From: Vibrio sp. 10N
GTDB taxonomy: Bacteria > Pseudomonadota > Gammaproteobacteria > Enterobacterales > Vibrionaceae
Direction of reading: 5' to 3'
Length of the DNA stretch: 64,000 bases
Assembly (NCBI RefSeq): GCF_036245475.1
Contig: NZ_BTPM01000001.1
Location: 248,001 to 312,000 of the forward strand
The position numbers were made by a program, and so were the translations under genes. The notes under the pieces are model-generated. The model was given only the letters and a program-made list of their open reading frames with translations. It made no database searches and was not told the DNA's origin. Positions 1-64,000 of this stretch are shown here, in pieces (position 1 is the first letter of the stretch; the number at the start of each line of letters is the position of its first letter).

Positions 1-339
1 AGATAATAATTCTGCTTAAATTACAGTTAATTTGCCAAATCTGTTTTAAGAATCCATTCGCCAGAATAATTGGCTAGTTATTACGTCCTGACTTATGGGG
101 TACATATTACTCAAAGTGGCACATAAAAATAGTAGCCAGATCACCTTTTTCACCTAATTATTGCACAAGTAGGCAAAGTCCTCGTGAGATGAGATTTGCC
201 TCATAAAAATGGCTCGTATTACTGAGTGTATTTATGTTTTGCAAAACTCATTTTGTGCGATTCGCGCTTGAATCTGAGTAATTTATTTGTGGTTTAGATA
301 AGGGTAGGCGTAAACTGACAGCAAACCAAGGAGGAGCGT
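1..339. other. intergenic region upstream of fxsA
   Basis: No convincing gene is seen in these 339 bases. The sequence is AT-rich and presumably carries the fxsA promoter, but no close match to a sigma-70 or sigma-32 promoter could be fixed with confidence. A TTGAAT at 268-273 and a TAGATA at 295-300 are too far apart to call. Confidence 0.5.
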
Positions 340-849
340 GTGTTTCCGATACTGTTATTACTATTTATTTTTGTTCCCATCATCGAGATTGGACTGTTTA
401 TTCAAGTAGGCGGCTTTTTAGGCTTATGGCCCACGATAGGCTTAGTGCTATTGACGGCGGTGGTTGGTGCTTCTCTGGTTCGTAGCCAGGGCCTGCAAAC
501 ACTGATGTCAGTACAGTCGAAACTGCAACAAGGCGAAATGCCTGCGCAACAAATTGTTGAAGGTGTGATGTTGGCGGTCTCGGGCGTGCTGCTACTTACG
601 CCGGGCTTTATGACCGATGCGATGGGTATGTTAGTACTGCTGCCAGCACCGCGAGCGGCGATTGCCAAATATCTGATGAGTAAAGTGGTGGTGAAAAGCA
701 TGTCTGGAGGTTTCCATCAGGGTGGTTTTCATCAAGGGGACTTCCAGCAAGGGCCGTTTAATTCCCATCAAGATCATCAGCGCGATGGCAATACTTTTGA
801 AGGTGAGTTTGAACGCAAAGACGATGACGACCGTAACAAGCTCAACTAA
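340..849 (+). CDS. fxsA: FxsA family inner-membrane protein
   Basis: Product is 169 aa. The first ~110 residues are strongly hydrophobic with several membrane segments and the FxsA-type N-terminus (MFPILLLLFIFVPIIEIGLF). E. coli FxsA is an inner-membrane protein whose overproduction relieves F-plasmid exclusion of phage T7; its normal role is unknown. The C-terminal ~45 residues are hydrophilic, with GGFHQG-type repeats (about residues 122-138) and a KDDDD stretch, and probably face the cytoplasm. The start is GTG with AAGGAGGAG just upstream. The stop overlaps the next start by one base (TAATG), so the two are probably co-transcribed. In E. coli fxsA adjoins groES; here groES is 29 kb away. 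Confidence 0.88.
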   Translation: MFPILLLLFIFVPIIEIGLFIQVGGFLGLWPTIGLVLLTAVVGASLVRSQGLQTLMSVQSKLQQGEMPAQQIVEGVMLAVSGVLLLTPGFMTDAMGMLVLLPAPRAAIAKYLMSKVVVKSMSGGFHQGGFHQGDFQQGPFNSHQDHQRDGNTFEGEFERKDDDDRNKLN

Positions 850-1346
850 TGATATTTAACCGCATCAAGCTGTCGCGGCGCAGCTGGAACAATGTGCTTA
901 TCATCGGCATTGCATTTTTCATGCTGATGATGGCTGCGCCAACGCTGATAAAACAGTATTTGCTCGATCCAGCGGCGCAGGCGAGTGAAGGCTTGGTGCT
1001 TGACCCTAGTGCCGAGCCAATAGAAATCAATTACGCAGGGATCCAGTTTTATCAGCAAGGGGATACCTGGCGTGCGATTCCCGATAAGTGGGAGCAAGAT
1101 GCGGACCGCGTGGTAGCGCGCTGGAAAACAATGCAAGGCACACCAGTAGACAGCGATACTTATCAAAAGCTAAAGCCCGCTTTTGAACATCCGATGACAA
1201 TAGAAGTCTGGTATCACGATCTCGAAGAGCCGCAACGTATTACGGCCTACCCCCTTGAGCAGTTTTGGCTGCTCAGTACCTATGATGGACAATGGGTAGC
1301 GGTTAGCTTTGATGACAGCCAATTGATGCCAGAGGGTACACGGTAA
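849..1346 (+). CDS. membrane-anchored protein of unknown function
   Basis: 165 aa; family not recognised. A basic N-terminus (RIKLSRRSW) is followed by one membrane segment at about residues 16-34, then a soluble domain that should lie in the periplasm. The soluble part is rich in aromatic and acidic residues with no catalytic motif I can name. It overlaps fxsA by one base at its start and precedes mutM by 53 bases, so translation is probably coupled to fxsA. The pairing suggests an envelope role, but this is inference from position only. Confidence 0.75.
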   Translation: MIFNRIKLSRRSWNNVLIIGIAFFMLMMAAPTLIKQYLLDPAAQASEGLVLDPSAEPIEINYAGIQFYQQGDTWRAIPDKWEQDADRVVARWKTMQGTPVDSDTYQKLKPAFEHPMTIEVWYHDLEEPQRITAYPLEQFWLLSTYDGQWVAVSFDDSQLMPEGTR

Positions 1347-1399
1347 GCGTCCCCCCTTTTATGTTTCACTCAACCAATGATCCGTTAAGCGTATAAATC

Positions 1400-2209
1400 A
1401 TGCCAGAATTACCAGAAGTTGAAGTCTCTCGCCTCGGCATCAGTCCGCATCTACTCGAGCAAACCATTGAAAAAATCGTGGTGCGTCAGCGTCAACTGCG
1501 TTGGTGGATCCCCGAAGAAATTCACGATCTTCACGGTCAACCGATCATAGCTATTCGTAGGCGAGCCAAATACCTATTACTGGAAACACCGAAGGGAACG
1601 GCGATTGTGCACTTGGGGATGTCTGGGAGTTTGCGCGTACTAGAAAACCCACCACCTGCCGAAAAGCATGATCATGTGGATCTGGTGCTTAACAACGGTA
1701 AGGTTATGCGCTACAACGATCCGCGCCGCTTTGGAGCGTGGTTGTGGTGTGCGCCGGGAGAGTCTCATGAGCTTTTGGACAACTGTGGCCCAGAACCTCT
1801 TACGGACGAATTTAATGCCGATTGGATGCGTTCACGTGCGAAGAATAAACGGGTTGCGGTTAAGACGTTCATTATGAATAACGCCAATGTGGTTGGGGTG
1901 GGGAACATCTACGCCTGTGAGTCGCTATTTAGCGCAGGCATTCTACCCACGACACCGACTCATAAACTGACGAAAAATCAGTGGCAAATACTGGTGACAG
2001 AAATCAAACAGGTGCTGGCACAAGCGATCACTCAAGGTGGAACCACGCTAAAAGACTTTTCGCAAACGGATGGTAAGCCCGGCTATTTCGCCCAAGAGCT
2101 ACACGTGTATGGACGAGCTAAACAACCTTGTCACAGCTGTGGTGAGCCGATCAAAGAGATGAAAATAGGTCAGCGAAACACCTTCTTTTGTGATGTTTGC
2201 CAGAAGTAG
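1400..2209 (+). CDS. mutM: formamidopyrimidine-DNA glycosylase (Fpg/MutM)
   Basis: 269 aa, the normal Fpg length. It removes 8-oxoguanine and other oxidised purines from DNA and cuts the abasic site by beta/delta elimination. After Met removal the catalytic Pro1 and Glu2 are present (MPELPEVE). The helix-two-turn-helix contains [14 protein letters not shown], and the C-terminal zinc finger has four cysteines (CHSCGEP...CDVCQK). A convergent hairpin follows directly. In E. coli mutM sits next to rpmGB-radC-coaBC; here the same genes are nearby but rearranged by strand. Confidence 0.97.
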
Positions 2210-2231
2210 CGACGCTTAATATTGAATGGAC

Positions 2232-2263
2232 AAAAAAGCGCTTGCCGAGGCAAGCGCTTTTTT
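2232..2263. terminator. bidirectional rho-independent terminator mutM / lpxN
   Basis: A perfect palindrome has A6 at 2232-2237, stem GCGCTTGCC (2238-2246) paired with GGCAAGCGC (2249-2257), then T6 (2258-2263). It sits 22 bases after mutM and 46 bases after the end of the converging lpxN gene, so it can serve both. Confidence 0.9.
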
Positions 2264-2308
2264 CATGGTTGTCATTTATCTTTTTGGAAGGCTGACCATA
2301 AGCCATCG

Positions 2309-3265
2309 CTAGATGTTGTCGTAAATACGTTTACCATCACGCTGGGTTTCAAGCAGATACAAGTTCCACATGTATTGTTCAGGCTTGTCACGCAGCAGCT
2401 CTTCAATCGCGGCGTTCATTGCGCGTGCATCTTGCTCTTCATCGCCAGTAGGGAAGTTCTCGATCGCGGGTAGAATGTGCACTTCGTATTTACTGGTTTG
2501 ATCGTTGTACGCAGGCAGTACAGGCACCACTTTGGCGCGAGACAAGCGAGACATTTTACCAAACCCTTTTAGCGTTGCTTTCTCAGCCGCAAAGAAAGGC
2601 ACAAACACTGAGTTTTGTGGACCATGATCTTCATCTGGTAGCCAGTAACCGATATAACCGTCTTTAATCGAGCGAACAAATGGTTTTACCCCGGCACTAC
2701 GGGCAAAAATACGCCCGCCATATTGCATGCGCTGAACGTGCATTAGCCAGTCACCAATGGGATTGTTTTGTGGCTTCATGATGGTCGCGACTTTATGGCC
2801 TTGAGCAGCCAGCATCACGGCAGGGTAGTCCACGGCCCATGCGTGTGGCGCTAAAATGATCACGTTCTCACCCGCATCCAATAGCGGCATTAGGTTTTCT
2901 TCGCCAATCATCACACCGCGATTTTGATTGTGCTTGGTAGAGCGCACCAAAAACTCAGAGTAACCCAGTAGGTATTGGCCCGCTTTAGCAAAGGTCTCTT
3001 CAACGATATGTTGGATCTCTTGCTCAGATTTCTCTGGAAAGCATTTTTCCAAGTTTAAGCGGGTACGTCTGACGACGCGGCCATTTTTGCCAACAATGAG
3101 CCCAGAGATATAACGTGCAAAACGATCACGAGGTTTAGGTGGAACAAAAGCTAAGAATACCGCGAGTAGGATGCCCAGCCATGTCCCCCAATGCTTAGGG
3201 TGCAAAAACGCCCATTGAAAGCGAGGATCGTAGAGGTTTTTGTCGATGTGTTGTTGATTGCTCAT
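2309..3265 (-). CDS. lpxN: late lipid A acyltransferase, LpxM/LpxN type
   Basis: 318 aa, LpxL/LpxM/HtrB-MsbB family. It transfers a secondary acyl chain from acyl-ACP to Kdo-lipid A at the inner membrane. The HX4(D/E) catalytic motif is His141-Asp146 (APHAWAVDY). A membrane anchor lies at about residues 27-42, and the KHWGTW motif typical of the family is at 24-29. It lies 12 bases downstream of its paralogue and is surely in the same operon. In V. cholerae the equivalent second gene (VC0212) was named LpxN because it adds a hydroxylated chain; the symbol here rests on gene order and family, so lpxM/msbB is an alternative name. Confidence 0.88.
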   Translation of the reverse strand: MSNQQHIDKNLYDPRFQWAFLHPKHWGTWLGILLAVFLAFVPPKPRDRFARYISGLIVGKNGRVVRRTRLNLEKCFPEKSEQEIQHIVEETFAKAGQYLLGYSEFLVRSTKHNQNRGVMIGEENLMPLLDAGENVIILAPHAWAVDYPAVMLAAQGHKVATIMKPQNNPIGDWLMHVQRMQYGGRIFARSAGVKPFVRSIKDGYIGYWLPDEDHGPQNSVFVPFFAAEKATLKGFGKMSRLSRAKVVPVLPAYNDQTSKYEVHILPAIENFPTGDEEQDARAMNAAIEELLRDKPEQYMWNLYLLETQRDGKRIYDNI

Positions 3266-3277
3266 AATGCCTGCTCG

Positions 3278-4219
3278 TTATAGATAGCGAGAGTTGGTTT
3301 TGGTTTCATCAGGGACGGACTTAAATCGCTTGTGCATCCATAGCCATTGTTCAGGTGCACGCAGAATGATCTTTTCAACGTACTGATTCATTAACGCCGC
3401 AGCGGCCACTTCGTCTTTCTTTGGGTACTCATCTTCGATAGAGATGTCGGCCATGATCTCGTACTTACCCTCGGCGTTTCTAAACCCGGAGCCAGGTACG
3501 ATCGCACACTTACTGGTGTAAGCCAAAATACTTGTGCCCGTAGTCGTACAGGCTTCTTCTACGGCGAAGAAAGGTACAAATACCGACTTATTGTGACCAT
3601 AATCTTGATCGGGAAGATAGAACAAGCGGTGACCTTGGCGCATGACGCGGATCATCGATTTTAAATCGGTACGATAAATCAGTTTGTTGCCGTTGCGAGT
3701 ACGACCGCGGTATTGGATGAACTCGTAAGCAGGATTACTGTGCGGACGATAGGCGCCGTATCCTGGGAGCCCCAGTACAGCAAAAGCGCGTGCAGTGATC
3801 TCAAGATTAAGTGCGTGCACGCAGCACAGAAGTACGCCTTTGTTGTTGGCTTCATGCTGCTTAAGTGCGCTGATGTCTTTCTCGACTAGAATGCGCTTAA
3901 AGCGCCAGGTTGGCCAGAACCAAGTAATGCCAGTCTCGATCAGTGCCATACCTGAGTTCTTGAAGTTCTCTTCAACAAAGGCGTCGATCTCTTGCGAGCT
4001 TTTTTCTGGAAACGCGAGCTCGAGATTACGGCGAGCGATTTGGGCGCGTTTGCCACCAAATCGCATGGCAAATTTACCCAGGCCACGACCCAATTTGAAC
4101 AGCAGAGCATAAGGCAATAGGTTGACGATCAGCGCCAACAGGCCAAAGCCTATCCATACGCCCCAGTGCTTAGGATGCAGCAGCGAAAGCGTGAAGTCCG
4201 GTTTTTTATCAGTTTTCAT
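3278..4219 (-). CDS. lpxL: late lipid A acyltransferase, LpxL/HtrB type
   Basis: 313 aa, first gene of the acyltransferase pair. The catalytic HX4E motif is His135-Glu140 (CCVHALNLEI). An N-terminal membrane segment is at about 21-43, and the LHPKHWGVW motif is shared with the neighbour. It is expected to add the first secondary acyl chain to the distal glucosamine of lipid A, before the downstream paralogue acts. It begins only 5 bases after slmA ends, so slmA-lpxL-lpxN probably form one leftward transcript. The V. cholerae counterpart is VC0213. Confidence 0.9.
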   Translation of the reverse strand: MKTDKKPDFTLSLLHPKHWGVWIGFGLLALIVNLLPYALLFKLGRGLGKFAMRFGGKRAQIARRNLELAFPEKSSQEIDAFVEENFKNSGMALIETGITWFWPTWRFKRILVEKDISALKQHEANNKGVLLCCVHALNLEITARAFAVLGLPGYGAYRPHSNPAYEFIQYRGRTRNGNKLIYRTDLKSMIRVMRQGHRLFYLPDQDYGHNKSVFVPFFAVEEACTTTGTSILAYTSKCAIVPGSGFRNAEGKYEIMADISIEDEYPKKDEVAAAALMNQYVEKIILRAPEQWLWMHKRFKSVPDETKTNSRYL

Positions 4220-4224
4220 TAGCG

Positions 4225-4815
4225 TTATTGCAGTTGTAATTTTAGCAGCGCCCAGTACTCGTCAAAGGTGGACGTGGGTGTGTATTTGAAATCAGAACGA
4301 ACAAAGCGGTTTAAGCTGCCTTCAACTTGACCGAGTAGCTGTGCGGCGAGGATCTTCTCATCGACTGGAAAGCTTTTTCCTTCACGAATTTTGCGCTCGC
4401 GCAGAATTTGACGCAGAGATGTCTCAATTCTTTCATACAGCTGATTAATTCGGTCACGTAATCGTTCATTCTCAAACATTAGAGCATGACCAGAAAGAAT
4501 GCGACTCAAACCTGGATTACGCTCAGAAAACGCCAGAATCAATTGCAACACCATGCGAATGCGGGTCAGGGTGTCTTTCTCTTCATCTAAGATGCGGTTG
4601 ATGCGAGACATGAGCGACTCTTCGATGAACTCAATCAGTCCTTCAAACATTCGCGCTTTGCTTGGAAAATGACGATAGAGCGCCGCTTCAGACACACCCA
4701 CTTGCTTAGCAAGTTTCGCGGTCGTAATGCGAGACGTACCTTCGTTGGACTCTAGCATCTGAGCAAGGGCCTGAAGGATCTCCTCTTTTCGGTTCGACTT
4801 TCTCGTAGCGGACAT
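4225..4815 (-). CDS. slmA: nucleoid occlusion factor SlmA (TetR family)
   Basis: 196 aa, the normal SlmA length. SlmA binds specific sites around the chromosome and blocks FtsZ ring assembly over the nucleoid. The TetR helix-turn-helix is at about residues 32-60 ([20 protein letters not shown]). The N-terminus is basic (RKSNRKEE). The E. coli neighbour dut is not present between it and coaBC. Upstream DNA holds a perfect DnaA box (4900-4908) overlapping an inverted repeat. Confidence 0.95.
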
Positions 4816-4899
4816 AAATCCTATTCCTTTTGATTACTGCATGCCGAAATCAGCACGATAACGCCCATAAGTGAATCTGTTAGTGTACCTAAGCGCGTT

Positions 4900-4908
4900 T
4901 TATCCACA
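4900..4908 (+). promoter_or_regulatory. DnaA box upstream of slmA
   Basis: The 9-mer TTATCCACA matches the strongest DnaA binding site exactly. It lies about 85 bases upstream of the slmA start and overlaps the left arm of an 11-bp inverted repeat with one mismatch (4907-4917 with 4928-4938). Binding is inferred; a single box can occur by chance. Confidence 0.45.
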
Positions 4909-5016
4909 CAGTTCAACGTGCTAAATGGTTGAAGTGTGTAACAATCTATCTCGCAAGGTGGGCGAGCAGAGGGTAAGACATTGCGCGATGCTCACACCGC
5001 GCATGATCTGTGAAGA

Positions 5017-6225
5017 CTAAGCGCTGACTAACTTAGCAGCGATACTCTCGAGAATGGCACGGCCTAACTCGGTTTTCTTTGCACTACCAAGCGCTTGCTT
5101 TCCATCTTGCCAGTACACGGTAATCGCATTTGAATCACTGTTAAAGCCTTGGCCATCGACAGACACATCATTTGCACAAATCATGTCCAGATTCTTACGA
5201 GAAAGCTTATCGAGTGCGTACGTTTCGACATCTTGCGTTTCTGCAGCGAAACCGACCGTATATGGACGTGATGAGGTGAGGGCGGCGACATCGGCAATGA
5301 TATCTGGGTTCTTCACCATAGCGATCTGCATGTCATCATTGTCGGCGGTCTTCTTGATTTTTTGACTGGCGACATCCGCTGGGCGGTAGTCTGCCACCGC
5401 GGCACAACCGATAAAGATATCGTTTGTGATGGCTGCTTTGAGAGACGCTTGATGCATTTGCTCGGCACTGATGACATCAATGCGTGTAACATTGGCCGGT
5501 GTTGCCAGTGCAACAGGACCTGCAATTAGCGTGACCTCAGCGCCTAACTGGCTGGCAGCCTCAGCAAGAGCAAAGCCCATTTTCCCCGAGCTGTGGTTCG
5601 AGATATAGCGTACCGGATCAATGGCCTCACGTGTCGGACCTGCGGTAATCACTACTGATTTACCGACCAAAGGTTTAGGACCAAAGAACTGTTCACAACG
5701 CTCAACCAGCTGCATCGGCTCTAGCATGCGACCCGGACCAACATCGCCACAAGCTTGTTCGCCTGCTGCAGGGCCCCATACCATCATGCCACGACGTGAA
5801 AGTGTGGCGATGTTCTCTTGAGTGGCGACATTACGATACATTTGCTGATTCATAGCAGGAGACACCGCAATCGGGGCGTCAGTTGCCAGCACTAGAGTGG
5901 TCAACAAATCATTGCCCATCCCGGCAGCCATACGACCAATGAGATCGGCAGTAGCAGGAGCAAGTAGCACCAAATCCGCCCACTTCGCGAGTTCAATATG
6001 ACCCATTGAGGCTTCTGCTGCTGGGTCGAGTAAGCTATCAGACACGGGTCGGCCTGATACGGCCTGCATGGTGAGTGGTGTGATAAACTCTTTCGCTGCT
6101 TTGGTCATCACTACTTGCACCTCGGCACCGCGCTCGATTAAACGTCGAGTGAGTTCGGCACATTTATAGGCAGCGATACCACCGCTGATACCAAGCAGTA
6201 TTTTCTTACCCGCTAAAGTTTGCAT
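5017..6225 (-). CDS. coaBC: bifunctional phosphopantothenoylcysteine decarboxylase / synthetase
   Basis: 402 aa. It makes 4'-phosphopantetheine for coenzyme A: CoaB ligates cysteine to phosphopantothenate and CoaC decarboxylates the product using FMN. The N-terminal CoaC half shows [10 protein letters not shown], the active-site His76 ([10 protein letters not shown]), the substrate clamp PAMNQQMY at 123-130 and Cys159 in [12 protein letters not shown]. The C-terminal CoaB half starts near residue 185 and contains AVADYRP. The ATG has a strong AAGGAGC ribosome site. Confidence 0.96.
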
Positions 6226-6452
6226 AGCTTGCTCCTTACAATTTTCTGCGGCTAAGATAGCAAAAGCCTTGCTCCGCCGCTACTGTCGTACCACTGGCAC
6301 AAGTTTTCCCCATCTTTACAATGCCCCCTCACTGATAAACTGAACAGTTACATAAAGTCACGTCTAGGCTCGCAGCGTGTCATCCGTGCACTGCAGCTTA
6401 TGATGTTATGCGTCATAACTGCCCTAATGTTTAATTTCCCCTCTATATAGCT

Positions 6453-7127
6453 ATGACATTACATCAGCTCCCAAAAGACTCGATGCCGAGAGAAAAGTTA
6501 CTTAGCCGCGGCAGCCACGCGCTTTCCGATGCTGAGCTACTGGCAATATTTTTACGGACCGGGATAAAAGGTAAGAACGTGATTCAGCTTGCTGATGGGC
6601 TGCTGGCCGAGTTTGGTTCATTGCGAGCGCTGTTCTCGGCTTCGAATGAAGAGTTTTGTCGGCATAAAGGGCTTGGTGTCGCCAAGTATGTGCAGCTTCA
6701 AGCGGTACTGGAAATGAGCCAGCGCTATCTATCGGAGACCTTGCAACGAGGTGACAGCCTAAATAGCCCTGAGCACACCAAGCATTATTTAATGTCGATA
6801 CTGCGCGATCGCCAGCGCGAAGCCTTCTATATATTGTTTTTGGATAACCAGAATCGGGTGATTGCCGATGAAGTGATGTTTGAAGGCACCATAGACGCGG
6901 CCTCTGTATACCCAAGAGAAGTCGTTAAGCGGGCGTTAGAGCATAACTCGGCGGCGCTAATACTGGCGCATAACCATCCATCGGGGATTGCTGAGCCGAG
7001 TCAGGCCGACAGAAGGATCACCAGAAGATTGAGTGATGCACTCGGACTGGTCGATATTCGCGTGCTCGACCATTTTGTGATTGGCGATGGGGAAGTGGTC
7101 TCGTTTGCCGAAAGAGGCTGGATTTAG
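6453..7127 (+). CDS. radC: RadC family JAB-domain protein
   Basis: 224 aa. An N-terminal helix-hairpin-helix-like domain (about 1-95) is followed by a JAB/MPN metal-binding domain with HNHPSG at 173-178 and Asp186. Despite its name, a direct DNA-repair role has been disputed and the activity is unknown. It diverges from coaBC and lies upstream of rpmB, as in E. coli. The start is the first ATG after the leader. Confidence 0.93.
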
Positions 7128-7285
7128 CCTTTTAAACAGTAGAAAGCGTTTTTTATTGTAATAACTGTGATACAGAGCTTTTGTTTTGGTGATTTTCTGC
7201 TATGATTCGCGCACTAAATTATCAACCAACATCAGCTCAAAGTGAAAAAGATCAGCAAATCCTTAAAAAAGGATCTGTTCGGGTC

Positions 7286-7314
7286 TTGAGCAATGCATGT
7301 CAAGTTAGTATAAT
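7286..7314 (+). promoter_or_regulatory. sigma-70 promoter of rpmB-rpmG
   Basis: TTGAGC (7286-7291), a 17-base spacer and a perfect TATAAT (7309-7314) are followed by a GC-rich start region (GCGCGACC), as expected for a stringently controlled ribosomal promoter. The leader to rpmB is about 105 bases and contains a small hairpin, CCATAA/TTATGG, at 7347-7361. Confidence 0.85.
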
Positions 7315-7426
7315 GCGCGACCTTTGATAGCCTTGTATGGGTATTCCATAATGGTTATGGCCTCTTATAATTGAGGTTCGGCCACCAAGGTTGATATCGA
7401 GCTGAAACGATTTGGAGAAGACATTC

Positions 7427-7663
7427 ATGTCCCGAGTATGCCAAGTAACTGGTAAGCGTCCTGTAACGGGTAACAACCGTTCACACGCACGAAATGCTAC
7501 CAAGCGTCGTTTTCTGCCGAACCTACAAACTCATCGTTTCTGGGTAGAAAGCGAAAAACGCTTTGTTAAACTACGTCTAACCGCTAAGGGTATGCGTATT
7601 ATTGATAAGAAAGGCATCGATGCTGTTCTTGTTGATATTCGCGCTCGTGGCGAGAACGTATAA
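7427..7663 (+). CDS. rpmB: 50S ribosomal protein L28
   Basis: 78 aa, basic, beginning [17 protein letters not shown] as in gammaproteobacterial L28. The start at 7427 has GGAGAAG seven bases upstream; an in-frame ATG at 7412 would add MEKTF and has no ribosome site. It is the first gene of a two-gene operon with rpmG, 13 bases away. Confidence 0.98.
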
Positions 7664-7676
7664 GAGGAATTAAGCA

Positions 7677-7844
7677 ATGGCTAAAGGCATTCGTGAGAAA
7701 ATTCGTCTAGTATCTTCTGCAGGTACTGGTCACTTCTACACAACTGACAAGAACAAGCGTAACATGCCAGGCAAATTTGAGATCAAAAAGTTTGATCCAG
7801 TTGTTCGCCAACACGTTATGTACAAAGAAGCTAAAATCAAGTAA
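7677..7844 (+). CDS. rpmG: 50S ribosomal protein L33
   Basis: 55 aa, beginning [20 protein letters not shown] and ending MYKEAKIK. This is the cysteine-free (zinc-independent) form of L33, the usual type in Vibrio. The ribosome site AGAGGAA precedes the ATG. It is co-transcribed with rpmB and followed by a terminator. Confidence 0.98.
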
Positions 7845-7871
7845 TTGATAAGTTTCTGCTTGTAAGTATTG

Positions 7872-7897
7872 AAAACCCAGCTTCGGCTGGGTTTTTT
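7872..7897 (+). terminator. rho-independent terminator after rpmG
   Basis: Stem ACCCAGC with a TTCG tetraloop and GCTGGGT, then T6. The A run before the stem could also let it work for the converging trmL gene. Confidence 0.92.
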
Positions 7898-7943
7898 ATT
7901 GCCTGACGTTCAGGCTTGGGTTAACGCTTTCGCTAAAAAGGGC

Positions 7944-8420
7944 TTATACCGCCCCTTCAAAACCAAACTGGCGCCACGCTTCATAGGCAATAATCGCCAC
8001 CGCATTGGATAGGTTTAGACTGCGCGCATCTGGCATCATAGGTATGCGAATGCGTTGCTCCATTGGAAGGCTTTCAATCACTTCTGCCGGTAAGCCACGA
8101 GTTTCTGGACCAAACAACAACACATCACCTTGCTGGTACTTCGCATCGGTATGGTGGCCGGTGGTTTTTGTGGTGCAAGCAAACAAGCGATAGTTCGGAT
8201 TGTTTTCTTCTAAGTAAGCAAGAAACGCCGCGTAGTCTTTGTGGCGTTTTACGCGTGCAAGATCGTGATAGTCGAGACCTGCACGTCGCACTTTCTTCTC
8301 TTCTAAATCAAAACCAAGCGGTTCAATAAGGTGTAGGTTTGCACCGCAGTTGGCACAAAGACGGATGATGTTTCCGGTGTTTGGAGCAATTTCTGGCTCG
8401 TAGAGGGCGATATCAAACAT
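7944..8420 (-). CDS. trmL: tRNA (cytidine/uridine-34 2'-O)-methyltransferase TrmL
   Basis: 158 aa SPOUT-class methyltransferase. It 2'-O-methylates the wobble base of leucine tRNAs using S-adenosylmethionine. Visible family motifs are [18 protein letters not shown] at the N-terminus, [11 protein letters not shown] near residues 101-111 and [18 protein letters not shown] near the C-terminus, which form the knotted cofactor site. It stands alone between rpmG and the carboxypeptidase gene. Confidence 0.95.
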
Positions 8421-8527
8421 AGTGGCAGTCGACTCATACTAAACAATGGGATGAGTATACCTGAAGTAGGCTGTAAAGCGATGGGGAGAGGATTACAGCG
8501 CACGCAAGGGCGCACGCTGTAATGATT

Positions 8528-9652
8528 TTAAAGTTTATCCGTCACAGCCAGCGTCGCCGCCACCATATCATGACCAAACTTAATACTGCGCTCTGGCGAC
8601 CAACCATACAAAGGATCTGGATAGTTGTTGTTGTCTTTGAATGGCATCTCAATGGTGTATGACAAGCAGCGGAACTGCTCAGCAACCCAGTTTGAGCCGA
8701 CGGTTAGATTTGCCTTACCTGGCTCGTCTTTGTCGTAGCCATAGTCGTCTTGGAACTCTGGAGTAATGGTGAGTAGCGCTTGTTTGAACGCATTCTCAAG
8801 TCCAGCGTGCCTTTCATCGTAAGAAGGGATACCTTCAGAGCCAGCGGCAAAGTTGTACGGGATCGCTTCATCACCATGAATGTCCAAGAACATGTCGACG
8901 CCGGTTTGCAGCATTTTCTCGCGTACTAGGAACACCTCTGGGCTTTTCTCCATAGAAGGCGTTTGCCACTCACGGTTTAGGTTTACACCCACCGCGTTAG
9001 TGCGCAGGTGGCCGCGGTTTGCGCCATCCGGGTTCATGTTTGGTACCACGTAAAGTACGGCTTTTTCGAGCAGCGCTTGCGCTGTGGTGTCAGTCTCATC
9101 GACAAGGCGCTGGATCAGACCTTCCATAAACCACTCTGCCATGGTCTCACCTGGGTGCTGACGAGCAATCACCCAAATGTTCTTTTTACCTTCTTCTGGC
9201 TCGCCAAAAGTTAGCAGTGACATGTCGTTGTTGTCTAATGTGTGGCCTAGGGTCTCGAGCGTGCAGTGATGTTCAGTTTGCGCCATGTGCAAGAGATCGA
9301 GATGGCGGTCATAGGAGTAAGGTGCGAAGTAAGCGAAATACATGGAGCCGCGCTCAGGCAGCACGTTGAAGCTCAGCGTATCGCCATCGAACTCAGATGG
9401 AATACGGAACCATTCTTCGCGGTCGTAAGACGCGACCACATCATAGCCTTTCCAACCTTCAGGGTAGGCTGACTTAGCCAAATCAAGGATCTTGATGGTG
9501 TGGGATTGTTCAGCCTGAGTTTCTAGGCGGAAATGAAACCACTGATAAAACTCAGACTGATGGTCGTTTTGTATCTTTAGCTGGATATCGTCTTTATTTT
9601 CAATGCTGACAACTTCAATGTTGCCACTTTCGAAATTGCTGAAGATCTTCAT
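8528..9652 (-). CDS. M14 family zinc carboxypeptidase, cytosolic type
   Basis: 374 aa with no signal peptide. Zinc ligands are His166-x2-Glu169 (RQHPGET) and His259 (DIHGDE). NREW (226-229) supplies the substrate carboxylate arginine region, and Glu335 (YTIEMPF) is the probable catalytic base. The N-terminal ~120 residues form the beta-sandwich seen in the cytosolic carboxypeptidase (CCP) group of M14, whose eukaryotic members trim glutamate tails. The bacterial substrate is unknown. Confidence 0.9.
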   Translation of the reverse strand: MKIFSNFESGNIEVVSIENKDDIQLKIQNDHQSEFYQWFHFRLETQAEQSHTIKILDLAKSAYPEGWKGYDVVASYDREEWFRIPSEFDGDTLSFNVLPERGSMYFAYFAPYSYDRHLDLLHMAQTEHHCTLETLGHTLDNNDMSLLTFGEPEEGKKNIWVIARQHPGETMAEWFMEGLIQRLVDETDTTAQALLEKAVLYVVPNMNPDGANRGHLRTNAVGVNLNREWQTPSMEKSPEVFLVREKMLQTGVDMFLDIHGDEAIPYNFAAGSEGIPSYDERHAGLENAFKQALLTITPEFQDDYGYDKDEPGKANLTVGSNWVAEQFRCLSYTIEMPFKDNNNYPDPLYGWSPERSIKFGHDMVAATLAVTDKL

Positions 9653-9735
9653 CTGCTTGATTCTCTTATTGTGTTGAGCATGAGCCGGAAGGCTACCACA
9701 AAGAGTGTAGAATCAATATCGCTTCGTTGCCCGAT

Positions 9736-11121
9736 TTATAGTGGCAGCTCTACGTGCATTTTCAGACCGCCTAACTCACTGCGTGACGCCATGATTTGAC
9801 CGCGATGTTGAAGAATCGCGCTTTGCGTGATTGCCAGTCCTAATCCTGTCCCTCCGGAGTCGCGATCGCGAGCGGTGGAGACGCGATAAAACGGTCTAAA
9901 GATATCGTCAAGCTCATCGTCGGGTACCCCAGGACCATCATCTTCGACAACAATGTGTAGCATGTCATCGTGTTGATACAGCGCGATATTGATCTCTGAC
10001 TCACCATAGCGGATCGCATTACGCACGATATTTTCAATCGCACTCATGAGCAGTTTAGGGTTACCAACGATTGAGAGCTCTGGAATGGCTGAGAAGTGCA
10101 ATGTTTTGCCCACTTGCTCGGCTTCAAATTGAGCATCACTAAAGATCTCTTCCCAAAGACTGCTTGCTGGCTGACTTTCGCGGGTGATATGACTGTCGGT
10201 GGTCATCCGGGACAGCTCCAATAGCTCAGCAATCATTTGCTCAAGGCGCTGGGCTTCGGTATCAATGCGGGTCAGCTCTGCGCTCTCACCTTGTTTACGG
10301 GTCGCGAGGCCTGTCGCCATACGAAGCCTTGTGAGAGGTGAGCGCAGCTCGTGGGAGATGTCTGACAGCAGCCTTTGCTGACCGGAAATCATTTGATTGA
10401 CCGCCAGTACCATTTGGTTAAAACTTTGTCCTGCTTGCTTAAACTCTGTTGTGCCAGTTTCTAGAGTCGGATCTGGGTTGAACTCTCCCTTAGCCACACG
10501 CTTGGCGGCGCGCTCTAGACGGCGAGCTGGTTGGCTCAATGCCCACGCTAGCCAAAGCAGAAGCGGTGTGCTGACCGCCATCACCACTAGCAATAGCTGG
10601 AATGGCTTATCAAACATTCTGAGTAAAAACGGCGGAGGTTGATTCCAGCGCATACCGATGTAGAGATCAAACTCTTGCTTCGCGAGGTTTATTGGCATAG
10701 GGCCGACCAGCATGTAGCGGCCGTAAAGCTTTTGCATCGGCTTATCAAACGTATCGACTGAGGTAATGAAGTTTTTAAGCATGCGTTCTTTAAAGTCGAC
10801 GTGTTTCTGGGTACTTAAGATGTTGCCAGCCTTGTCGACAATGAAGAAGCTTGGTCCTTTCGACTTGCGATCTTTATTGTGCATGCGCTCGGATTGATCG
10901 AGCTTATAGATGATGCGGCCAAGATTCGGCTCATTGGCAAATTGGCGCTCAATTCGGTCACGAGCGACACTGATTTGGCCGAGCGTCTCGCTGGAGACCT
11001 CTCTAGCAACGCGAGGATCGAGATGGGGTAGTGCCAGCACCGCAATCAGTACCAACAACATGGTAAACCAAAAGATCGCAAAAATTCGGCCGTAGAGGCT
11101 GCTGATTTTTGGCAATTTCAT
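9736..11121 (-). CDS. cpxA: envelope-stress sensor histidine kinase CpxA
   Basis: 461 aa. Two membrane segments (about 11-31 and 173-195) flank a periplasmic sensor domain. They are followed by a HAMP linker, the H-box with phospho-acceptor His257 (SDISHELRSPLTRLR) and a C-terminal ATPase domain with NAIRYG, DDGPGVP and GGTGLGLAI. It phosphorylates CpxR in response to misfolded envelope proteins and is held off by CpxP. It starts two bases after cpxR ends, so the pair is one operon. Confidence 0.96.
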   Translation of the reverse strand: MKLPKISSLYGRIFAIFWFTMLLVLIAVLALPHLDPRVAREVSSETLGQISVARDRIERQFANEPNLGRIIYKLDQSERMHNKDRKSKGPSFFIVDKAGNILSTQKHVDFKERMLKNFITSVDTFDKPMQKLYGRYMLVGPMPINLAKQEFDLYIGMRWNQPPPFLLRMFDKPFQLLLVVMAVSTPLLLWLAWALSQPARRLERAAKRVAKGEFNPDPTLETGTTEFKQAGQSFNQMVLAVNQMISGQQRLLSDISHELRSPLTRLRMATGLATRKQGESAELTRIDTEAQRLEQMIAELLELSRMTTDSHITRESQPASSLWEEIFSDAQFEAEQVGKTLHFSAIPELSIVGNPKLLMSAIENIVRNAIRYGESEINIALYQHDDMLHIVVEDDGPGVPDDELDDIFRPFYRVSTARDRDSGGTGLGLAITQSAILQHRGQIMASRSELGGLKMHVELPL

Positions 11122-11123
11122 GC

Positions 11124-11807
11124 TTACTCCTTCACCAGCAAGTAGCCACGACCGCGCAAGGTTTTAATTCTTGGCTTACCATCGCTCTTTTCTGGCAGCT
11201 TCTTACGTAAGTTCGAGACGTGCATATCCACTGCTCGGTCGAATGCTGACAGGCGCTTGCCGAGTACTTCAAGACTCAGCGCTTCTTTGGTCAGCGTCTC
11301 CCCAGGGTGCTGAACGAAGTAGTGCAGCAGTGCAAATTCGGTGGTGGTGAGATCGAGTGTCTGGCTTTGGCAGGTGGCTTCTTGTTTTGCAGGGAACACC
11401 TGAATGTCGTCAAAGCGCACTCCATCGGATGCGCTTGATTCTGATTTGCCGTTAGTGCGCCTTAGTATGGCTTTGATACGGGCAAGCAGCTCTCGGTCGC
11501 TAAAAGGCTTAGGTAGATAGTCATCGGCGCCAAGCTCCAGACCGATAACACGGTCTATCTCTTCACCTTTTGCTGTAAGCATCAATACTGGAGTATCCCA
11601 ATTTTCGCGTAGCTTCTTAAGCGTATCCATACCATTGAGGCGCGGCATCATCACATCCATCAAGACTAAATCAATCGCCTCGCTCATTGCCTCTAGGCCT
11701 GCAAACCCATCGTTGGCTTCGGAAACCTCAAAGCCTTCATAGCTCAAGATGTCTTTGAGAAGGCTAGTTAGCTCGGTGTCGTCATCGATAAGAAGGATAT
11801 GTGCCAT
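11124..11807 (-). CDS. cpxR: response regulator CpxR
   Basis: 227 aa, OmpR/PhoB class. The receiver domain has acidic pocket Asp8-Asp10, phospho-acceptor Asp51 (VLMDVMMPRLNG) and Lys101-region KPFSDRELLARI. The C-terminal winged helix ends KTLRGRGYLLVKE. It faces cpxP across a 169-bp gap that holds two CpxR boxes, so it probably regulates both directions including itself. Confidence 0.97.
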   Translation of the reverse strand: MAHILLIDDDTELTSLLKDILSYEGFEVSEANDGFAGLEAMSEAIDLVLMDVMMPRLNGMDTLKKLRENWDTPVLMLTAKGEEIDRVIGLELGADDYLPKPFSDRELLARIKAILRRTNGKSESSASDGVRFDDIQVFPAKQEATCQSQTLDLTTTEFALLHYFVQHPGETLTKEALSLEVLGKRLSAFDRAVDMHVSNLRKKLPEKSDGKPRIKTLRGRGYLLVKE

Positions 11808-11869
11808 GATCTACCTCAGTGTTGTTATACCCTGTAATAATAAAGCGTTCGTGGCTCAAAAAAGCGATC

Positions 11870-11905
11870 TTTACGATTCTTTACGCTCTCTGTACGTTGC
11901 TTTAC
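11870..11905. promoter_or_regulatory. tandem CpxR binding boxes between cpxR and cpxP
   Basis: The E. coli CpxR box is GTAAA-N5-GTAAA; on this strand it reads TTTAC-N5-TTTAC. A perfect copy is at 11870-11884 and a second copy with one mismatch (TGTAC-N5-TTTAC) is at 11891-11905, so the two boxes are spaced 21 bases start to start, about two helical turns on the same face. They lie between the divergent starts of cpxR (11807) and cpxP (11977). Confidence 0.88.
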
Positions 11906-11976
11906 GCCTCAGCTTCTATTCTATACTCAAGCGCTGCAGAGGCAGCCATGGCATGAATCACATAAGGGTAAAGATT

Positions 11977-12498
11977 ATGAAATTTTCAAAAAAATGGGTT
12001 ATCGCTGCAACCGTTCTTCCACTCGCGCTTGGCTCTGCAAGTGTATTAGCATACGGTGGCGGCAAAGGCGGTCATCACGGTAAAGGTGGCGAAGGTATGT
12101 GTGGCGGCTTTGATGGCAAACGCATGTTCCGCGAGCTAGACCTAACGGATGCACAAAAAGAGCAGATGAAGCAGCTACGTGAATCGACCAAAGCGCAAAT
12201 GAAACAGAAGTTTGACGGCGATTTCTCGGCTAAGAAAGCAGAAATGCAAGCTCACCAACAGCAAATGCAAGACCTAGTATTGGCCGATACGTTTGATGCC
12301 GATGCCGCTAACGCATTAGCAACGCAAATGGTTGAGAAGCAAGCGGAGCGCCGCGTGAAGATGCTTGAGAAACAGCATGAAATGATGAGCATCTTAACGC
12401 CAGAGCAGAAAGCGAAGTTTAAAGAGCTGTCTCAAGAGCGCATGGAAAAATGCTGGTCGAAGATGGAGAAGCGTGCAGAAAAACGTGCGTCTGAGTAA
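11977..12498 (+). CDS. cpxP: periplasmic stress protein CpxP (Spy/CpxP family)
   Basis: 173 aa with a signal peptide ending near residue 25 (ASVLA-YGGG). The mature protein has a glycine/histidine-rich stretch (GGGKGGHHGKGGEG), then a helical domain with the two LTxxQ motifs of the family, LTDAQ (56-60) and LTPEQ (140-144). It restrains CpxA and helps misfolded envelope proteins to DegP. The ATG at 11977 has AAGGGTAAAG upstream; an ATG at 11953 would add MNHIRVKI in front of the signal peptide and is less likely. CpxR boxes lie about 75-105 bases upstream. Confidence 0.92.
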   Translation: MKFSKKWVIAATVLPLALGSASVLAYGGGKGGHHGKGGEGMCGGFDGKRMFRELDLTDAQKEQMKQLRESTKAQMKQKFDGDFSAKKAEMQAHQQQMQDLVLADTFDADAANALATQMVEKQAERRVKMLEKQHEMMSILTPEQKAKFKELSQERMEKCWSKMEKRAEKRASE

Positions 12499-12560
12499 GC
12501 ACCACATGCAGTGTTCATGGGCTTAGCCTCCCTGACTCCATGAAAACGAAAGCGGATATT

Positions 12561-12585
12561 AAGCGACCATTTTTGGTCGCTTTTT
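12561..12585 (+). terminator. rho-independent terminator of cpxP
   Basis: Stem AAGCGACCA (12561-12569), TTTT loop, TGGTCGCTT (12574-12582), then further T residues. It defines a cpxP 3' untranslated region of about 85 bases. Confidence 0.9.
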
Positions 12586-12658
12586 CTATTTTTGTCATCA
12601 TTTATCGGTATACTTGCTTTGTGTTCAGAAATATCTTCAAGGAACTATCACTTAGCGC

Positions 12659-13567
12659 ATGAAGGACAATTACGCGAAATTAGTGACCACGGCTGCTTGG
12701 GCGGCGACCACGGTTGCGACCATTCTATTAATTGCTAAAGTTGTCACCTGGTGGGTGACAGGCTCGGTCAGTTTGCTGGCCTCTCTCATAGACTCTCTGC
12801 TGGATATTGCCGCCTCATTGATCAACTTGATTGTGGTCCGCTACTCGCTGCAACCGGCGGATAAAGAGCATACATTTGGACATGGCAAGGCCGAATCGCT
12901 GGCCGCATTAGCGCAGTCGATGTTCATTACTGGCTCCGCATGTTTTCTTATTCTTAACGGCATCGATCGTTTCTTCCGGCCTCATGAACTTCAATCGCCA
13001 GAATTAGGCATTTATGTCAGTTTGTTTGCATTGGTAATGACATCAGGTTTGGTTGCGTTTCAAAAGTACGTGGTCAGAAAAACCGGCAGTCAGGCGATTG
13101 CAGCCGATTCACTGCATTATCAAACTGACTTATACATGAACGTGGCGATCATGGTGGCTCTGGGACTGAGTTGGTATGGCATTGGTCAAGCCGACTCGGT
13201 GTTTGCGGTTGGTATTGGTGTGTTTATTTTGGTGAGTGCGATAAAAATGGCCTATGAGTCAGTGCAATCGCTGCTTGATCGCCAACTGCCAGAGGAAGAA
13301 TTGGTGGTGATACGCCAGGTGTGTAACGACGTTGAGGGTGTGATCGGTGTTCATCAGTTGAGAACGCGCATGTCAGGCCCGGTTCGTTTCATTCAGTTAC
13401 ACTTAGAGTTGGATGATCATTTACCATTGATAGAGGCGCATCGTATTGCTGATATGGCGGAAGAAGAGGTCATCAAGGCGTTTCCTGGTGCAGATGTGAT
13501 CATTCACCAAGACCCTTATTCTGTGGTGCTTCACGAAGAGGCGAAACAGAAACAGCAGGACTTTTGA
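12659..13567 (+). CDS. fieF: cation-efflux pump FieF (CDF family)
   Basis: 302 aa, about the length of E. coli FieF/YiiP. It exports Zn(II)/Fe(II) in exchange for protons. Six membrane segments are visible, and the transport-site residues line up exactly with the known protein: Asp45 and Asp49 (SLIDSLLD) and His153 and Asp157 (LHYQTD). The cytoplasmic C-terminal domain (about 210-302) carries further histidines. The gene order cpxP-fieF-pfkA is the same as in E. coli. Confidence 0.95.
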
Positions 13568-13855
13568 GCCTCAGGGCGTGAGTGATAAAACGCAGTCATA
13601 AGCGGCTTTGTGGTAATGGCAATGTTAAATTCCATTGTCTATTATCAATGCGCGTGATAAAAAAGTGCGATTCTGATGTGAATCAACGTTCGAGCCAGTA
13701 TAAACTGTAATACTCTTACATAAGTAATAAAGTTACGTCAGTGATGTTTTGGGGAACACACTGAGCCCAGTGTAACGATAACAAGATTTCCGTATGCCGC
13801 CGTCGAGGGCGTCATACTTAAAATTTAAAATTAGATTGCCAAATCGAGGGTGAGC

Positions 13856-14818
13856 ATGATTAAGAAAATTGGTGTTTTGACAAGTGGTGGTGACGCACCG
13901 GGTATGAATGCTGCTGTACGCGGCGTGGTACGTACTGCTCTGTCAGAGGGTTTGGAAGTGTACGGTGTATACGACGGCTATCTTGGTCTGTACGAAGACC
14001 GCATCAAGCCTCTTGACCGTTCAAGCGTTTCTGATGTGATCAACCGTGGTGGTACATTCCTAGGTTCTGCGCGCTTCCCAGAATTCAAAGAAGTGGAAGT
14101 TCGTGAGAAAGCCATTGAGAACCTGAAAAAGCACGGCATCGACGCATTGGTTGTTGTTGGTGGTGACGGCTCTTACATGGGCGCGAAGAAGCTAACTGAA
14201 ATGGGTTACCCATGTATCGGTCTTCCAGGCACTATCGATAACGATATCGCTGGCACTGATTACACAATTGGTTACCTAACGGCACTAAACACCGTTATCG
14301 ATGCGATTGACCGTCTACGTGATACGTCATCTTCACACCAACGTATCTCTATCGTTGAGATCATGGGTCGTCACTGTGGTGACCTAACCCTAATGTCAGC
14401 AATTGCAGGCGGCTGTGAGTACATCATCACACCAGAGACAGGTCTGAACAAAGACCAGCTGATCAGCAACATCCAAGACGGTATTGCGAAAGGTAAGAAG
14501 CACGCGATCATCGCGCTTACTGAGCTAATGATGGATGCGAACGAACTAGCGAAAGAGATCGAAGATGCGACTGGTCGTGAAACTCGCGCGACAGTACTAG
14601 GTCACATCCAACGTGGTGGTCGTCCAACAGCATTCGACCGTGTTCTAGCTTCTCGCATGGGTAACTACGCGGTTCACCTACTACTAGAAGGTCACGGCGG
14701 CCGTTGTGTGGGCATTCAGAAAGAGCAACTGGTTCACCACGACATCATCGATGCTATCGAGAACATGAAGCGTCCAGTTCGCACTGACCTATTCAAGGTT
14801 GCAGAAGAGCTGTTCTAA
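13856..14818 (+). CDS. pfkA: 6-phosphofructokinase I
   Basis: 320 aa when started at the ATG at 13856, which has GAGGG five bases upstream and gives the same N-terminus as E. coli PfkA ([20 protein letters not shown]). A GTG two codons earlier overlaps that ribosome site. It phosphorylates fructose 6-phosphate with ATP. Motifs are GGDAPG for ATP, GGDGS (103-107) and the catalytic GTIDND (125-130). It stands alone behind a 288-bp leader region. Confidence 0.97.
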
Positions 14819-14840
14819 TTCGGCCTTCTCTCGAGAATAG

Positions 14841-14868
14841 AAAAACCGCTGCCTTGGCAGCGGTTTTT
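14841..14868. terminator. terminator after pfkA
   Basis: A5 then CCGCTGCC paired with GGCAGCGG, then T5; fully symmetric, so it can act in both directions. It is followed by a second hairpin for tpiA. Confidence 0.9.
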
Positions 14869-14903
14869 GTTTGCCCGCAGTAAAGTGGCAGGCACGCAGA
14901 CAC

Positions 14904-14930
14904 AAAAAAGCCGGCTCAATGGAGCCGGCT
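14904..14930 (-). terminator. rho-independent terminator of tpiA
   Basis: On the minus strand AGCCGGCTC and GAGCCGGCT form a 9-bp stem (14922-14930 with 14909-14917) followed by T6. It begins 18 bases after the tpiA stop. Confidence 0.9.
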
Positions 14931-14947
14931 CTTGGTAATCGGTTCGA

Positions 14948-15721
14948 TTACTTAGCTTTTGCTGCTGCCGCTGCTTTAGCGATTGCTGCGAAGCTCTTAG
15001 CGTCTAGAGATGCGCCACCAACTAGAGCACCGTCGATGTCTGGTTGTGAGAAGTAAGCTTCTGCGTTCTCTGGCTTAACAGAACCACCGTATTGGATGAT
15101 TACTTGTTCAGCTACTGCTTCGTCTTTTGCTGCGATTAGAGCACGGATAGAAGCGTGGATACGCTGTGCGTCTTCTGCAGTTGCTGCTTTACCAGTACCG
15201 ATAGCCCAGATTGGCTCGTATGCGATGATAGCGTCGTTTAGCGCTTCAACACCGTAAGCGTCGATTACTGCGTTGATTTGACGTGCACATACTGCTTCAG
15301 TTTCGCCAGCTTCGTTTTGAGCTTCAGATTCACCGATACAGAAAACTGGCTTCAGGCCGTTCTCTTTTAGGAATGCGAATTTCTTAGCGATGAACTCGTC
15401 TGATTCGTTGTGGTATTCACGACGCTCAGAGTGACCGATGATGATGTGAGTTGCACCAAAGTCTTTTAGCATCTCTGGAGACATGTCGCCAGTGAAAGCA
15501 CCGCTGTTGTTTAGGTCAGTGTTTTGTGCACCAAGGATGATCTTGTTGCCGCCTTCTGCGATAACACGCTCAGCTAGGTCGATGTAAAGTGCTGGTGGAG
15601 CTACCGCCACGTCTACACCAGTTACGCCTTCAAGTTCAGCGTTTAGACCAGTTAGCAGCTCAGTTACCATTGCTTTGCTGCCGTTGAGTTTCCAGTTACC
15701 CATAACTACAGGTTGACGCAT
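14948..15721 (-). CDS. tpiA: triosephosphate isomerase
   Basis: 257 aa TIM barrel that interconverts dihydroxyacetone phosphate and glyceraldehyde 3-phosphate. Catalytic residues are Lys11 (NWKLNG), His97 (IIGHSERR) and Glu169 ([11 protein letters not shown]). The phosphate loop GGSVKPENA is present. It converges on pfkA; in E. coli the two are also close. The alanine/lysine-rich C-terminus ([10 protein letters not shown]) is unusual in composition but normal for Vibrio-type TpiA. Confidence 0.98.
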
Positions 15722-15973
15722 GAGATTTTCTCCAAAATCAGTGTTTGTAATAAACGAATGTAAAAAATAAACGTGATTACGAAAGAATATAACAGATTAA
15801 TTCACGTAGATCATGATTGGGGTCATTTCTTTATCGCTTTGGTATCATATCCTAACAATTGTCCAGAATGGCTTGCCCAAGTGATCCAGTAAACAGAATA
15901 ATAGAATACTTCTCGGCATTTTACTCGCGGCTTGTTATACCTTGTCGGTTATTGGCGAAAAAAAGGAAGTCGT

Positions 15974-16321
15974 ATGCCGAATCTGGTTTTGGAATATTCA
16001 AATACAGCCGATGAAAGGTTGAATGTACAAGGGCTATTGGAAGATCTGCACCATGTGACACTCAACTGTGGGCTGTTTGATGCTGACTCGGTAAAGTCTC
16101 GCTCACTGCGCAGCCATAACTGGTTGATTGGCGAGTACGGGGACAGTGAAGATTTTTTGCATATCAGCTTTGAGTTGTTGTCCGGACGAACGGATGAGCA
16201 AAAACGCGAGTTGTCGCGTAAGCTGATGGAAGTACTTAGAGAGCAGGCGAGCCATATCAAGAGTTTGACTGTGAACATTCGTGATATGGACAAAGCCTGC
16301 TTTCAAAAGATTACTAATTAA
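15974..16321 (+). CDS. 5-carboxymethyl-2-hydroxymuconate isomerase-like (tautomerase superfamily)
   Basis: 115 aa from the ATG at 15974, which has AAAAGGAAG upstream; in-frame codons further upstream (from 15932) have no ribosome site and would hide the N-terminal proline. After Met removal Pro1 (MPNLVLEYS) is exposed, the general-base residue of the tautomerase superfamily, and the layout resembles HpaF/CHMI. No homoprotocatechuate pathway genes are nearby, so the physiological substrate is unknown. It is followed 15 bases later by a DUF805 gene and probably shares its transcript. Confidence 0.82.
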   Translation: MPNLVLEYSNTADERLNVQGLLEDLHHVTLNCGLFDADSVKSRSLRSHNWLIGEYGDSEDFLHISFELLSGRTDEQKRELSRKLMEVLREQASHIKSLTVNIRDMDKACFQKITN

Positions 16322-16336
16322 TATGAGAGTGATTTG

Positions 16337-16762
16337 ATGTCGTTAAAGTCGTTACTGTTTTCTTTTAATGGCCGCATTGGTCGTAAGACGTTCTGGATGT
16401 GGAATGTCTGTTATTACTTGGCCATCATGGTGTGTGCTCAGGGATTGAATTATCTGTTCCCAAACGTGGTGCACTTTTTATTGCCGGTGCTCTTAGTGGT
16501 ACTGCTTATCCCTGATTTGGCGATTACCGCCAAGCGTTGGCACGACCGTAATAAATCCAGCTGGTGGCTGCTATTAAATGTACCGCTAGTTTTTGGACGC
16601 ATGAGTTTGCCTACGCTGGATCCGGCGACGGCTGCGCAGCCTTCCTTAGTTCAAAGTGTGATTTCATTGGTGGCGTTAGCGTGTGGTGCTTGGATTTTGG
16701 TGGAGTGTGGTTTCCTTAAAGGAACCGATGGTCAAAACCAATATGGTGATGAGCCCCAATAA
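16337..16762 (+). CDS. DUF805 family inner-membrane protein
   Basis: 141 aa with about four membrane segments and the DUF805 signature at both ends: FSFNGRIGRKTFWMWN near the start and KRWHDRNKSSWW near residues 65-76, with GTDGQNQYG at the C-terminus. Function unknown. ATG at 16337 is preferred over the adjoining TTG at 16334. It follows the tautomerase-like gene by 15 bases and is closed by a strong hairpin. Confidence 0.88.
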   Translation: MSLKSLLFSFNGRIGRKTFWMWNVCYYLAIMVCAQGLNYLFPNVVHFLLPVLLVVLLIPDLAITAKRWHDRNKSSWWLLLNVPLVFGRMSLPTLDPATAAQPSLVQSVISLVALACGAWILVECGFLKGTDGQNQYGDEPQ

Positions 16763-16780
16763 TCCATCGATGAAAATAGC

Positions 16781-16808
16781 GAAAAGGGAAGCAAGTGCTT
16801 CCCTTTTC
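16781..16808. terminator. bidirectional terminator DUF805 / DUF3135
   Basis: AAAAGGGAAGCA (16782-16793) pairs with TGCTTCCCTTTT (16796-16807) across a two-base centre. The A and T runs make it usable from both converging genes. Confidence 0.85.
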
Positions 16809-16847
16809 TGTTTCTATCCGTCGTAAGACAAGAATCGTCTGGTACCC

Positions 16848-17177
16848 TTATCGCCAATTTTTCCCACGTTCAAAAGGGACGATATCTGCGCTTGGTTGGC
16901 TGGTATGCGTGTCTCCTTGCAGCGCATCGGCAAATTTGACGATTTGTTTGTGTAGCTCTTCTCTTAAAAGCACATTGGCATGTATCGGGTTTTTGGCGCG
17001 TTCTAGTACCCGCTCGATGTGTGATTGCTGGGCATGCAGTCTTGGTTGCATGTCACTGGAACAGCTGGCAATGAATTGTTCACACAGCTGGTGTCGTAGC
17101 TGGCTTAACTGCTCTGGGTTGTCTTTGGCCATTGCTGCCAGCTCTTCGAATGAAGGGAGTGAGATCGACTCTGCCAT
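16848..17177 (-). CDS. DUF3135 family protein
   Basis: 109 aa, cytoplasmic, largely helical, rich in Glu, Gln and His, with no membrane segment. It resembles the small DUF3135 family found in Vibrio and relatives, for which no function is known. It stands alone between a DUF805 gene and the SufR-like regulator; 126 bases separate it from the regulator's stop codon. Confidence 0.78.
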   Translation of the reverse strand: MAESISLPSFEELAAMAKDNPEQLSQLRHQLCEQFIASCSSDMQPRLHAQQSHIERVLERAKNPIHANVLLREELHKQIVKFADALQGDTHTSQPSADIVPFERGKNWR

Positions 17178-17303
17178 GTCTGCATTCCTCTGCTAACTAA
17201 CGGTACTGCCTAACCCGAACCTGAGTTGGTGTGTATAGTTAGCCTAGGAGCTAATGACAGAAGACAAAATAAAAAGCTTTCAATGTCTCAGTAGTGAGAC
17301 AGC

Positions 17304-17927
17304 TTACTCGCCTTTTGGTTGGAAGGTGTAGACGCAGCGTCTTTCACCTTGGACGATATGTTCATCGCGCTTAACCGCAACATCTTCACCAACAAGTGAT
17401 TGAAACACATTGAGTTCTGACTGGCATAACGCTTCACATCGAGTGGCGGCGATACAGATGGGACAGTGATTCTCAATCAATCGGTAGCCATCACCGGCTT
17501 CCTCACACTCTGCCATGTAGCCATCTTTTTCTCTTAGCTCAGCTAACTTGGTGACCTTGCTGTGCAAATCCGTCAGCGTTTCAAAGTGTTGGCGATAGGT
17601 CGCAAGTGTGTTTTGTTCGCGTTCTTTAGCCACTTTGTCCAATCCTTCGGAGCCGAATACGGTTTCAATGGCATCGATAAACTGAATGGTGAGATCGCTG
17701 TGACGATCGGAGAAACGAGCATGCCCTTTGGCAGTGAGTGACCAATGCCTGTTTGGACGGCCGACTTTGACTTTGACATCCTCAAACTTTAAGAAGCCTT
17801 CTTCTTCAAGGCTTTGTAGGTGTTGTCTCGCGCCCATGGTGGTAATGCCTAAACGTTCCGCAATACGTTTGGCAGTGACAGCGCCTTCGCGTTTTATGAT
17901 GTCTATGATGTGGTCGGTGGCTTTCAT
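17304..17927 (-). CDS. SufR-like helix-turn-helix regulator with cysteine cluster
   Basis: 207 aa. An N-terminal winged helix-turn-helix at about 1-60 (TAKRIAERLGITTMGARQHL) is followed by a basic hinge with GRPNRHWSLT and a C-terminal domain. The C-terminal domain carries Cys155-x2-Cys158, Cys164, Cys168 and Cys198, plus Cys141. The arrangement resembles SufR/COG2345 regulators, which bind an iron-sulfur cluster and control Fe-S assembly genes. No suf or isc genes are in the window, so its targets are unknown. It could sense iron, oxygen or nitrosative stress. Confidence 0.8.
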   Translation of the reverse strand: MKATDHIIDIIKREGAVTAKRIAERLGITTMGARQHLQSLEEEGFLKFEDVKVKVGRPNRHWSLTAKGHARFSDRHSDLTIQFIDAIETVFGSEGLDKVAKEREQNTLATYRQHFETLTDLHSKVTKLAELREKDGYMAECEEAGDGYRLIENHCPICIAATRCEALCQSELNVFQSLVGEDVAVKRDEHIVQGERRCVYTFQPKGE

Positions 17928-18055
17928 CAGTGAATCCGTTCGTTTGTTCAGCCTGAGGTAAAGATAGTCGGGGTATTATGGCGGATAAGGTTAATAAAGC
18001 AAATGATTTACAATCTTGAGATTGGCATTCCAGCAGTATCGACTTGCATAGATAT

Positions 18056-18082
18056 AAAAAAAGCGCTGATAACCATCAGCGC
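18056..18082 (-). terminator. rho-independent terminator of glpX
   Basis: On the minus strand GCGCTGAT-GGTT-ATCAGCGC (18082 to 18063) is followed by T7. It starts 21 bases after the glpX stop. Confidence 0.92.
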
Positions 18083-18103
18083 CTTTGACGAAGCTTTATT
18101 AAC

Positions 18104-19111
18104 TTATAGGATGATGTCGCGGATTTCTGGATCTTTACGCTCTAAATAGTGCGTAGACTTGATGCGACGAATCGTGCGGCAGCGTCCACGAATCAGCAAG
18201 GTCTCAGTCGTTGCAATATTACCTTGACGAGTGATGCCTTCAAGAAGGTCACCTTTGGTAATGCCGGTCGCTGAGAATACGACATTGTCGCTACGAGCCA
18301 TGTCTTCCATGCGTAATACGACGTTTGCTTCAACGCCCATTTCAGCGCAGCGTGCTAGCTCATCTTGGCCAGCAGTGCGGTTTTCTTCGGTATCACCTTT
18401 AACAACGTGGCGTGGCAGCAGTCGGCCATTCATGTCGCCATCCAGTGCGCGGATAACCGCAGCAGAGACCACCCCTTCTGGAGCGCCGCCAATGCAGTAC
18501 ATCACATCTACTTCGCTATCTGGCATACACGTTAGGATAGAAGCGGCCACATCACCATCTGGCACCGCGAAAACGCGAACACCCATTGCTTGCATCTCGG
18601 CAATAACGGTGTCGTGACGTGGCTTAGCAAGCGTTGTCACTACCAGCGTATCTAGAGTTTTACCCAGTGCCGCAGCGATGTTTTTTAGGTTTTCAGTCAG
18701 TGGTTTATTAAGGTCAATCACGCCTTTCGCGCCAGGTCCCACCACGAGCTTTTCCATGTACATGTCTGGCGCTTTCAAGAAGCTGCCTTTTTCACCAGCG
18801 GCAAGCACAGCAAGGGCATTGGATTGACCCATCGCCGTCATGCGAGTCCCTTCGATAGGATCAACTGCGATGTCGACGGCATCACCGCCAATACCTACTT
18901 GCTCACCGATGTACAGCATAGGTGCGTCATCGATTTCACCCTCACCAATAACGATTTCACCTTCGATGTCGGTCTTGTTCAGTAGGCTGCGCATGACCTC
19001 CACCGCTGCACCATCGGCAGCATTTTTGTCGCCTCGGCCTAGCCACTTATAGCCTGCTAGGGCGGCACCTTCGGTAACTCGTGAAAAAGCCATTGCTAAA
19101 TCGCGCTTCAT
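18104..19111 (-). CDS. glpX: class II fructose-1,6-bisphosphatase
   Basis: 335 aa, normal GlpX length. It hydrolyses fructose 1,6-bisphosphate in gluconeogenesis. Metal-binding motifs are GEGEIDDAP (Glu57, Glu59, Asp61) and DPIEGT (Asp84-Thr89), with GGAPEG further on. In E. coli it is the third gene of glpFKX; here it stands alone beside zapB, which is also its E. coli neighbour. Confidence 0.97.
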   Translation of the reverse strand: MKRDLAMAFSRVTEGAALAGYKWLGRGDKNAADGAAVEVMRSLLNKTDIEGEIVIGEGEIDDAPMLYIGEQVGIGGDAVDIAVDPIEGTRMTAMGQSNALAVLAAGEKGSFLKAPDMYMEKLVVGPGAKGVIDLNKPLTENLKNIAAALGKTLDTLVVTTLAKPRHDTVIAEMQAMGVRVFAVPDGDVAASILTCMPDSEVDVMYCIGGAPEGVVSAAVIRALDGDMNGRLLPRHVVKGDTEENRTAGQDELARCAEMGVEANVVLRMEDMARSDNVVFSATGITKGDLLEGITRQGNIATTETLLIRGRCRTIRRIKSTHYLERKDPEIRDIIL

Positions 19112-19436
19112 ACTGACTCCAATCTAATGAAAATTGACAAATGATTTACGGCGCGAATTCTAGCATATCAGAAGGGAAACGTTTGCCTTTTTCTCGGTTC
19201 GGGCGCGATCTTGTCGCTAAAATCTTGAATGATTGAGTATAGTGAGAAACAAAACTCTGCTCTGTTGTGCTTGGTAGGTAAAGCTTGGGTGAGTTTGCGG
19301 CGGTTTTTTGACCGAATAGTGAAAAATCTGCAATATAGAGCGTGTCTATCTTCTCTAGGCTGAGTAGAATGAGGCATTATAGGGTATATAGAATGAAGTA
19401 TTTTCATTTCACAGGATTAAACAAGGGTAGGCCGAG
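19112..19436. other. glpX-zapB intergenic region
   Basis: A 325-bp divergent promoter region with no gene I can support. A TTGACC at 19308-19313 is a possible zapB -35 element, but no well-spaced -10 was found. Confidence 0.4.
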
Positions 19437-19679
19437 ATGTCTTTTGAAGTACTGGAACAACTAGAAGCAAAAATTCAAACTGCAGTGGACACAATCGCTC
19501 TTCTTCAGATGGAAGTTGAGGAATTGAAAGAAGAGAAAGCACAACTTGCATCGCAAGCTGAAGAACTACGCAGCAGCCGTGAAGAACTTGAGCAAAAGTC
19601 TGAGCAGATGCAACGTGAGCACAGCCAATGGCAAGAGCGCATTCGCAACCTACTAGGTAAAATGGACGAAGTAGAGTAA
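19437..19679 (+). CDS. zapB: cell division factor ZapB
   Basis: 80 aa, one continuous coiled coil with heptad leucines ([19 protein letters not shown] at the N-terminus). ZapB forms a layer inside the Z-ring through ZapA and links it to MatP and the terminus. Length and sequence match the family closely. A strong hairpin follows, so it is a single-gene unit. Confidence 0.97.
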
Positions 19680-19707
19680 TTGTCTACTTAGCCAATATGA
19701 ATAACCG

Positions 19708-19735
19708 AAAAGCACTCAAATTGAGTGCTTTTTTT
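19708..19735 (+). terminator. rho-independent terminator of zapB
   Basis: AAAGCACTC and GAGTGCTTT form the stem around an AAATT loop; T7 follows. Confidence 0.92.
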
Positions 19736-19786
19736 GTGTCCGTTGGTCTAACCAGTGCATCTCACAATCTATTAACTTTTCGTGTA

Positions 19787-19817
19787 CTAGTTCAAGACGT
19801 ATACTAAGTCTAACTAG
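19787..19817. promoter_or_regulatory. candidate operator/promoter of the TetR-family gene
   Basis: A split inverted repeat, CTAGTT...AGAC (19787-19798) with GTCTAACTAG (19808-19817), surrounds a -10-like TATACT (19800-19805), 18 bases before the TetR start. The position suits autorepression, which is common for this family, but this is inferred. Confidence 0.45.
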
Positions 19818-19834
19818 GGAAAGGAAAAGTTAGA

Positions 19835-20479
19835 ATGAAAACACGTGACAAAATCGTCTACGCCGCCCTCGACTTGTTCAATTCAGATGGCGAGCGCAAC
19901 GTGACAACCAACCATATTGCGGCGCACATTGAGATCAGCCCAGGCAATCTCTACTATCATTTCCGAAACAAACAAGAGATCGTTCGTGAGATTTTTGCCC
20001 TCTACTCGCAAGAGCTTATTGAGCGCTTCACTCCGGTACAAGGTCAGCAAGAGAGCTTAGCGTTACTAAAGCATTACCTAGACTCCATTTTTACGCTGAT
20101 GTGGAAGTACCGTTTCTTCTACGCTAATTTGCCGGAAATTCTCCAGCGCGATCCCAAATTGCACGAAGAGTACATTGAAGTACAAGAACGCCTGCAAGGT
20201 AATCTGATTAATATCTTACGTGCTTTTGTTGAGTTGGACTTACTGACGCTTAATGAGAAAGAGCTGAAGTCTTTAGTGACCACACTGCACATGATGGCGG
20301 TCGGTTGGCTAAGCTATCAGTCGGCGATGTCACCACGTACAAAGATTACGGAAGAAGTGATTCAACAAGGCATGCTACAGATGATTCATGTGGTGAAACC
20401 ATTGGCAACCTCTAGAGGTAAAGAGCAGTTGACGCTTCTTGAAGACGGTGTACGCATGATGGGCTCGACCACGAGCTAA
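19835..20479 (+). CDS. TetR/AcrR family transcriptional regulator
   Basis: 214 aa. The N-terminal DNA-binding domain includes the helix-turn-helix TTNHIAAHIEISPGNLYYHF (about 24-43). The C-terminal ligand domain is helical and aromatic-rich (TLMWKYRFFYANL) and suggests a hydrophobic or lipid-like ligand. Ligand and targets are unknown. A split palindrome overlaps its likely promoter. It lies between zapB and a DHH phosphoesterase gene in the same direction. Confidence 0.88.
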   Translation: MKTRDKIVYAALDLFNSDGERNVTTNHIAAHIEISPGNLYYHFRNKQEIVREIFALYSQELIERFTPVQGQQESLALLKHYLDSIFTLMWKYRFFYANLPEILQRDPKLHEEYIEVQERLQGNLINILRAFVELDLLTLNEKELKSLVTTLHMMAVGWLSYQSAMSPRTKITEEVIQQGMLQMIHVVKPLATSRGKEQLTLLEDGVRMMGSTTS

Positions 20480-20518
20480 ACTCGCTAACGGCATGATATA
20501 TAGCAAATTCGTATTGTT

Positions 20519-20547
20519 ACAAACCCTACTTTATTAGTAGGGTTTGT
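20519..20547 (+). terminator. hairpin between the TetR gene and the DHH gene
   Basis: A 12-bp perfect stem, ACAAACCCTACT (20519-20530) with AGTAGGGTTTGT (20536-20547), has a TTATT loop. The T-tract after it is weak (GGTTTC), and it ends 21 bases before the next start, so it may act as an attenuator or leader structure rather than a full terminator. Confidence 0.6.
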
Positions 20548-20568
20548 GGTTTCAGGGACGATAAAAGG

Positions 20569-21549
20569 ATGAGTGTGACTGTGCATTATGACGTATTTAA
20601 CGGCGATGCCGATGGCATATTAGCCCTACTGCAATTGCGTTTAGCGCAGCCCAAAACCGCGATACTCATCTCCGGTATCAAGCGTGATATCGCCTTACTT
20701 CAGCGTGTGCCCGTTGATCAAGCAAGCTCAGTGACAGTGCTGGATATCTCCATGGATAAGAACCAAGCCGCGCTTAATGAGCTTTTGGATCATCATGTTG
20801 CTGTTACCTATATCGATCACCATAAAGCCTCCGCGATTCCTGATAGCCCTCATCTTGATGCCCATATCGACCTCGATGCCAACACCTGTACCGCCTTAAT
20901 TGTTGACCAGCAGTTGCAAGGGAAGTTTAGGCTTTGGGCAATCGCGGCCGCCTATGGTGACAATATGCTCGCGAGCGCCGAGAGCTTGGCTTCTGACCTA
21001 GGACTTAGCCGTGAGCAGCGCGAGGCACTTAAAGAGCTGGGCACCTTAGTCAATTATAACGGCTATGGTGAGAGCTTAGATGACCTGCATTTTGACCCGG
21101 TTGACCTGTATCAGAAGCTTTTGGCCTACCATGATCCTTTTGATTGTTTAAGTGATCCGAGCTCACCTTATTACTTGCTGAAAGCGGCATTTGAACAAGA
21201 TGAGAAAGCGTTGAGTGCGGCGCAAACTCGTCATGAATCCGCGCGACTTAAAGTGGTATTACTTCCAGATAGTGCTGCTGCGAGGCGAATGTCGGGAACT
21301 TGGATCAATCGGCTTGCCAATGAATCCCCGAATCAAGCGCATGTTTCTTTGGTGCCTAGAACGGATGCGAGTGGTGAAGCTTGTTATACCGTCTCGGTTA
21401 GAGCACCACTGAATAATAAGCAAGGGGCAGGGGAGATCTGCAGTCAATTTGCGACCGGTGGCGGGCGTGAAGCGGCGGGTGGAATTAATGGTCTGCCAGA
21501 GAGCGAGATCGCCAGACTTATTGAAGTCACGGAAGCACGCTACTCATGA
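20569..21549 (+). CDS. DHH family phosphoesterase
   Basis: 326 aa. DHH-type motifs are present: FNGDADGI near residue 10, VLDISMDK near residue 63 and DHH-like YIDHHKA near residue 84. The C-terminal DHHA1-like part contains GGGREAAGG. Members hydrolyse phosphodiester or phosphoanhydride bonds (nanoRNA, cyclic dinucleotides, polyphosphate), but this subgroup is not characterised to my knowledge. The ATG at 20569 has AAAAGGATG context. It converges on envC. Confidence 0.85.
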   Translation: MSVTVHYDVFNGDADGILALLQLRLAQPKTAILISGIKRDIALLQRVPVDQASSVTVLDISMDKNQAALNELLDHHVAVTYIDHHKASAIPDSPHLDAHIDLDANTCTALIVDQQLQGKFRLWAIAAAYGDNMLASAESLASDLGLSREQREALKELGTLVNYNGYGESLDDLHFDPVDLYQKLLAYHDPFDCLSDPSSPYYLLKAAFEQDEKALSAAQTRHESARLKVVLLPDSAAARRMSGTWINRLANESPNQAHVSLVPRTDASGEACYTVSVRAPLNNKQGAGEICSQFATGGGREAAGGINGLPESEIARLIEVTEARYS

Positions 21550-21569
21550 TGATGAGTAGCGGCATTATG

Positions 21570-22721
21570 CTATAAGCGTTTTAACCAGCTCTTCGGGTTT
21601 TGTACTTTACTGTTGCGGCGGATTTCGAAGTAGAGCGACGAGGTGTCTTGGCCGCCAGTATCTCCGGCCAGGGCGATGGTTTCCCCAGCCGCGACTTTAT
21701 CGCCTTCTTTTTTCAGTAGAGTTTGGTTGTAGCCGTATAGGGTCATGTCACCTTTACCATGGTCAAGCAACACGACTAGCCCGTAGCCACGCAGGTAATC
21801 GGCAAACACCACAGTACCAGAATAAACGGATTTCACCGATGTGCCATAGTTGGCCGCAATGACCATTCCCTTCCAATTAACCTGTCCCGTTTGCTTGGTG
21901 CCGAAGTTGTGCAGCACTTTGCCTTTAACCGGCCACGGCAAACGTCCTTTCTGACGACCAAGGCCATCCATCGGAACTTGATTGCGCTTCGCTGCTTTGG
22001 CGATTTCAGATTTAAGGCGAGTTTCATTGCGCTGTAGTTCGGCGAGATAGTTCTTATCGCTGGAAATACTGCGGCGGATCTTCGCAACGGTACTTTGTCG
22101 ACTGCTGCGATTTTTCGCCAGCGCATCGCGCTTCGCTTTCTGCTGCTCAAGTAACTGGGCGATCTGATTGCGCTCAAGCTCAAGGGCTCGCTCGCTTTCG
22201 GCCAGTTTTAGTTCAGTGTCCGCGAGCTCTTTTAGGGTTTGTGCCCGTGCTTTCGCTAAATGCTGATAGTACTGACTAATGCGATCTTGGTCTGGGTCGG
22301 TGCTCAGCACGCCAGAGGCGGAATTGTTCTGCTTGGTGACGTAATAGGTCTGTACCAATTGAGCAAGAACGTCTTGTTGCTGCTTTTTCTGCTTGGTGAG
22401 TGCTTCGACTTGCTTATGGAAGCCATCGAGGTTTTTGTTGGCTTGAGCGAGCGCTTGTGTCGTGGCTTTTATCTCTTTCTCGACATTAGAAATGCCAATC
22501 TCTTGCTCACGCAGCGACTTTTGCAGGTTATCGAGTTCTTTTTGCTGCGCAGAGAGCGACTTTTGCTGTCGGCTTATTTCACTTTTAACGCCAGTGAGTT
22601 CGTTTTGGTTGGCAAAACTATGCGCACTTGGCAGCGCCAGCCCTAAACATATCACCAGTGCCGACAAACGGGGCAATACTGATGTACGAGAGGTAAAAAG
22701 CCTAAATTTGTTTGGTTTCAT
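21570..22721 (-). CDS. envC: murein hydrolase activator EnvC
   Basis: 383 aa. A signal peptide (about 1-38, cut near HSFA-NQ) is followed by a long coiled coil (about 42-255) and a C-terminal LytM/M23 domain (about 275-383). The LytM domain is degenerate: the HxH motif reads LYGYN and LHFEIR reads LYFEIR, so zinc ligands are lost. This matches EnvC, which has no hydrolase activity but activates the amidases AmiA/AmiB at the septum under FtsEX control. amiB is in this window. Confidence 0.95.
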   Translation of the reverse strand: MKPNKFRLFTSRTSVLPRLSALVICLGLALPSAHSFANQNELTGVKSEISRQQKSLSAQQKELDNLQKSLREQEIGISNVEKEIKATTQALAQANKNLDGFHKQVEALTKQKKQQQDVLAQLVQTYYVTKQNNSASGVLSTDPDQDRISQYYQHLAKARAQTLKELADTELKLAESERALELERNQIAQLLEQQKAKRDALAKNRSSRQSTVAKIRRSISSDKNYLAELQRNETRLKSEIAKAAKRNQVPMDGLGRQKGRLPWPVKGKVLHNFGTKQTGQVNWKGMVIAANYGTSVKSVYSGTVVFADYLRGYGLVVLLDHGKGDMTLYGYNQTLLKKEGDKVAAGETIALAGDTGGQDTSSLYFEIRRNSKVQNPKSWLKRL

Positions 22722-22895
22722 CCTAATTCCACTAAACGCAGCGACAGAGTTTGCTCAATATCCTGGGACATAGTAACCATAACTGATTGATAGTTCACTA
22801 CGACAGACCAAAATGTGTGTCTTCAAAGCGATGTTGCCATTATATCCATACATGGCACCTTTCACGCAAAAAAAGCGCAAAATAAAAAGCGGCAA

Positions 22896-22926
22896 ACAAA
22901 AACGCCGATGCAAAAGCATCGGCGTT
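22896..22926 (-). terminator. rho-independent terminator of gpmI
   Basis: On the minus strand AACGCCGATGC, a TTTT loop and GCATCGGCGTT (22926 to 22901) are followed by a T-rich run. It begins 23 bases after the gpmI stop. Confidence 0.9.
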
Positions 22927-22948
22927 TGAATCATCTCAGTAATAGTGA

Positions 22949-24481
22949 TTACTTAACAAGAACCTCACCAGACATTTCTGCTGGGATTTCCATGTCAGTC
23001 ATGGCAAGCATAGTTGGTGCAAGGTCAGACAGTTTACCGCCTTCTTTGAACTCAACCGTTTTGTCACCAACGTAGATTAGAGGTACTGGTAGGTTAGTGT
23101 GAGCAGTATGCGTACCGCCAGTCACTGGGTCTACCATCATCTCTGCGTTACCGTGGTCAGCTGTGATCAGCATTTGACCGCCAACTTCTTTGATAGCGTC
23201 TACTACTTGGCCAACGCTTGCATCAAGAGCTTCGATAGCTTGCTCAGCGGCTTCGTAAACACCTGTGTGACCAACCATGTCTGCGTTTGGATAGTTACAG
23301 ATGATAGTGTCGTATTTACCAGACTTGATAGCCGCAACCATCTTCTCTGTTAGCTCTTCTGAGCTCATTTCTGGTTGTAGGTCGTAAGTCGCAACTTTTG
23401 GAGAAGCAACGAGCTGACGCTCTTCACCGTCAAATTCGTTCTCAACACCACCGTTGAAGAAGAAAGTCACGTGTGCGTATTTCTCTGTTTCAGAGATACG
23501 TAGCTGAGTTTTACCTTCTTTAGATAGCCACTCACCGTATGTGTTCTCTAGAGACGCTGGTGGGAAAGCGATAGAAAGCGGGATGTCAGCTGCGTATTGC
23601 GTTAGCATGACGAAGTCGATCGCTGGGAATACTGCGCGCTCGAAGCCATCAAACTCAGGCACGAAAGTACGAGTGATTTGACGTGCACGGTCAGCACGGT
23701 AGTTCATGAAGATAACTGCATCGCCATCTTGGATCGCTGCGTCTTCTTGACCTTCTGCTTTGATAGCCGTTGCTTTAACGAACTCGTCGTTCTCTTCACG
23801 AGCGTAAGCGGCTTCAAGGCCTGCTACTGCATTGTCGTAAGTGAACTCTGCTTTGCCTTGAGTCAGTAGGTCGTAAGCAACTTGTACGCGATCCCAGTTG
23901 TTATCACGATCCATTGCGTAGTAACGACCGATTAGAGACGCTACGCGGCCTTTGCCAAGCTCAGCAAATAGCTCGTCGAAACGCTTTAGTGAACCTTCAG
24001 CGCTACGGGGCGGTGTATCACGGCCGTCTAGGAAGCAGTGTAGGTAGATTTTCTCAGCGCCACGCTCTGCTGCCATTTTCACAGCTGCGTAGATGTGGTC
24101 TTCGTGAGAGTGAACACCACCTGGAGACATAAGACCCATTAGGTGAACCGCTTTACCTGCAGCAACTGCTTTGTCGATAGCAGCAACAAGCGCTTCGTTC
24201 TGAGCGAACTCACCGTCAGCGATTGATTTAGTGATGCGAGTTAGGTCTTGGTATACCACACGACCTGCGCCGATGTTGGTGTGACCTACTTCTGAGTTAC
24301 CCATTTGACCGTCTGGTAGACCCACGTCCATACCAGAAGCCGAAATAAGAGTACGTGGGTTGTTTGCCCACAAGCCATCCATTACTGGAGTTTTTGCGTT
24401 GTTGATTGCGTTGCTTGCGTTGTCTTCACGGTAACCCCAACCGTCAAGAATCACTAGAGCCATTGGCTTCTTAGCTGACAT
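22949..24481 (-). CDS. gpmI: 2,3-bisphosphoglycerate-independent phosphoglycerate mutase
   Basis: 510 aa alkaline-phosphatase superfamily enzyme with two manganese ions, interconverting 3- and 2-phosphoglycerate. Asp13 (VILDGWG) and the phospho-acceptor Ser63 ([15 protein letters not shown]) are visible, as are HSHEDH, DGRDTPP and TADHGNAE. The order envC-gpmI with yibN divergent is the same as in E. coli. Confidence 0.98.
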
Positions 24482-24890
24482 AGTTATAACCTCGTCAAAT
24501 CGATAGTAACTTTACAGAAAACAAATTAGCGTAATTTTACTACACTTTTTACCCATAACTGTAGTGGCAGATCAAATAATGTTTGTGATTACCGTTGCTG
24601 GGTTACAGTTTTGCCTAGCTAATTCGTCTGTTCATGCTCTTTGTGAGGTAATCATAGACGCTATTTTCGCTAGATACCTCGGCTTTATCTCTATTAATAC
24701 GCCTTGTTCAGTCGCTTTGACTAATCGGTTTTTTCTATCTCTGTGATAGCGCTGGGCTGCCTGGCTTGAAACAAGGCGAGGAGAAGGATCCCAATTCTCT
24801 GCTCGAAACATTTTCCCCTCTCGCCACGGCGAGGCTAAGCCGCTATACTCCTCGACTGATTTAATGTTCAACTATCTAAGAGCACAAGTG
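24482..24890. other. gpmI-yibN divergent intergenic region
   Basis: A 409-bp gap between divergent genes. It contains an imperfect stem GAGGTA...TACCTC around 24649-24683 but no gene or clear promoter I can support. It is long for two housekeeping genes, so a small RNA or leader is possible. Confidence 0.4.
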
Positions 24891-25325
24891 ATGCAAGAGT
24901 ATTTAGAATTTTTCCAACAGAACATGATCATGGCGCTAGTGTGGGTTGCACTATTTGTTGCTCTGATCGCTAACATCTTTAAATCAGCGAATGCCGCATA
25001 CAAAGAAGTGTCTGCAGCACAAGTGACTCACATGATGAACCGCGAGAACGGCATCGTGGTAGACATTCGTTCAAAAGACGAATTCAAGCGTGGTCATATT
25101 ACTGACGCACTTCACGTTTTGCCATCTGATATCAAAGCGGGTTCTTTCGGTAGCCTTGAAAACCACAAATCAGACCCAATCATTGTGGTATGTAAGACTG
25201 GTCAAACGGCGCAAGAGAGCGCGAACTTGCTTGCAAAAGCAGGGTTTGAAAAAGTTTACTTGCTGAAAAATGGTCTAGTGGCTTGGAGCGAAGCAAACCT
25301 TCCGCTGATCAAAGGCAAGAAGTAA
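24891..25325 (+). CDS. yibN: membrane-anchored rhodanese-like protein (YibN type)
   Basis: 144 aa from the ATG at 24891 (MQEYLEFFQQN), which matches the E. coli YibN N-terminus better than an in-frame ATG at 24864. One membrane segment (about 12-31) is followed by a rhodanese domain with active-site Cys101 (VVCKTGQTA). The sulfur acceptor is unknown. The gene leads the yibN-secB-gpsA-cysE cluster; grxC, present between yibN and secB in E. coli, is absent here. Confidence 0.9.
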   Translation: MQEYLEFFQQNMIMALVWVALFVALIANIFKSANAAYKEVSAAQVTHMMNRENGIVVDIRSKDEFKRGHITDALHVLPSDIKAGSFGSLENHKSDPIIVVCKTGQTAQESANLLAKAGFEKVYLLKNGLVAWSEANLPLIKGKK

Positions 25326-25482
25326 CACAGAATTTTGAGTAATTTCGCGGCAGTTATGACTAAGGGATGTGATAAATGCCACGGAATTCAAGGCTCGCCT
25401 AGTCATCAAACACTGGCTCGGCTAGTCTGCAAGAAAACTCATTAACGTTTTGACAAATTTAGACGTATTTAAGGAAATCATC

Positions 25483-25950
25483 ATGGCTGAAGCAGCTCCA
25501 CAAGAAGCACAACAAAACTTCGCAATCCAACGCATCTTTCTAAAAGACGTATCGTTTGAGGCGCCAAACTCGCCAGATATGTTCCAAAAAGATTGGAACC
25601 CAGATGTTAAGCTAGATCTTGACACTCAAAGCCGTGAACTAGGTCAAGGCGTATACGAAGTCGTTCTTCGCCTGACAGTGACAGTGAAAAACGCAGAAGA
25701 GACAGCATTCCTTTGTGAAGTACAACAAGGTGGTATCTTCACTGCTGAGCAAATGGAAGCAGGTCAACTTGCACACTGCCTAGGTGCATTCTGCCCGAAC
25801 ATCCTATTCCCGTACGCTCGTGAAACTATCTCAAGCCTAACGATGAAAGGTACGTTCCCACAACTGAACCTAGCGCCAGTTAACTTTGACGCACTGTTCA
25901 TGAACTACCTACAGCAGCAAGCTCAGCAAGAAGGTCAAGCGGAAGCTTAA
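25483..25950 (+). CDS. secB: protein-export chaperone SecB
   Basis: 155 aa, usual SecB length, tetrameric cytosolic chaperone that keeps preproteins unfolded and hands them to SecA. The start at 25483 ([20 protein letters not shown]) has AAGGAAATC upstream; an in-frame codon at 25450 lacks one. Conserved [16 protein letters not shown] is present, and the acidic C-terminus is normal. A weak hairpin follows. Confidence 0.97.
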
Positions 25951-25993
25951 TCTCGCTCGCAGAGTGATTCTGCGCGAATAAGTTGATGTTTTG

Positions 25994-26026
25994 AAAATGC
26001 ACAGCGCACCGCGATGTGCATTTTTT
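25994..26026 (+). terminator. rho-independent terminator after secB
   Basis: AAAATGCAC (25994-26002) pairs with GTGCATTTT (26016-26024) around a 13-base loop and is followed by T residues. Confidence 0.8.
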
Positions 26027-26042
26027 ATTGGCATACAGGGAC

Positions 26043-26094
26043 TTATACCCAAGTCGTCTTGAGTGGCTACACTGTTAGGGTCACTTGGGTATAA
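26043..26094. repeat. 52-bp palindromic intergenic repeat upstream of gpsA
   Basis: Perfect 12-bp terminal inverted repeats, TTATACCCAAGT (26043-26054) and ACTTGGGTATAA (26083-26094), flank a 28-base unpaired centre. The ends resemble small palindromic repeats that I recall scattered in Vibrio genomes. It lies between the secB terminator and the gpsA start and could be non-autonomous mobile DNA. Confidence 0.7.
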
Positions 26095-26132
26095 CAACGA
26101 AACGCAATCATACCGACAAATTGGGTGGTGTT

Positions 26133-27155
26133 ATGAATAACGCATATGGAAAAGAAATCGCAATGACTGTATTGGGCGCAGGCTCGTACGGCACGTCTTT
26201 GGCGATTTCGCTTGCGAGAAACGGCGCGAATGTGGTGATTTGGGGACACGATCCTCAGCACATGGCGAAGCTAGAAGCGGATCGTGCTAACCACGAGTTC
26301 CTACCGGGCATTGATTTTCCGGAGTCTCTGATTGTTGAATCCGACCTCAACAAAGCGGTACAAGCGAGCCGTGATTTGCTGGTCGTGGTACCAAGCCACG
26401 TATTTGGTATCGTTTTGAACAGTGTCAAACCACACTTGAGAGATGACAGCCGCATTTGTTGGGCAACCAAAGGACTAGAGCCAGAAACAGGTCGTCTGCT
26501 AAAAGATGTCGCTCACGACATCATTGGTGAAGAGTACCCGCTAGCGGTATTGTCCGGTCCAACGTTTGCTAAAGAGCTGGCGGCTGGTCTGCCAACGGCG
26601 ATCGCCGTTGCCTCTCCAGATGCGCAATTTGTGGCGGATCTACAAGAGAAGATCCACTGCAGCAAAACCTTCCGCGTATATGCCAACGATGACTTCACTG
26701 GCATGCAGCTTGGTGGTGCGGTGAAGAATGTTATCGCCATTGGTGCTGGTATGTCTGATGGCATCGGCTTTGGTGCCAATGCCCGTACGGCTCTTATCAC
26801 TCGTGGCCTTGCGGAAATGACCCGTCTTGGCGCTGCACTAGGTGCGAAGCAAGATACCTTTATGGGTATGGCAGGGCTGGGTGATTTAGTACTGACCTGT
26901 ACTGACAACCAATCACGTAACCGCCGTTTTGGCCTTGCTTTGGGTGAAGGTAAAGACGTTGATACCGCGCAAACTGAAATCGGTCAGGTGGTAGAGGGCT
27001 ATCGCAACACCAAAGAGGTGTGGCTACTGTCGCAGCGGATGGGTGTGGAGATGCCAATTGTTGACCAAATCTATCAAGTATTGTATCAAGGGAAAGATGC
27101 GCGTTTAGCCGCGCAAGACCTCCTTGCAAGGGACAAGAAAGCCGAGCAGCAATAA
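26133..27155 (+). CDS. gpsA: NAD(P)+ glycerol-3-phosphate dehydrogenase
   Basis: 340 aa from the ATG at 26133, close to the E. coli length; an in-frame ATG at 26085 would start inside the upstream palindromic repeat. It reduces dihydroxyacetone phosphate to sn-glycerol 3-phosphate for phospholipid synthesis. The Rossmann motif is GAGSYG (near residue 16) and the catalytic lysine lies in [13 protein letters not shown]. It is followed by cysE 40 bases later. Confidence 0.96.
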
Positions 27156-27195
27156 TCGCTCGACGGATAAATGACTATCCATCGTAGGATCGAAA

Positions 27196-28017
27196 ATGAA
27201 ACACTGTGAAAAACAAAATGTCTGGGAGTGCATTGTCAGAGAAGCCCGAGAGCAGGCCGAGCAAGAGCCGATGCTGGCGAGTTTCTATCATGCCACCATT
27301 ATTAACCACGAAAGCTTTGGTGCAGCGCTGAGCTATATCCTTGCCAATAAGCTAAAGACGGCCTCTATGCCTGCTATGGCAGTGCGTGAAGTGGTGGAGC
27401 AAGCGTTTAACGCTGACCCTACCATTACCGATGCGGCGGCGTGTGACATTTGTGCTACGGTGAATCGAGATCCTGCGGTGTCTCTGTATTCAATGCCACT
27501 GCTGTACTTGAAGGGCTATCATGCTCTGCAAGGGTATCGAGTCGCCAACTGGCTGTGGTCGCAAGGCCGTAATGCGTTAGCCACTTATCTACAAAACCAG
27601 ATTTCGGTCGCGTGTCAGGTGGACATCCACCCGGCTGCCCGTATCGGTAAAGGCATCATGCTCGACCATGCGACGGGTATTGTTATCGGTGAAACGGCCG
27701 TGGTGGAGAATGATGTCTCCATCCTACAGAACGTAACACTAGGCGGTACCGGTAAAGAATGCGGTGACCGACATCCGAAGATCCGTGAAGGGGTTATGAT
27801 TGGCGCGGGAGCTAAGATCCTCGGTAATATCGAGGTGGGTAAAGGTGCCAAGATTGGTTCTTGCTCTGTGGTACTGCAGCCTGTACCTCCGCATACCACG
27901 GCAGCGGGCGTTCCTGCGAAGATCGTCGGTAAGCCGAAAACGGATATGCCATCTCTGGACATGGACCAGCAGTTTAATGGCAAGTCACAGACCTTTATGG
28001 GTGGTGACGGCATCTAA
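27196..28017 (+). CDS. cysE: serine O-acetyltransferase
   Basis: 273 aa. It makes O-acetylserine, the committed step of cysteine synthesis. The N-terminal helical domain is followed by a left-handed beta-helix of hexapeptide repeats from about residue 140. Active-site Asp92, Asp143 and His158 (MLDHATGIVIGE) are at the E. coli positions. The C-terminal tail that binds CysK ends in Gly-Ile (GGDGI), as needed. Confidence 0.97.
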   Translation: MKHCEKQNVWECIVREAREQAEQEPMLASFYHATIINHESFGAALSYILANKLKTASMPAMAVREVVEQAFNADPTITDAAACDICATVNRDPAVSLYSMPLLYLKGYHALQGYRVANWLWSQGRNALATYLQNQISVACQVDIHPAARIGKGIMLDHATGIVIGETAVVENDVSILQNVTLGGTGKECGDRHPKIREGVMIGAGAKILGNIEVGKGAKIGSCSVVLQPVPPHTTAAGVPAKIVGKPKTDMPSLDMDQQFNGKSQTFMGGDGI

Positions 28018-28047
28018 GTCAGTAGACTGGATTGATAACAGTTCAAT

Positions 28048-28074
28048 AAGCCAAGGCATTGCCTTGGCTTTTTT
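28048..28074. terminator. terminator between cysE and the MATE gene
   Basis: AAGCCAAGGC-ATT-GCCTTGGCTT then T4 serves cysE. The converging MATE gene ends five bases away, so both may use it. Confidence 0.88.
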
Positions 28075-28078
28075 GTGT

Positions 28079-29434
28079 TTACCGATGTGTATCTTCCGTT
28101 GATGGTAGATGTTTGCGTCTTACCGTTAAGGCATAAAGATAAGCGAGGACGCCGCCAATAACATTACCTAGAGCCACGCCGACAAACATTCCTTCGACGC
28201 CATACAACAGGCTACCTAATGCCGCCGCTGGCAAGGTAAAAACAAACAACCTCATCGCGCTCCACATGAAGGCCTTATTCGGCTCATGGAGGGCATTCAT
28301 GCCACTGCCCAGCATCATGATGATGCCTTGAAAGCCGTAACTAAATGGCACGACCAGCAGATAGTGCCAAAGGATATCTCGTACCGCCTGTTCTTGCGAG
28401 AACAGCGCTGAAATAGGAATGCTGAGGGGCACCATCATCACAAACACCAGCAGTTGAAATACCAGCGAAAATCGCATGCTAAGGAACAGGCCGGCAAAAC
28501 TGCGCTCTGGCTGCTTGGCACCAAAATTTTGCGACATGAATGGGGTGAGTGCAGAGCTCAAAGAAATCAGCACTAAGATAAGAATCGACTCAACACGCTG
28601 AGCTGCGCCATAGGCTGCCACGGCAGCGGTTCCGTGTACCGAGAGCATTTTCATCAGGATTGCTCCCGATATCGGCGACATAGCGGTGGAGAGCCCTGAA
28701 GGCGTTCCGATACGTAAGATGGCCATCCAGTCTTGCCAAAGCTGAGATGGTTTGAGCTGACCCAGGAGTTTTTCTCGTTTGGTAAGCACGTACAAGGAGC
28801 CTGTCAGCGCACCTAACCAAGCAATACCACTCGCAATCGCAGCACCTTGAATGCCGAGTTCTGGAAACGGACCAATACCAAAGATCAGAAGCGGGTCGAG
28901 CAAACCATTAATGAAGCCAGACAGCATCATGATCTTTGCCGGTGTTTTAGTATCTCCGGTGGCGCGGATAGCACTGTTTCCCGCCATAGGGATCACCAGT
29001 AGCGGCACGGTAAAGTACCAAATCACCATGTATTCACGAATAAGTAGAATGATCTCGTCACTGGCACCCAGTAGCTTAAATAGCGGCTCAATGGTGTATA
29101 AGCCCAAAGTTGATGCCAATATCACCAATACGACAGCAAGCAGCAAGCCATGCGTAGAGAAACGCGCCGCGTGTTGGGTACTACCTTGCCCTAACAAGCG
29201 GCCAATGTTAGTGGAGAGCCCCATACCGATGCCCATGGTGATGCAGTTGACACCAAAGGTCACCGGAAAGGTGAAACTGATGGCCGCGAGTGCCTCAGTA
29301 CCGAGCAGAGAAATAAAGAAAGTATCAACAAGGTTGAATGCCAGGATTGCGACCATACCAAAGACCATAGGCACGGTCATATTTCGAAGCACAGTGGATA
29401 TCGGCGCGGACAGCAGGCCGTGTTTGTCTTGCAT
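28079..29434 (-). CDS. MATE family efflux transporter
   Basis: 451 aa, twelve predicted membrane segments in two similar halves, no signal peptide. MATE features include the N-terminal VPMVFGMVAILAFNLVDTFF and conserved Gly/Pro positions in the first and seventh helices. These pumps export cationic drugs and dyes in exchange for sodium or protons; several Vibrio members use sodium. The substrate cannot be told from sequence. Confidence 0.9.
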   Translation of the reverse strand: MQDKHGLLSAPISTVLRNMTVPMVFGMVAILAFNLVDTFFISLLGTEALAAISFTFPVTFGVNCITMGIGMGLSTNIGRLLGQGSTQHAARFSTHGLLLAVVLVILASTLGLYTIEPLFKLLGASDEIILLIREYMVIWYFTVPLLVIPMAGNSAIRATGDTKTPAKIMMLSGFINGLLDPLLIFGIGPFPELGIQGAAIASGIAWLGALTGSLYVLTKREKLLGQLKPSQLWQDWMAILRIGTPSGLSTAMSPISGAILMKMLSVHGTAAVAAYGAAQRVESILILVLISLSSALTPFMSQNFGAKQPERSFAGLFLSMRFSLVFQLLVFVMMVPLSIPISALFSQEQAVRDILWHYLLVVPFSYGFQGIIMMLGSGMNALHEPNKAFMWSAMRLFVFTLPAAALGSLLYGVEGMFVGVALGNVIGGVLAYLYALTVRRKHLPSTEDTHR

Positions 29435-29572
29435 GGCATTCTAAGCTTGGTAAACAGGTGGCTAGAATACAGTAATTAACCAGTTGGTGCGACAACGGAC
29501 TCGTGTCGGCCTAGGTTTGGCAAACCAATCTTAAATTTCGTTATTTTTGTCACAATTTTTTGGCGTCGAACC

Positions 29573-29600
29573 CTTGGGATCGCCAAAAACGCCCCCAACA
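29573..29600 (+). promoter_or_regulatory. sigma-32-type heat-shock promoter of groES-groEL
   Basis: CTTGGG (29573-29578) and CCCCCAACA (from 29592) are 13 bases apart, close to the sigma-32 consensus CTTGAA-N13/14-CCCCAT. It lies 67 bases before the groES start. Confidence 0.65.
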
Positions 29601-29666
29601 TATTCAACACAAGGCCTTGAAGGCAACCTAATAAGCTAAATGGAAAATAATCAGGAGAATCGACCG

Positions 29667-29957
29667 ATGAATATCCGTCCTCTACACGACCGAGTTATCG
29701 TTGAGCGCCAAGAAGTTGAATCTAAATCTGCTGGTGGCATCGTTCTAACTGGTTCTGCGGCAGAAAAATCGACACGTGGTACAGTTCTGGCTGTGGGCAA
29801 AGGCCGCATCCTAGAAAACGGTTCTGTACAGCCGCTAGACGTGAAAGTGGGTGACACGGTGATCTTTGCTGAAGGCTACGGCACTAAGACAGAAAAGATC
29901 GACGGTAAAGAAGTTCTGATCATGTCTGAAAATGACATCATGGCTATCGTTGAATAA
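29667..29957 (+). CDS. groES: co-chaperonin GroES
   Basis: 96 aa. It caps the GroEL ring in the ATP-bound state. The start [14 protein letters not shown] at 29667 has CAGGAG upstream. The mobile loop is [18 protein letters not shown] (about 16-33). A heat-shock-type promoter lies upstream and groEL follows after 69 bases. Confidence 0.98.
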
Positions 29958-30023
29958 TTAAGTAGACGTTGAGTAATTTTTTACTCTAAACAAGCTATCC
30001 ACTGAATTTAGATAAGGAAATAA

Positions 30024-31664
<1,641 letters not shown>

Positions 31665-31683
31665 TCCATCAGCGGATTCTGAC

Positions 31684-31711
31684 AAAGCCGAAGGGAAACC
31701 TTCGGCTTTTT
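31684..31711 (+). terminator. rho-independent terminator of groESL
   Basis: AAAGCCGAAGG, GAAA tetraloop, CCTTCGGCTTT (31684-31709), then T residues. Confidence 0.93.
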
Positions 31712-31849
31712 TATACCTGCTTCATAATTAATCAACATTCCGTGAGAGTGTTGCAGAATATGACAAATCCCTGACAAAACATATGGTCAGCGTTAATAGC
31801 ATCATCTACACTTATCAGTTGATAACAAAAAAAGTCAGTGGAGACTATT

Positions 31850-32413
31850 ATGAAAAAGGCAGTAGCAGTACTAGCAGTGGCAGCAGCAATGGCATCACCA
31901 TTGGCGCTTGCAGAGAGCACGCCAGTGATGTTCTCATCACTAAACGGTTTCAATGCACCTGATGCAAACGCAGTCGGCGGTGTTCGTCTAGCGGTCCTTC
32001 ACGGTCAAGTGGCAGAAGTGAAGGGTGTCGACTTTTCTCTTATCGGTATGTCGGAAACTCAGCGCACAACAGGTGTGAACTTTGGTCTGTTCTTTGGTGC
32101 TTCTAAAGTAACTCAAGAAATGAAAGGTGCTTCTCTAGGTATCTTCAACTGGAACACAGGTAAAACCACGGGTGTGAACCTTGCAGCAGTGAACGTGACC
32201 AACGATGTGAAAGGTTTGAACTGGAGTGCGGTGAACTATTCTGAAGGTTACACCATGGCAGACATTGGTATTGCGAGCTTCTCAAACAAATCTAACTTCC
32301 AGCTTGGTCTATTTAACAAGACTAACACTATTGATGGTGTGCAAATTGGTCTAATCAACTGTGCTGACAACGGCTTCTTCAAGTGCTTCCCAATCATCAA
32401 CTTTGCGAAGTAA
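31850..32413 (+). CDS. secreted beta-repeat protein, VC2662-like
   Basis: 187 aa. A clear signal peptide (about 1-21, cut after LALA) is followed by 7-8 imperfect repeats of 14-18 residues of the type GVNxGLFxxxxxxxxG (for example TGVNFGLF, KGASLGIFN, TGVNLAAVN, NFQLGLFN). Alternating hydrophobic residues suggest a beta-structured periplasmic or outer-membrane protein. A similar protein follows groEL in V. cholerae (VC2662 family); its function is unknown. The start has GTGGAG upstream. Confidence 0.82.
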   Translation: MKKAVAVLAVAAAMASPLALAESTPVMFSSLNGFNAPDANAVGGVRLAVLHGQVAEVKGVDFSLIGMSETQRTTGVNFGLFFGASKVTQEMKGASLGIFNWNTGKTTGVNLAAVNVTNDVKGLNWSAVNYSEGYTMADIGIASFSNKSNFQLGLFNKTNTIDGVQIGLINCADNGFFKCFPIINFAK

Positions 32414-32445
32414 TTTGACGGCTATTTAGAGCGTTAGAATGCGAG

Positions 32446-32470
32446 AAAGCCCTGCTGAGCAGGGCTTTTT
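32446..32470 (+). terminator. terminator of the VC2662-like gene, split by the IS insertion
   Basis: AAAGCCCTGC and GCAGGGCTTT form a stem around a TGA loop, then T residues. The ISL3 element inserted in its T-tract: bases 32466-32473 are the left copy of the 8-bp target duplication. Confidence 0.9.
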
Positions 32471-32473
32471 ATT
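32466..32473. repeat. left target-site duplication of the IS element
   Basis: TTTTTATT directly abuts the left inverted repeat and is identical to 33765-33772. Eight bases is the usual ISL3 duplication length. Confidence 0.95.
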
Positions 32474-32476
32474 GGT

Positions 32477-33670
32477 TCATCGCGGCTTTCCGGGGAAGGC
32501 CGCTTTAATCTTTAGAAAGAAGTAGTCCGTGTCTCGGTAACCATAACCCATTCGCTTGATGAGTTTTATCTTGTTATTGATACCTTCCAAGGTGCAAGTA
32601 TTCAGATGGTATGAAGCTGATGCCACTATTCCGTGAAGGTAAGGTTTGAGCTTTCTAGCAAAATTAATAAGAGGTTGTATGCCACTTTCATTCACCTGCT
32701 GCCACCATACTTCCCATAAACCTTTAGCGTGCTCCTCTGAGTCACAATGCCAAAGTTCCTTGAGTTGAGCTCCAAGCAGATGAGTGATCATGAGGTCTCG
32801 GTTGATTGAGAGTATTTCATCAAGATAACTCTGTTGTTTTACGTTCAAGTTCTCTCGGTTTTTCAGAAGCACCCAACGGGAACGTTTTATCCAACGACGT
32901 GCTTTCTTGTCCGTTTTTAATTGATTTGCTTGGTCTACACGAACCCTATCCATGACCTCTCGACCGAACTTGGCTACAACATGAAACATGTCATAGACAA
33001 TACGAGCATTTGGGCAATGCGCCTGCACTTCAAGGTCAAAAGCTGTGTTCATATCCATTGCCACAACTTCAATGTTGACGGCATTGTCGCCGAGCTCTTC
33101 AAAGAATGGGCGAATGTCCTTTCGGCTTCGGCCTATGCCAATCCAAAGCACTTGGTGTGTTTGAGCATCAGCAATGACCGTCGCATATCTGTGCCCCTTG
33201 AAGATGGCGAACTCGTCCATAACAAGTTGACGCAAATCACTCCAAGGCACCGTTGGCACAACTCGCTTAAGACGTTGTTTATCAATTTCTTTAATCGTAT
33301 GCCAATGCACTCCGGTCAGCTCGGAGATATGCTTGATAGGCAATAGGGGCAGTAACTTTTCAATATAGCCCTTCAAGCGATTTGTGATTCGAGCATATGG
33401 TGCAACCCATGGTATAGCTTCCGTTTTTACGCCACAGTCAGGACAGTTTATCCGTCGAGTTTGTACCAAAAGCTCAACAGGAATATCGAACATCATTGTT
33501 TCTTTTAGCACTCGCCATTGGTAGTCATGAATAGAGTCGGATGAGCGACCGCATTGGCAGTGAGCGGTAGAGTCAGGCTTCAAGGTGATTGTAATTAAGG
33601 AGTCAGTTTTGTGGGACTTTATGACTTCAAAGCCTTCCCAGAAGGAAGATAGGAAAGTATTATTCGACAT
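32477..33670 (-). CDS. tnp: ISL3 family transposase
   Basis: 397 aa. An N-terminal zinc-binding region with Cys38, Cys40, Cys76 and Cys79 is followed by an HTH-like segment and a DDE catalytic core with probable Asp152 (VMDEFAIFKG), Asp227 (VYDMFHVV) and Glu362 (TLEGINNKIK). The family hallmark RMGYGYRDTDYFFLKI closes the domain. Translation ends inside the left terminal repeat. The leader just before the ATG contains a 12-bp inverted repeat and no good ribosome site, suggesting low expression. Confidence 0.95.
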   Translation of the reverse strand: MSNNTFLSSFWEGFEVIKSHKTDSLITITLKPDSTAHCQCGRSSDSIHDYQWRVLKETMMFDIPVELLVQTRRINCPDCGVKTEAIPWVAPYARITNRLKGYIEKLLPLLPIKHISELTGVHWHTIKEIDKQRLKRVVPTVPWSDLRQLVMDEFAIFKGHRYATVIADAQTHQVLWIGIGRSRKDIRPFFEELGDNAVNIEVVAMDMNTAFDLEVQAHCPNARIVYDMFHVVAKFGREVMDRVRVDQANQLKTDKKARRWIKRSRWVLLKNRENLNVKQQSYLDEILSINRDLMITHLLGAQLKELWHCDSEEHAKGLWEVWWQQVNESGIQPLINFARKLKPYLHGIVASASYHLNTCTLEGINNKIKLIKRMGYGYRDTDYFFLKIKAAFPGKPR

Positions 33671-33671
33671 G

Positions 33672-33732
33672 AAAACGGTAGTTTTTGGCAGGTTGTGTTT
33701 GGCGATGTAACCATACCATTAACTACCGTTTT
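33672..33732. promoter_or_regulatory. inverted repeat in the transposase leader
   Basis: AAAACGGTAGTT (33672-33683) and AACTACCGTTTT (33721-33732) are perfect 12-bp arms with a 37-base loop, lying between the right IS end and the transposase ATG. In a transcript entering from outside, the hairpin would sit directly against the start codon. Confidence 0.7.
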
Positions 33733-33764
33733 TGTTTTCAGCTCCCGCTAATCCGCGATGAACC

Positions 33765-33772
33765 TTTTTATT
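33765..33772. repeat. right target-site duplication of the IS element
   Basis: TTTTTATT, identical to 32466-32473. It contains the stop codon (33768-33770) of the mgtC-like gene. Confidence 0.95.
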
Positions 33773-34250
33773 TGCGCATTCGACTGCGGTTTTGCATGGT
33801 TTGGTGTACGCCGCGGCGCAGGCTCTTAAAACTGCTTTCTATCTTATCGACACCAAGCAGCACGGTGAGTGCTAAAACAGTCAGGATCACCGACTCTTTG
33901 TGATGCCCTAGACCTATCATCATACCGAGACCAGCCAGTACCCAGATCACGGCCGCTGACGTCACACCGTGGATCTTGCCATCTTGAGTCATCATCACCC
34001 CAGCGCCTAAAAAGCCAACCCCAGTAATGATTTGGCCGAGTACTCGTGCTTGATCCAGCGTGTTGGGGGATAGCGAGACCGCCATGGACATAAATAGGTA
34101 AGTGCCCGACACGATTAAGATCGCGGTGCGAATACCTACCGGCTTACCGCGAGTCTGGCGTTCAAGGCCAACAAGGGCGCCATTAAGGACACAAGCTCCC
34201 AAAGCTTGCCATGAGAACGGCCCCATATCGAGTAGTTGTGTCAGTTCCAC
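33768..34250 (-). CDS. MgtC/SapB family membrane protein
   Basis: 160 aa with about four to five membrane segments in the N-terminal 130 residues and the family motif NGALVGLERQTRGKPVGIRT at about 23-42, followed by GVGFLGAGVMM. MgtC proteins affect magnesium adaptation and, in pathogens, ATP synthase and survival in macrophages; the chromosomal Vibrio version has no proven role. A C-terminal basic tail is short, so it lacks the ACT-like domain of Salmonella MgtC. Its stop codon lies in the IS target duplication and is intact. Confidence 0.88.
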   Translation of the reverse strand: MELTQLLDMGPFSWQALGACVLNGALVGLERQTRGKPVGIRTAILIVSGTYLFMSMAVSLSPNTLDQARVLGQIITGVGFLGAGVMMTQDGKIHGVTSAAVIWVLAGLGMMIGLGHHKESVILTVLALTVLLGVDKIESSFKSLRRGVHQTMQNRSRMRK

Positions 34251-34327
34251 GTTGCCTCCTAAAAAGCGCAGTATCTGACTAAAAGACCGCCTGATCGAAC
34301 AAAATCATTTTATCGAGACGGAAAAAA

Positions 34328-35350
34328 TTACTCGAGGTGCAAATCTAGTGGCGTTTTACTCGCCTTGCCGCCTTCTTCTCGAGTGAGCTTAGGCACAAGA
34401 TAGCCAGACACTCGAGCGATCAACCCTTGAATAATTGCTTTAGCTTGTTCATCACTGATGTAGAAATGCGCTGCACCTTGTACCTTATCGAGCACGTGAA
34501 GGTAGTACGGCAGAATACCAGTATCAAACAGCGTGTGGCTGAGATCGACCTGAGCCTCAACGCTATCGTTGACTCCTTTGAGTAGCACGCCTTGGTTGAG
34601 AAGTGTCGTACCGCTGGCTTTAATACGCGCCATCGCCAGCTTGAGCTCATTATCTATCTCGTTAGCATGGTTGATGTGAGTGACCAGCACAGTGTTGAGA
34701 CGAGCGTTTGCTAGCATGTCACAAAGCTGTGCGGTAATGCGCGCGGGTATCACGACTGGAAGGCGAGAATGAATGCGAAGCGTTTTGAGGTGTGGGATTT
34801 GTTCAGCTCGTTCAATTAGCCAAGCAAGCTCCGCATCTTTGGCCATCAATGGATCGCCGCCAGATAAGATGAGCTCATCAATTTCTGGTTTCGACGTGAT
34901 GTAATCGAGCGCTTGCTGCCAGTTGGTTTTACCGCCTTTGTTTTCGTCGTACGGAAAATGGCGACGGAAGCAGTAGCGACAGTTCACTGCACAGCCACCT
35001 TTTACAATCATCAAAGCACGATTGCGGTATTTGTGTAGTAAACCCGGTACGGCGTTGTCTTGCTCTTCGAGAGGATCTTCTGAATAGCCATCATGGACTT
35101 CAAACTCCTGGCTTAGAGGCAGAACCTGTCTTAGCAAAGGATCGTGCGGGTTGCCTTTTTCCATGCGATCGACAAAGCTTTGAGGAACGCGCATGGGAAA
35201 CAAACGTCTTGCTTTAAGTCCGTTTTCCCAAGGGGTCGCCTCAATTTCTAACTGCTCAAGCAGTTTGTAAGGGTCTGAGATCGCATTCGATAGCTGTTTG
35301 AGCCAGTTTTGCTCAACAGAAACAAGATTTCGGGTTATGATAGGCGACAT
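34328..35350 (-). CDS. epmB: EF-P beta-lysylation protein EpmB (lysine 2,3-aminomutase)
   Basis: 340 aa from the ATG at 35350; a GTG at 35371 would add seven residues. Radical-SAM enzyme with PLP that turns alpha-lysine into (R)-beta-lysine for attachment to EF-P. The cluster motif CxxxCxxC is Cys120, Cys124, Cys127 (CAVNCRYCF), and SGGDPLMAKD binds SAM. It is divergent from its target gene efp with only 33 bases between the starts. Confidence 0.96.
   Translation of the reverse strand: MSPIITRNLVSVEQNWLKQLSNAISDPYKLLEQLEIEATPWENGLKARRLFPMRVPQSFVDRMEKGNPHDPLLRQVLPLSQEFEVHDGYSEDPLEEQDNAVPGLLHKYRNRALMIVKGGCAVNCRYCFRRHFPYDENKGGKTNWQQALDYITSKPEIDELILSGGDPLMAKDAELAWLIERAEQIPHLKTLRIHSRLPVVIPARITAQLCDMLANARLNTVLVTHINHANEIDNELKLAMARIKASGTTLLNQGVLLKGVNDSVEAQVDLSHTLFDTGILPYYLHVLDKVQGAAHFYISDEQAKAIIQGLIARVSGYLVPKLTREEGGKASKTPLDLHLE
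35313..35341 (+). promoter_or_regulatory. possible efp promoter inside epmB
   Basis: TCAACA (35313-35318), a 17-base spacer and TATGAT (35336-35341) lie 43 bases before the efp ATG and within the first codons of the divergent epmB gene. The gap between the genes is too short to hold both promoters, so at least one must overlap a coding region. Confidence 0.45.
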
Positions 35351-35383
35351 TAAATTTAACTCGAAGAACACTAAGAGGATACA

Positions 35384-35950
35384 ATGGCTACTGTTAGCAC
35401 CAATGAATTTAAAGGCGGTCTTAAACTAATGCTGGACAACGAGCCTTGCGTAATTCTAGAAAACGAATACGTGAAGCCAGGTAAAGGTCAAGCGTTCAAC
35501 CGCGTTAAAATTCGTAAGCTACTGTCTGGTAAAGTTCTAGAGAAAACCTTCAAGTCTGGCGAAACTGTTGAAGTTGCTGACGTGATGGACATCGACCTAG
35601 ACTACCTATACACAGACGGTGAATTCTACCACTTTATGAACAGCGAAACATTCGAACAAATCGCTGCAGACGTTAAAGCGGTTGGCGATAACGCGAAATG
35701 GTTGGTAGAAAACAACACTTGTATGATTACTCTTTGGAATGGTAACCCAATTACTGTGACTCCGCCTAACTTTGTTGAGCTAGAAGTAACAGAAACGGAT
35801 CCAGGTCTGAAAGGTGACACACAAGGTACTGGTGGTAAGCCTGCGACACTAACAACTGGTGCAGTGGTACGTGTACCACTATTCATCCAGATTGGTGAAG
35901 TGATCAAAGTTGATACTCGTACTGCGGAATACGTAGGTCGCGTTAAGTAA
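35384..35950 (+). CDS. efp: elongation factor P
   Basis: 188 aa, three beta-barrel domains. It rescues ribosomes stalled at polyproline. The modified lysine is Lys34 in VKPGKGQAF, the site beta-lysylated by EpmA/EpmB, and both enzyme genes are in this window. The start has AAGAGGATAC upstream. A strong hairpin ends the unit. Confidence 0.98.
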
Positions 35951-35971
35951 TCAACTTAAAATGAAGAATTT

Positions 35972-35999
35972 AAAAGGTCGCCAAATGGCGACCTTTTTT
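35972..35999. terminator. terminator between efp and the lipoprotein gene
   Basis: AAAAGGTCGCCA (35972-35983) with TGGCGACCTTTT (35986-35997), then T residues; usable from both sides. Confidence 0.92.
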
Positions 36000-36021
36000 G
36001 TATTTGATCTGGAAGCTGGAG

Positions 36022-36717
36022 CTACTCTTCAGGACGCCAGCTAAGCGCACTGGCAACCGTGCCTAGCGCGAGTGTGTCCATTTCAGTTTCTGGCAGGCCC
36101 GCTAAAGTTTGTAGCGTGATGCTGCCATTGGTTTGCGCAGCCGCGACTTCGACACTACCGCGACTAAAGCTGTATCCCAGCGGATTATCAACACTCATCA
36201 TGAGCCCCTCACCATCGTGCACGGAAGCAACGTTAAAGTGAGTGCTATCCAAGCGGATAAAACCTTGTTCTTTTTTGGCGCTCGATAAGCTGATGGCTTC
36301 TGATTTACGCTCCATCTTGTATTCGCCAACACTCTTACCAGCCTCACTGATTTGGCAAATATACGGGTCATTACCGCCAAATGAGAAACTGCCAATATCG
36401 ACGCTGGTGCCACCGCCGCTGCACACCAGCGTCCAAGTGTCGCCATTGTCATTACGTGTCACCTCAGCAACCATCTCTCCCTCTTTGGTATTGATGGTAT
36501 TAAACCAAGAGCTAGTCGAAGCGCTGCGCGAGTATTTACCGTGGTAGCGACCCGCGATATCGAAGGTGCCTTCAGGACCAAAGCCCCAAAAAGTACCATC
36601 GGTTTTAAGCAGTAATTCAGGCTGCTCTGATACCGCCAGTGACTTTTCCATTGTGACGGTAGATCCACACCCAAACAGCGCACTGGAAATCAGGAGTGCG
36701 CAAATAGACTTTTTCAT
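36022..36717 (-). CDS. putative lipoprotein of unknown function
   Basis: 231 aa. A lipoprotein signal ends in the lipobox LFGC with the lipidated Cys17. Residues +2 and +3 are Gly and Ser, so it should be sorted to the outer membrane. The mature part is rich in Ser, Gly and Thr and looks beta-structured; no domain is recognised. It diverges from the SPFH-domain gene over a 291-bp gap and could be functionally linked, but nothing proves this. Confidence 0.8.
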   Translation of the reverse strand: MKKSICALLISSALFGCGSTVTMEKSLAVSEQPELLLKTDGTFWGFGPEGTFDIAGRYHGKYSRSASTSSWFNTINTKEGEMVAEVTRNDNGDTWTLVCSGGGTSVDIGSFSFGGNDPYICQISEAGKSVGEYKMERKSEAISLSSAKKEQGFIRLDSTHFNVASVHDGEGLMMSVDNPLGYSFSRGSVEVAAAQTNGSITLQTLAGLPETEMDTLALGTVASALSWRPEE

Positions 36718-37008
36718 TGTTACATCTCTTGTTGTTATTAATTGCTGATAATTTTATCGATAGCGTGATGCTGACAATGTATGAGTGTGTCCAGATGCTC
36801 ACTGAGTCACACTGACCTTAAAGCAGTCCTTTTGGTGTCTAGTGACTCGCAAGTTTCTCATTTGTTAATTACGTCGGCTATTCCTTGTTATATAAGCGAA
36901 TTATTCGATTTTTGTAGTGATTAACATTTTGATACATTAACCAAGTTGTCAATGAGTTGCATAATCTTGAAGCCAAATTTTCGCAACGACAACAAACAGG
37001 AGAAACAC

Positions 37009-38424
37009 ATGGAAAGTCGTGGAATAGGAGAGAGTCTGAAACTAACCGAGCGCCGTAAGTGGTTGCACAGTGCGCTCAAAACAATGGTCTATACCGTGCC
37101 CATTCTGGCAGTGGGACTGACAGTGAACAGTTCGGTGTTAATGACAGATGCTGGCTACAGTTATGTCCATCAAAATAACTTAACAGGTGAATTGGATGTC
37201 TTCACTGAGCCGGGAATTCACTTTCGGATGCCTTTCCTATCGAAGATCACTAAGTACGACCAAGTCATCACGGTGTCTTTCGGTAATAGTATTGAAGAGA
37301 ATTTGTACCAGCGGCTTCAAGCGCAAGATCCGGTTCAAGTTCGATTTGCTGACACCTACATAGGGCAGATACCCGTTACGTTTCGATTCAAGCTCAGTAA
37401 CGATCCTGAAGCGATGAAGAAAATGCATCGAGAGTTTCGAAATAACAGTAACTTAATTGATGCTCTTCTGGTTAAAAATGCTCGCAACGTAACGGTCATT
37501 ACCGCAACTCAATACACGGGTGAAGAGTTCTTCCAAGGTGGCCTTAACCAGTTCAAGTCTAAGCTTGGCGATCAGTTACGTGAAGGTATTTACCTGACAG
37601 AGCGTAGACAGGTTGAAGTGGAGGAAATGGATCTGGCTCCTGTTGGGGTCGATCAATCGAATGCTAATCAGTTGCAGAGAACTAAACAGTTAGTCTGGAA
37701 AACGGTGCCTGTTGCAGACTCTACGGGTCAGCCGATACGTCAAGATAACCCATTGCAGCAATACGGTATTCAGGTGACTCAAGTGACGATTGGCGACCCG
37801 CAACCGGAAAAACAGCTTGATCAGTTACTTGCCGACAAAAAACGTTTGGTTGCCGATCGTATTCGCGCTATCCAAGAGCAAGAAACGTCAAAGGCTCAAG
37901 CCGAGACGGAGCAACTGCGTAAAGAGATCCAACGTACGCGTGAAGTTCAAGATGCGCAGCGTCAGAAAGAGTTGGCGATCATTTCGCAGCAAAAAGAAGT
38001 TGAAGTTGCTAGACAGATTGCCGAGCGGGAAATCGTAGAAGTTGAGAAAACCAAGCGTCTGGCTGAGGTAGATAAAGAGAAAGAGCTAGCCATTGCAGAG
38101 GCTAACCTAGCGATTCAAAAAGCCAATGCGTTGTCAGCAGAGTTTGAAGCCAAGGCGATTTTGGAAAAAGGTCGCGCAGAAGCTGAGGTACTGAAAGCGA
38201 AATACGCCGCATTGGGTGCCAATCACGAGGTGTACTTGGCTGAGTTGAATCGTGATGTGGCGAACTCGCTGTATAACAACTTAACTAACTTTCAGGTGCA
38301 AATGCCGCAAAACTACATCGGTGGTGGGCAAGAGCAGGGTTTGACAACCAACCTTGATGTGATTACCGGTTTTGGCGCTTTAGGGCTGATGAACCAGACC
38401 AAGCAGTTGGTGCCTGAGCAGTAA
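37009..38424 (+). CDS. SPFH/prohibitin-domain membrane protein
   Basis: 471 aa from the ATG at 37009, which has AGGAG upstream; an in-frame ATG at 36946 has none. A membrane segment at about 22-45 is followed by an SPFH/band-7 domain (about 47-250, with GELDVFTEPGIHFRMPF). A long charged coiled coil rich in Glu, Lys, Arg and Gln follows (about 275-410), then a hydrophobic tail. It is likely to form oligomeric rings at the inner membrane, as HflK/HflC do, but it is longer and separate. Function unknown. Confidence 0.85.
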   Translation: MESRGIGESLKLTERRKWLHSALKTMVYTVPILAVGLTVNSSVLMTDAGYSYVHQNNLTGELDVFTEPGIHFRMPFLSKITKYDQVITVSFGNSIEENLYQRLQAQDPVQVRFADTYIGQIPVTFRFKLSNDPEAMKKMHREFRNNSNLIDALLVKNARNVTVITATQYTGEEFFQGGLNQFKSKLGDQLREGIYLTERRQVEVEEMDLAPVGVDQSNANQLQRTKQLVWKTVPVADSTGQPIRQDNPLQQYGIQVTQVTIGDPQPEKQLDQLLADKKRLVADRIRAIQEQETSKAQAETEQLRKEIQRTREVQDAQRQKELAIISQQKEVEVARQIAEREIVEVEKTKRLAEVDKEKELAIAEANLAIQKANALSAEFEAKAILEKGRAEAEVLKAKYAALGANHEVYLAELNRDVANSLYNNLTNFQVQMPQNYIGGGQEQGLTTNLDVITGFGALGLMNQTKQLVPEQ

Positions 38425-38443
38425 ATACGAAAACAGCAAATAT

Positions 38444-38478
38444 AAAAAAGGCCGATGAGCTGAGCGCTCCTCGGCCTT
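38444..38478. terminator. terminator between the SPFH gene and frdD
   Basis: AAGGCCGA (38448-38455) with TCGGCCTT (38471-38478), enclosing a second GAGC/GCTC stem. The preceding A6 makes it a good terminator for the converging frd operon too. Confidence 0.88.
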
Positions 38479-38493
38479 ATCTTTACTTGGCGA

Positions 38494-38856
38494 TTAGATC
38501 ATAAAGATGAAGATAATCGACAGTGCACTGATTAGCGCAGCAAAGAAGTAGCAAGCAATCTTACCAACCACACCCGCATGGATCTTAAGATCGTGCATAC
38601 CGTGGTGTAGGCGGTGCATGGCATGCCACATTGGCAGTGCTAGCGTCGCAATGATAAACAGGGCACCAATAATGCTGGTCGCAAAATCAGCCACACGGTC
38701 ATAGCTCATCGCTTCTGGGCTGATAATGCCCATTGGTACTAGGATGCCCAGCACAAGTACAGTCACAGGGGTGATCATGGCAAACCATGTACCGCCTGCA
38801 CCAAACAATCCCCACCATACTGGTTCGTCAGAGCGTTTTGGGTTTTGATTAATCAC
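38494..38856 (-). CDS. frdD: fumarate reductase membrane subunit D
   Basis: 120 aa with three membrane helices (about 21-45, 58-80 and 97-119). With FrdC it anchors the FrdAB catalytic dimer and binds menaquinol. Conserved [14 protein letters not shown] and HRLHHGMHD are present. It is the last gene of frdABCD, 10 bases after frdC. Confidence 0.96.
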
Positions 38857-38866
38857 GATTCACTCC

Positions 38867-39250
38867 TTATACAATGATGAGAACAACTAGTGAGATAGCG
38901 GCAACCGCCGCCCACTGAGCAAGAACAATGGTCTTCTTCTCAACCGGTTTGCCTTTCAGTTTGATTGGCATTACCTGTGGCATCATGCTGAAGAAGGTTT
39001 GTGCGTGGAGCAGGCTTCCCGCAAGCGCCACGATGTTGATCGCGATAACAATTGGGTTAGCCATAAAGTCCAGCCAGCCTTGCCAAGCTTCAGGGCCTTT
39101 CACTAGCGAACCTAAACCAAAGGTCAGGAAGATGGTGAATAGAATTAGCGGCAGTACGGTTGCTTCGCGTAGCATGTAGAAGCGATAAAATGGGTGATCT
39201 TTCCACCAAGTTCGCTTCATTTCACGAACATAAGGTTTTCTGTTACTCAT
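38867..39250 (-). CDS. frdC: fumarate reductase membrane subunit C
   Basis: 127 aa, three membrane helices. The N-terminus (NRKPYVREMKRTWWKDHPFY) contains the conserved quinone-site region, and a membrane histidine is present in SLLHAQTFF. It starts one base after frdB ends, consistent with tight coupling. Confidence 0.96.
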   Translation of the reverse strand: MSNRKPYVREMKRTWWKDHPFYRFYMLREATVLPLILFTIFLTFGLGSLVKGPEAWQGWLDFMANPIVIAINIVALAGSLLHAQTFFSMMPQVMPIKLKGKPVEKKTIVLAQWAAVAAISLVVLIIV

Positions 39251-39251
39251 T

Positions 39252-39992
39252 CTATGCCTCCTGTGGTTTCAACATTGCAATAACGAAGTCTTGTGAAGAC
39301 GCCACTTTGCCTTGGTTTACCGCAGCAGCAGGGTCAACGTTCTTCGGACACACTTCAGAGCAGTAACCGACGAACGTACAGCCCCATGCGCCGTTCTCAC
39401 CGTTGATCATTTTCATACGTTCAGCCGCACCATTGTCACGGCTGTCGAGGTTATAACGATGCGCCAGTGTCAGTGCTGCAGGACCGATGAACTCAGGGTT
39501 TAAACCAAACTGAGGACATGCCGCGTAGCAAAGGCCACAGTTGATACAACCAGCAAACTGCTTGTACTTCGCCATCTGCTCAGGTGTTTGGATGTTGGTG
39601 CCATCTTCTGGCTTACGGTCGTTACCAATGATGTATGGCTTGATGGCTTCTAGGCGCTCGATAAACGGCGTCATGTCGACAATCAAGTCTTTCTCGATTG
39701 GGAAGTTCGCAAGAGGCTCAATCTTCAGGCCATTTTGGTGATCACGAAGGAAGCTCTTACACGCCAGTTTTGGCACGCCGTTCACCATGATGCCGCAAGA
39801 GCCACAAATCGCCATACGGCAAGACCAGCGGTAAGACAGGTCTTTGTCTAAGTGGTCTTTGATGTAACCAATCGCATCGAGCACAGACATGGTCTCATCG
39901 AACGGTACTTCGAAGGTTTGGAAATACGGTTCTGCGTCTTTCTCTGGATCGTAGCGCAGGATTTCCACTTTCTGAATACGGTTTGCTGACAT
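39252..39992 (-). CDS. frdB: fumarate reductase iron-sulfur subunit
   Basis: 246 aa. The N-terminal ferredoxin fold holds the 2Fe-2S ligands ([10 protein letters not shown] plus a later Cys). The C-terminal part holds the 4Fe-4S and 3Fe-4S motifs [12 protein letters not shown] and [17 protein letters not shown]. It passes electrons from menaquinol to FrdA. Its start overlaps the frdA stop by one base (TAATG). Confidence 0.97.
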
Positions 39993-41815
39993 TATGCTTG
40001 CTCCTCCGCATTTTGATCTTTGTTGGCTTGTTTCGCTGCTTCTTCTGCTGCCGCTTTTTCAGCAGCTTCACCGTATAGACGCGCTTTAGGCTGCGACTTA
40101 GTGATGGTGACGTTGCCGTAGTCAATGCTTGGTGCACTGTCTTCGTTAAAGAAGGCAAGCGAGTGCTTTAGGAAGTTCACATCATCACGTTCGGTACAAC
40201 CATCATCTAAACGCTGGTGGGCACCGCGAGACTCTTTACGCAAGATAGCGGAGTGAACCATGGCTTCAGCGACTTCTAGGCCGTAACCCACTTCAATGGC
40301 GTACAGAAGGTCTGTGTTGAACACTTTCCCTTTGTCTTTGATGCTGATTTTCTTGTAGCGCTGTTTTAGCTCGGCGATCTTTTCAAGCGTCGCTTGCATC
40401 AGATCTTCTTGGCGGTAGATACCACAGCCCGCTTCCATGGTGTGACCCATTTCAGTACGGATGTCGGCCCAGTTTTCATCGCCTTCTTGATTCATTAGGG
40501 CAGCAATGCGTGCTTCCACTGCTTTGACTTGCTCTTCGATAGCGCTGTCATCCCAGCCTTTGAACGCTTTAGCACGCTCAACCGCATGCTCACCAGCAAC
40601 ACGACCGAAGACCACAAACTCAGCCAGTGAGTTAGAACCTAGACGGTTAGCACCGTGAAGACCGACGGACGCACATTCACCAACAGCGAACAGACCTTGA
40701 ATACGAGTTTCGCAACTGCCGTTAGTTTCGATACCACCCATGGTGTAGTGCACGGTTGGACGAATTGGGATTGGCTCTTTTGCAGGGTCGACGTTGACAT
40801 AAGCTTTCGCTAGTTCACAGATAAACGGTAGACGCTCTTGTAAGTACTCTTCACCAAGGTGGCGAAGGTCAAGGTGTACCACATCACCCAGTGGGTGCTT
40901 AATGGTGTTGCCTTTTTGCTGCTCATGCCAGAATGCTTGAGAAACTTTGTCGCGAGGACCCAGTTCCATGTATTTGTTTTTCGGCTGGCCAACGGGGGTT
41001 TCCGGGCCCATGCCATAGTCTTGTAGGTAACGGTAGCCGTTCTTGTTGACGATGATACCGCCTTCACCACGACAACCTTCAGTCATCAGGATACCTGTGC
41101 CTGGAAGACCGGTTGGGTGGTACTGAACAAACTCCATATCACGCAGTGGTACACCGTGGCGATATGCCATCGCCATGCCGTCACCGGTCACGATGCCGCC
41201 GTTGGTATTACAGTGATACACACGACCTGCGCCGCCCGTGGCTAGGACAACGGATTTTGCTTTGATTGTGACAAGCTCGCCCTCAGACATATGAATCGCA
41301 ATCAGGCCTTGAACTTCGCCTTCAACCACAAGAAGGTCTACGACAAAGTATTCATCAAAGCGTTTGATTTGCTCGTACTTCATCGACGTTTGGAATAGCG
41401 TGTGTAGCATATGGAAACCGGTCTTATCGGCCGCAAACCATGTGCGTTCTACTTTCATTCCACCGAAACGACGGACGTTCACTTCACCGTTTTCTTTACG
41501 GCTCCATGGACAACCCCATTGTTCCATTTGGATCATTTCACGTGTGGCATTTTCAACGAAATATTCAACAACATCCTGTTCACAAAGCCAGTCACCACCG
41601 CCAACGGTATCGTTGAAGTGGTTATCTAGGCTATCTTCATCCTTAATTACAGCTGCAGAGCCACCTTCTGCGGCCACGGTGTGTGAGCGCATAGGATAGA
41701 CTTTAGAGATCAGCGCTACTTCCATTTCTGGGTTAGCTTCTGCTGCTGCAATGGCAGTACGAAGACCAGCGCCGCCTGCGCCGATGACTGCGATATCTGT
41801 GGTAATTGTTTTCAC
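39992..41815 (-). CDS. frdA: fumarate reductase flavoprotein subunit
   Basis: 607 aa. It reduces fumarate to succinate as terminal acceptor in anaerobic respiration. FAD motif [10 protein letters not shown] and the covalent-FAD His45 ([13 protein letters not shown]) are present. The acidic/alanine C-terminal tail is variable in the family. The start is GTG at 41815 with GGAGGATAA upstream; no ATG is better placed. A CRP/FNR-type palindrome lies 166 bases upstream. Confidence 0.97.
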
Positions 41816-41980
41816 AGTTATCCTCCAGTGTGTGTGAGCGAGCTTTGCTCGCGAGTTATAATTAATTGCTTAAAAGCATTTATTTGGGCAACCAGTGTAG
41901 ATAACCGACATAGCAAAAAAATTGATTGAGTTAGGTTTTTGCTTCGGTAATGCATGGCGAGGCATAGTATTTCTATGATG

Positions 41981-41996
41981 TGTGATTAACATCACG
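41981..41996. promoter_or_regulatory. CRP/FNR-type site between frdA and epmA
   Basis: TGTGATTAACATCACG matches the CRP consensus TGTGA-N6-TCACA at nine of ten defined bases, and its core TGAT-N4-ATCA is shared with FNR sites. It sits 166 bases from frdA and about 55 from epmA. Anaerobic (FNR) control of frd is known in E. coli; which protein binds here cannot be told from sequence. Confidence 0.65.
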
Positions 41997-42048
41997 CGTG
42001 ATTGAGAAGTTTTGAGAGTGCCCTTACAATGTTTAATAACATTAACTA

Positions 42049-43035
42049 ATGAGCATGATAATGATTTCCAAACAGTGGCAGCCCACGGCACCTATGGCGT
42101 TACTAAGAAAACGAGCGGAGCTAATTCAATCCATTCGTCGCTTTTTCCAGTCAAGAGAGGTAATGGAAGTTGATACTCCAGCGATGAGCCATGCCACGGT
42201 GACTGATGTGCATTTGCACACCTTTAAAACCGAGTTTGTAGGCCCAGGATACGCTGATGGTCGTCAGTTGTACTTTATGACCAGTCCCGAGTTTCACATG
42301 AAGCGACTACTCGCGGCAGGCAGTGGCTCTATCTATCAGATCAACAAGGCATTTCGTAATGAAGAGAGTGGTCGTCACCACAATCCTGAGTTCACGATGC
42401 TAGAGTGGTATCGAGTCGGGTTTGATCATCATCAGTTAATGGATGAGATGGATGAATTACTGATGATGGTGCTTGGTTGTCATCAGGCTGAGCGTATGAC
42501 CTATCAGCAGGCGTTTCTGACTCATCTTGGCGTTTGTCCTTTGACGGCTGACATGCCTGCGCTGCGAAGTGTAGCCGTCCCCCTAGGGCTTAGCGATATC
42601 GCGGACCAAGAACAAGATCGCGATACGCTACTGCAGCTACTATTTAGCATGGGTGTTGAGACTCAAATTGGTAGCGATGCGCCAGCTTTTGTGTACGATT
42701 TTCCTGCCTCACAAGCTGCGCTCGCTAAGGTCAATCCAAATGACGAGCGCGTGGCAGACCGCTTTGAAGTTTATTTTAAAGGTATTGAACTGGCGAACGG
42801 TTTCCACGAGCTGGATAATCCAGAAGAACAATTAGCGCGTTTTGAACAAGATAACCATAAACGAGAGCAGATGGGGCTAGCGCCTCAACCGATTGATTAT
42901 CACTTAATTGAGGCTCTGAGAGCGGGGCTGCCTGCTTGCGCAGGTGTGGCGTTGGGCATTGATAGACTGATCATGCTTGCCCTTGGCGCGACCCACATTG
43001 ACGAGGTTGTCGCTTTTCCGTTCCCTAGAGCCTAA
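42049..43035 (+). CDS. epmA: EF-P lysyltransferase EpmA (PoxA/GenX)
   Basis: Up to 328 aa; the class II lysyl-tRNA synthetase catalytic domain without the anticodon-binding domain. It activates (R)-beta-lysine and attaches it to Lys34 of EF-P. Motif 2 is [20 protein letters not shown] and motif 3 is [12 protein letters not shown]. Three close starts (42049, 42055, 42061) are possible and differ by four residues. It is divergent from frdA, the same arrangement as in E. coli. Confidence 0.95.
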
Positions 43036-43090
43036 TGAGAACCAAGAGCCTAGTGATAACCTAGCGACGTTTTACGTCTGCTGTTCAAAA

Positions 43091-43987
43091 TTAGCTTACC
43101 AAGATGCTGGTGCCGATGACGGCAAGCGCGGCACCCAGCCAGGCATACTTGTTCGGCCTCTGCTTGGTATAAATCCAAAGTAGGGGCAGAACCATAATTG
43201 GGGTGGTGGAGGAAAGCAGAGCGACCATACCCACGTTTCCTGTCTGCAAAGCAAACAAGATTAAGGTCATCCCCACCGCCATCGCCAGGAAGCCATTGAG
43301 TGCAGTAATACCAAAAATAGACCAGTTGATGGGATTCAAACTCTTGGCGTGTCGAGCGCCGGTGAATAGGAATAGGCTATGGGCGATAAACGCAGTGATC
43401 ATACGGATTGCTGATGCGGCTACAGGATCTATCTGAGTCTGCATGACGGGTTTTGCAATAATCCCACCTAATGCCTGACACAGTGCCGCAGTGATGCCGA
43501 GTCCGACGCCAAACCAAACATTGCCTTTGATAGTTTCAAGCTCGGTTGTTTTGCTGTTGCTCAAACCTTTGCGCCCAAAAAAGATGGCGGTGACAACTCC
43601 AGAGAATACCAATGCCGAGCCAATAAGTTCCAGTGGTGACATGGTTTCTGAAAACAGGAAATAACCTAACACCGCGGAGAACACGGCGTGGCAAGAAAAC
43701 AGTAAGCCTGCTTGTCTAGGTCCCATACGATTCAAACATGCGAACAGTGCGGTGTCACCGATGAAGATACCTATGAGTCCAGAGAGCATCATTGGGGTGA
43801 CGTGAACATATTTCACGCTCGCCCAGCCGCCAGTGACTAAGGCCATAGAAGAGAGTATCAGTGCGGTGCAGCCCATTCTCCAGCGGCTGTAGGAAAACGA
43901 ACCAAGGTGTTTGGCAGGCTTGACCGAGATAATACTAGAAACCGCCCACAAAAAAGCGGCGATCAGTGCCAGCCATTCAAATCCCAT
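43091..43987 (-). CDS. DMT superfamily (EamA) transporter
   Basis: 298 aa from the ATG at 43987, which has AGGGATAG upstream; an in-frame codon at 44029 has no ribosome site. Ten membrane helices in two EamA repeats. These carriers export amino acids, nucleobases or other metabolites; the substrate is not predictable. It stands between epmA and the DASS transporter and has its own promoter region. Confidence 0.87.
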   Translation of the reverse strand: MGFEWLALIAAFLWAVSSIISVKPAKHLGSFSYSRWRMGCTALILSSMALVTGGWASVKYVHVTPMMLSGLIGIFIGDTALFACLNRMGPRQAGLLFSCHAVFSAVLGYFLFSETMSPLELIGSALVFSGVVTAIFFGRKGLSNSKTTELETIKGNVWFGVGLGITAALCQALGGIIAKPVMQTQIDPVAASAIRMITAFIAHSLFLFTGARHAKSLNPINWSIFGITALNGFLAMAVGMTLILFALQTGNVGMVALLSSTTPIMVLPLLWIYTKQRPNKYAWLGAALAVIGTSILVS

Positions 43988-44086
43988 TGCTATCCCTAGT
44001 CCTTGTACTGTGCTCGCTGCTGTGAGCACCAGTGATTATTTGATGATTTAACTAGGTTTTACTATGCGAGTTTGGAAAGTGCAATT

Positions 44087-44116
44087 GAAATCCTCTTACT
44101 CGAGCAAGAGGATTTC
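44087..44116 (-). terminator. hairpin after the DASS transporter gene
   Basis: GAAATCCTCTT (44087-44097) with AAGAGGATTTC (44106-44116), 11 bp, enclosing CTCGAG. The T-tract is poor on the minus strand, so termination may be weak. Confidence 0.55.
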
Positions 44117-44126
44117 ATTTTTATCG

Positions 44127-45599
44127 CTAGGTAAAGATCAACATGGCGACGTAGACGATAACTAGGCCAATAATACCGATGATAAGCCCGGTTTTCGCCA
44201 TATCCTTACTTTCAATCAGTCCAGTCGAATAGGCCAGTGAGTTAGGTGGGGTCGATACGGGTAGAATCATCCCGAGTGAAGCTGAGAACGCGACAACAAC
44301 CAATAGGCCTTGTAGGCCTCCTATAGCCGCTAAGCTTTCCATAGAAGCGCCAATAGCAGCCGCAATCGGCATCAATAAGTTGGCAGTTGCGGTGTTAGAC
44401 ATGAAGTTTGCCATTAACCAGCAGACAATGGACAAGGTAATCACCACGGCCACGGGTGATAACGATTCATAGTCAATAGCGTGGGCCAGCGCTTCGGCTA
44501 GGCCCGTTTTGTCTAGGCCAATACCAATCGCTATACCACCGGCAACCAGCCACAAGACATCCCAGTTGATCAGTTTCAGCTCTTCTTTGCCCATGATGCC
44601 AGTGAGCGTAAAGACTGCGAGCGGAATAATAGAGACCACATACGTGTTCATGCCATGCAGTTTGGTCGTCATCCACAGTAATATGGTCGCGGCAAAGGTT
44701 GCATACACCACTATGGCTCGCCAGTTGCGTTGGAACTGGCCTTCGAGCTTAAGCACCATTTTGTTTTCTGAAGAGGGAAACAGTTTTTGCAGCAAAAACC
44801 AAGCAATGGTCAGTTGAATGATCACAAATGGCAGACCCATCATCATCCATTGCAGGAAGTCGATGCTGTTCTCACCTGTTAGGTATTGCAAGGCAATCGC
44901 ATTGGGAGGGGTACCAATAGGGGTCGCAATACCCCCGGTATTGGCAGCGATAGGAATACAAAGCACCAAGGCTTTTATACCAAGGTCACCCTTGGGCGCC
45001 GATGCCACGATGGGGCCAAGTAACGCCAACATCATTACAGTGGTAGCCGTATTGGACATAAACATCGAGAATACAGCGGTAATCAGCATCAGGCCCAGCA
45101 TAATAAAGCGTGGCTGATTACCAAACGGGCGTAGCAGCACCCGAGCTAAATTGTTGTCGAGTTCATACTTGGAAGCGGCAATTGCCAGAGCAAAACCACC
45201 CATAAATAATATGATGATAGGGGAAGAGAAGGCGCTAAAGATGTCGGTGTATACCAAGAGTTCACCGATATCATGACCTGCGGGTGGCGTTCGGAATAAG
45301 TGCAGCCCTTTATCTGAAATCATCACTAACTCAAGCGCGATGATCAGTATAGAAGTGGCAAAAACGGGAACAGGTTCAAGCACCCAAAGCAGTGCCGCTA
45401 GTAGGAAAATGGCCAACAAACGGTGTTGGATGAGAGTGAGGTCATCGATAGGGATCCAATCGATTGGCATCATTAAGACGCCAAAGGGCACTAAAAAGCA
45501 GATCAGTAGCCTGATTAGAGTCCCGTTATTCATCTTTGGCATGGGCGCGGCACCAAGGTTATAAGTGAGGTTGCCGCATAGGTTAAAATATAAACGCAT
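44127..45599 (-). CDS. DASS/SLC13 family sodium:anion symporter
   Basis: Up to 490 aa; later in-frame starts at 45542 and 45533 would remove an unusual N-terminus, and none has a clear ribosome site. The two SNT signature loops that bind sodium and substrate carboxylate are at about 182-184 (FMSNTATTVMM) and 401-403 (FMSNTATANLL), with TPIGTPPN between and STPPNS near the end. It is related to VcINDY-type dicarboxylate transporters, so succinate, malate or fumarate are likely substrates. The frd operon nearby would fit, but this is inference. Confidence 0.9.
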   Translation of the reverse strand: MRLYFNLCGNLTYNLGAAPMPKMNNGTLIRLLICFLVPFGVLMMPIDWIPIDDLTLIQHRLLAIFLLAALLWVLEPVPVFATSILIIALELVMISDKGLHLFRTPPAGHDIGELLVYTDIFSAFSSPIIILFMGGFALAIAASKYELDNNLARVLLRPFGNQPRFIMLGLMLITAVFSMFMSNTATTVMMLALLGPIVASAPKGDLGIKALVLCIPIAANTGGIATPIGTPPNAIALQYLTGENSIDFLQWMMMGLPFVIIQLTIAWFLLQKLFPSSENKMVLKLEGQFQRNWRAIVVYATFAATILLWMTTKLHGMNTYVVSIIPLAVFTLTGIMGKEELKLINWDVLWLVAGGIAIGIGLDKTGLAEALAHAIDYESLSPVAVVITLSIVCWLMANFMSNTATANLLMPIAAAIGASMESLAAIGGLQGLLVVVAFSASLGMILPVSTPPNSLAYSTGLIESKDMAKTGLIIGIIGLVIVYVAMLIFT

Positions 45600-45723
45600 C
45601 CGGGTCTTGGACAGGTGTTAAAGTTTTGAAAAGTCGAGGGAAGATTTGGAGTGTGTTTTGTTTTGCGTCAACATTCAATGCGCTAACGGGTGATGAGATG
45701 GTGCTGGTGGATGGAGCGGTGGT

Positions 45724-45752
45724 AATAAAAAACGGCGCCTTAGCGCCGTTTT
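45724..45752 (-). terminator. rho-independent terminator of psd
   Basis: On the minus strand AAAACGGCGC-TAAG-GCGCCGTTTT (45752 to 45729) is followed by further T residues. Confidence 0.92.
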
Positions 45753-45758
45753 GTTGGG

Positions 45759-46664
45759 TTAAGCTTCGCTGCTAGATTCGCCTTCAGAGTCGGCGTGTTC
45801 TGCAGGGGTTACTGCGTGAGCGTATGGCGTACCCATCACCGTTGGTGCATTATTTTCCATACTGTCATCGAAACGAATGCTGTCTTTAGCGAACAGGTTG
45901 ATCACTGTAGAACCAAGCTTAAAGCGGCCCATCTCTTCGCCTTTTTTGAAGGAGACAGCTTTATCCCCTTCGGCAGGGTAGTCCCAAGTGTGTACCGTGT
46001 TGCCACGTGGTGGGGTCACTGTACCAGCCCAAACGAGTTCGATGGCACCGACAATGGTCGCACCAACAAGTACCTGCGCCATAGGACCAAACTCGGTATC
46101 GAAGATGCAAACTACACGTTCGTTACGCGCAAATAGGTTTGGCACGTTTTCAGCAGTGAGTGGGTTTACAGAAAACAGGTCACCCGGCACGTAAATCATT
46201 TGGCGTAGCGTACCATCACACGGCATGTGAACACGGTGGTAGTCACGTGGCGATAGGTACAGAGTCGCAAATTCACCTTCGGCGAACTCGGCTGCAAGCT
46301 CAGCGCTGCCACCTAATAGCTCTTGTGCGGTGTAGTCATGGTTTTTCGCTTGAATCAGCTTGCCTTCGGTAATTGGACCAAATTGGCTTACACAGGCATC
46401 GGCTGGGTGAGCTATGACAGACTCGCCCTCAGCGATAGGGCGCATGCCCGGCTTTAATTCACGAACGAAAAACTCGTTAAACGTTTTGAAGTGTTTTGGA
46501 TCGCTATGCAGCGCTTCGTCCATGTTGACGTTATATTGCTTGATAAACCAACGAATGATCGCTGTTGTTAGACCGCCAGCTTTTGCTGATGCCAGTTTAC
46601 CTACTAGGCGCGTAAGGCCGTGTTGAGGTATCCAGTATTGCAGTCCAACTTTAATCTTATCCAT
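45759..46664 (-). CDS. psd: phosphatidylserine decarboxylase proenzyme
   Basis: 301 aa. It makes phosphatidylethanolamine at the inner membrane. The self-cleavage motif LGST is at 250-253 (cut between Gly251 and Ser252, giving the pyruvoyl group). His146 and Asp89 are the likely helpers in cleavage. The Glu/Ser-rich C-terminal tail is non-conserved. E. coli has psd next to rsgA too, and the gap here is 152 bases. Confidence 0.97.
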
Positions 46665-46816
46665 TGTCTAAAATTCCAACGTTAATTGATTGATATTACT
46701 TCAGGGCGCGAGATACTAATGGAAATCGCTTCAAATGTCAGCAAATTGTGACAAGCACACGGACAGAGTGTTAAACCCGTCCGACTATCTCTAAGAAATA
46801 GAGAGCGCTCTAAAAA

Positions 46817-47872
46817 TTACAGATCGGCTTTCTTATTGCGTGAGTACTGGCGGTTGGCTTTACCTTCACCCATGCTATCGATGATGCGGTGGTAGTTATC
46901 AAATCGTACCGGATCGATTTTCCCCTCTTCCACGGCTTCACGCAGCAGACAGCCTGGGTCGTCTAGATGCTTACAGTCACGGAACTTACAGCCACCAAGA
47001 TATGGTTTGAATTCGACAAAAGCTTCAGTGACTTCACTAGGCTCCAAGTGCCAAAGACCAAACTCACGTACCCCTGGCGAATCAATTAAATCACCGCCAG
47101 ATGGGAAGTGGTACAGTCTTGCAGCTGTTGTTGTGTGCTGACCTAAGCCTGAGTTTTCGGAGACCGCGCCTTCTTCTACATCGAGCTCTGGCATCAGTGC
47201 ATTAACCAAACTGGATTTACCTACGCCAGATTGCCCAACGAAGATGTTGATCTTGTCTTTGAGGTGCGCTTCCAGCTCGGCAATACCTTCACCTGATTCC
47301 TTACTGACCAAAAGCACCTTATAGCCGATGTTCTTATACACATCGAGAAGCTGATAAAACGCTTCACGCTCTTGTTCTGGTATCAAGTCGATTTTGTTCA
47401 GCACCACCAGTGGCGCAATTTGCAGTGTTTCTGAGGCGATGAGGTAGCGATCGATGATATTCAACGAAAGCTCAGGTACAACCGCAGACACAATCACCAT
47501 TTGGTCAACGTTAGCGGCGACAGGCTTCAGACCATCGTAATAATCCGGGCGCGTTAGCATGGATGTTCTTGGCTCTACTGCTTCGACAACGCCGGAGATA
47601 CCATGCATTGATTCCAGGCCAATGCGCCATTTTACGCGATCACCAGACACCAAAGACTCAATACCACGGCGCAAGTTACAGCGGTGGATTTCTTTTGTCT
47701 CTAAGTTTTCGATATCTGCGTGTTGGCCGAATCGAGTGATCACTAGCCCCTGCTTAACGCTGCCAAGCATGGTTTCATCCCATTGGATGGTTTCTTCTTT
47801 CGCTAGTTTCTTCTTTTGGTTGCTGCGTACTCGACGCACTTGACCTTTGGTCAGTTTTTTCTTTTTCGCCAC
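46817..47872 (-). CDS. rsgA: ribosome small-subunit GTPase RsgA
   Basis: 351 aa. A basic N-terminal tail ([20 protein letters not shown]) and OB-fold precede a circularly permuted GTPase in which NKID comes before the P-loop [12 protein letters not shown] and DSPG. The C-terminal zinc site is [14 protein letters not shown]. It checks late 30S assembly. It diverges from orn by 99 bases, as in E. coli. Confidence 0.97.
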
Positions 47873-47971
47873 GATATTTCATTGATGCGAATCGCATCAA
47901 ACCATTTTGGTTACTGAATTTAATTTCGGTATAGTACCTCTTTTGACAGAAAACAAATAGACGAGGGCGTT

Positions 47972-48517
47972 ATGTCTTTCAGCGATGACAATTTGATCTG
48001 GGTCGATCTAGAGATGACTGGACTGGATCCTGAGACACACAAAATCATCGAGATCGCGAGCATTGTGACCGATAGCGAGTTGAATATCTTGGCTGAAGGA
48101 CCGGTAATTGCCATCCATCAACCAGAAGCTGAACTAGCGAAAATGGATGATTGGTGCACGAATACCCATACAGCAAGCGGGCTGGTGGCACGTGTTCAAG
48201 CGAGTGAGCACAATGAAGAAAGTGCCATTCGTGAGACTATCGCGTTTTTGGAGAAGTGGGTGCCTAAGGGTAAGTCGCCTATTTGTGGTAATAGTATTGG
48301 TCAAGATCGCCGTTTCCTATACAAGCATATGCCGGAGCTAGAGCAATACTTCCACTATCGCTATGTCGATGTGAGCACGATTAAGGAACTGACTCGTCGC
48401 TGGAAACCGGAGGTTTTGGATGGTTTTTCTAAACAGGGCACGCACCTAGCTTTGGATGACATTCGTGAGTCGATTGCGGAACTCAAGTTCTATCGTGAAA
48501 CTATTTTCAAGATTTGA
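47972..48517 (+). CDS. orn: oligoribonuclease
   Basis: 181 aa DEDDh 3'-5' exonuclease that degrades the last 2-5 nt of RNA, chiefly dinucleotides including pGpG. Asp12 and Glu14 ([10 protein letters not shown]) begin the active site, and His/Asp near [10 protein letters not shown] close it. It is followed by the tRNA array, the same order as in E. coli. Confidence 0.98.
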
Positions 48518-48633
48518 TCGTTGAATACTTGTTAAAAACAAGGACTTTGGGTTGCGATAGGTGGAAAAGTATCGAAAAATTGTGTGCTTTTTCATCAAAC
48601 GAAAAAAAAGATCATTTTTTTACTGATAAGGAC

Positions 48634-48661
48634 TTGCATCACAAAAAAATGCTCTTATAAT
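48634..48661 (+). promoter_or_regulatory. promoter of the tRNA array
   Basis: TTGCAT (48634-48639), a 16-base spacer and a perfect TATAAT (48656-48661) are followed by the GC-rich discriminator TCGCAGCCC typical of stable-RNA promoters under stringent control. AT-rich DNA upstream (A and T runs at 48590-48621) could be an UP element or Fis region. Confidence 0.85.
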
Positions 48662-48694
48662 TCGCAGCCCTGAACAACGAAAGACGTTCATAAA

Positions 48695-48770
48695 GCGACA
48701 CTAGCTCAGTTGGTAGAGCGCAACCTTGCCAAGGTTGAGGTCACGAGTTCGAACCTCGTGTGTCGCTCCA
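48695..48770 (+). tRNA. glyV: tRNA-Gly (GCC), copy 1
   Basis: 76 nt with encoded CCA. Acceptor GCGACAC/GTGTCGC, anticodon loop TTGCCAA, intact T loop GTTCGA. Confidence 0.98.
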
Positions 48771-48812
48771 GTTTGAAAGTTCTCACGGTACTTAACGGTG
48801 ATACAATACGGA

Positions 48813-48889
<77 letters not shown>

Positions 48890-48919
48890 AATTTAATCAA
48901 TAGCGTTTGCTGTTGATAT

Positions 48920-48995
48920 GCGACACTAGCTCAGTTGGTAGAGCGCAACCTTGCCAAGGTTGAGGTCACGAGTTCGAACCTCGTGTGTCGCTCCA
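48920..48995 (+). tRNA. tRNA-Gly (GCC), copy 2
   Basis: Identical to copy 1; different spacer after it. Confidence 0.98.
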
Positions 48996-49037
48996 AATAG
49001 ATAGTCTTCATCGTACTCAACGGTGACACAATACGGA

Positions 49038-49114
<77 letters not shown>

Positions 49115-49144
49115 AATTTAATCAATAGCGTTTGCTGTTGATAT

Positions 49145-49220
49145 GCGACACTAGCTCAGTTGGTAGAGCGCAACCTTGCCAAGGTTGAGGTCACGAGTTC
49201 GAACCTCGTGTGTCGCTCCA
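49145..49220 (+). tRNA. tRNA-Gly (GCC), copy 3
   Basis: Identical to copy 1, in the second 450-bp unit. Confidence 0.98.
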
Positions 49221-49262
49221 GTTTGAAAGTTCTCACGGTACTTAACGGTGATACAATACGGA

Positions 49263-49339
<77 letters not shown>

Positions 49340-49369
49340 AATTTAATCAATAGCGTTTGCTGTTGATAT

Positions 49370-49445
49370 GCGACACTAGCTCAGTTGGTAGAGCGCAACC
49401 TTGCCAAGGTTGAGGTCACGAGTTCGAACCTCGTGTGTCGCTCCA
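49370..49445 (+). tRNA. tRNA-Gly (GCC), copy 4
   Basis: Identical to copy 1. Confidence 0.98.
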
Positions 49446-49487
49446 AATAGATAGTCTTCATCGTACTCAACGGTGACACAATACGGA

Positions 49488-49564
<77 letters not shown>

Positions 49565-49594
49565 AATTTAATCAATAGCGTTTGCTGTTGATAT

Positions 49595-49670
49595 GCGACA
49601 CTAGCTCAGTTGGTAGAGCGCAACCTTGCCAAGGTTGAGGTCACGAGTTCGAACCTCGTGTGTCGCTCCA
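49595..49670 (+). tRNA. tRNA-Gly (GCC), copy 5
   Basis: Identical gene; followed directly by another tRNA-Gly with no fMet between. Confidence 0.98.
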
Positions 49671-49707
49671 AATAAATAGTCTTCATCGTACTTAACGGTG
49701 ACAAAAT

Positions 49708-49783
49708 GCGACACTAGCTCAGTTGGTAGAGCGCAACCTTGCCAAGGTTGAGGTCACGAGTTCGAACCTCGTGTGTCGCTCCA
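49708..49783 (+). tRNA. tRNA-Gly (GCC), copy 6
   Basis: Identical gene; a degraded tRNA-Gly 3' fragment follows it. Confidence 0.98.
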
Positions 49784-49806
49784 AATTTAGGAAAGACGAA
49801 ACAGCA

Positions 49807-49845
49807 CACGAGGAACCTCGTGCCCTAGCTGGTCGCGTCGCTCCA
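49807..49845 (+). pseudogene. tRNA-Gly 3' fragment
   Basis: GAACCTCGTG (49813-49822) and GTCGCTCCA (49837-49845) match the T-arm 3' side and acceptor 3' end with CCA of the neighbouring tRNA-Gly, but about 14 extra bases lie between and no 5' half is present. CACGAGG-AA-CCTCGTG (49807-49822) still folds as a 7-bp hairpin. Confidence 0.75.
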
Positions 49846-49882
49846 ATTTTATAGCTCTCATTGTGCTTAACAGTGACAAAAT

Positions 49883-49958
49883 GCGACACTAGCTCAGTTG
49901 GTAGAGCGCAACCTTGCCAAGGTTGAGGTCACGAGTTCGAACCTCGTGTGTCGCTCCA
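49883..49958 (+). tRNA. tRNA-Gly (GCC), copy 7
   Basis: Identical gene, last intact copy of the array. Confidence 0.98.
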
Positions 49959-49995
49959 ATTTGATAGCTCTCATTGTGCTTAACAATGATAAAAT

Positions 49996-50085
49996 GCGAC
50001 ACTAGCTCAGTTGGTAGAGCGCAACCTTGACAAGGTTGAGGTCACGCCTTTCTCATGAAAATCGGGAACCTCGTGTGTCGCTCCA
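49996..50085 (+). pseudogene. aberrant tRNA-Gly-like gene, anticodon GAC, disrupted T arm
   Basis: The first ~50 bases equal tRNA-Gly except that the anticodon loop reads TTGACAA (GAC, a valine anticodon) instead of TTGCCAA. The T loop (GTTCGA) is replaced by about 20 unrelated bases (CCTTTCTCATGAAAATCGGG), giving 90 nt. The acceptor 3' strand and CCA are intact. Without a T loop it is unlikely to work in translation; it may be a pseudogene or a transcribed tRNA-like element. Confidence 0.8.
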
Positions 50086-50677
50086 TTTCTCCCCTGAAGT
50101 GGATAAAGACGCGGTCATCTCGAAGAGATAGCAAAGTTGAGAAACTTAGTCCCATCACCGCACGCTCTTTCCTAATGCTGAGAAGCATCACTCCCTAAAA
50201 TTTAAAGCCAAATCATCGTCGATATTGCAAAGTAACATCGTCGAATTTTTTGCTGTGTATTCTATTCTTTGCACACCGCCAAAGCAGCAGGCTATTGCCT
50301 TAGCTGAGGGTCAGTTACAGTTAAATTAACAGAGTTATCCACATTATCTTTTTGTGGATAAGTTGGTTGATAAATTGTTTTTGAACGAGTGTGAAGACTG
50401 AAACCTGAAAGATCTTTACATCAATATAGCGTTGCAATTCATTAGCAAAAATATCGTAAGTCATTGTTTTATATTGATTATGTTATTTTATTTTTACTTT
50501 TCACTTGACAGGTAAATGATCATCAAGTGACATTTATTTGATCCTGGTCATATATTCAATCTGTGTTTAACCTGATTTCTCAACGACTAACTGTCGATGA
50601 AAATGTAGTTTTTCCACAAATTCAGTTTTGGGATGTTAGTCAAGAAAATTAATTTGATTTTCTGAGTCCATGGGCGA
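50086..50677. other. AT-rich region between the tRNA array and queG, candidate datA-like locus
   Basis: No coding region is seen in these 592 bases. Near-consensus DnaA boxes are at 50098-50106 (minus, TTATCCACT), 50335-50343 (plus, perfect), 50353-50361 (minus, perfect) and 50610-50618 (plus, TTTTCCACA, which fits TTWTNCACA). Weaker matches are at 50267-50275 and 50562-50570. GATC sites occur near 50411, 50519 and 50539. In E. coli the DnaA-titrating datA locus lies in this gene neighbourhood, between the glyVXY tRNA genes and queG. Confidence 0.6.
50335..50361. promoter_or_regulatory. inverted pair of perfect DnaA boxes
   Basis: TTATCCACA at 50335-50343 and its reverse complement TGTGGATAA at 50353-50361 are separated by 9 bases. 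Both are the highest-affinity form of the box, arranged head to head. Confidence 0.75.
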
Positions 50678-51805
50678 CTAGGCGTCTCGGGGCAGACCCT
50701 TTTGGACAATGCGAATTAGGCGCTGGTTTTTAGTGCTTAATGTGCTACCCGTTGAGTTAGGCATTTGCTTCATTTGTTGTTCGAGCGCCCACTGGATGTG
50801 CTCATCAAGCAGCTCTGATTGCTTCTGAGCTCGCTCTAGGGCTTCGAGGTAACGTTGAGCAAACGGAGCATTACCTATCGCGATAATGATGTTGCGTTGC
50901 CATTGTTCATGGCCAATACGGCGAATCGCTGAGCCTTCCATATTTTTTAGGAACGTTGCTTCATCCCAATCGAGTAAAATACACAGATCAGTATCTTTGA
51001 ATGCTTGGCGTCTTTGAAAGTCAGCTTGTTGACCCAACTCAGCAAAACGGTTCCAAGGGCACACCAATTGGCAGTCATCACAACCATAAATGCGATTGCC
51101 TATTGCAGAACGAAGAGATTCGGGTATTACCCCTTTATATTCGATGGTGAGATAAGAGATACAGCGTCTTGCATCAATAACGCCATTTTCAAGAATAGCG
51201 CCCGTAGGACATGACGTGATGCATGCGGTGCATTTACCACATTGGTTCTCAACTGGGGAGTCGACAGGAAGCGGTAGATCGATAAACAGCTCACCGAGGA
51301 AAAACCAAGAGCCAGCGTCTTTATCGAGGAGTAGTGAATGTTTACCTGTCCAACCTAAACCAGCTTTTTCTGCAATGGGACGTTCAAGTACTGGTGCAGA
51401 GTCAACAAAAGGTCGATAGCCAAGTTCAGCGACTTCCTTTTCTATTCGTTGTCCCAGCTTCTTGAGTTTGTTACGGATAAGCTTGTGGTAATCGCGCCCT
51501 AAGGCGTAGCGACTGATATAACCAGCGTGTTGGTTCTCTAAGTTGGATGCAAATCCAGCCTCTTCAGGAAGATAGTCCATTCTCACGCTGATGATTCGAC
51601 AGGTGTTAGGGTGCAGTCTCTCTGGGTGAATACGCAGGTCTTGATGGGTTTCCATCCAAGCCATGTCACCGTGATAACCTGCTTCTAGCCACTGTTTAAG
51701 CTGCGCCTCTTGATCGAGAAGATCGATATCACTGATACCAGCCTTCTGGAAACCGAGTTCTTGCGCCCAAACTTTAATGTCGCTGGCAAGCTTGTTTAAG
51801 TCCAT
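50678..51805 (-). CDS. queG: epoxyqueuosine reductase QueG
   Basis: 375 aa from the ATG at 51805 (MDLNKLASDIKVWAQELGF); upstream in-frame codons would add 29 unrelated residues. It catalyses the last step of queuosine synthesis in tRNA, using cobalamin and two 4Fe-4S clusters. Cluster motifs are CGKCTACITSCP and CDDCQLVCP. HEAT-like helices form the C-terminus. In E. coli it is divergent from nnr; nnr is absent here and tsaE is next. Confidence 0.95.
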   Translation of the reverse strand: MDLNKLASDIKVWAQELGFQKAGISDIDLLDQEAQLKQWLEAGYHGDMAWMETHQDLRIHPERLHPNTCRIISVRMDYLPEEAGFASNLENQHAGYISRYALGRDYHKLIRNKLKKLGQRIEKEVAELGYRPFVDSAPVLERPIAEKAGLGWTGKHSLLLDKDAGSWFFLGELFIDLPLPVDSPVENQCGKCTACITSCPTGAILENGVIDARRCISYLTIEYKGVIPESLRSAIGNRIYGCDDCQLVCPWNRFAELGQQADFQRRQAFKDTDLCILLDWDEATFLKNMEGSAIRRIGHEQWQRNIIIAIGNAPFAQRYLEALERAQKQSELLDEHIQWALEQQMKQMPNSTGSTLSTKNQRLIRIVQKGLPRDA

Positions 51806-52074
51806 CACGATTACCCAAGTAGAAAAGGACGCGTATTCTATACTCAAATGCAACGCGACCCAAGTATGAACGCTAAAAAAGCAATGATCCATTTCTGTCG
51901 AATTGTACTGAGTCGCTTTGTATAAACTTTCGACGACTATTTTGTACTTTCACAGTAGGGATAAATTGAAAATAATGGTAAATTTTCTGATTACTTACAG
52001 AAGATCACTTGTCTGTGAAAAGCGACACAGTTTACTATTTCGGCTCTCAAAGGCACCACTCAGAGAAAAATGTG

Positions 52075-52539
52075 ATGAGTACTAAAAAATTTTCCTTAGC
52101 AGATGAATCAGCAACCATTTTAATTGGAACTAAATTAGCGAATCTCTGTTCAAAACAGACAACGATCTATTTGCACGGTGACCTTGGGGCAGGGAAGACC
52201 ACCTTCAGTCGTGGTTTTATTCAAAGTCTTGGTCACCAAGGCAATGTGAAAAGCCCGACCTATACCTTGGTTGAACCATACCAACTAGAAGGTTGGAACG
52301 TATACCATTTTGATTTGTATCGTCTAGCGGATCCAGAAGAGCTTGAGTTTATGGGCATTCGCGATTACTTCTCAGACGATGCTATCTGTTTGGTGGAGTG
52401 GCCAGAAAAAGGTCAAGGCATATTGCCCGCTGCTGACTTGGATATTGAACTTCGATATGTCGGAGACGCAAGAGAAATCACCTTCACGGCAAATAGCGAT
52501 TACGGAAAAGAGTTAATTAGTCAGTTGGAGTTAAATTGA
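52075..52539 (+). CDS. tsaE: tRNA threonylcarbamoyladenosine synthesis ATPase TsaE
   Basis: 154 aa from the ATG at 52075 ([18 protein letters not shown]). P-loop ATPase with Walker A GDLGAGKT at 35-42, conserved [12 protein letters not shown] and [17 protein letters not shown]. It drives the TsaBD complex that makes t6A in ANN-decoding tRNAs. The gene overlaps amiB by four bases. Confidence 0.96.
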
Positions 52540-54251
52540 TCAGTCGTTTTCTTAGCAGCATGATGAAAGTCGTGCTGCCTTTGTGTTTACTGTTTCCTAG
52601 CGTCACTCTAGCGAATGCGTTAGAGGGGATTCGTGTTTGGCCGTCACCGGACGAGACACGAGTGGTTATCGATCTTAAATCTGAAGCGGATTACAGCTAC
52701 TTCTCGTTGAGCGGGCCGACGAGGATTGTTGTCGACCTTAAAAATACGTCGCTTAATACTAAGTTGCCAATAGGCGTCTCTGATAGCCCTGTGCTGAGTA
52801 AGATCCGTAAGAGCTCACCGCCGAGTAAAGGCACCTATCGTCTGGTGTTTGAGCTAAAGAAGTCGGCAACCCCACAAATTTTTAAACTCAACCCTACGCC
52901 AGGTGGGCAGTATGGTCACCGGCTAGTGATTGATTTACCGCACGGTAAAGCCGCGAGCCAAGCAACACCAAGTGCGCCAAGCAGCAAAACCGAAGTTAGT
53001 CGCGATGCGTCTCAGTTGCGCGGTAATGCCGATATCGTGGTGGCGATTGACGCCGGACACGGTGGTGAAGATCCAGGCTCCATTGGCCCGACCAAGAAGT
53101 ACGAAAAGCATGTCACGTTGAGCGTGTCGAAAAAGCTTGCCGCACAAATTAACGCAATTCCAGGAATGAAGGCAGTACTCACTCGTCGCGGTGACTATTT
53201 CGTCAATCTTAACAAGCGTTCTAATATTGCGCGTAAGAATGGCGCACATCTTTTGGTGTCTGTTCACGCCGATGCGTTTAGAACGCCGCAGCCACGAGGC
53301 GGGTCTGTGTTCGTATTGAACACTCGCCGAGCAAATACTGAAATCGCCCGATGGGTAGAAAACCATGAACAGCAGTCAGAACTGCTGGGCGGTGCCGGAG
53401 AGGTACTGGCCAAAAACACCAATGACAGAAATGTAAGTCAGACGCTTCTTGATTTGCAGTTCAGTCACTCCCAAAAAGAAGGCTATAAGGTCGCGACCAA
53501 GATCTTAAAAGAAATGGGCAAGGTGGCGCACCTGCATAAGAAGGAGCCCGTCAATGCCAGTCTTGCGGTGTTAAAGTCGCCAGATATTCCGTCGGTATTG
53601 GTCGAGACCGGGTTTATTTCCAACCCCACTGAAGAGCGTTTGCTGACGACACGAAGCCATCAAGACAAGTTAGCGCGTGCGCTAGCAAAAGCGATTGTGC
53701 AATATTTTGAAGCCAATCCACCAGAAGGCACATTGTTTGCTAACCGTGGCCAGCAGCGCAAACATACTGTTAAACGTGGTGAATCTCTATCGGTTATTGC
53801 ACAGAAATACGGCTCTTCGGTGTCAGCGATTAAGAGTGCCAACAGCCTTAAGAGTACGTCTTTGGCGGTAGGGCAAACTTTGCTTATCCCTGGAAGTAGC
53901 GCGCCGATTCAAGTGAGTTCGAAAGTGAACACCGTTGAAACGAAGACGCTGACTCATACGGTGGTCAAGGGTGATTACTTGGGTAAAGTTGCGAGTAAGT
54001 ACAAAGTGTCGGTCGCTGACATTAAACGGGAGAACCGCTTAAAGTCAGATGTCCTTAAATTAGGTCAAAAGCTAAAAATTACCGTTAGCTTAAAAGATCT
54101 GCCTTTGCGTAAACATAAGGTTCAGCGTGGAGAGTACTTGGGCAAAATTGCTGCCCGATATGGTGTGAGTGTCAGCAGCATTCGTGATGCGAACAAGCTG
54201 CGTTCAGACTCTTTAGCTGTAGGTCAAGTATTGTTGATCCCCCACAAGTAA
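52536..54251 (+). CDS. amiB: N-acetylmuramoyl-L-alanine amidase AmiB with three LysM domains
   Basis: 571 aa from TTG at 52536, which has GGAG five bases upstream and overlaps the tsaE stop; an ATG at 52560 would give a shorter signal peptide. Signal peptide about 1-28, AMIN domain about 30-135, Amidase_3 domain about 167-390 with zinc ligands His175, Glu190, His244 and catalytic Glu357. Three LysM peptidoglycan-binding repeats lie at about 409-454, 474-518 and 526-570. It splits septal peptidoglycan and is activated by EnvC, also encoded here. Confidence 0.95.
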
Positions 54252-54285
54252 TCGATGTTCCAACTTATTTATTCGGAGAAGCATT

Positions 54286-56334
54286 GTGACGATTAAGACC
54301 TTACCCGCAAGACTGGCGAACCAAATCGCGGCGGGTGAAGTCGTTGAGCGACCAGCGTCAGTCGTCAAAGAGCTGGTCGAAAACAGCTTAGACTCCGGCG
54401 CGACTCGTATCGATATTGATATCGAGAAAGGTGGCGCTAAGCTTATCCGAGTTCGAGATAATGGTAAGGGTATTCCTAAAGAGGAGTTGCAGTTGGCGTT
54501 GAGTCGGCATGCGACCTCGAAAATTCACACCCTTGATGATCTCGAAGCTATCATGAGTTTGGGCTTTCGAGGGGAAGCGCTAGCGAGTATTAGTTCGGTG
54601 GCAAGGCTGACTCTCACATCTCGTCCCGCGACTCAGCAGCAAGCTTGGAGTGCCTATGCTGAGGGGCGTGATATGGCGGTTAAGCTTAAGCCTGCTGCGC
54701 ACCCAATTGGTACAACGCTCGAAGTGTTGGATCTATTTTTCAATACTCCTGCACGCCGTAAGTTCTTGAGAACCGAAAAAACCGAGTTTAATCATATTGA
54801 TGAACTGCTTAAGCGAATTGCTTTGAGTCGGTTTGACGTCTCTATAAACCTCAAACATAACGGAAAACTTGTTCGCCAATACCGCGCAGCAAAAACCGAA
54901 CCTCAATTAGAAAAGCGCATTGCGGCCGTCTGCGGTGCTGCGTTTGTTCGGCACATGCTGAAAATTGAACTGGAGCATAATGATCTCAAGCTGCACGGTT
55001 GGATCACGACCCCAGAAGGGGCGCGTGCCCAAAGCGATCTGCAATATTGCTATGTGAATGGCCGTATGATGAAGGATAAACTCATCAATCATGCGATTCG
55101 TCAAAGTTACGAAAGCAGTTTGGCGCCCGAGCAGTATGCCGCTTATCTGTTATTTATTGATATCGACCCGCATCAAGTGGATGTGAATGTGCACCCCGCC
55201 AAACATGAGGTGCGTTTTCATCAGGCAAGATTGGTGCATGATTTTATCTATCAGGCATTAAGTGATGCACTGGTGCAGGCGAAATCCATTGATGCGCCAA
55301 TAGCATCAAACTCGGCGTTCAGTCATAGCGAACCTGTGGTGGAGTCAGAAGAGGTTCTGCATGCTCAGTGTGAAGAACCAGAGCAAAGCTCGATGCCATC
55401 AGCAAGCGTGCCTCAATCTTCAGTCGCGGACTCCCCTGTGTCCGAGTCGTTGATTCAAGCTGTTGAGAGCATTCCTGCTTATCCAGGCCGTGCGGATTAC
55501 CAGCCACGCAGTGAACCTTCTCAGCGTGATCGCAGTGACAGCGCTCGAGAGGGTAGCCGTGACAATCGTGTTGAAGAACCTTATGTTCGAAATGAATGGA
55601 GTTCCAGTCGTGGCACATCCAAACCTCAGCCGCGCTCGCAAGATAAAGCGCCGAGTGCGGAAGAGGTCAGAGTCTATCAAGCGTTAATGCAAACGCCTGA
55701 TGTGACGTTACCTGAAGAAGCGCCCATTCAAGAGCCCGAGTTAAAGCAAGATACGCCAACGCTCAATGTGGTCATTGAGCGCATAGGAAAAGCGGTGACG
55801 ATGGCCGATGCAGCCTATGTACTAGTGAAAGCTGAGCCATGCTGTGCCTTGGTCTCCCTGCGCCGAGCTGAATTCTATAAGCTGTTTGCGCAGCTTGATC
55901 CGAAAGCCGAGCCGCTGAAGATGCAGCCACTATTGGTACCATTGTCACTCAAAGTCAACGCGGAGCAGCAGCAAGTCGCTGAGGCCCACCAAGCTCTATT
56001 GCTTAGCTTTGGCATTGACCTGACTGTTCGTCACAAACAGGCGCTAATGGTAATGGGGGTGCCAGCACCTTTACGACAGCAAAATTTGCAATTGTTAATT
56101 GATGAAATGCTGTCATACTTGGCGACCCTTGAGCAGCAAGACCTCAACCCAAGCCGTTTAAGCTTATGGTTAACGAAAAAAGTGCTGCAAGTGAAAAGTA
56201 GCTACACTTTATCTGAATCTGTTCAGTTACTCGGTAATCTTGAGCAGCTATACGACGGTAAGCTACCTTTGAGCGATCCTAAATTTGTCCGCCCTGTCGA
56301 TTTTACGGCCACAATTGCAGCGTTTTCATCATGA
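54286..56334 (+). CDS. mutL: DNA mismatch repair protein MutL
   Basis: 682 aa with GTG start and GGAG upstream. The N-terminal GHKL ATPase (about 1-330) has [16 protein letters not shown] and GFRGEAL. A long Ser/Glu/Gln-rich linker (about 335-490) leads to the C-terminal dimerisation domain. The DQHAX2EX4E endonuclease motif is not seen, as in E. coli-type MutL, which relies on MutH. It overlaps miaA by four bases (ATGA). Confidence 0.97.
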
Positions 56335-57278
56335 GCCAACAATTACCCCTAGTTCTGTTTTTAATGGGTCCTACCGCTTCTGGTAAGACTGAGTTAGCGA
56401 TTCGTCTTCGTCAGCAATATCCAGTTGAGATTATCAGCGTAGACTCTGCGCTTATCTATAAAGGCATGGATATTGGTACGGCTAAGCCTGATGCCGAAGA
56501 GCTCGCACTGGCACCGCACAGACTGATTGATATTCTCGATCCCGCGGAGTCGTACTCTGCGGCTGATTTCCGCCGCGATGCACTGAATGAAATCGCTAAA
56601 ATCCACGCAGAAGGCAAGATCCCGCTGCTTGTGGGGGGCACCATGCTCTATTTCAAAGCTTTGCTTCAAGGTTTATCTCCACTGCCTGCCGCGAATCCTG
56701 AGATCCGAGCGCAAATTGAAAAAGAGTCACAGGAGAAGGGCTGGCAAGCACTTCATAATGAACTTAAGCAGATAGATCCTGTCTCAGCAGAGAGGATTCA
56801 TCCAAATGATCCACAACGTTTGTCGCGTGCGCTAGAGGTGTATAGAATCTCTGGTAAGTCATTGACAGAATTGACTGAGACCAAGGGTGAACCACTGCCG
56901 TTTCGCGTTAAACAATTTGCGGTAGCGCCCAAAGATCGCGCTTTGTTACATAAACGGATTGAATTGCGCTTCGAGAAAATGATACAAGCAGGCTTTGAAG
57001 ATGAAGTCAAAGCGTTATATGCTCGTGAAGATCTTCACCCAGATCTGCCGTCGATCCGTTGTGTCGGCTACAGACAGATGTGGGAGTACTTAGATGGCGA
57101 GAGCACGCTAGATGATGCGGTTTTCCGCGGCATCTGCGCGACTCGACAATTGGCCAAACGACAAATCACCTGGTTAAGGAGTTGGGATGATTTGGTTTGG
57201 CTTGATAGCGAACACATTGAGGATTCAATGAAAACTCTCACAGACGCCATAGCATCTGATGGTGTTAACTGTGTATAA
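56331..57278 (+). CDS. miaA: tRNA dimethylallyltransferase MiaA
   Basis: 315 aa. It adds dimethylallyl to A37 of tRNAs that read UNN codons. P-loop [12 protein letters not shown] is near residue 13, followed by [16 protein letters not shown], and [16 protein letters not shown] further on. It starts inside the mutL stop and leads into hfq, the conserved mutL-miaA-hfq order. Confidence 0.97.
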
Positions 57279-57466
57279 TGTGGGCGCTTTTGCGTAGAAA
57301 TACCCAAAAAGGAACTGAGTTTTGTTTTCAAAGACAATTGTTGTTCTATGATTATAAAACTAAGGGGTATTTCATTGGTTTAGCTCAGATGCAAAGGCAG
57401 CACCAAATTGCAGTGCACCAATAGCTAAATAATTAAAACTACAATATTAATATAAGGAAAATAAAA

Positions 57467-57730
57467 ATGGCTAAGGGGCAATCTCTTCAAGACCCATTCC
57501 TAAATGCACTACGTCGCGAGCGTATCCCAGTTTCTATCTACCTAGTGAATGGCATTAAGCTACAAGGTCAGATTGAATCGTTTGATCAGTTTGTGATCCT
57601 TCTAAAAAACACAGTAAACCAAATGGTTTATAAGCATGCGATTTCAACGGTTGTTCCTGCCCGTGCAGTTAGCCACCACAGTGGTGAGCGTCCTGGCAAT
57701 GACCGTCAACAAGAGAAATCTGACGATTAA
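57467..57730 (+). CDS. hfq: RNA chaperone Hfq
   Basis: 87 aa. The Sm core (about 7-66) shows [20 protein letters not shown] and the Sm2 motif [10 protein letters not shown]; the rim has RRER. The acidic C-terminal tail is short (about 20 residues) compared with E. coli, as is usual in Vibrio. It is separated from miaA by 188 bases that probably hold its own promoter. Confidence 0.98.
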
Positions 57731-57774
57731 TAATAAATCTCTTAAAAACAGATATTTAAATAGGAGTTGGTCGC

Positions 57775-59064
57775 TTGTTTGACCGTTATGAATCGGGTGA
57801 ACAGGCTGTACTTGTTCATATCAACTTCACGCAAGAAGGTGAGTGGGAAGATCTCAGCGAATTTGAAATGCTGGTGTCATCTGCAGGTGTTAACGCGTTA
57901 CAGACTGTAACGGGAAGCAGACAATCTCCTCACCCTAAGTACTACGTAGGGGAAGGAAAAGCCCAAGAAATCGCACAAACGGTGCAATTGACCGGTGCTG
58001 ATATTGTGATTTTTAATCACGCCCTTTCCCCTGCCCAAGAGCGTAACCTTGAAAGTCTGTGTAAATGTCGAGTGTTGGATCGTACCGGTCTGATCCTCGA
58101 CATTTTTGCCCAACGAGCCCGTACCCACGAAGGTAAGTTGCAAGTTGAGCTAGCACAGCTACGTCATATTTCGACAAGGCTGATCCGAGGTTGGACGCAC
58201 CTTGAAAGGCAGAAAGGTGGTATTGGCCTGCGTGGTCCTGGCGAAACCCAGCTGGAGACTGACCGTCGATTGCTGCGTGATCGCATCAAAGCGATTTTGC
58301 GTCGCTTGGAGAAAGTTGCCAAGCAACGTGAGCAGGGCAGACGTGCAAGAAGTAGAGCCGAAATCCCAACGATTTCCCTGGTGGGCTACACCAATGCGGG
58401 CAAATCTACACTGTTTAACCGCATTACTGAAGCTGGGGTGTACGCAGCTGACCAGCTATTCGCAACCCTAGATCCCACACTAAGAAAGATTGAATTGGCG
58501 GACGTAGGTTCGGCAATTTTAGCGGACACGGTCGGATTTATCCGTCATCTTCCGCATGATCTTGTCGCTGCATTTAAGGCAACCTTGCAAGAAACGCAGG
58601 AAGCTGACATTTTGTTACATGTTGTCGATGCCAGTGATGAGCGTTTTCGTGAGAATATTCAAGCTGTTCATGACGTGCTAGAAGAAATTGACGCCCATGA
58701 GGTGCCAACTCTCGTCGTAATGAACAAGATAGATAATCTAGATGGCCAGCGTCCACGTATAGAACGTGACGACGAAGGTATTCCGAGAACCGTTTGGGTC
58801 TCTGCCATGGAAGGGCAAGGCATCGAACTGCTGTTCGACGCGCTCACAGAGCGTTTAGCAAGCCAAATGGTTCAGTATCAGCTACGAATTCCACCCATGC
58901 ACCAAGGGCGTTTTCGCAGCACATTTTTCCAGATGAATTGTATTCAACGAGAAGAGTATGATTCTGAAGGTAACTTGTTGATTGATATTCGGATGCAACA
59001 AGTAGATTGGTCTAGACTTGAAAAAAGAGAAGGGGCAGTTTTGAGTGGCTTTATAGTTACTTAA
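57775..59064 (+). CDS. hflX: ribosome-associated GTPase HflX
   Basis: 429 aa from TTG at 57775, with TAGGAG upstream. N-terminal HflX domain with GGIGLRGPGETQLETDRR, then the G domain: GYTNAGKSTLFN, DTVGF and NKID. It splits stalled 70S ribosomes under stress. It lies 44 bases after hfq. Confidence 0.96.
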   Translation: MFDRYESGEQAVLVHINFTQEGEWEDLSEFEMLVSSAGVNALQTVTGSRQSPHPKYYVGEGKAQEIAQTVQLTGADIVIFNHALSPAQERNLESLCKCRVLDRTGLILDIFAQRARTHEGKLQVELAQLRHISTRLIRGWTHLERQKGGIGLRGPGETQLETDRRLLRDRIKAILRRLEKVAKQREQGRRARSRAEIPTISLVGYTNAGKSTLFNRITEAGVYAADQLFATLDPTLRKIELADVGSAILADTVGFIRHLPHDLVAAFKATLQETQEADILLHVVDASDERFRENIQAVHDVLEEIDAHEVPTLVVMNKIDNLDGQRPRIERDDEGIPRTVWVSAMEGQGIELLFDALTERLASQMVQYQLRIPPMHQGRFRSTFFQMNCIQREEYDSEGNLLIDIRMQQVDWSRLEKREGAVLSGFIVT

Positions 59065-59109
59065 AGGACTGCTACAGTATAACGTCATACTAAATGATGG
59101 AGCTTCCTA

Positions 59110-60321
59110 ATGGCGTGGAATGAGCCTGGTAATAATAATGGAAATAACGGCCGCGATAAGGACCCTTGGGGGAACAACAATCGCGGAGACCGTAATCAAG
59201 GTGACCGAAATAGCGGTGGCCGTGATCAAGGACCGCCTGATTTAGATGAAGTCTTTAATAAGCTGAGTCAAAAAATCGGTGGTAAATTTGGCAAGCGTGG
59301 TGGCGGTGGCCCATCCATTGGCGGCGGCGGTAGTGCAATTGGCTTCGGCGTAATTGCGTTGATCGCAGTAGTCATTTGGTTCTTTTCCGGCTTCTACACC
59401 ATTAGCGAAGGTGAGCGTGGCGTCGTGCTTCGCTTAGGCAAGTTTGACCGCATTGTTGATCCGGGTCTGAACTGGCGTCCTCGCTTTATTGATGAGTATG
59501 AACCGGTAAACGTTCAGGCGATTCGCTCTTTGCGCGCCTCTGGTACGATGTTGACTAAAGACGAGAACGTTGTTTCTGTCTCAATGGACGTTCAATACCG
59601 TGTCTCTGAACCATACAAATACCTATACGTGGTGACCAACGCAGATGACAGCTTGAGTCAAGCAACCGACTCTGCTCTTCGTGCTGTAATTGGTGACTCA
59701 TTGATGGATAGCATTTTGACCAGTGGTCGTCAGCAAATCCGTCAAAGCACTCAAGAAACGCTAAACGAAATTATCGATAACTACGATATGGGTTTATTTA
59801 TCGTTGACGTCAACTTCCAGTCGGCACGTCCGCCTGAGCAAGTTAAAGATGCATTCGATGATGCGATTGCGGCTCGTGAGGATGAAGAGCGTTTCATTCG
59901 TGAAGCAGAGGCGTACAAGAACGAAGTTATTCCGAAAGCGACAGGTCGCTCTGAGCGTTTGAAGAAAGAAGCTCAAGGTTATTCTGAGCGCATTACTAAT
60001 GAAGCGCTTGGTCAAGTAGCTCAGTTCGAAAAACTGCTACCTGAATACCAAGCGGCACCAGAAGTAACGCGTAATCGTTTGTACCTAGATACGATGGAAG
60101 AAGTGTACTCTAGCACCTCGAAAGTGCTTATCGACTCTGAGTCGAGCGGTAATCTTCTATATCTTCCAATTGACAAGTTAGCTGGTCAAGAGGGTACGTC
60201 GAAGTCACGTAAACCGAAAGAAACCTCAGTTTATGAAGAGATCCAGTTGGATCCAGTGACTACCGACTCGTCTAATAGCAGCAACTCGCGCAATAACACG
60301 ACTCGTCAAGGGAGATACTAA
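59110..60321 (+). CDS. hflK: FtsH protease modulator HflK
   Basis: 403 aa. A Gly/Asn/Arg-rich cytoplasmic N-terminus (about 1-75) precedes one membrane segment (about 77-95) and a periplasmic SPFH domain. The C-terminal tail is Ser/Asn-rich. With HflC it forms a large cage around FtsH and limits its activity on membrane proteins. hflC follows after two bases. Confidence 0.97.
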   Translation: MAWNEPGNNNGNNGRDKDPWGNNNRGDRNQGDRNSGGRDQGPPDLDEVFNKLSQKIGGKFGKRGGGGPSIGGGGSAIGFGVIALIAVVIWFFSGFYTISEGERGVVLRLGKFDRIVDPGLNWRPRFIDEYEPVNVQAIRSLRASGTMLTKDENVVSVSMDVQYRVSEPYKYLYVVTNADDSLSQATDSALRAVIGDSLMDSILTSGRQQIRQSTQETLNEIIDNYDMGLFIVDVNFQSARPPEQVKDAFDDAIAAREDEERFIREAEAYKNEVIPKATGRSERLKKEAQGYSERITNEALGQVAQFEKLLPEYQAAPEVTRNRLYLDTMEEVYSSTSKVLIDSESSGNLLYLPIDKLAGQEGTSKSRKPKETSVYEEIQLDPVTTDSSNSSNSRNNTTRQGRY

Positions 60322-60323
60322 TC

Positions 60324-61304
60324 ATGCGTAAATTGATGATACCAGTATTAGTCGTTGCCTTAGCATTGATGCTGATGTCTTTGTTCGTTATCCCAGAAGG
60401 TGAGCGAGGAATCGTAATTCGATTCGGTCGTGTACTGAGTGATGACAACAATGTGTCTCGTATCTACGAGCCAGGCTTGCACTTCAAAATGCCACTGTTC
60501 GACCGTGTGAAGACGCTAGATGCGCGTATTCAGACTATGGACGGCCGTGGTGACCGTTTCGTAACGTCTGAGAAAAAAGACGTAATCATTAACACCTACG
60601 TTAAGTGGAAGATTGAAGATTTCCGTCAATACTACTTGGCAACAGGGGGCGGTAATGCGCTGACGGCAGAAGCGCTACTTGAACGTAAAGTGACTGACGT
60701 ACTTCGCTCTGAAATTGGTGCGCGTGAAATCAAGCAAATCGTTTCAGGTCCACGTAACGTCGATGTACTACCAGACAGCGCTGATAGTGAAGAGGTGACT
60801 ACTGAAGCTGCACGCCAAGCGCTAGAAATCGATGGTGAGCGTGACAAGATCATGGTCAACGTATTGAACGATACGCGTGAGAGTGCAATGACTGACTTGG
60901 GCGTTCGTGTTGTTGATTTCCGAATTAAGAAAATCAACCTACCGGATGAGATCAGTGAGTCGATTTATCGTCGTATGCGTGCTGAGCGTGAATCTGTAGC
61001 GCGTAGACACCGTTCTCAAGGTCGCGAGAAAGCAGAAGTTATCCGTGCACAAGCCGAGCTAGAAGTAGCGACGCTATTAGCGGAAGCGGACAAAACAGCT
61101 CGTGTTACACGAGGTGGTGCGGACGCAGAAGCGGCGGCTATTTACTCGGCGGCGTACAACAAAGATCCTGAATTCTTCAGTTTCTTGCGTTCGCTGAGTG
61201 CATACAAAACCTCTTTCTCAGATAAGAGTGACATCTTGGTTCTAGACCCGAACAGCGAGTTCTTCCGTTACATGAACGACATGAACGGCGCTACGGCTAA
61301 ATAA
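60324..61304 (+). CDS. hflC: FtsH protease modulator HflC
   Basis: 326 aa. N-terminal membrane anchor (about 3-20) and SPFH domain with PEGERGIVIRFGRV, then a coiled coil rich in Arg/Glu/Ala. It is the partner of HflK. A strong hairpin follows, separating it from the DUF2065 gene. Confidence 0.97.
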   Translation: MRKLMIPVLVVALALMLMSLFVIPEGERGIVIRFGRVLSDDNNVSRIYEPGLHFKMPLFDRVKTLDARIQTMDGRGDRFVTSEKKDVIINTYVKWKIEDFRQYYLATGGGNALTAEALLERKVTDVLRSEIGAREIKQIVSGPRNVDVLPDSADSEEVTTEAARQALEIDGERDKIMVNVLNDTRESAMTDLGVRVVDFRIKKINLPDEISESIYRRMRAERESVARRHRSQGREKAEVIRAQAELEVATLLAEADKTARVTRGGADAEAAAIYSAAYNKDPEFFSFLRSLSAYKTSFSDKSDILVLDPNSEFFRYMNDMNGATAK

Positions 61305-61323
61305 CCAATCACTAGTTGATACA

Positions 61324-61353
61324 ATAGGGCTCCTGCGGGAGCCCTATCTTTTT
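61324..61353 (+). terminator. rho-independent terminator of the hfq-hflC operon
   Basis: ATAGGGCTCC (61324-61333) with GGAGCCCTAT (61338-61347), then C-T5. It ends 13 bases before the next start, so the following gene either has little space for its own promoter or relies on read-through. Confidence 0.88.
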
Positions 61354-61365
61354 GGAGAACAGAAA

Positions 61366-61554
61366 ATGTCTGAGTCAATTTGGATTGCATTAGGTTTAGT
61401 GTTAGTAGTGGAGGGGTTGGGTCCATTACTTGCCCCTAAAGGCTGGAGAAGCATGGTATTGCAATTGGCACAACAGCCCGATGAGCAAATTCGCCGAGTG
61501 GGTGGATGTCTCGTCGTCGCCGGGGCTGTGATCACGATTATGCTGCTAAATTAG
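61366..61554 (+). CDS. yjeT: DUF2065 family small membrane protein (YjeT)
   Basis: 62 aa with two membrane segments (about 4-24 and 45-61) around a short basic loop. It resembles E. coli YjeT, which also lies between hflC and purA. The ribosome site TTTGGAGAAC overlaps the end of the upstream terminator. Function unknown; position suggests a link to HflKC, but this is inference. Confidence 0.88.
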   Translation: MSESIWIALGLVLVVEGLGPLLAPKGWRSMVLQLAQQPDEQIRRVGGCLVVAGAVITIMLLN

Positions 61555-61654
61555 ACACAAACGTTGACTTTTTATTAATCAGCATCAGCTACTTATCGCT
61601 GTATGACGGTTTTATGCTTAAAAAATGACTGCATAATTGTGATTTCGGTGCTAG

Positions 61655-63004
<1,350 letters not shown>

Positions 63005-63022
63005 TCGGTCTCTAAAGACTCC

Positions 63023-63052
63023 AAGCCAGCGATACTTCGCTGGCTTTTTTTT
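63023..63052 (+). terminator. rho-independent terminator of purA
   Basis: AAGCCAGCGA, TACT loop, TCGCTGGCTT, then T residues to 63052. Confidence 0.93.
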
Positions 63053-63156
63053 GCCTGCAATTTACCCTCTCACTTTTCATACTGTGATCTTGTGCCAAGT
63101 ATTTGACGGCTTTGTCTGTGAAGACAAGAAAAGTGGCAAAATATTGCCGTTTTTCC

Positions 63157-63183
63157 TAAAGCGTGGCGGACGGCTGCCGATAA
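63157..63183 (+). promoter_or_regulatory. sigma-28 (FliA) promoter of motX
   Basis: TAAA (63157-63160), exactly 15 bases, then GCCGATAA (63176-63183): a perfect match to the core flagellar sigma-28 consensus. Transcription should start near 63190. Confidence 0.92.
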
Positions 63184-63245
63184 AAATGAGACCATTGATG
63201 AGTTTTGTACAGTGGGCAGACGTTAAGTATGAGGAGCAGGAAAAA

Positions 63246-63884
63246 GTGATTAAGCGACACAAACTGGCAGCACTTGTTTGCATGGCGCTACTTGGCTCTG
63301 TGAAATCAGTACAGAGTAAGGAGCTAGGTGCCCCGATCCCGATCTACTCAGAAGACGAACTGATTGGTTTGATCGAAGAGAACCGCCATCTTGCTCGCGT
63401 CAAAGAGGACAATTGTCAGCTTGTTGAAGATATCATGGCGCGTGCCACGCGCATCAGTCTGCCTTCTTATGAATTCCTCTATGGTGACATGTTGGCTTGG
63501 GGAGTATGTGTCCCTCAAGATGTGGATCTTGGTCTCTACTACATGGAAAATGCCGCTCATCAAGGCCTACCTGTTGCGCTTGAGCAATTGGGTCGATACT
63601 ACTCAAAAGGTACCTTCGTACAGCAAGATAAAGAGCGTGCGATCCCATATTTCCGTGAAGCGGCCTCTATGGGCAACATCGACGCCCGCATCCAATTAGC
63701 CGAGCTTCTGCTGCGAGATTACGGCAGTCCACTAGACTACGAAGACGCCTATCGTTGGCTGTACAATTCGGTCACACCAGATGGTCGCAAACACAAGCGT
63801 ATTTCCATGTTAAGACGCGGCCTTGAGCAGCGTATGCCGGAAAATATTATTGCTCGTGCCAAGCGTCGCACGGCATTTTGGTAA
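63246..63884 (+). CDS. motX: sodium-driven flagellar motor protein MotX
   Basis: 212 aa from GTG at 63246, with GAGGAGCAGG upstream; codons upstream of about 63190 cannot be used from the sigma-28 promoter. A signal peptide (MIKRHKLAALVCMALLGS, about 1-24) is followed by Sel1-like repeats (ENAAHQGLPVALEQLGRYY and REAASMGNIDARIQLAELL). MotX with MotY forms the T ring that couples PomAB stators to the polar sodium motor. The purA-motX order is typical of Vibrio. Confidence 0.92.
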   Translation: MIKRHKLAALVCMALLGSVKSVQSKELGAPIPIYSEDELIGLIEENRHLARVKEDNCQLVEDIMARATRISLPSYEFLYGDMLAWGVCVPQDVDLGLYYMENAAHQGLPVALEQLGRYYSKGTFVQQDKERAIPYFREAASMGNIDARIQLAELLLRDYGSPLDYEDAYRWLYNSVTPDGRKHKRISMLRRGLEQRMPENIIARAKRRTAFW

Positions 63885-64000
63885 TCTGAGCCCATCATCT
63901 ATCCGATGAATTAGATACAGAAAGCTAAAGCAATTCTGTAGCTTATCTGCTGCGTCAGTTATAATCGACCTATCCCTCCTAAAATATAGGTCTGACGATG
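63885..64000 (+). other. region after motX; possible start of a further gene at the window edge
   Basis: Non-coding leader with a TATAAT-like TTATAATCG near 63960. The last three bases are ATG (63998-64000), which may begin the next gene; nothing of its product can be read. Confidence 0.4.

What the first reader, a model, noticed from the sequence alone, without database searches (positions are those of the whole stretch)
50086..50677. Candidate datA-like DnaA titration locus beside the tRNA-Gly array
The gap has two perfect DnaA boxes in inverted orientation 9 bases apart, a TTWTNCACA match, a TTATCCACT match and two weaker ones within about 520 bp. It is AT-rich, has no gene and sits between tRNA-Gly genes and queG. 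In E. coli, datA (a multi-box DnaA reservoir that promotes DnaA-ATP hydrolysis with IHF) occupies this gene position. The boxes are seen directly; the function is inferred. I could not find a clear IHF consensus between the boxes, which is a weakness.
Basis: partly seen in the sequence, partly recalled or inferred. Interest (0 to 1): 0.82.

Follow-up and report, generated by a model that had tools for sequence, protein, structure and literature searches.

The report
Vibrio datA with equal-armed IHF hairpin
Between a glycine-tRNA cluster and the queG gene, this Vibrio-family bacterium carries a conserved DNA element that matches E. coli's datA in position and layout and likely shuts off the replication starter DnaA after each round of chromosome copying.

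Summary
The gap holds three perfect DnaA boxes; 0.015% of shuffles reach three. Gene order matches E. coli datA. The window and all 31 Vibrionaceae loci fetched through QueG keep the inverted box pair and the queG-side box (boxes 2, 2b and 3 are 96-99% identical, spacers 29-39%). The pair occurs in 235 of 247 genomes of the family and in 1 of 272 others of the order. It lies near the midpoint of boxes 2 and 3: box2-box3 distance = 2 x (box2-IHF) + 31 bp in 48 of 79 Vibrionaceae loci (30-33 in 67) and in 21 of 24 Enterobacterales loci, although arm lengths differ about twofold; 11 of 79 give 22. Arm lengths change together on a tree more often than chance. This fits an IHF bend that brings DnaA on box 2 to DnaA on box 3. 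Differences from E. coli: longer arms, an inverted box 2b, extra GATC sites. DnaA binding, IHF binding and ATP hydrolysis are inferred, not shown.

The parts
50323..50331 (+). box 7-like weak DnaA site 12 bp upstream of box 2 (AAATTAACA, 3 mismatches here)
   Evidence: 85 of 121 Vibrionaceae loci have 2 or fewer mismatches at this place, against 1.8% of other upstream positions
50335..50343 (+). DnaA box 2, TTATCCACA, preceded by ACAGAG as in E. coli datA box 2
   Evidence: perfect in 30 of 32 loci not chosen by the boxes
50353..50361 (-). DnaA box 2b, inverted partner of box 2, spacer 9 (9-10 in the family); absent from the 28 Enterobacterales loci aligned
50410..50415 (.). AGATCT, described as a six-base DnaA box bound as single strand in the E. 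coli origin (PMC4285127, passage); also a GATC site
   Evidence: recurrent position; passage
50457..50469 (-). candidate IHF site AAACAATGACTTA (consensus WATCARNNNNTTR, 1 mismatch), near the midpoint of box 2 and box 3
50518..50521 (.). recurrent GATC, first of two 22 bp apart
   Evidence: a GATC at this place (+40 to +46 from the midpoint) in 55 of 121 loci
50540..50543 (.). recurrent GATC, second of the two
   Evidence: a GATC at this place (+60 to +68 from the midpoint) in 64 of 121 loci
50562..50570 (-). weak DnaA box TTAAACACA, 48 bp before box 3
   Evidence: TGTGNNTAA (plus strand) exactly 48 bp before box 3 in 113 of 121 loci (summed)
50610..50618 (+). DnaA box 3, TTTTCCACA, same direction as box 2
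   Evidence: TTTTCCACA in 116 and TTGTCCACA in 5 of 121 loci
48695..49958 (+). tRNA-Gly/tRNA-Met array transcribed towards the element
50678..51805 (-). queG (start taken at the ATG at 51805), convergent with the tRNA array

Best explanation
The gap is a Vibrionaceae version of the E. coli datA locus, with two same-direction DnaA boxes on either side of an IHF-like site, and it likely promotes hydrolysis of DnaA-bound ATP after initiation so that chromosome 1 would not refire early. Shown: gene position, box conservation, order and direction of the sites, and the matched distances from the IHF-like site to box 2 and to box 3. Predicted: IHF bends the DNA at that site, so the two arms lie side by side and DnaA nucleated at boxes 7 and 2 meets DnaA at box 3 in a fixed register; the contact triggers ATP hydrolysis (DDAH). 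The inverted box 2b, the AGATCT/GATC sites and the weak box at 50562 would add DnaA-binding capacity along the longer Vibrio arms. By analogy with E. coli, read-through from the upstream tRNA array may push IHF off and set the timing. Some plain DnaA titration would come with the binding in any case.
For: Synteny with E. coli datA. Shared 16-mer AACAGAGTTATCCACA at box 2 and a box 7-like site at the same distance. Boxes 2, 2b and 3 are 96-99% identical and the weak box 88%, spacers 29-39%, in the window plus 31 QueG-fetched loci (29 of these 32 for the box 3 side). Pattern in 235 of 247 family genomes and 1 of 272 others of the order. Of the 30 loci returned, all 22 with spacer 9-10 have queG beside them and none of the 8 others. 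IHF consensus with at most 1 mismatch at offset 122 (6-bp window) in 34 of 52 loci, against a maximum of 5 in 20 block-shuffled sets. D - 2A = 31 in 48 and 30-33 in 67 of the 79 loci with a unique site of at most 1 mismatch, and 31 in 21 of 24 such Enterobacterales loci. Both arms change in the same direction on 8 tree branches against 1.5 expected, p about 3e-6, after dropping one outlier. The genome's DnaA keeps Arg281, Arg285, Leu290 and Arg334, which PMC5742627 links to DDAH (passages). IhfA is encoded. The element is 306 kb from oriC, 8.7% of the chromosome-1 contig; E. coli 10.1%.
Against: No binding or activity data. The window's own IHF site has one mismatch (WAACAR for WATCAR), as do half of 52 loci at that base, and 16 of 52 loci have 2 mismatches. 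Hits with at most 1 mismatch occur about 1.3 times per 592 bp in the window by chance. Arm lengths (122/153) differ from E. coli (65/97), where interval lengths are reported to be optimised (PMC5742627). Box 7 has 3 mismatches in this genome. 11 of 79 loci give 22 instead of 31, and over all 79 loci the two arms correlate only at r = 0.42 because of them and one outlier. Ten of 19 tree branches with a change alter one arm only, by 1-2 bp, and only 4 of the both-arm changes are exactly equal. In two f11 genomes boxes 7, 2 and 3 are present but no IHF consensus lies at the predicted place, and one f5 genome has only a 2-mismatch site there.
Confidence: 0.75

Rival explanations
1. It is a passive DnaA sink: the boxes bind DnaA and lower the free pool near oriC, with no IHF-driven ATP hydrolysis.
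For: Cluster of high-affinity boxes near oriC; the review PMC5835720 holds that E. coli datA also titrates DnaA directly (passages).
Against: Titration needs no fixed geometry, yet box direction, the 9-10 bp pair spacing, the 48 bp spacing and the IHF-centred arm lengths are largely kept.
Confidence: 0.14
2. It is a DnaA-dependent transcription block between the convergent tRNA array and queG.
For: Convergent layout; no forward terminator-like site found in 48400-50900; DnaA and IHF at datA attenuate read-through in E. coli (PMC10950094, abstract and passages).
Against: A block would need one site, not matched arms; it may be a by-product of datA rather than an alternative.
Confidence: 0.06
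3. It is a DARS-type site that reactivates ADP-DnaA through the inverted pair.
For: Opposed DnaA boxes I and II are part of the DARS core (PMC8682772, passages).
Against: The opposed pairs at the E. coli bioD-uvrB and mutH sites, which I take as DARS1 and DARS2, have a 5-base spacer; this pair has 9-10. A pair of that DARS2 type with spacer 5 lies upstream of mutH in this genome.
Confidence: 0.03
4. The inverted pair is an RNA stem (terminator or processing signal) of the tRNA transcript.
For: 9-bp inverted repeat downstream of tRNAs.
Against: Pairing does not extend: the first outer position pairs in 23 of 121 loci against 50 expected, the first inner one in 41 against 52; no terminator-like site was found there; the repeat ends exactly at the DnaA box.
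Confidence: 0.02

Closest known systems
E. coli datA (DDAH locus, glyVXY-queG)
   Same: Gene position; convergent genes; box 7, box 2, IHF site, box 3 in the same order and direction; ACAGAG flank of box 2; IHF-site rule (D - 2A is 32 in MG1655, 31 in most Enterobacterales); roughly 8-10% of the chromosome from oriC
   Different: Arms 122/153 instead of 65/97 bp; extra inverted box 2b; AGATCT/GATC sites; weak box 48 bp before box 3; box 3 is TTTTCCACA instead of TTATTCACA; activity untested
DARS1 / DARS2 (DnaA-reactivating sequences)
   Same: Opposed pair of high-affinity DnaA boxes
   Different: Pair spacer 9-10 instead of 5; not at uvrB or mutH; this genome has its own spacer-5 pair upstream of mutH
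V. cholerae chr2 RctB-titrating sites (likened to datA in PMC3937223, passages)
   Same: Initiator-binding sites outside the origin
   Different: Other initiator (RctB), other chromosome; sequences not compared here
datA-analogous DnaA-box clusters of B. subtilis and S. coelicolor (mentioned in PMC5742627, passage)
   Same: Clusters of DnaA boxes that repress untimely initiation
   Different: Distant species, analogous by the review's wording; not compared here

Membership tests
datA | Intergenic position between tRNA-Gly operon and queG | tested here: met
datA | Two high-affinity boxes (2 and 3) in the same direction | tested here: met
datA | Low-affinity box 7 next to box 2, same direction | tested here: inconclusive
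   Met in the family (85 of 121 with at most 2 mismatches) but 3 mismatches in the window
datA | Single IHF site between box 2 and box 3 | tested here: inconclusive
   Positionally conserved in the family (34 of 52 with at most 1 mismatch in a 6-bp window); 1 mismatch in the window; binding not shown
datA | Spacing optimised around the IHF site | tested here: inconclusive
   Absolute spacing differs from E. coli; the midpoint rule is shared
datA | IHF-dependent DnaA-ATP hydrolysis; control of initiation timing | not testable with these tools
   Needs biochemistry and genetics; the DnaA residues linked to DDAH are kept
datA | Near oriC on the chromosome | tested here: met
   7.8-10.4% of the contig in 17 of 19 genomes, 13.5 and 15.0% in two, contigs taken as complete circles; a twentieth genome searched was not computed
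DARS | Opposed box pair with 5-base spacer | tested here: not met
   Spacer 9 here; 5 at both E. coli sites
DARS | Position at uvrB or mutH | tested here: not met
   The element is at queG; mutH is at C1:2842541

The most novel reading that the evidence does not exclude
datA is an equal-armed DNA hairpin: IHF must sit at a fixed point midway between box 2 and box 3, so that box2-box3 distance = 2 x (box2-IHF) + 31 bp. The arms can grow by some 57 bp each, as between E. coli and Vibrio, provided they grow together, and Vibrionaceae used the longer arms to add further DnaA sites.
Probability: 0.5. Interest if true: 0.8.

Novelty: new variant of a known kind. Interest (0 to 1): 0.66.

Why it matters
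In the papers whose passages I saw, DARS is reported in V. cholerae but no datA on Vibrio chromosome 1; the searches are limited, because the word datA cannot be told from 'data' in that library and the primary datA papers are not held. One review already calls regulation by datA-like clusters a conserved feature of most bacteria (PMC5742627, passage), so a datA in Vibrio is not a surprise in principle. What would be new is a family-wide orthologue with its own architecture, in two-chromosome bacteria, and a numerical arm rule. The rule turns the proposed contact of boxes 2 and 3 over an IHF bend into a test: add equal or unequal base numbers to the two arms.

Tried and rejected
RNA stem: flank and spacer pairing tested, rejected. 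DARS: spacer and position tested, rejected; I first looked for E. coli DARS1 in the wrong gap (uvrB-ybhK) and then found a spacer-5 pair in bioD-uvrB. Rfam: only tRNA above cut-off. The box at 50098: not conserved. The thought that the GATC block resembles oriC was raised by eye and left untested. The 8 loci with other spacers were not placed: none matched E. coli RppH or MutH, but the uvrB query of that call was out of frame and so tests nothing. GATC mirror symmetry about the midpoint is an observation without a phylogenetic test.

Other families: of 109 genomes of the order, 74 had a QueG match. Of 50 loci or stretches then examined, 38 could be read past the end of queG and 12 could not. 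ACAGAnTTATCCACA was found in 11 of the 38: 6 Vibrionaceae (the window among them), 2 of family f19, 2 of f11, 1 of f5. Testing the arm rule there: of two f19 loci one has a perfect site at 65 and one a 2-mismatch site; f5 has a 2-mismatch site at 65; the f11 loci have none. In one search, queG of Psychromonas, Pseudoalteromonas, Alteromonas and a Shewanella locus has no tRNA within about 4 kb; two Rheinheimera loci keep one tRNA-Gly but no perfect box.

Selection and dropped rows: the 28 Enterobacterales loci were chosen by having TTATCCACA and a box 3-like site 155-175 bp on. Box 3 was sought at 245-300 and the IHF site at 105-140 bp from box 2 in Vibrionaceae. Duplicates L084 and L100 were dropped, as were repeated cores (121 distinct of 130). 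42 of 121 loci without a unique IHF match of at most 1 mismatch are outside the 79; the tree uses 57 loci by the same criterion. In one search ties were broken towards the expected offset (122, or 65 in Enterobacterales); one search drops ties. Loci L082-L111 and L121-L198 were found through the exact box pair, so they are not used as evidence for boxes 2 and 2b, only for box 3, box 7 and the IHF site. A correlation over 14 distinct arm combinations (r = 0.89) was made on a hand-typed list without the 22 class and the outlier. The E. coli box numbers were assigned by me by matching PMC5742627 (section read) and PMC5835720 (passages) to the sequence; box 7 to box 3 then spans 183 bp, as published.

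Full report
What is there. The gap 50086-50677 lies between a tRNA-Gly/tRNA-Met array and queG, which is on the other strand, so the two transcription units converge. No ORF of 50 aa or more lies in it. It holds TTATCCACA at 50335 (+) and 50353 (-), TTTTCCACA at 50610 (+), TTAAACACA at 50562 (-) and TTATCCACT at 50098 (-). Three perfect boxes in a gap of this composition are reached in 0.015% of 20,000 shuffles.

Same place as E. coli datA. In MG1655 the order is rsgA-orn-glyVXY-gap-queG-nnr-tsaE-amiB. The window reads rsgA-orn-tRNAs-gap-queG-tsaE-amiB; orn and queG were checked by tblastn, the other names are my reading of the ORFs. Box 2 and its flank share AACAGAGTTATCCACA with E. coli. In the E. 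coli gap the two perfect boxes lie at 86 and 248 and a 2-mismatch site at 74. This fits the published minimal datA of 183 bp with box 7, box 2, IHF site and box 3, all boxes in one direction (PMC5742627, section 12 read; PMC5835720, passages).

Conservation. QueG was used to fetch the best 80 loci of a capped list; 31 carry Vibrionaceae names. All 31 and the window have the inverted pair with a 9-10 base spacer, allowing one-base variants: box 2 is TTATCCACA in 30 of 32; box 2b is TGTGGATAA in 24 and TGTGGGTAA in 8. Mean pairwise identity is 0.99 for box 2, 0.96 for box 2b, 0.99 for box 3 and 0.88 for the weak box 48 bp before it (the last two over 29 loci), against 0.29 upstream, 0.34 in the pair spacer and 0.36-0.39 around box 3. 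A genome search finds the pair in 235 of 247 genomes of the window's family; the 12 without it include two genomes of about 1 Mb. Outside the family it is found in 1 of 272 genomes of the order. All 78 further loci have a box 3 at 245-300 bp.

The IHF site. On the minus strand at 50457 there is AAACAATGACTTA, one mismatch from WATCARNNNNTTR. Alone this means little, since such hits occur about 1.3 times per 592 bp in the window. Across 52 distinct loci, however, 34 have a hit with at most one mismatch in the same 6-bp window on the same strand, and 20 block-shuffled sets never exceed 5 anywhere. Taking the best site near that offset, 10 loci have no mismatch, 26 one and 16 two. The bases upstream of the core are A-rich, as IHF sites often are (recalled). 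In E. coli the site is TATCAATAGGTTA, on the same strand, 65 bp from box 2.

The arm rule. Let A be the distance from box 2 to the IHF site and D that from box 2 to box 3. In 28 Enterobacterales loci A is 64-66 and D 159-163; in Vibrionaceae A is mostly 120-125 and D 262-281. Yet D - 2A is 31 in 21 of the 24 Enterobacterales loci with at most one mismatch, 32 in two and 30 in one. In Vibrionaceae, of 79 loci with a unique site of at most one mismatch, 48 give 31, 9 give 30, 8 give 32, 2 give 33, 11 give 22 and 1 gives 53. Permuting the right arms among loci gives 31 in 17% on average and at most 34% in 5000 trials, against 61% observed; the plain correlation of the arms is only 0.42, pulled down by the 22 class and the outlier. 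Relatedness inflates such counts, so I mapped the arms on a QueG tree of 57 loci. Of 19 branches with a change, 9 alter both arms. One of these (L006) goes in opposite directions and is likely a mis-called site, since a 2-mismatch site lies at the expected offset. Without it 8 remain where 1.5 are expected, p about 3e-6, all in the same direction and 4 of them exactly equal; 10 branches alter one arm only, by 1-2 bp. The rule is thus a strong tendency, not an absolute. Three of the 22-class loci bear the names V. splendidus or V. tasmaniensis; the other 8 are unnamed and share D = 262. Their right arm is about one helical turn shorter.

Interpretation. A protein sink needs no geometry. A bend that brings two ends together does: box 2 and box 3 must lie at matched distances from the bend. 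This agrees with the published model that IHF bending lets DnaA on boxes 2 and 3 touch (PMC5742627, Figure 6 legend). The DnaA of this genome is 84% identical to that of E. coli, 97% in the DNA-binding domain, and keeps the four residues linked to DDAH. IhfA is encoded; IhfB was not sought by its own model. Upstream transcription may run into the element: no forward terminator-like site was found, and in E. coli read-through from glyVXY regulates IHF at datA (PMC10950094, abstract and passages).

What differs from E. coli. The arms are about 57 bp longer on each side. Box 2b is additional. Between box 2 and box 3 GATC occurs 2.5 times per locus against 0.67 expected, at recurrent places that are near-mirrored about the midpoint. 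AGATCT recurs among them; it is described as a six-base DnaA box bound as single strand in the E. coli origin (PMC4285127, passage). Whether these sites serve DnaA, Dam/SeqA or neither is open.

Not a DARS. The opposed pairs at the E. coli bioD-uvrB and mutH sites, which I take as DARS1 and DARS2, are 5 bases apart. This genome has a spacer-5 pair upstream of mutH, and the literature notes DARS-like sequences in V. cholerae (PMC6090056; PMC8682772; passages). The present pair has 9-10 bases.

Position. In 19 family genomes with oriC and the element on one contig, the distance is 7.8-10.4% of the contig in 17 and 13.5 and 15.0% in two, taking contigs as complete circles; a twentieth genome searched (G085) was not computed. 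E. coli has 10.1%.

Limits. Nothing here shows binding or activity. In two f11 genomes the boxes are present without a recognisable IHF site at the predicted place. The literature statement rests on the searches in an open-licence library, on listings for most papers and passages for eleven; the two primary datA papers asked for were not held.

Noticed in passing
window 48695-49958: Four tRNA-Gly/tRNA-Met units spaced 225 bp followed by three further tRNA-Gly genes: a tandem amplification.
   Followed up: no
window 49996-50082 and about 49798-49850: A degenerate tRNA-Gly copy (Rfam tRNA 44.7 bits, not called by ARAGORN) and, by eye, a fragment of another, next to the element.
   Followed up: partly
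L237 position 779 (G000 C1 about 2842078): Opposed DnaA boxes with 5-base spacer upstream of mutH in the same genome, like E. coli DARS2.
   Followed up: partly
L116 1501-1523 (G000 C1:1251706): Second inverted TTATCCACA pair of the genome, spacer 5, between two membrane-transporter-like ORFs (by eye); possibly a DARS-type site at another place.
   Followed up: partly
L005, L007, L009 and unnamed loci with D = 262: Right arm about 9-11 bp shorter than the rule demands, near one helical turn.
   Followed up: partly
L082 and L086-L093: AGATCT on both arms at nearly mirrored places about the IHF midpoint.
   Followed up: partly
L053, L057, L079 (Pectobacterium, Brenneria, Limnobaculum): Box 2 and box 3 are kept beside queG although no tRNA lies within about 4 kb.
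   Followed up: no
121 Vibrionaceae loci: The bases just outside box 2 and box 2b pair less often than chance (23 against 50 of 121).
   Followed up: no
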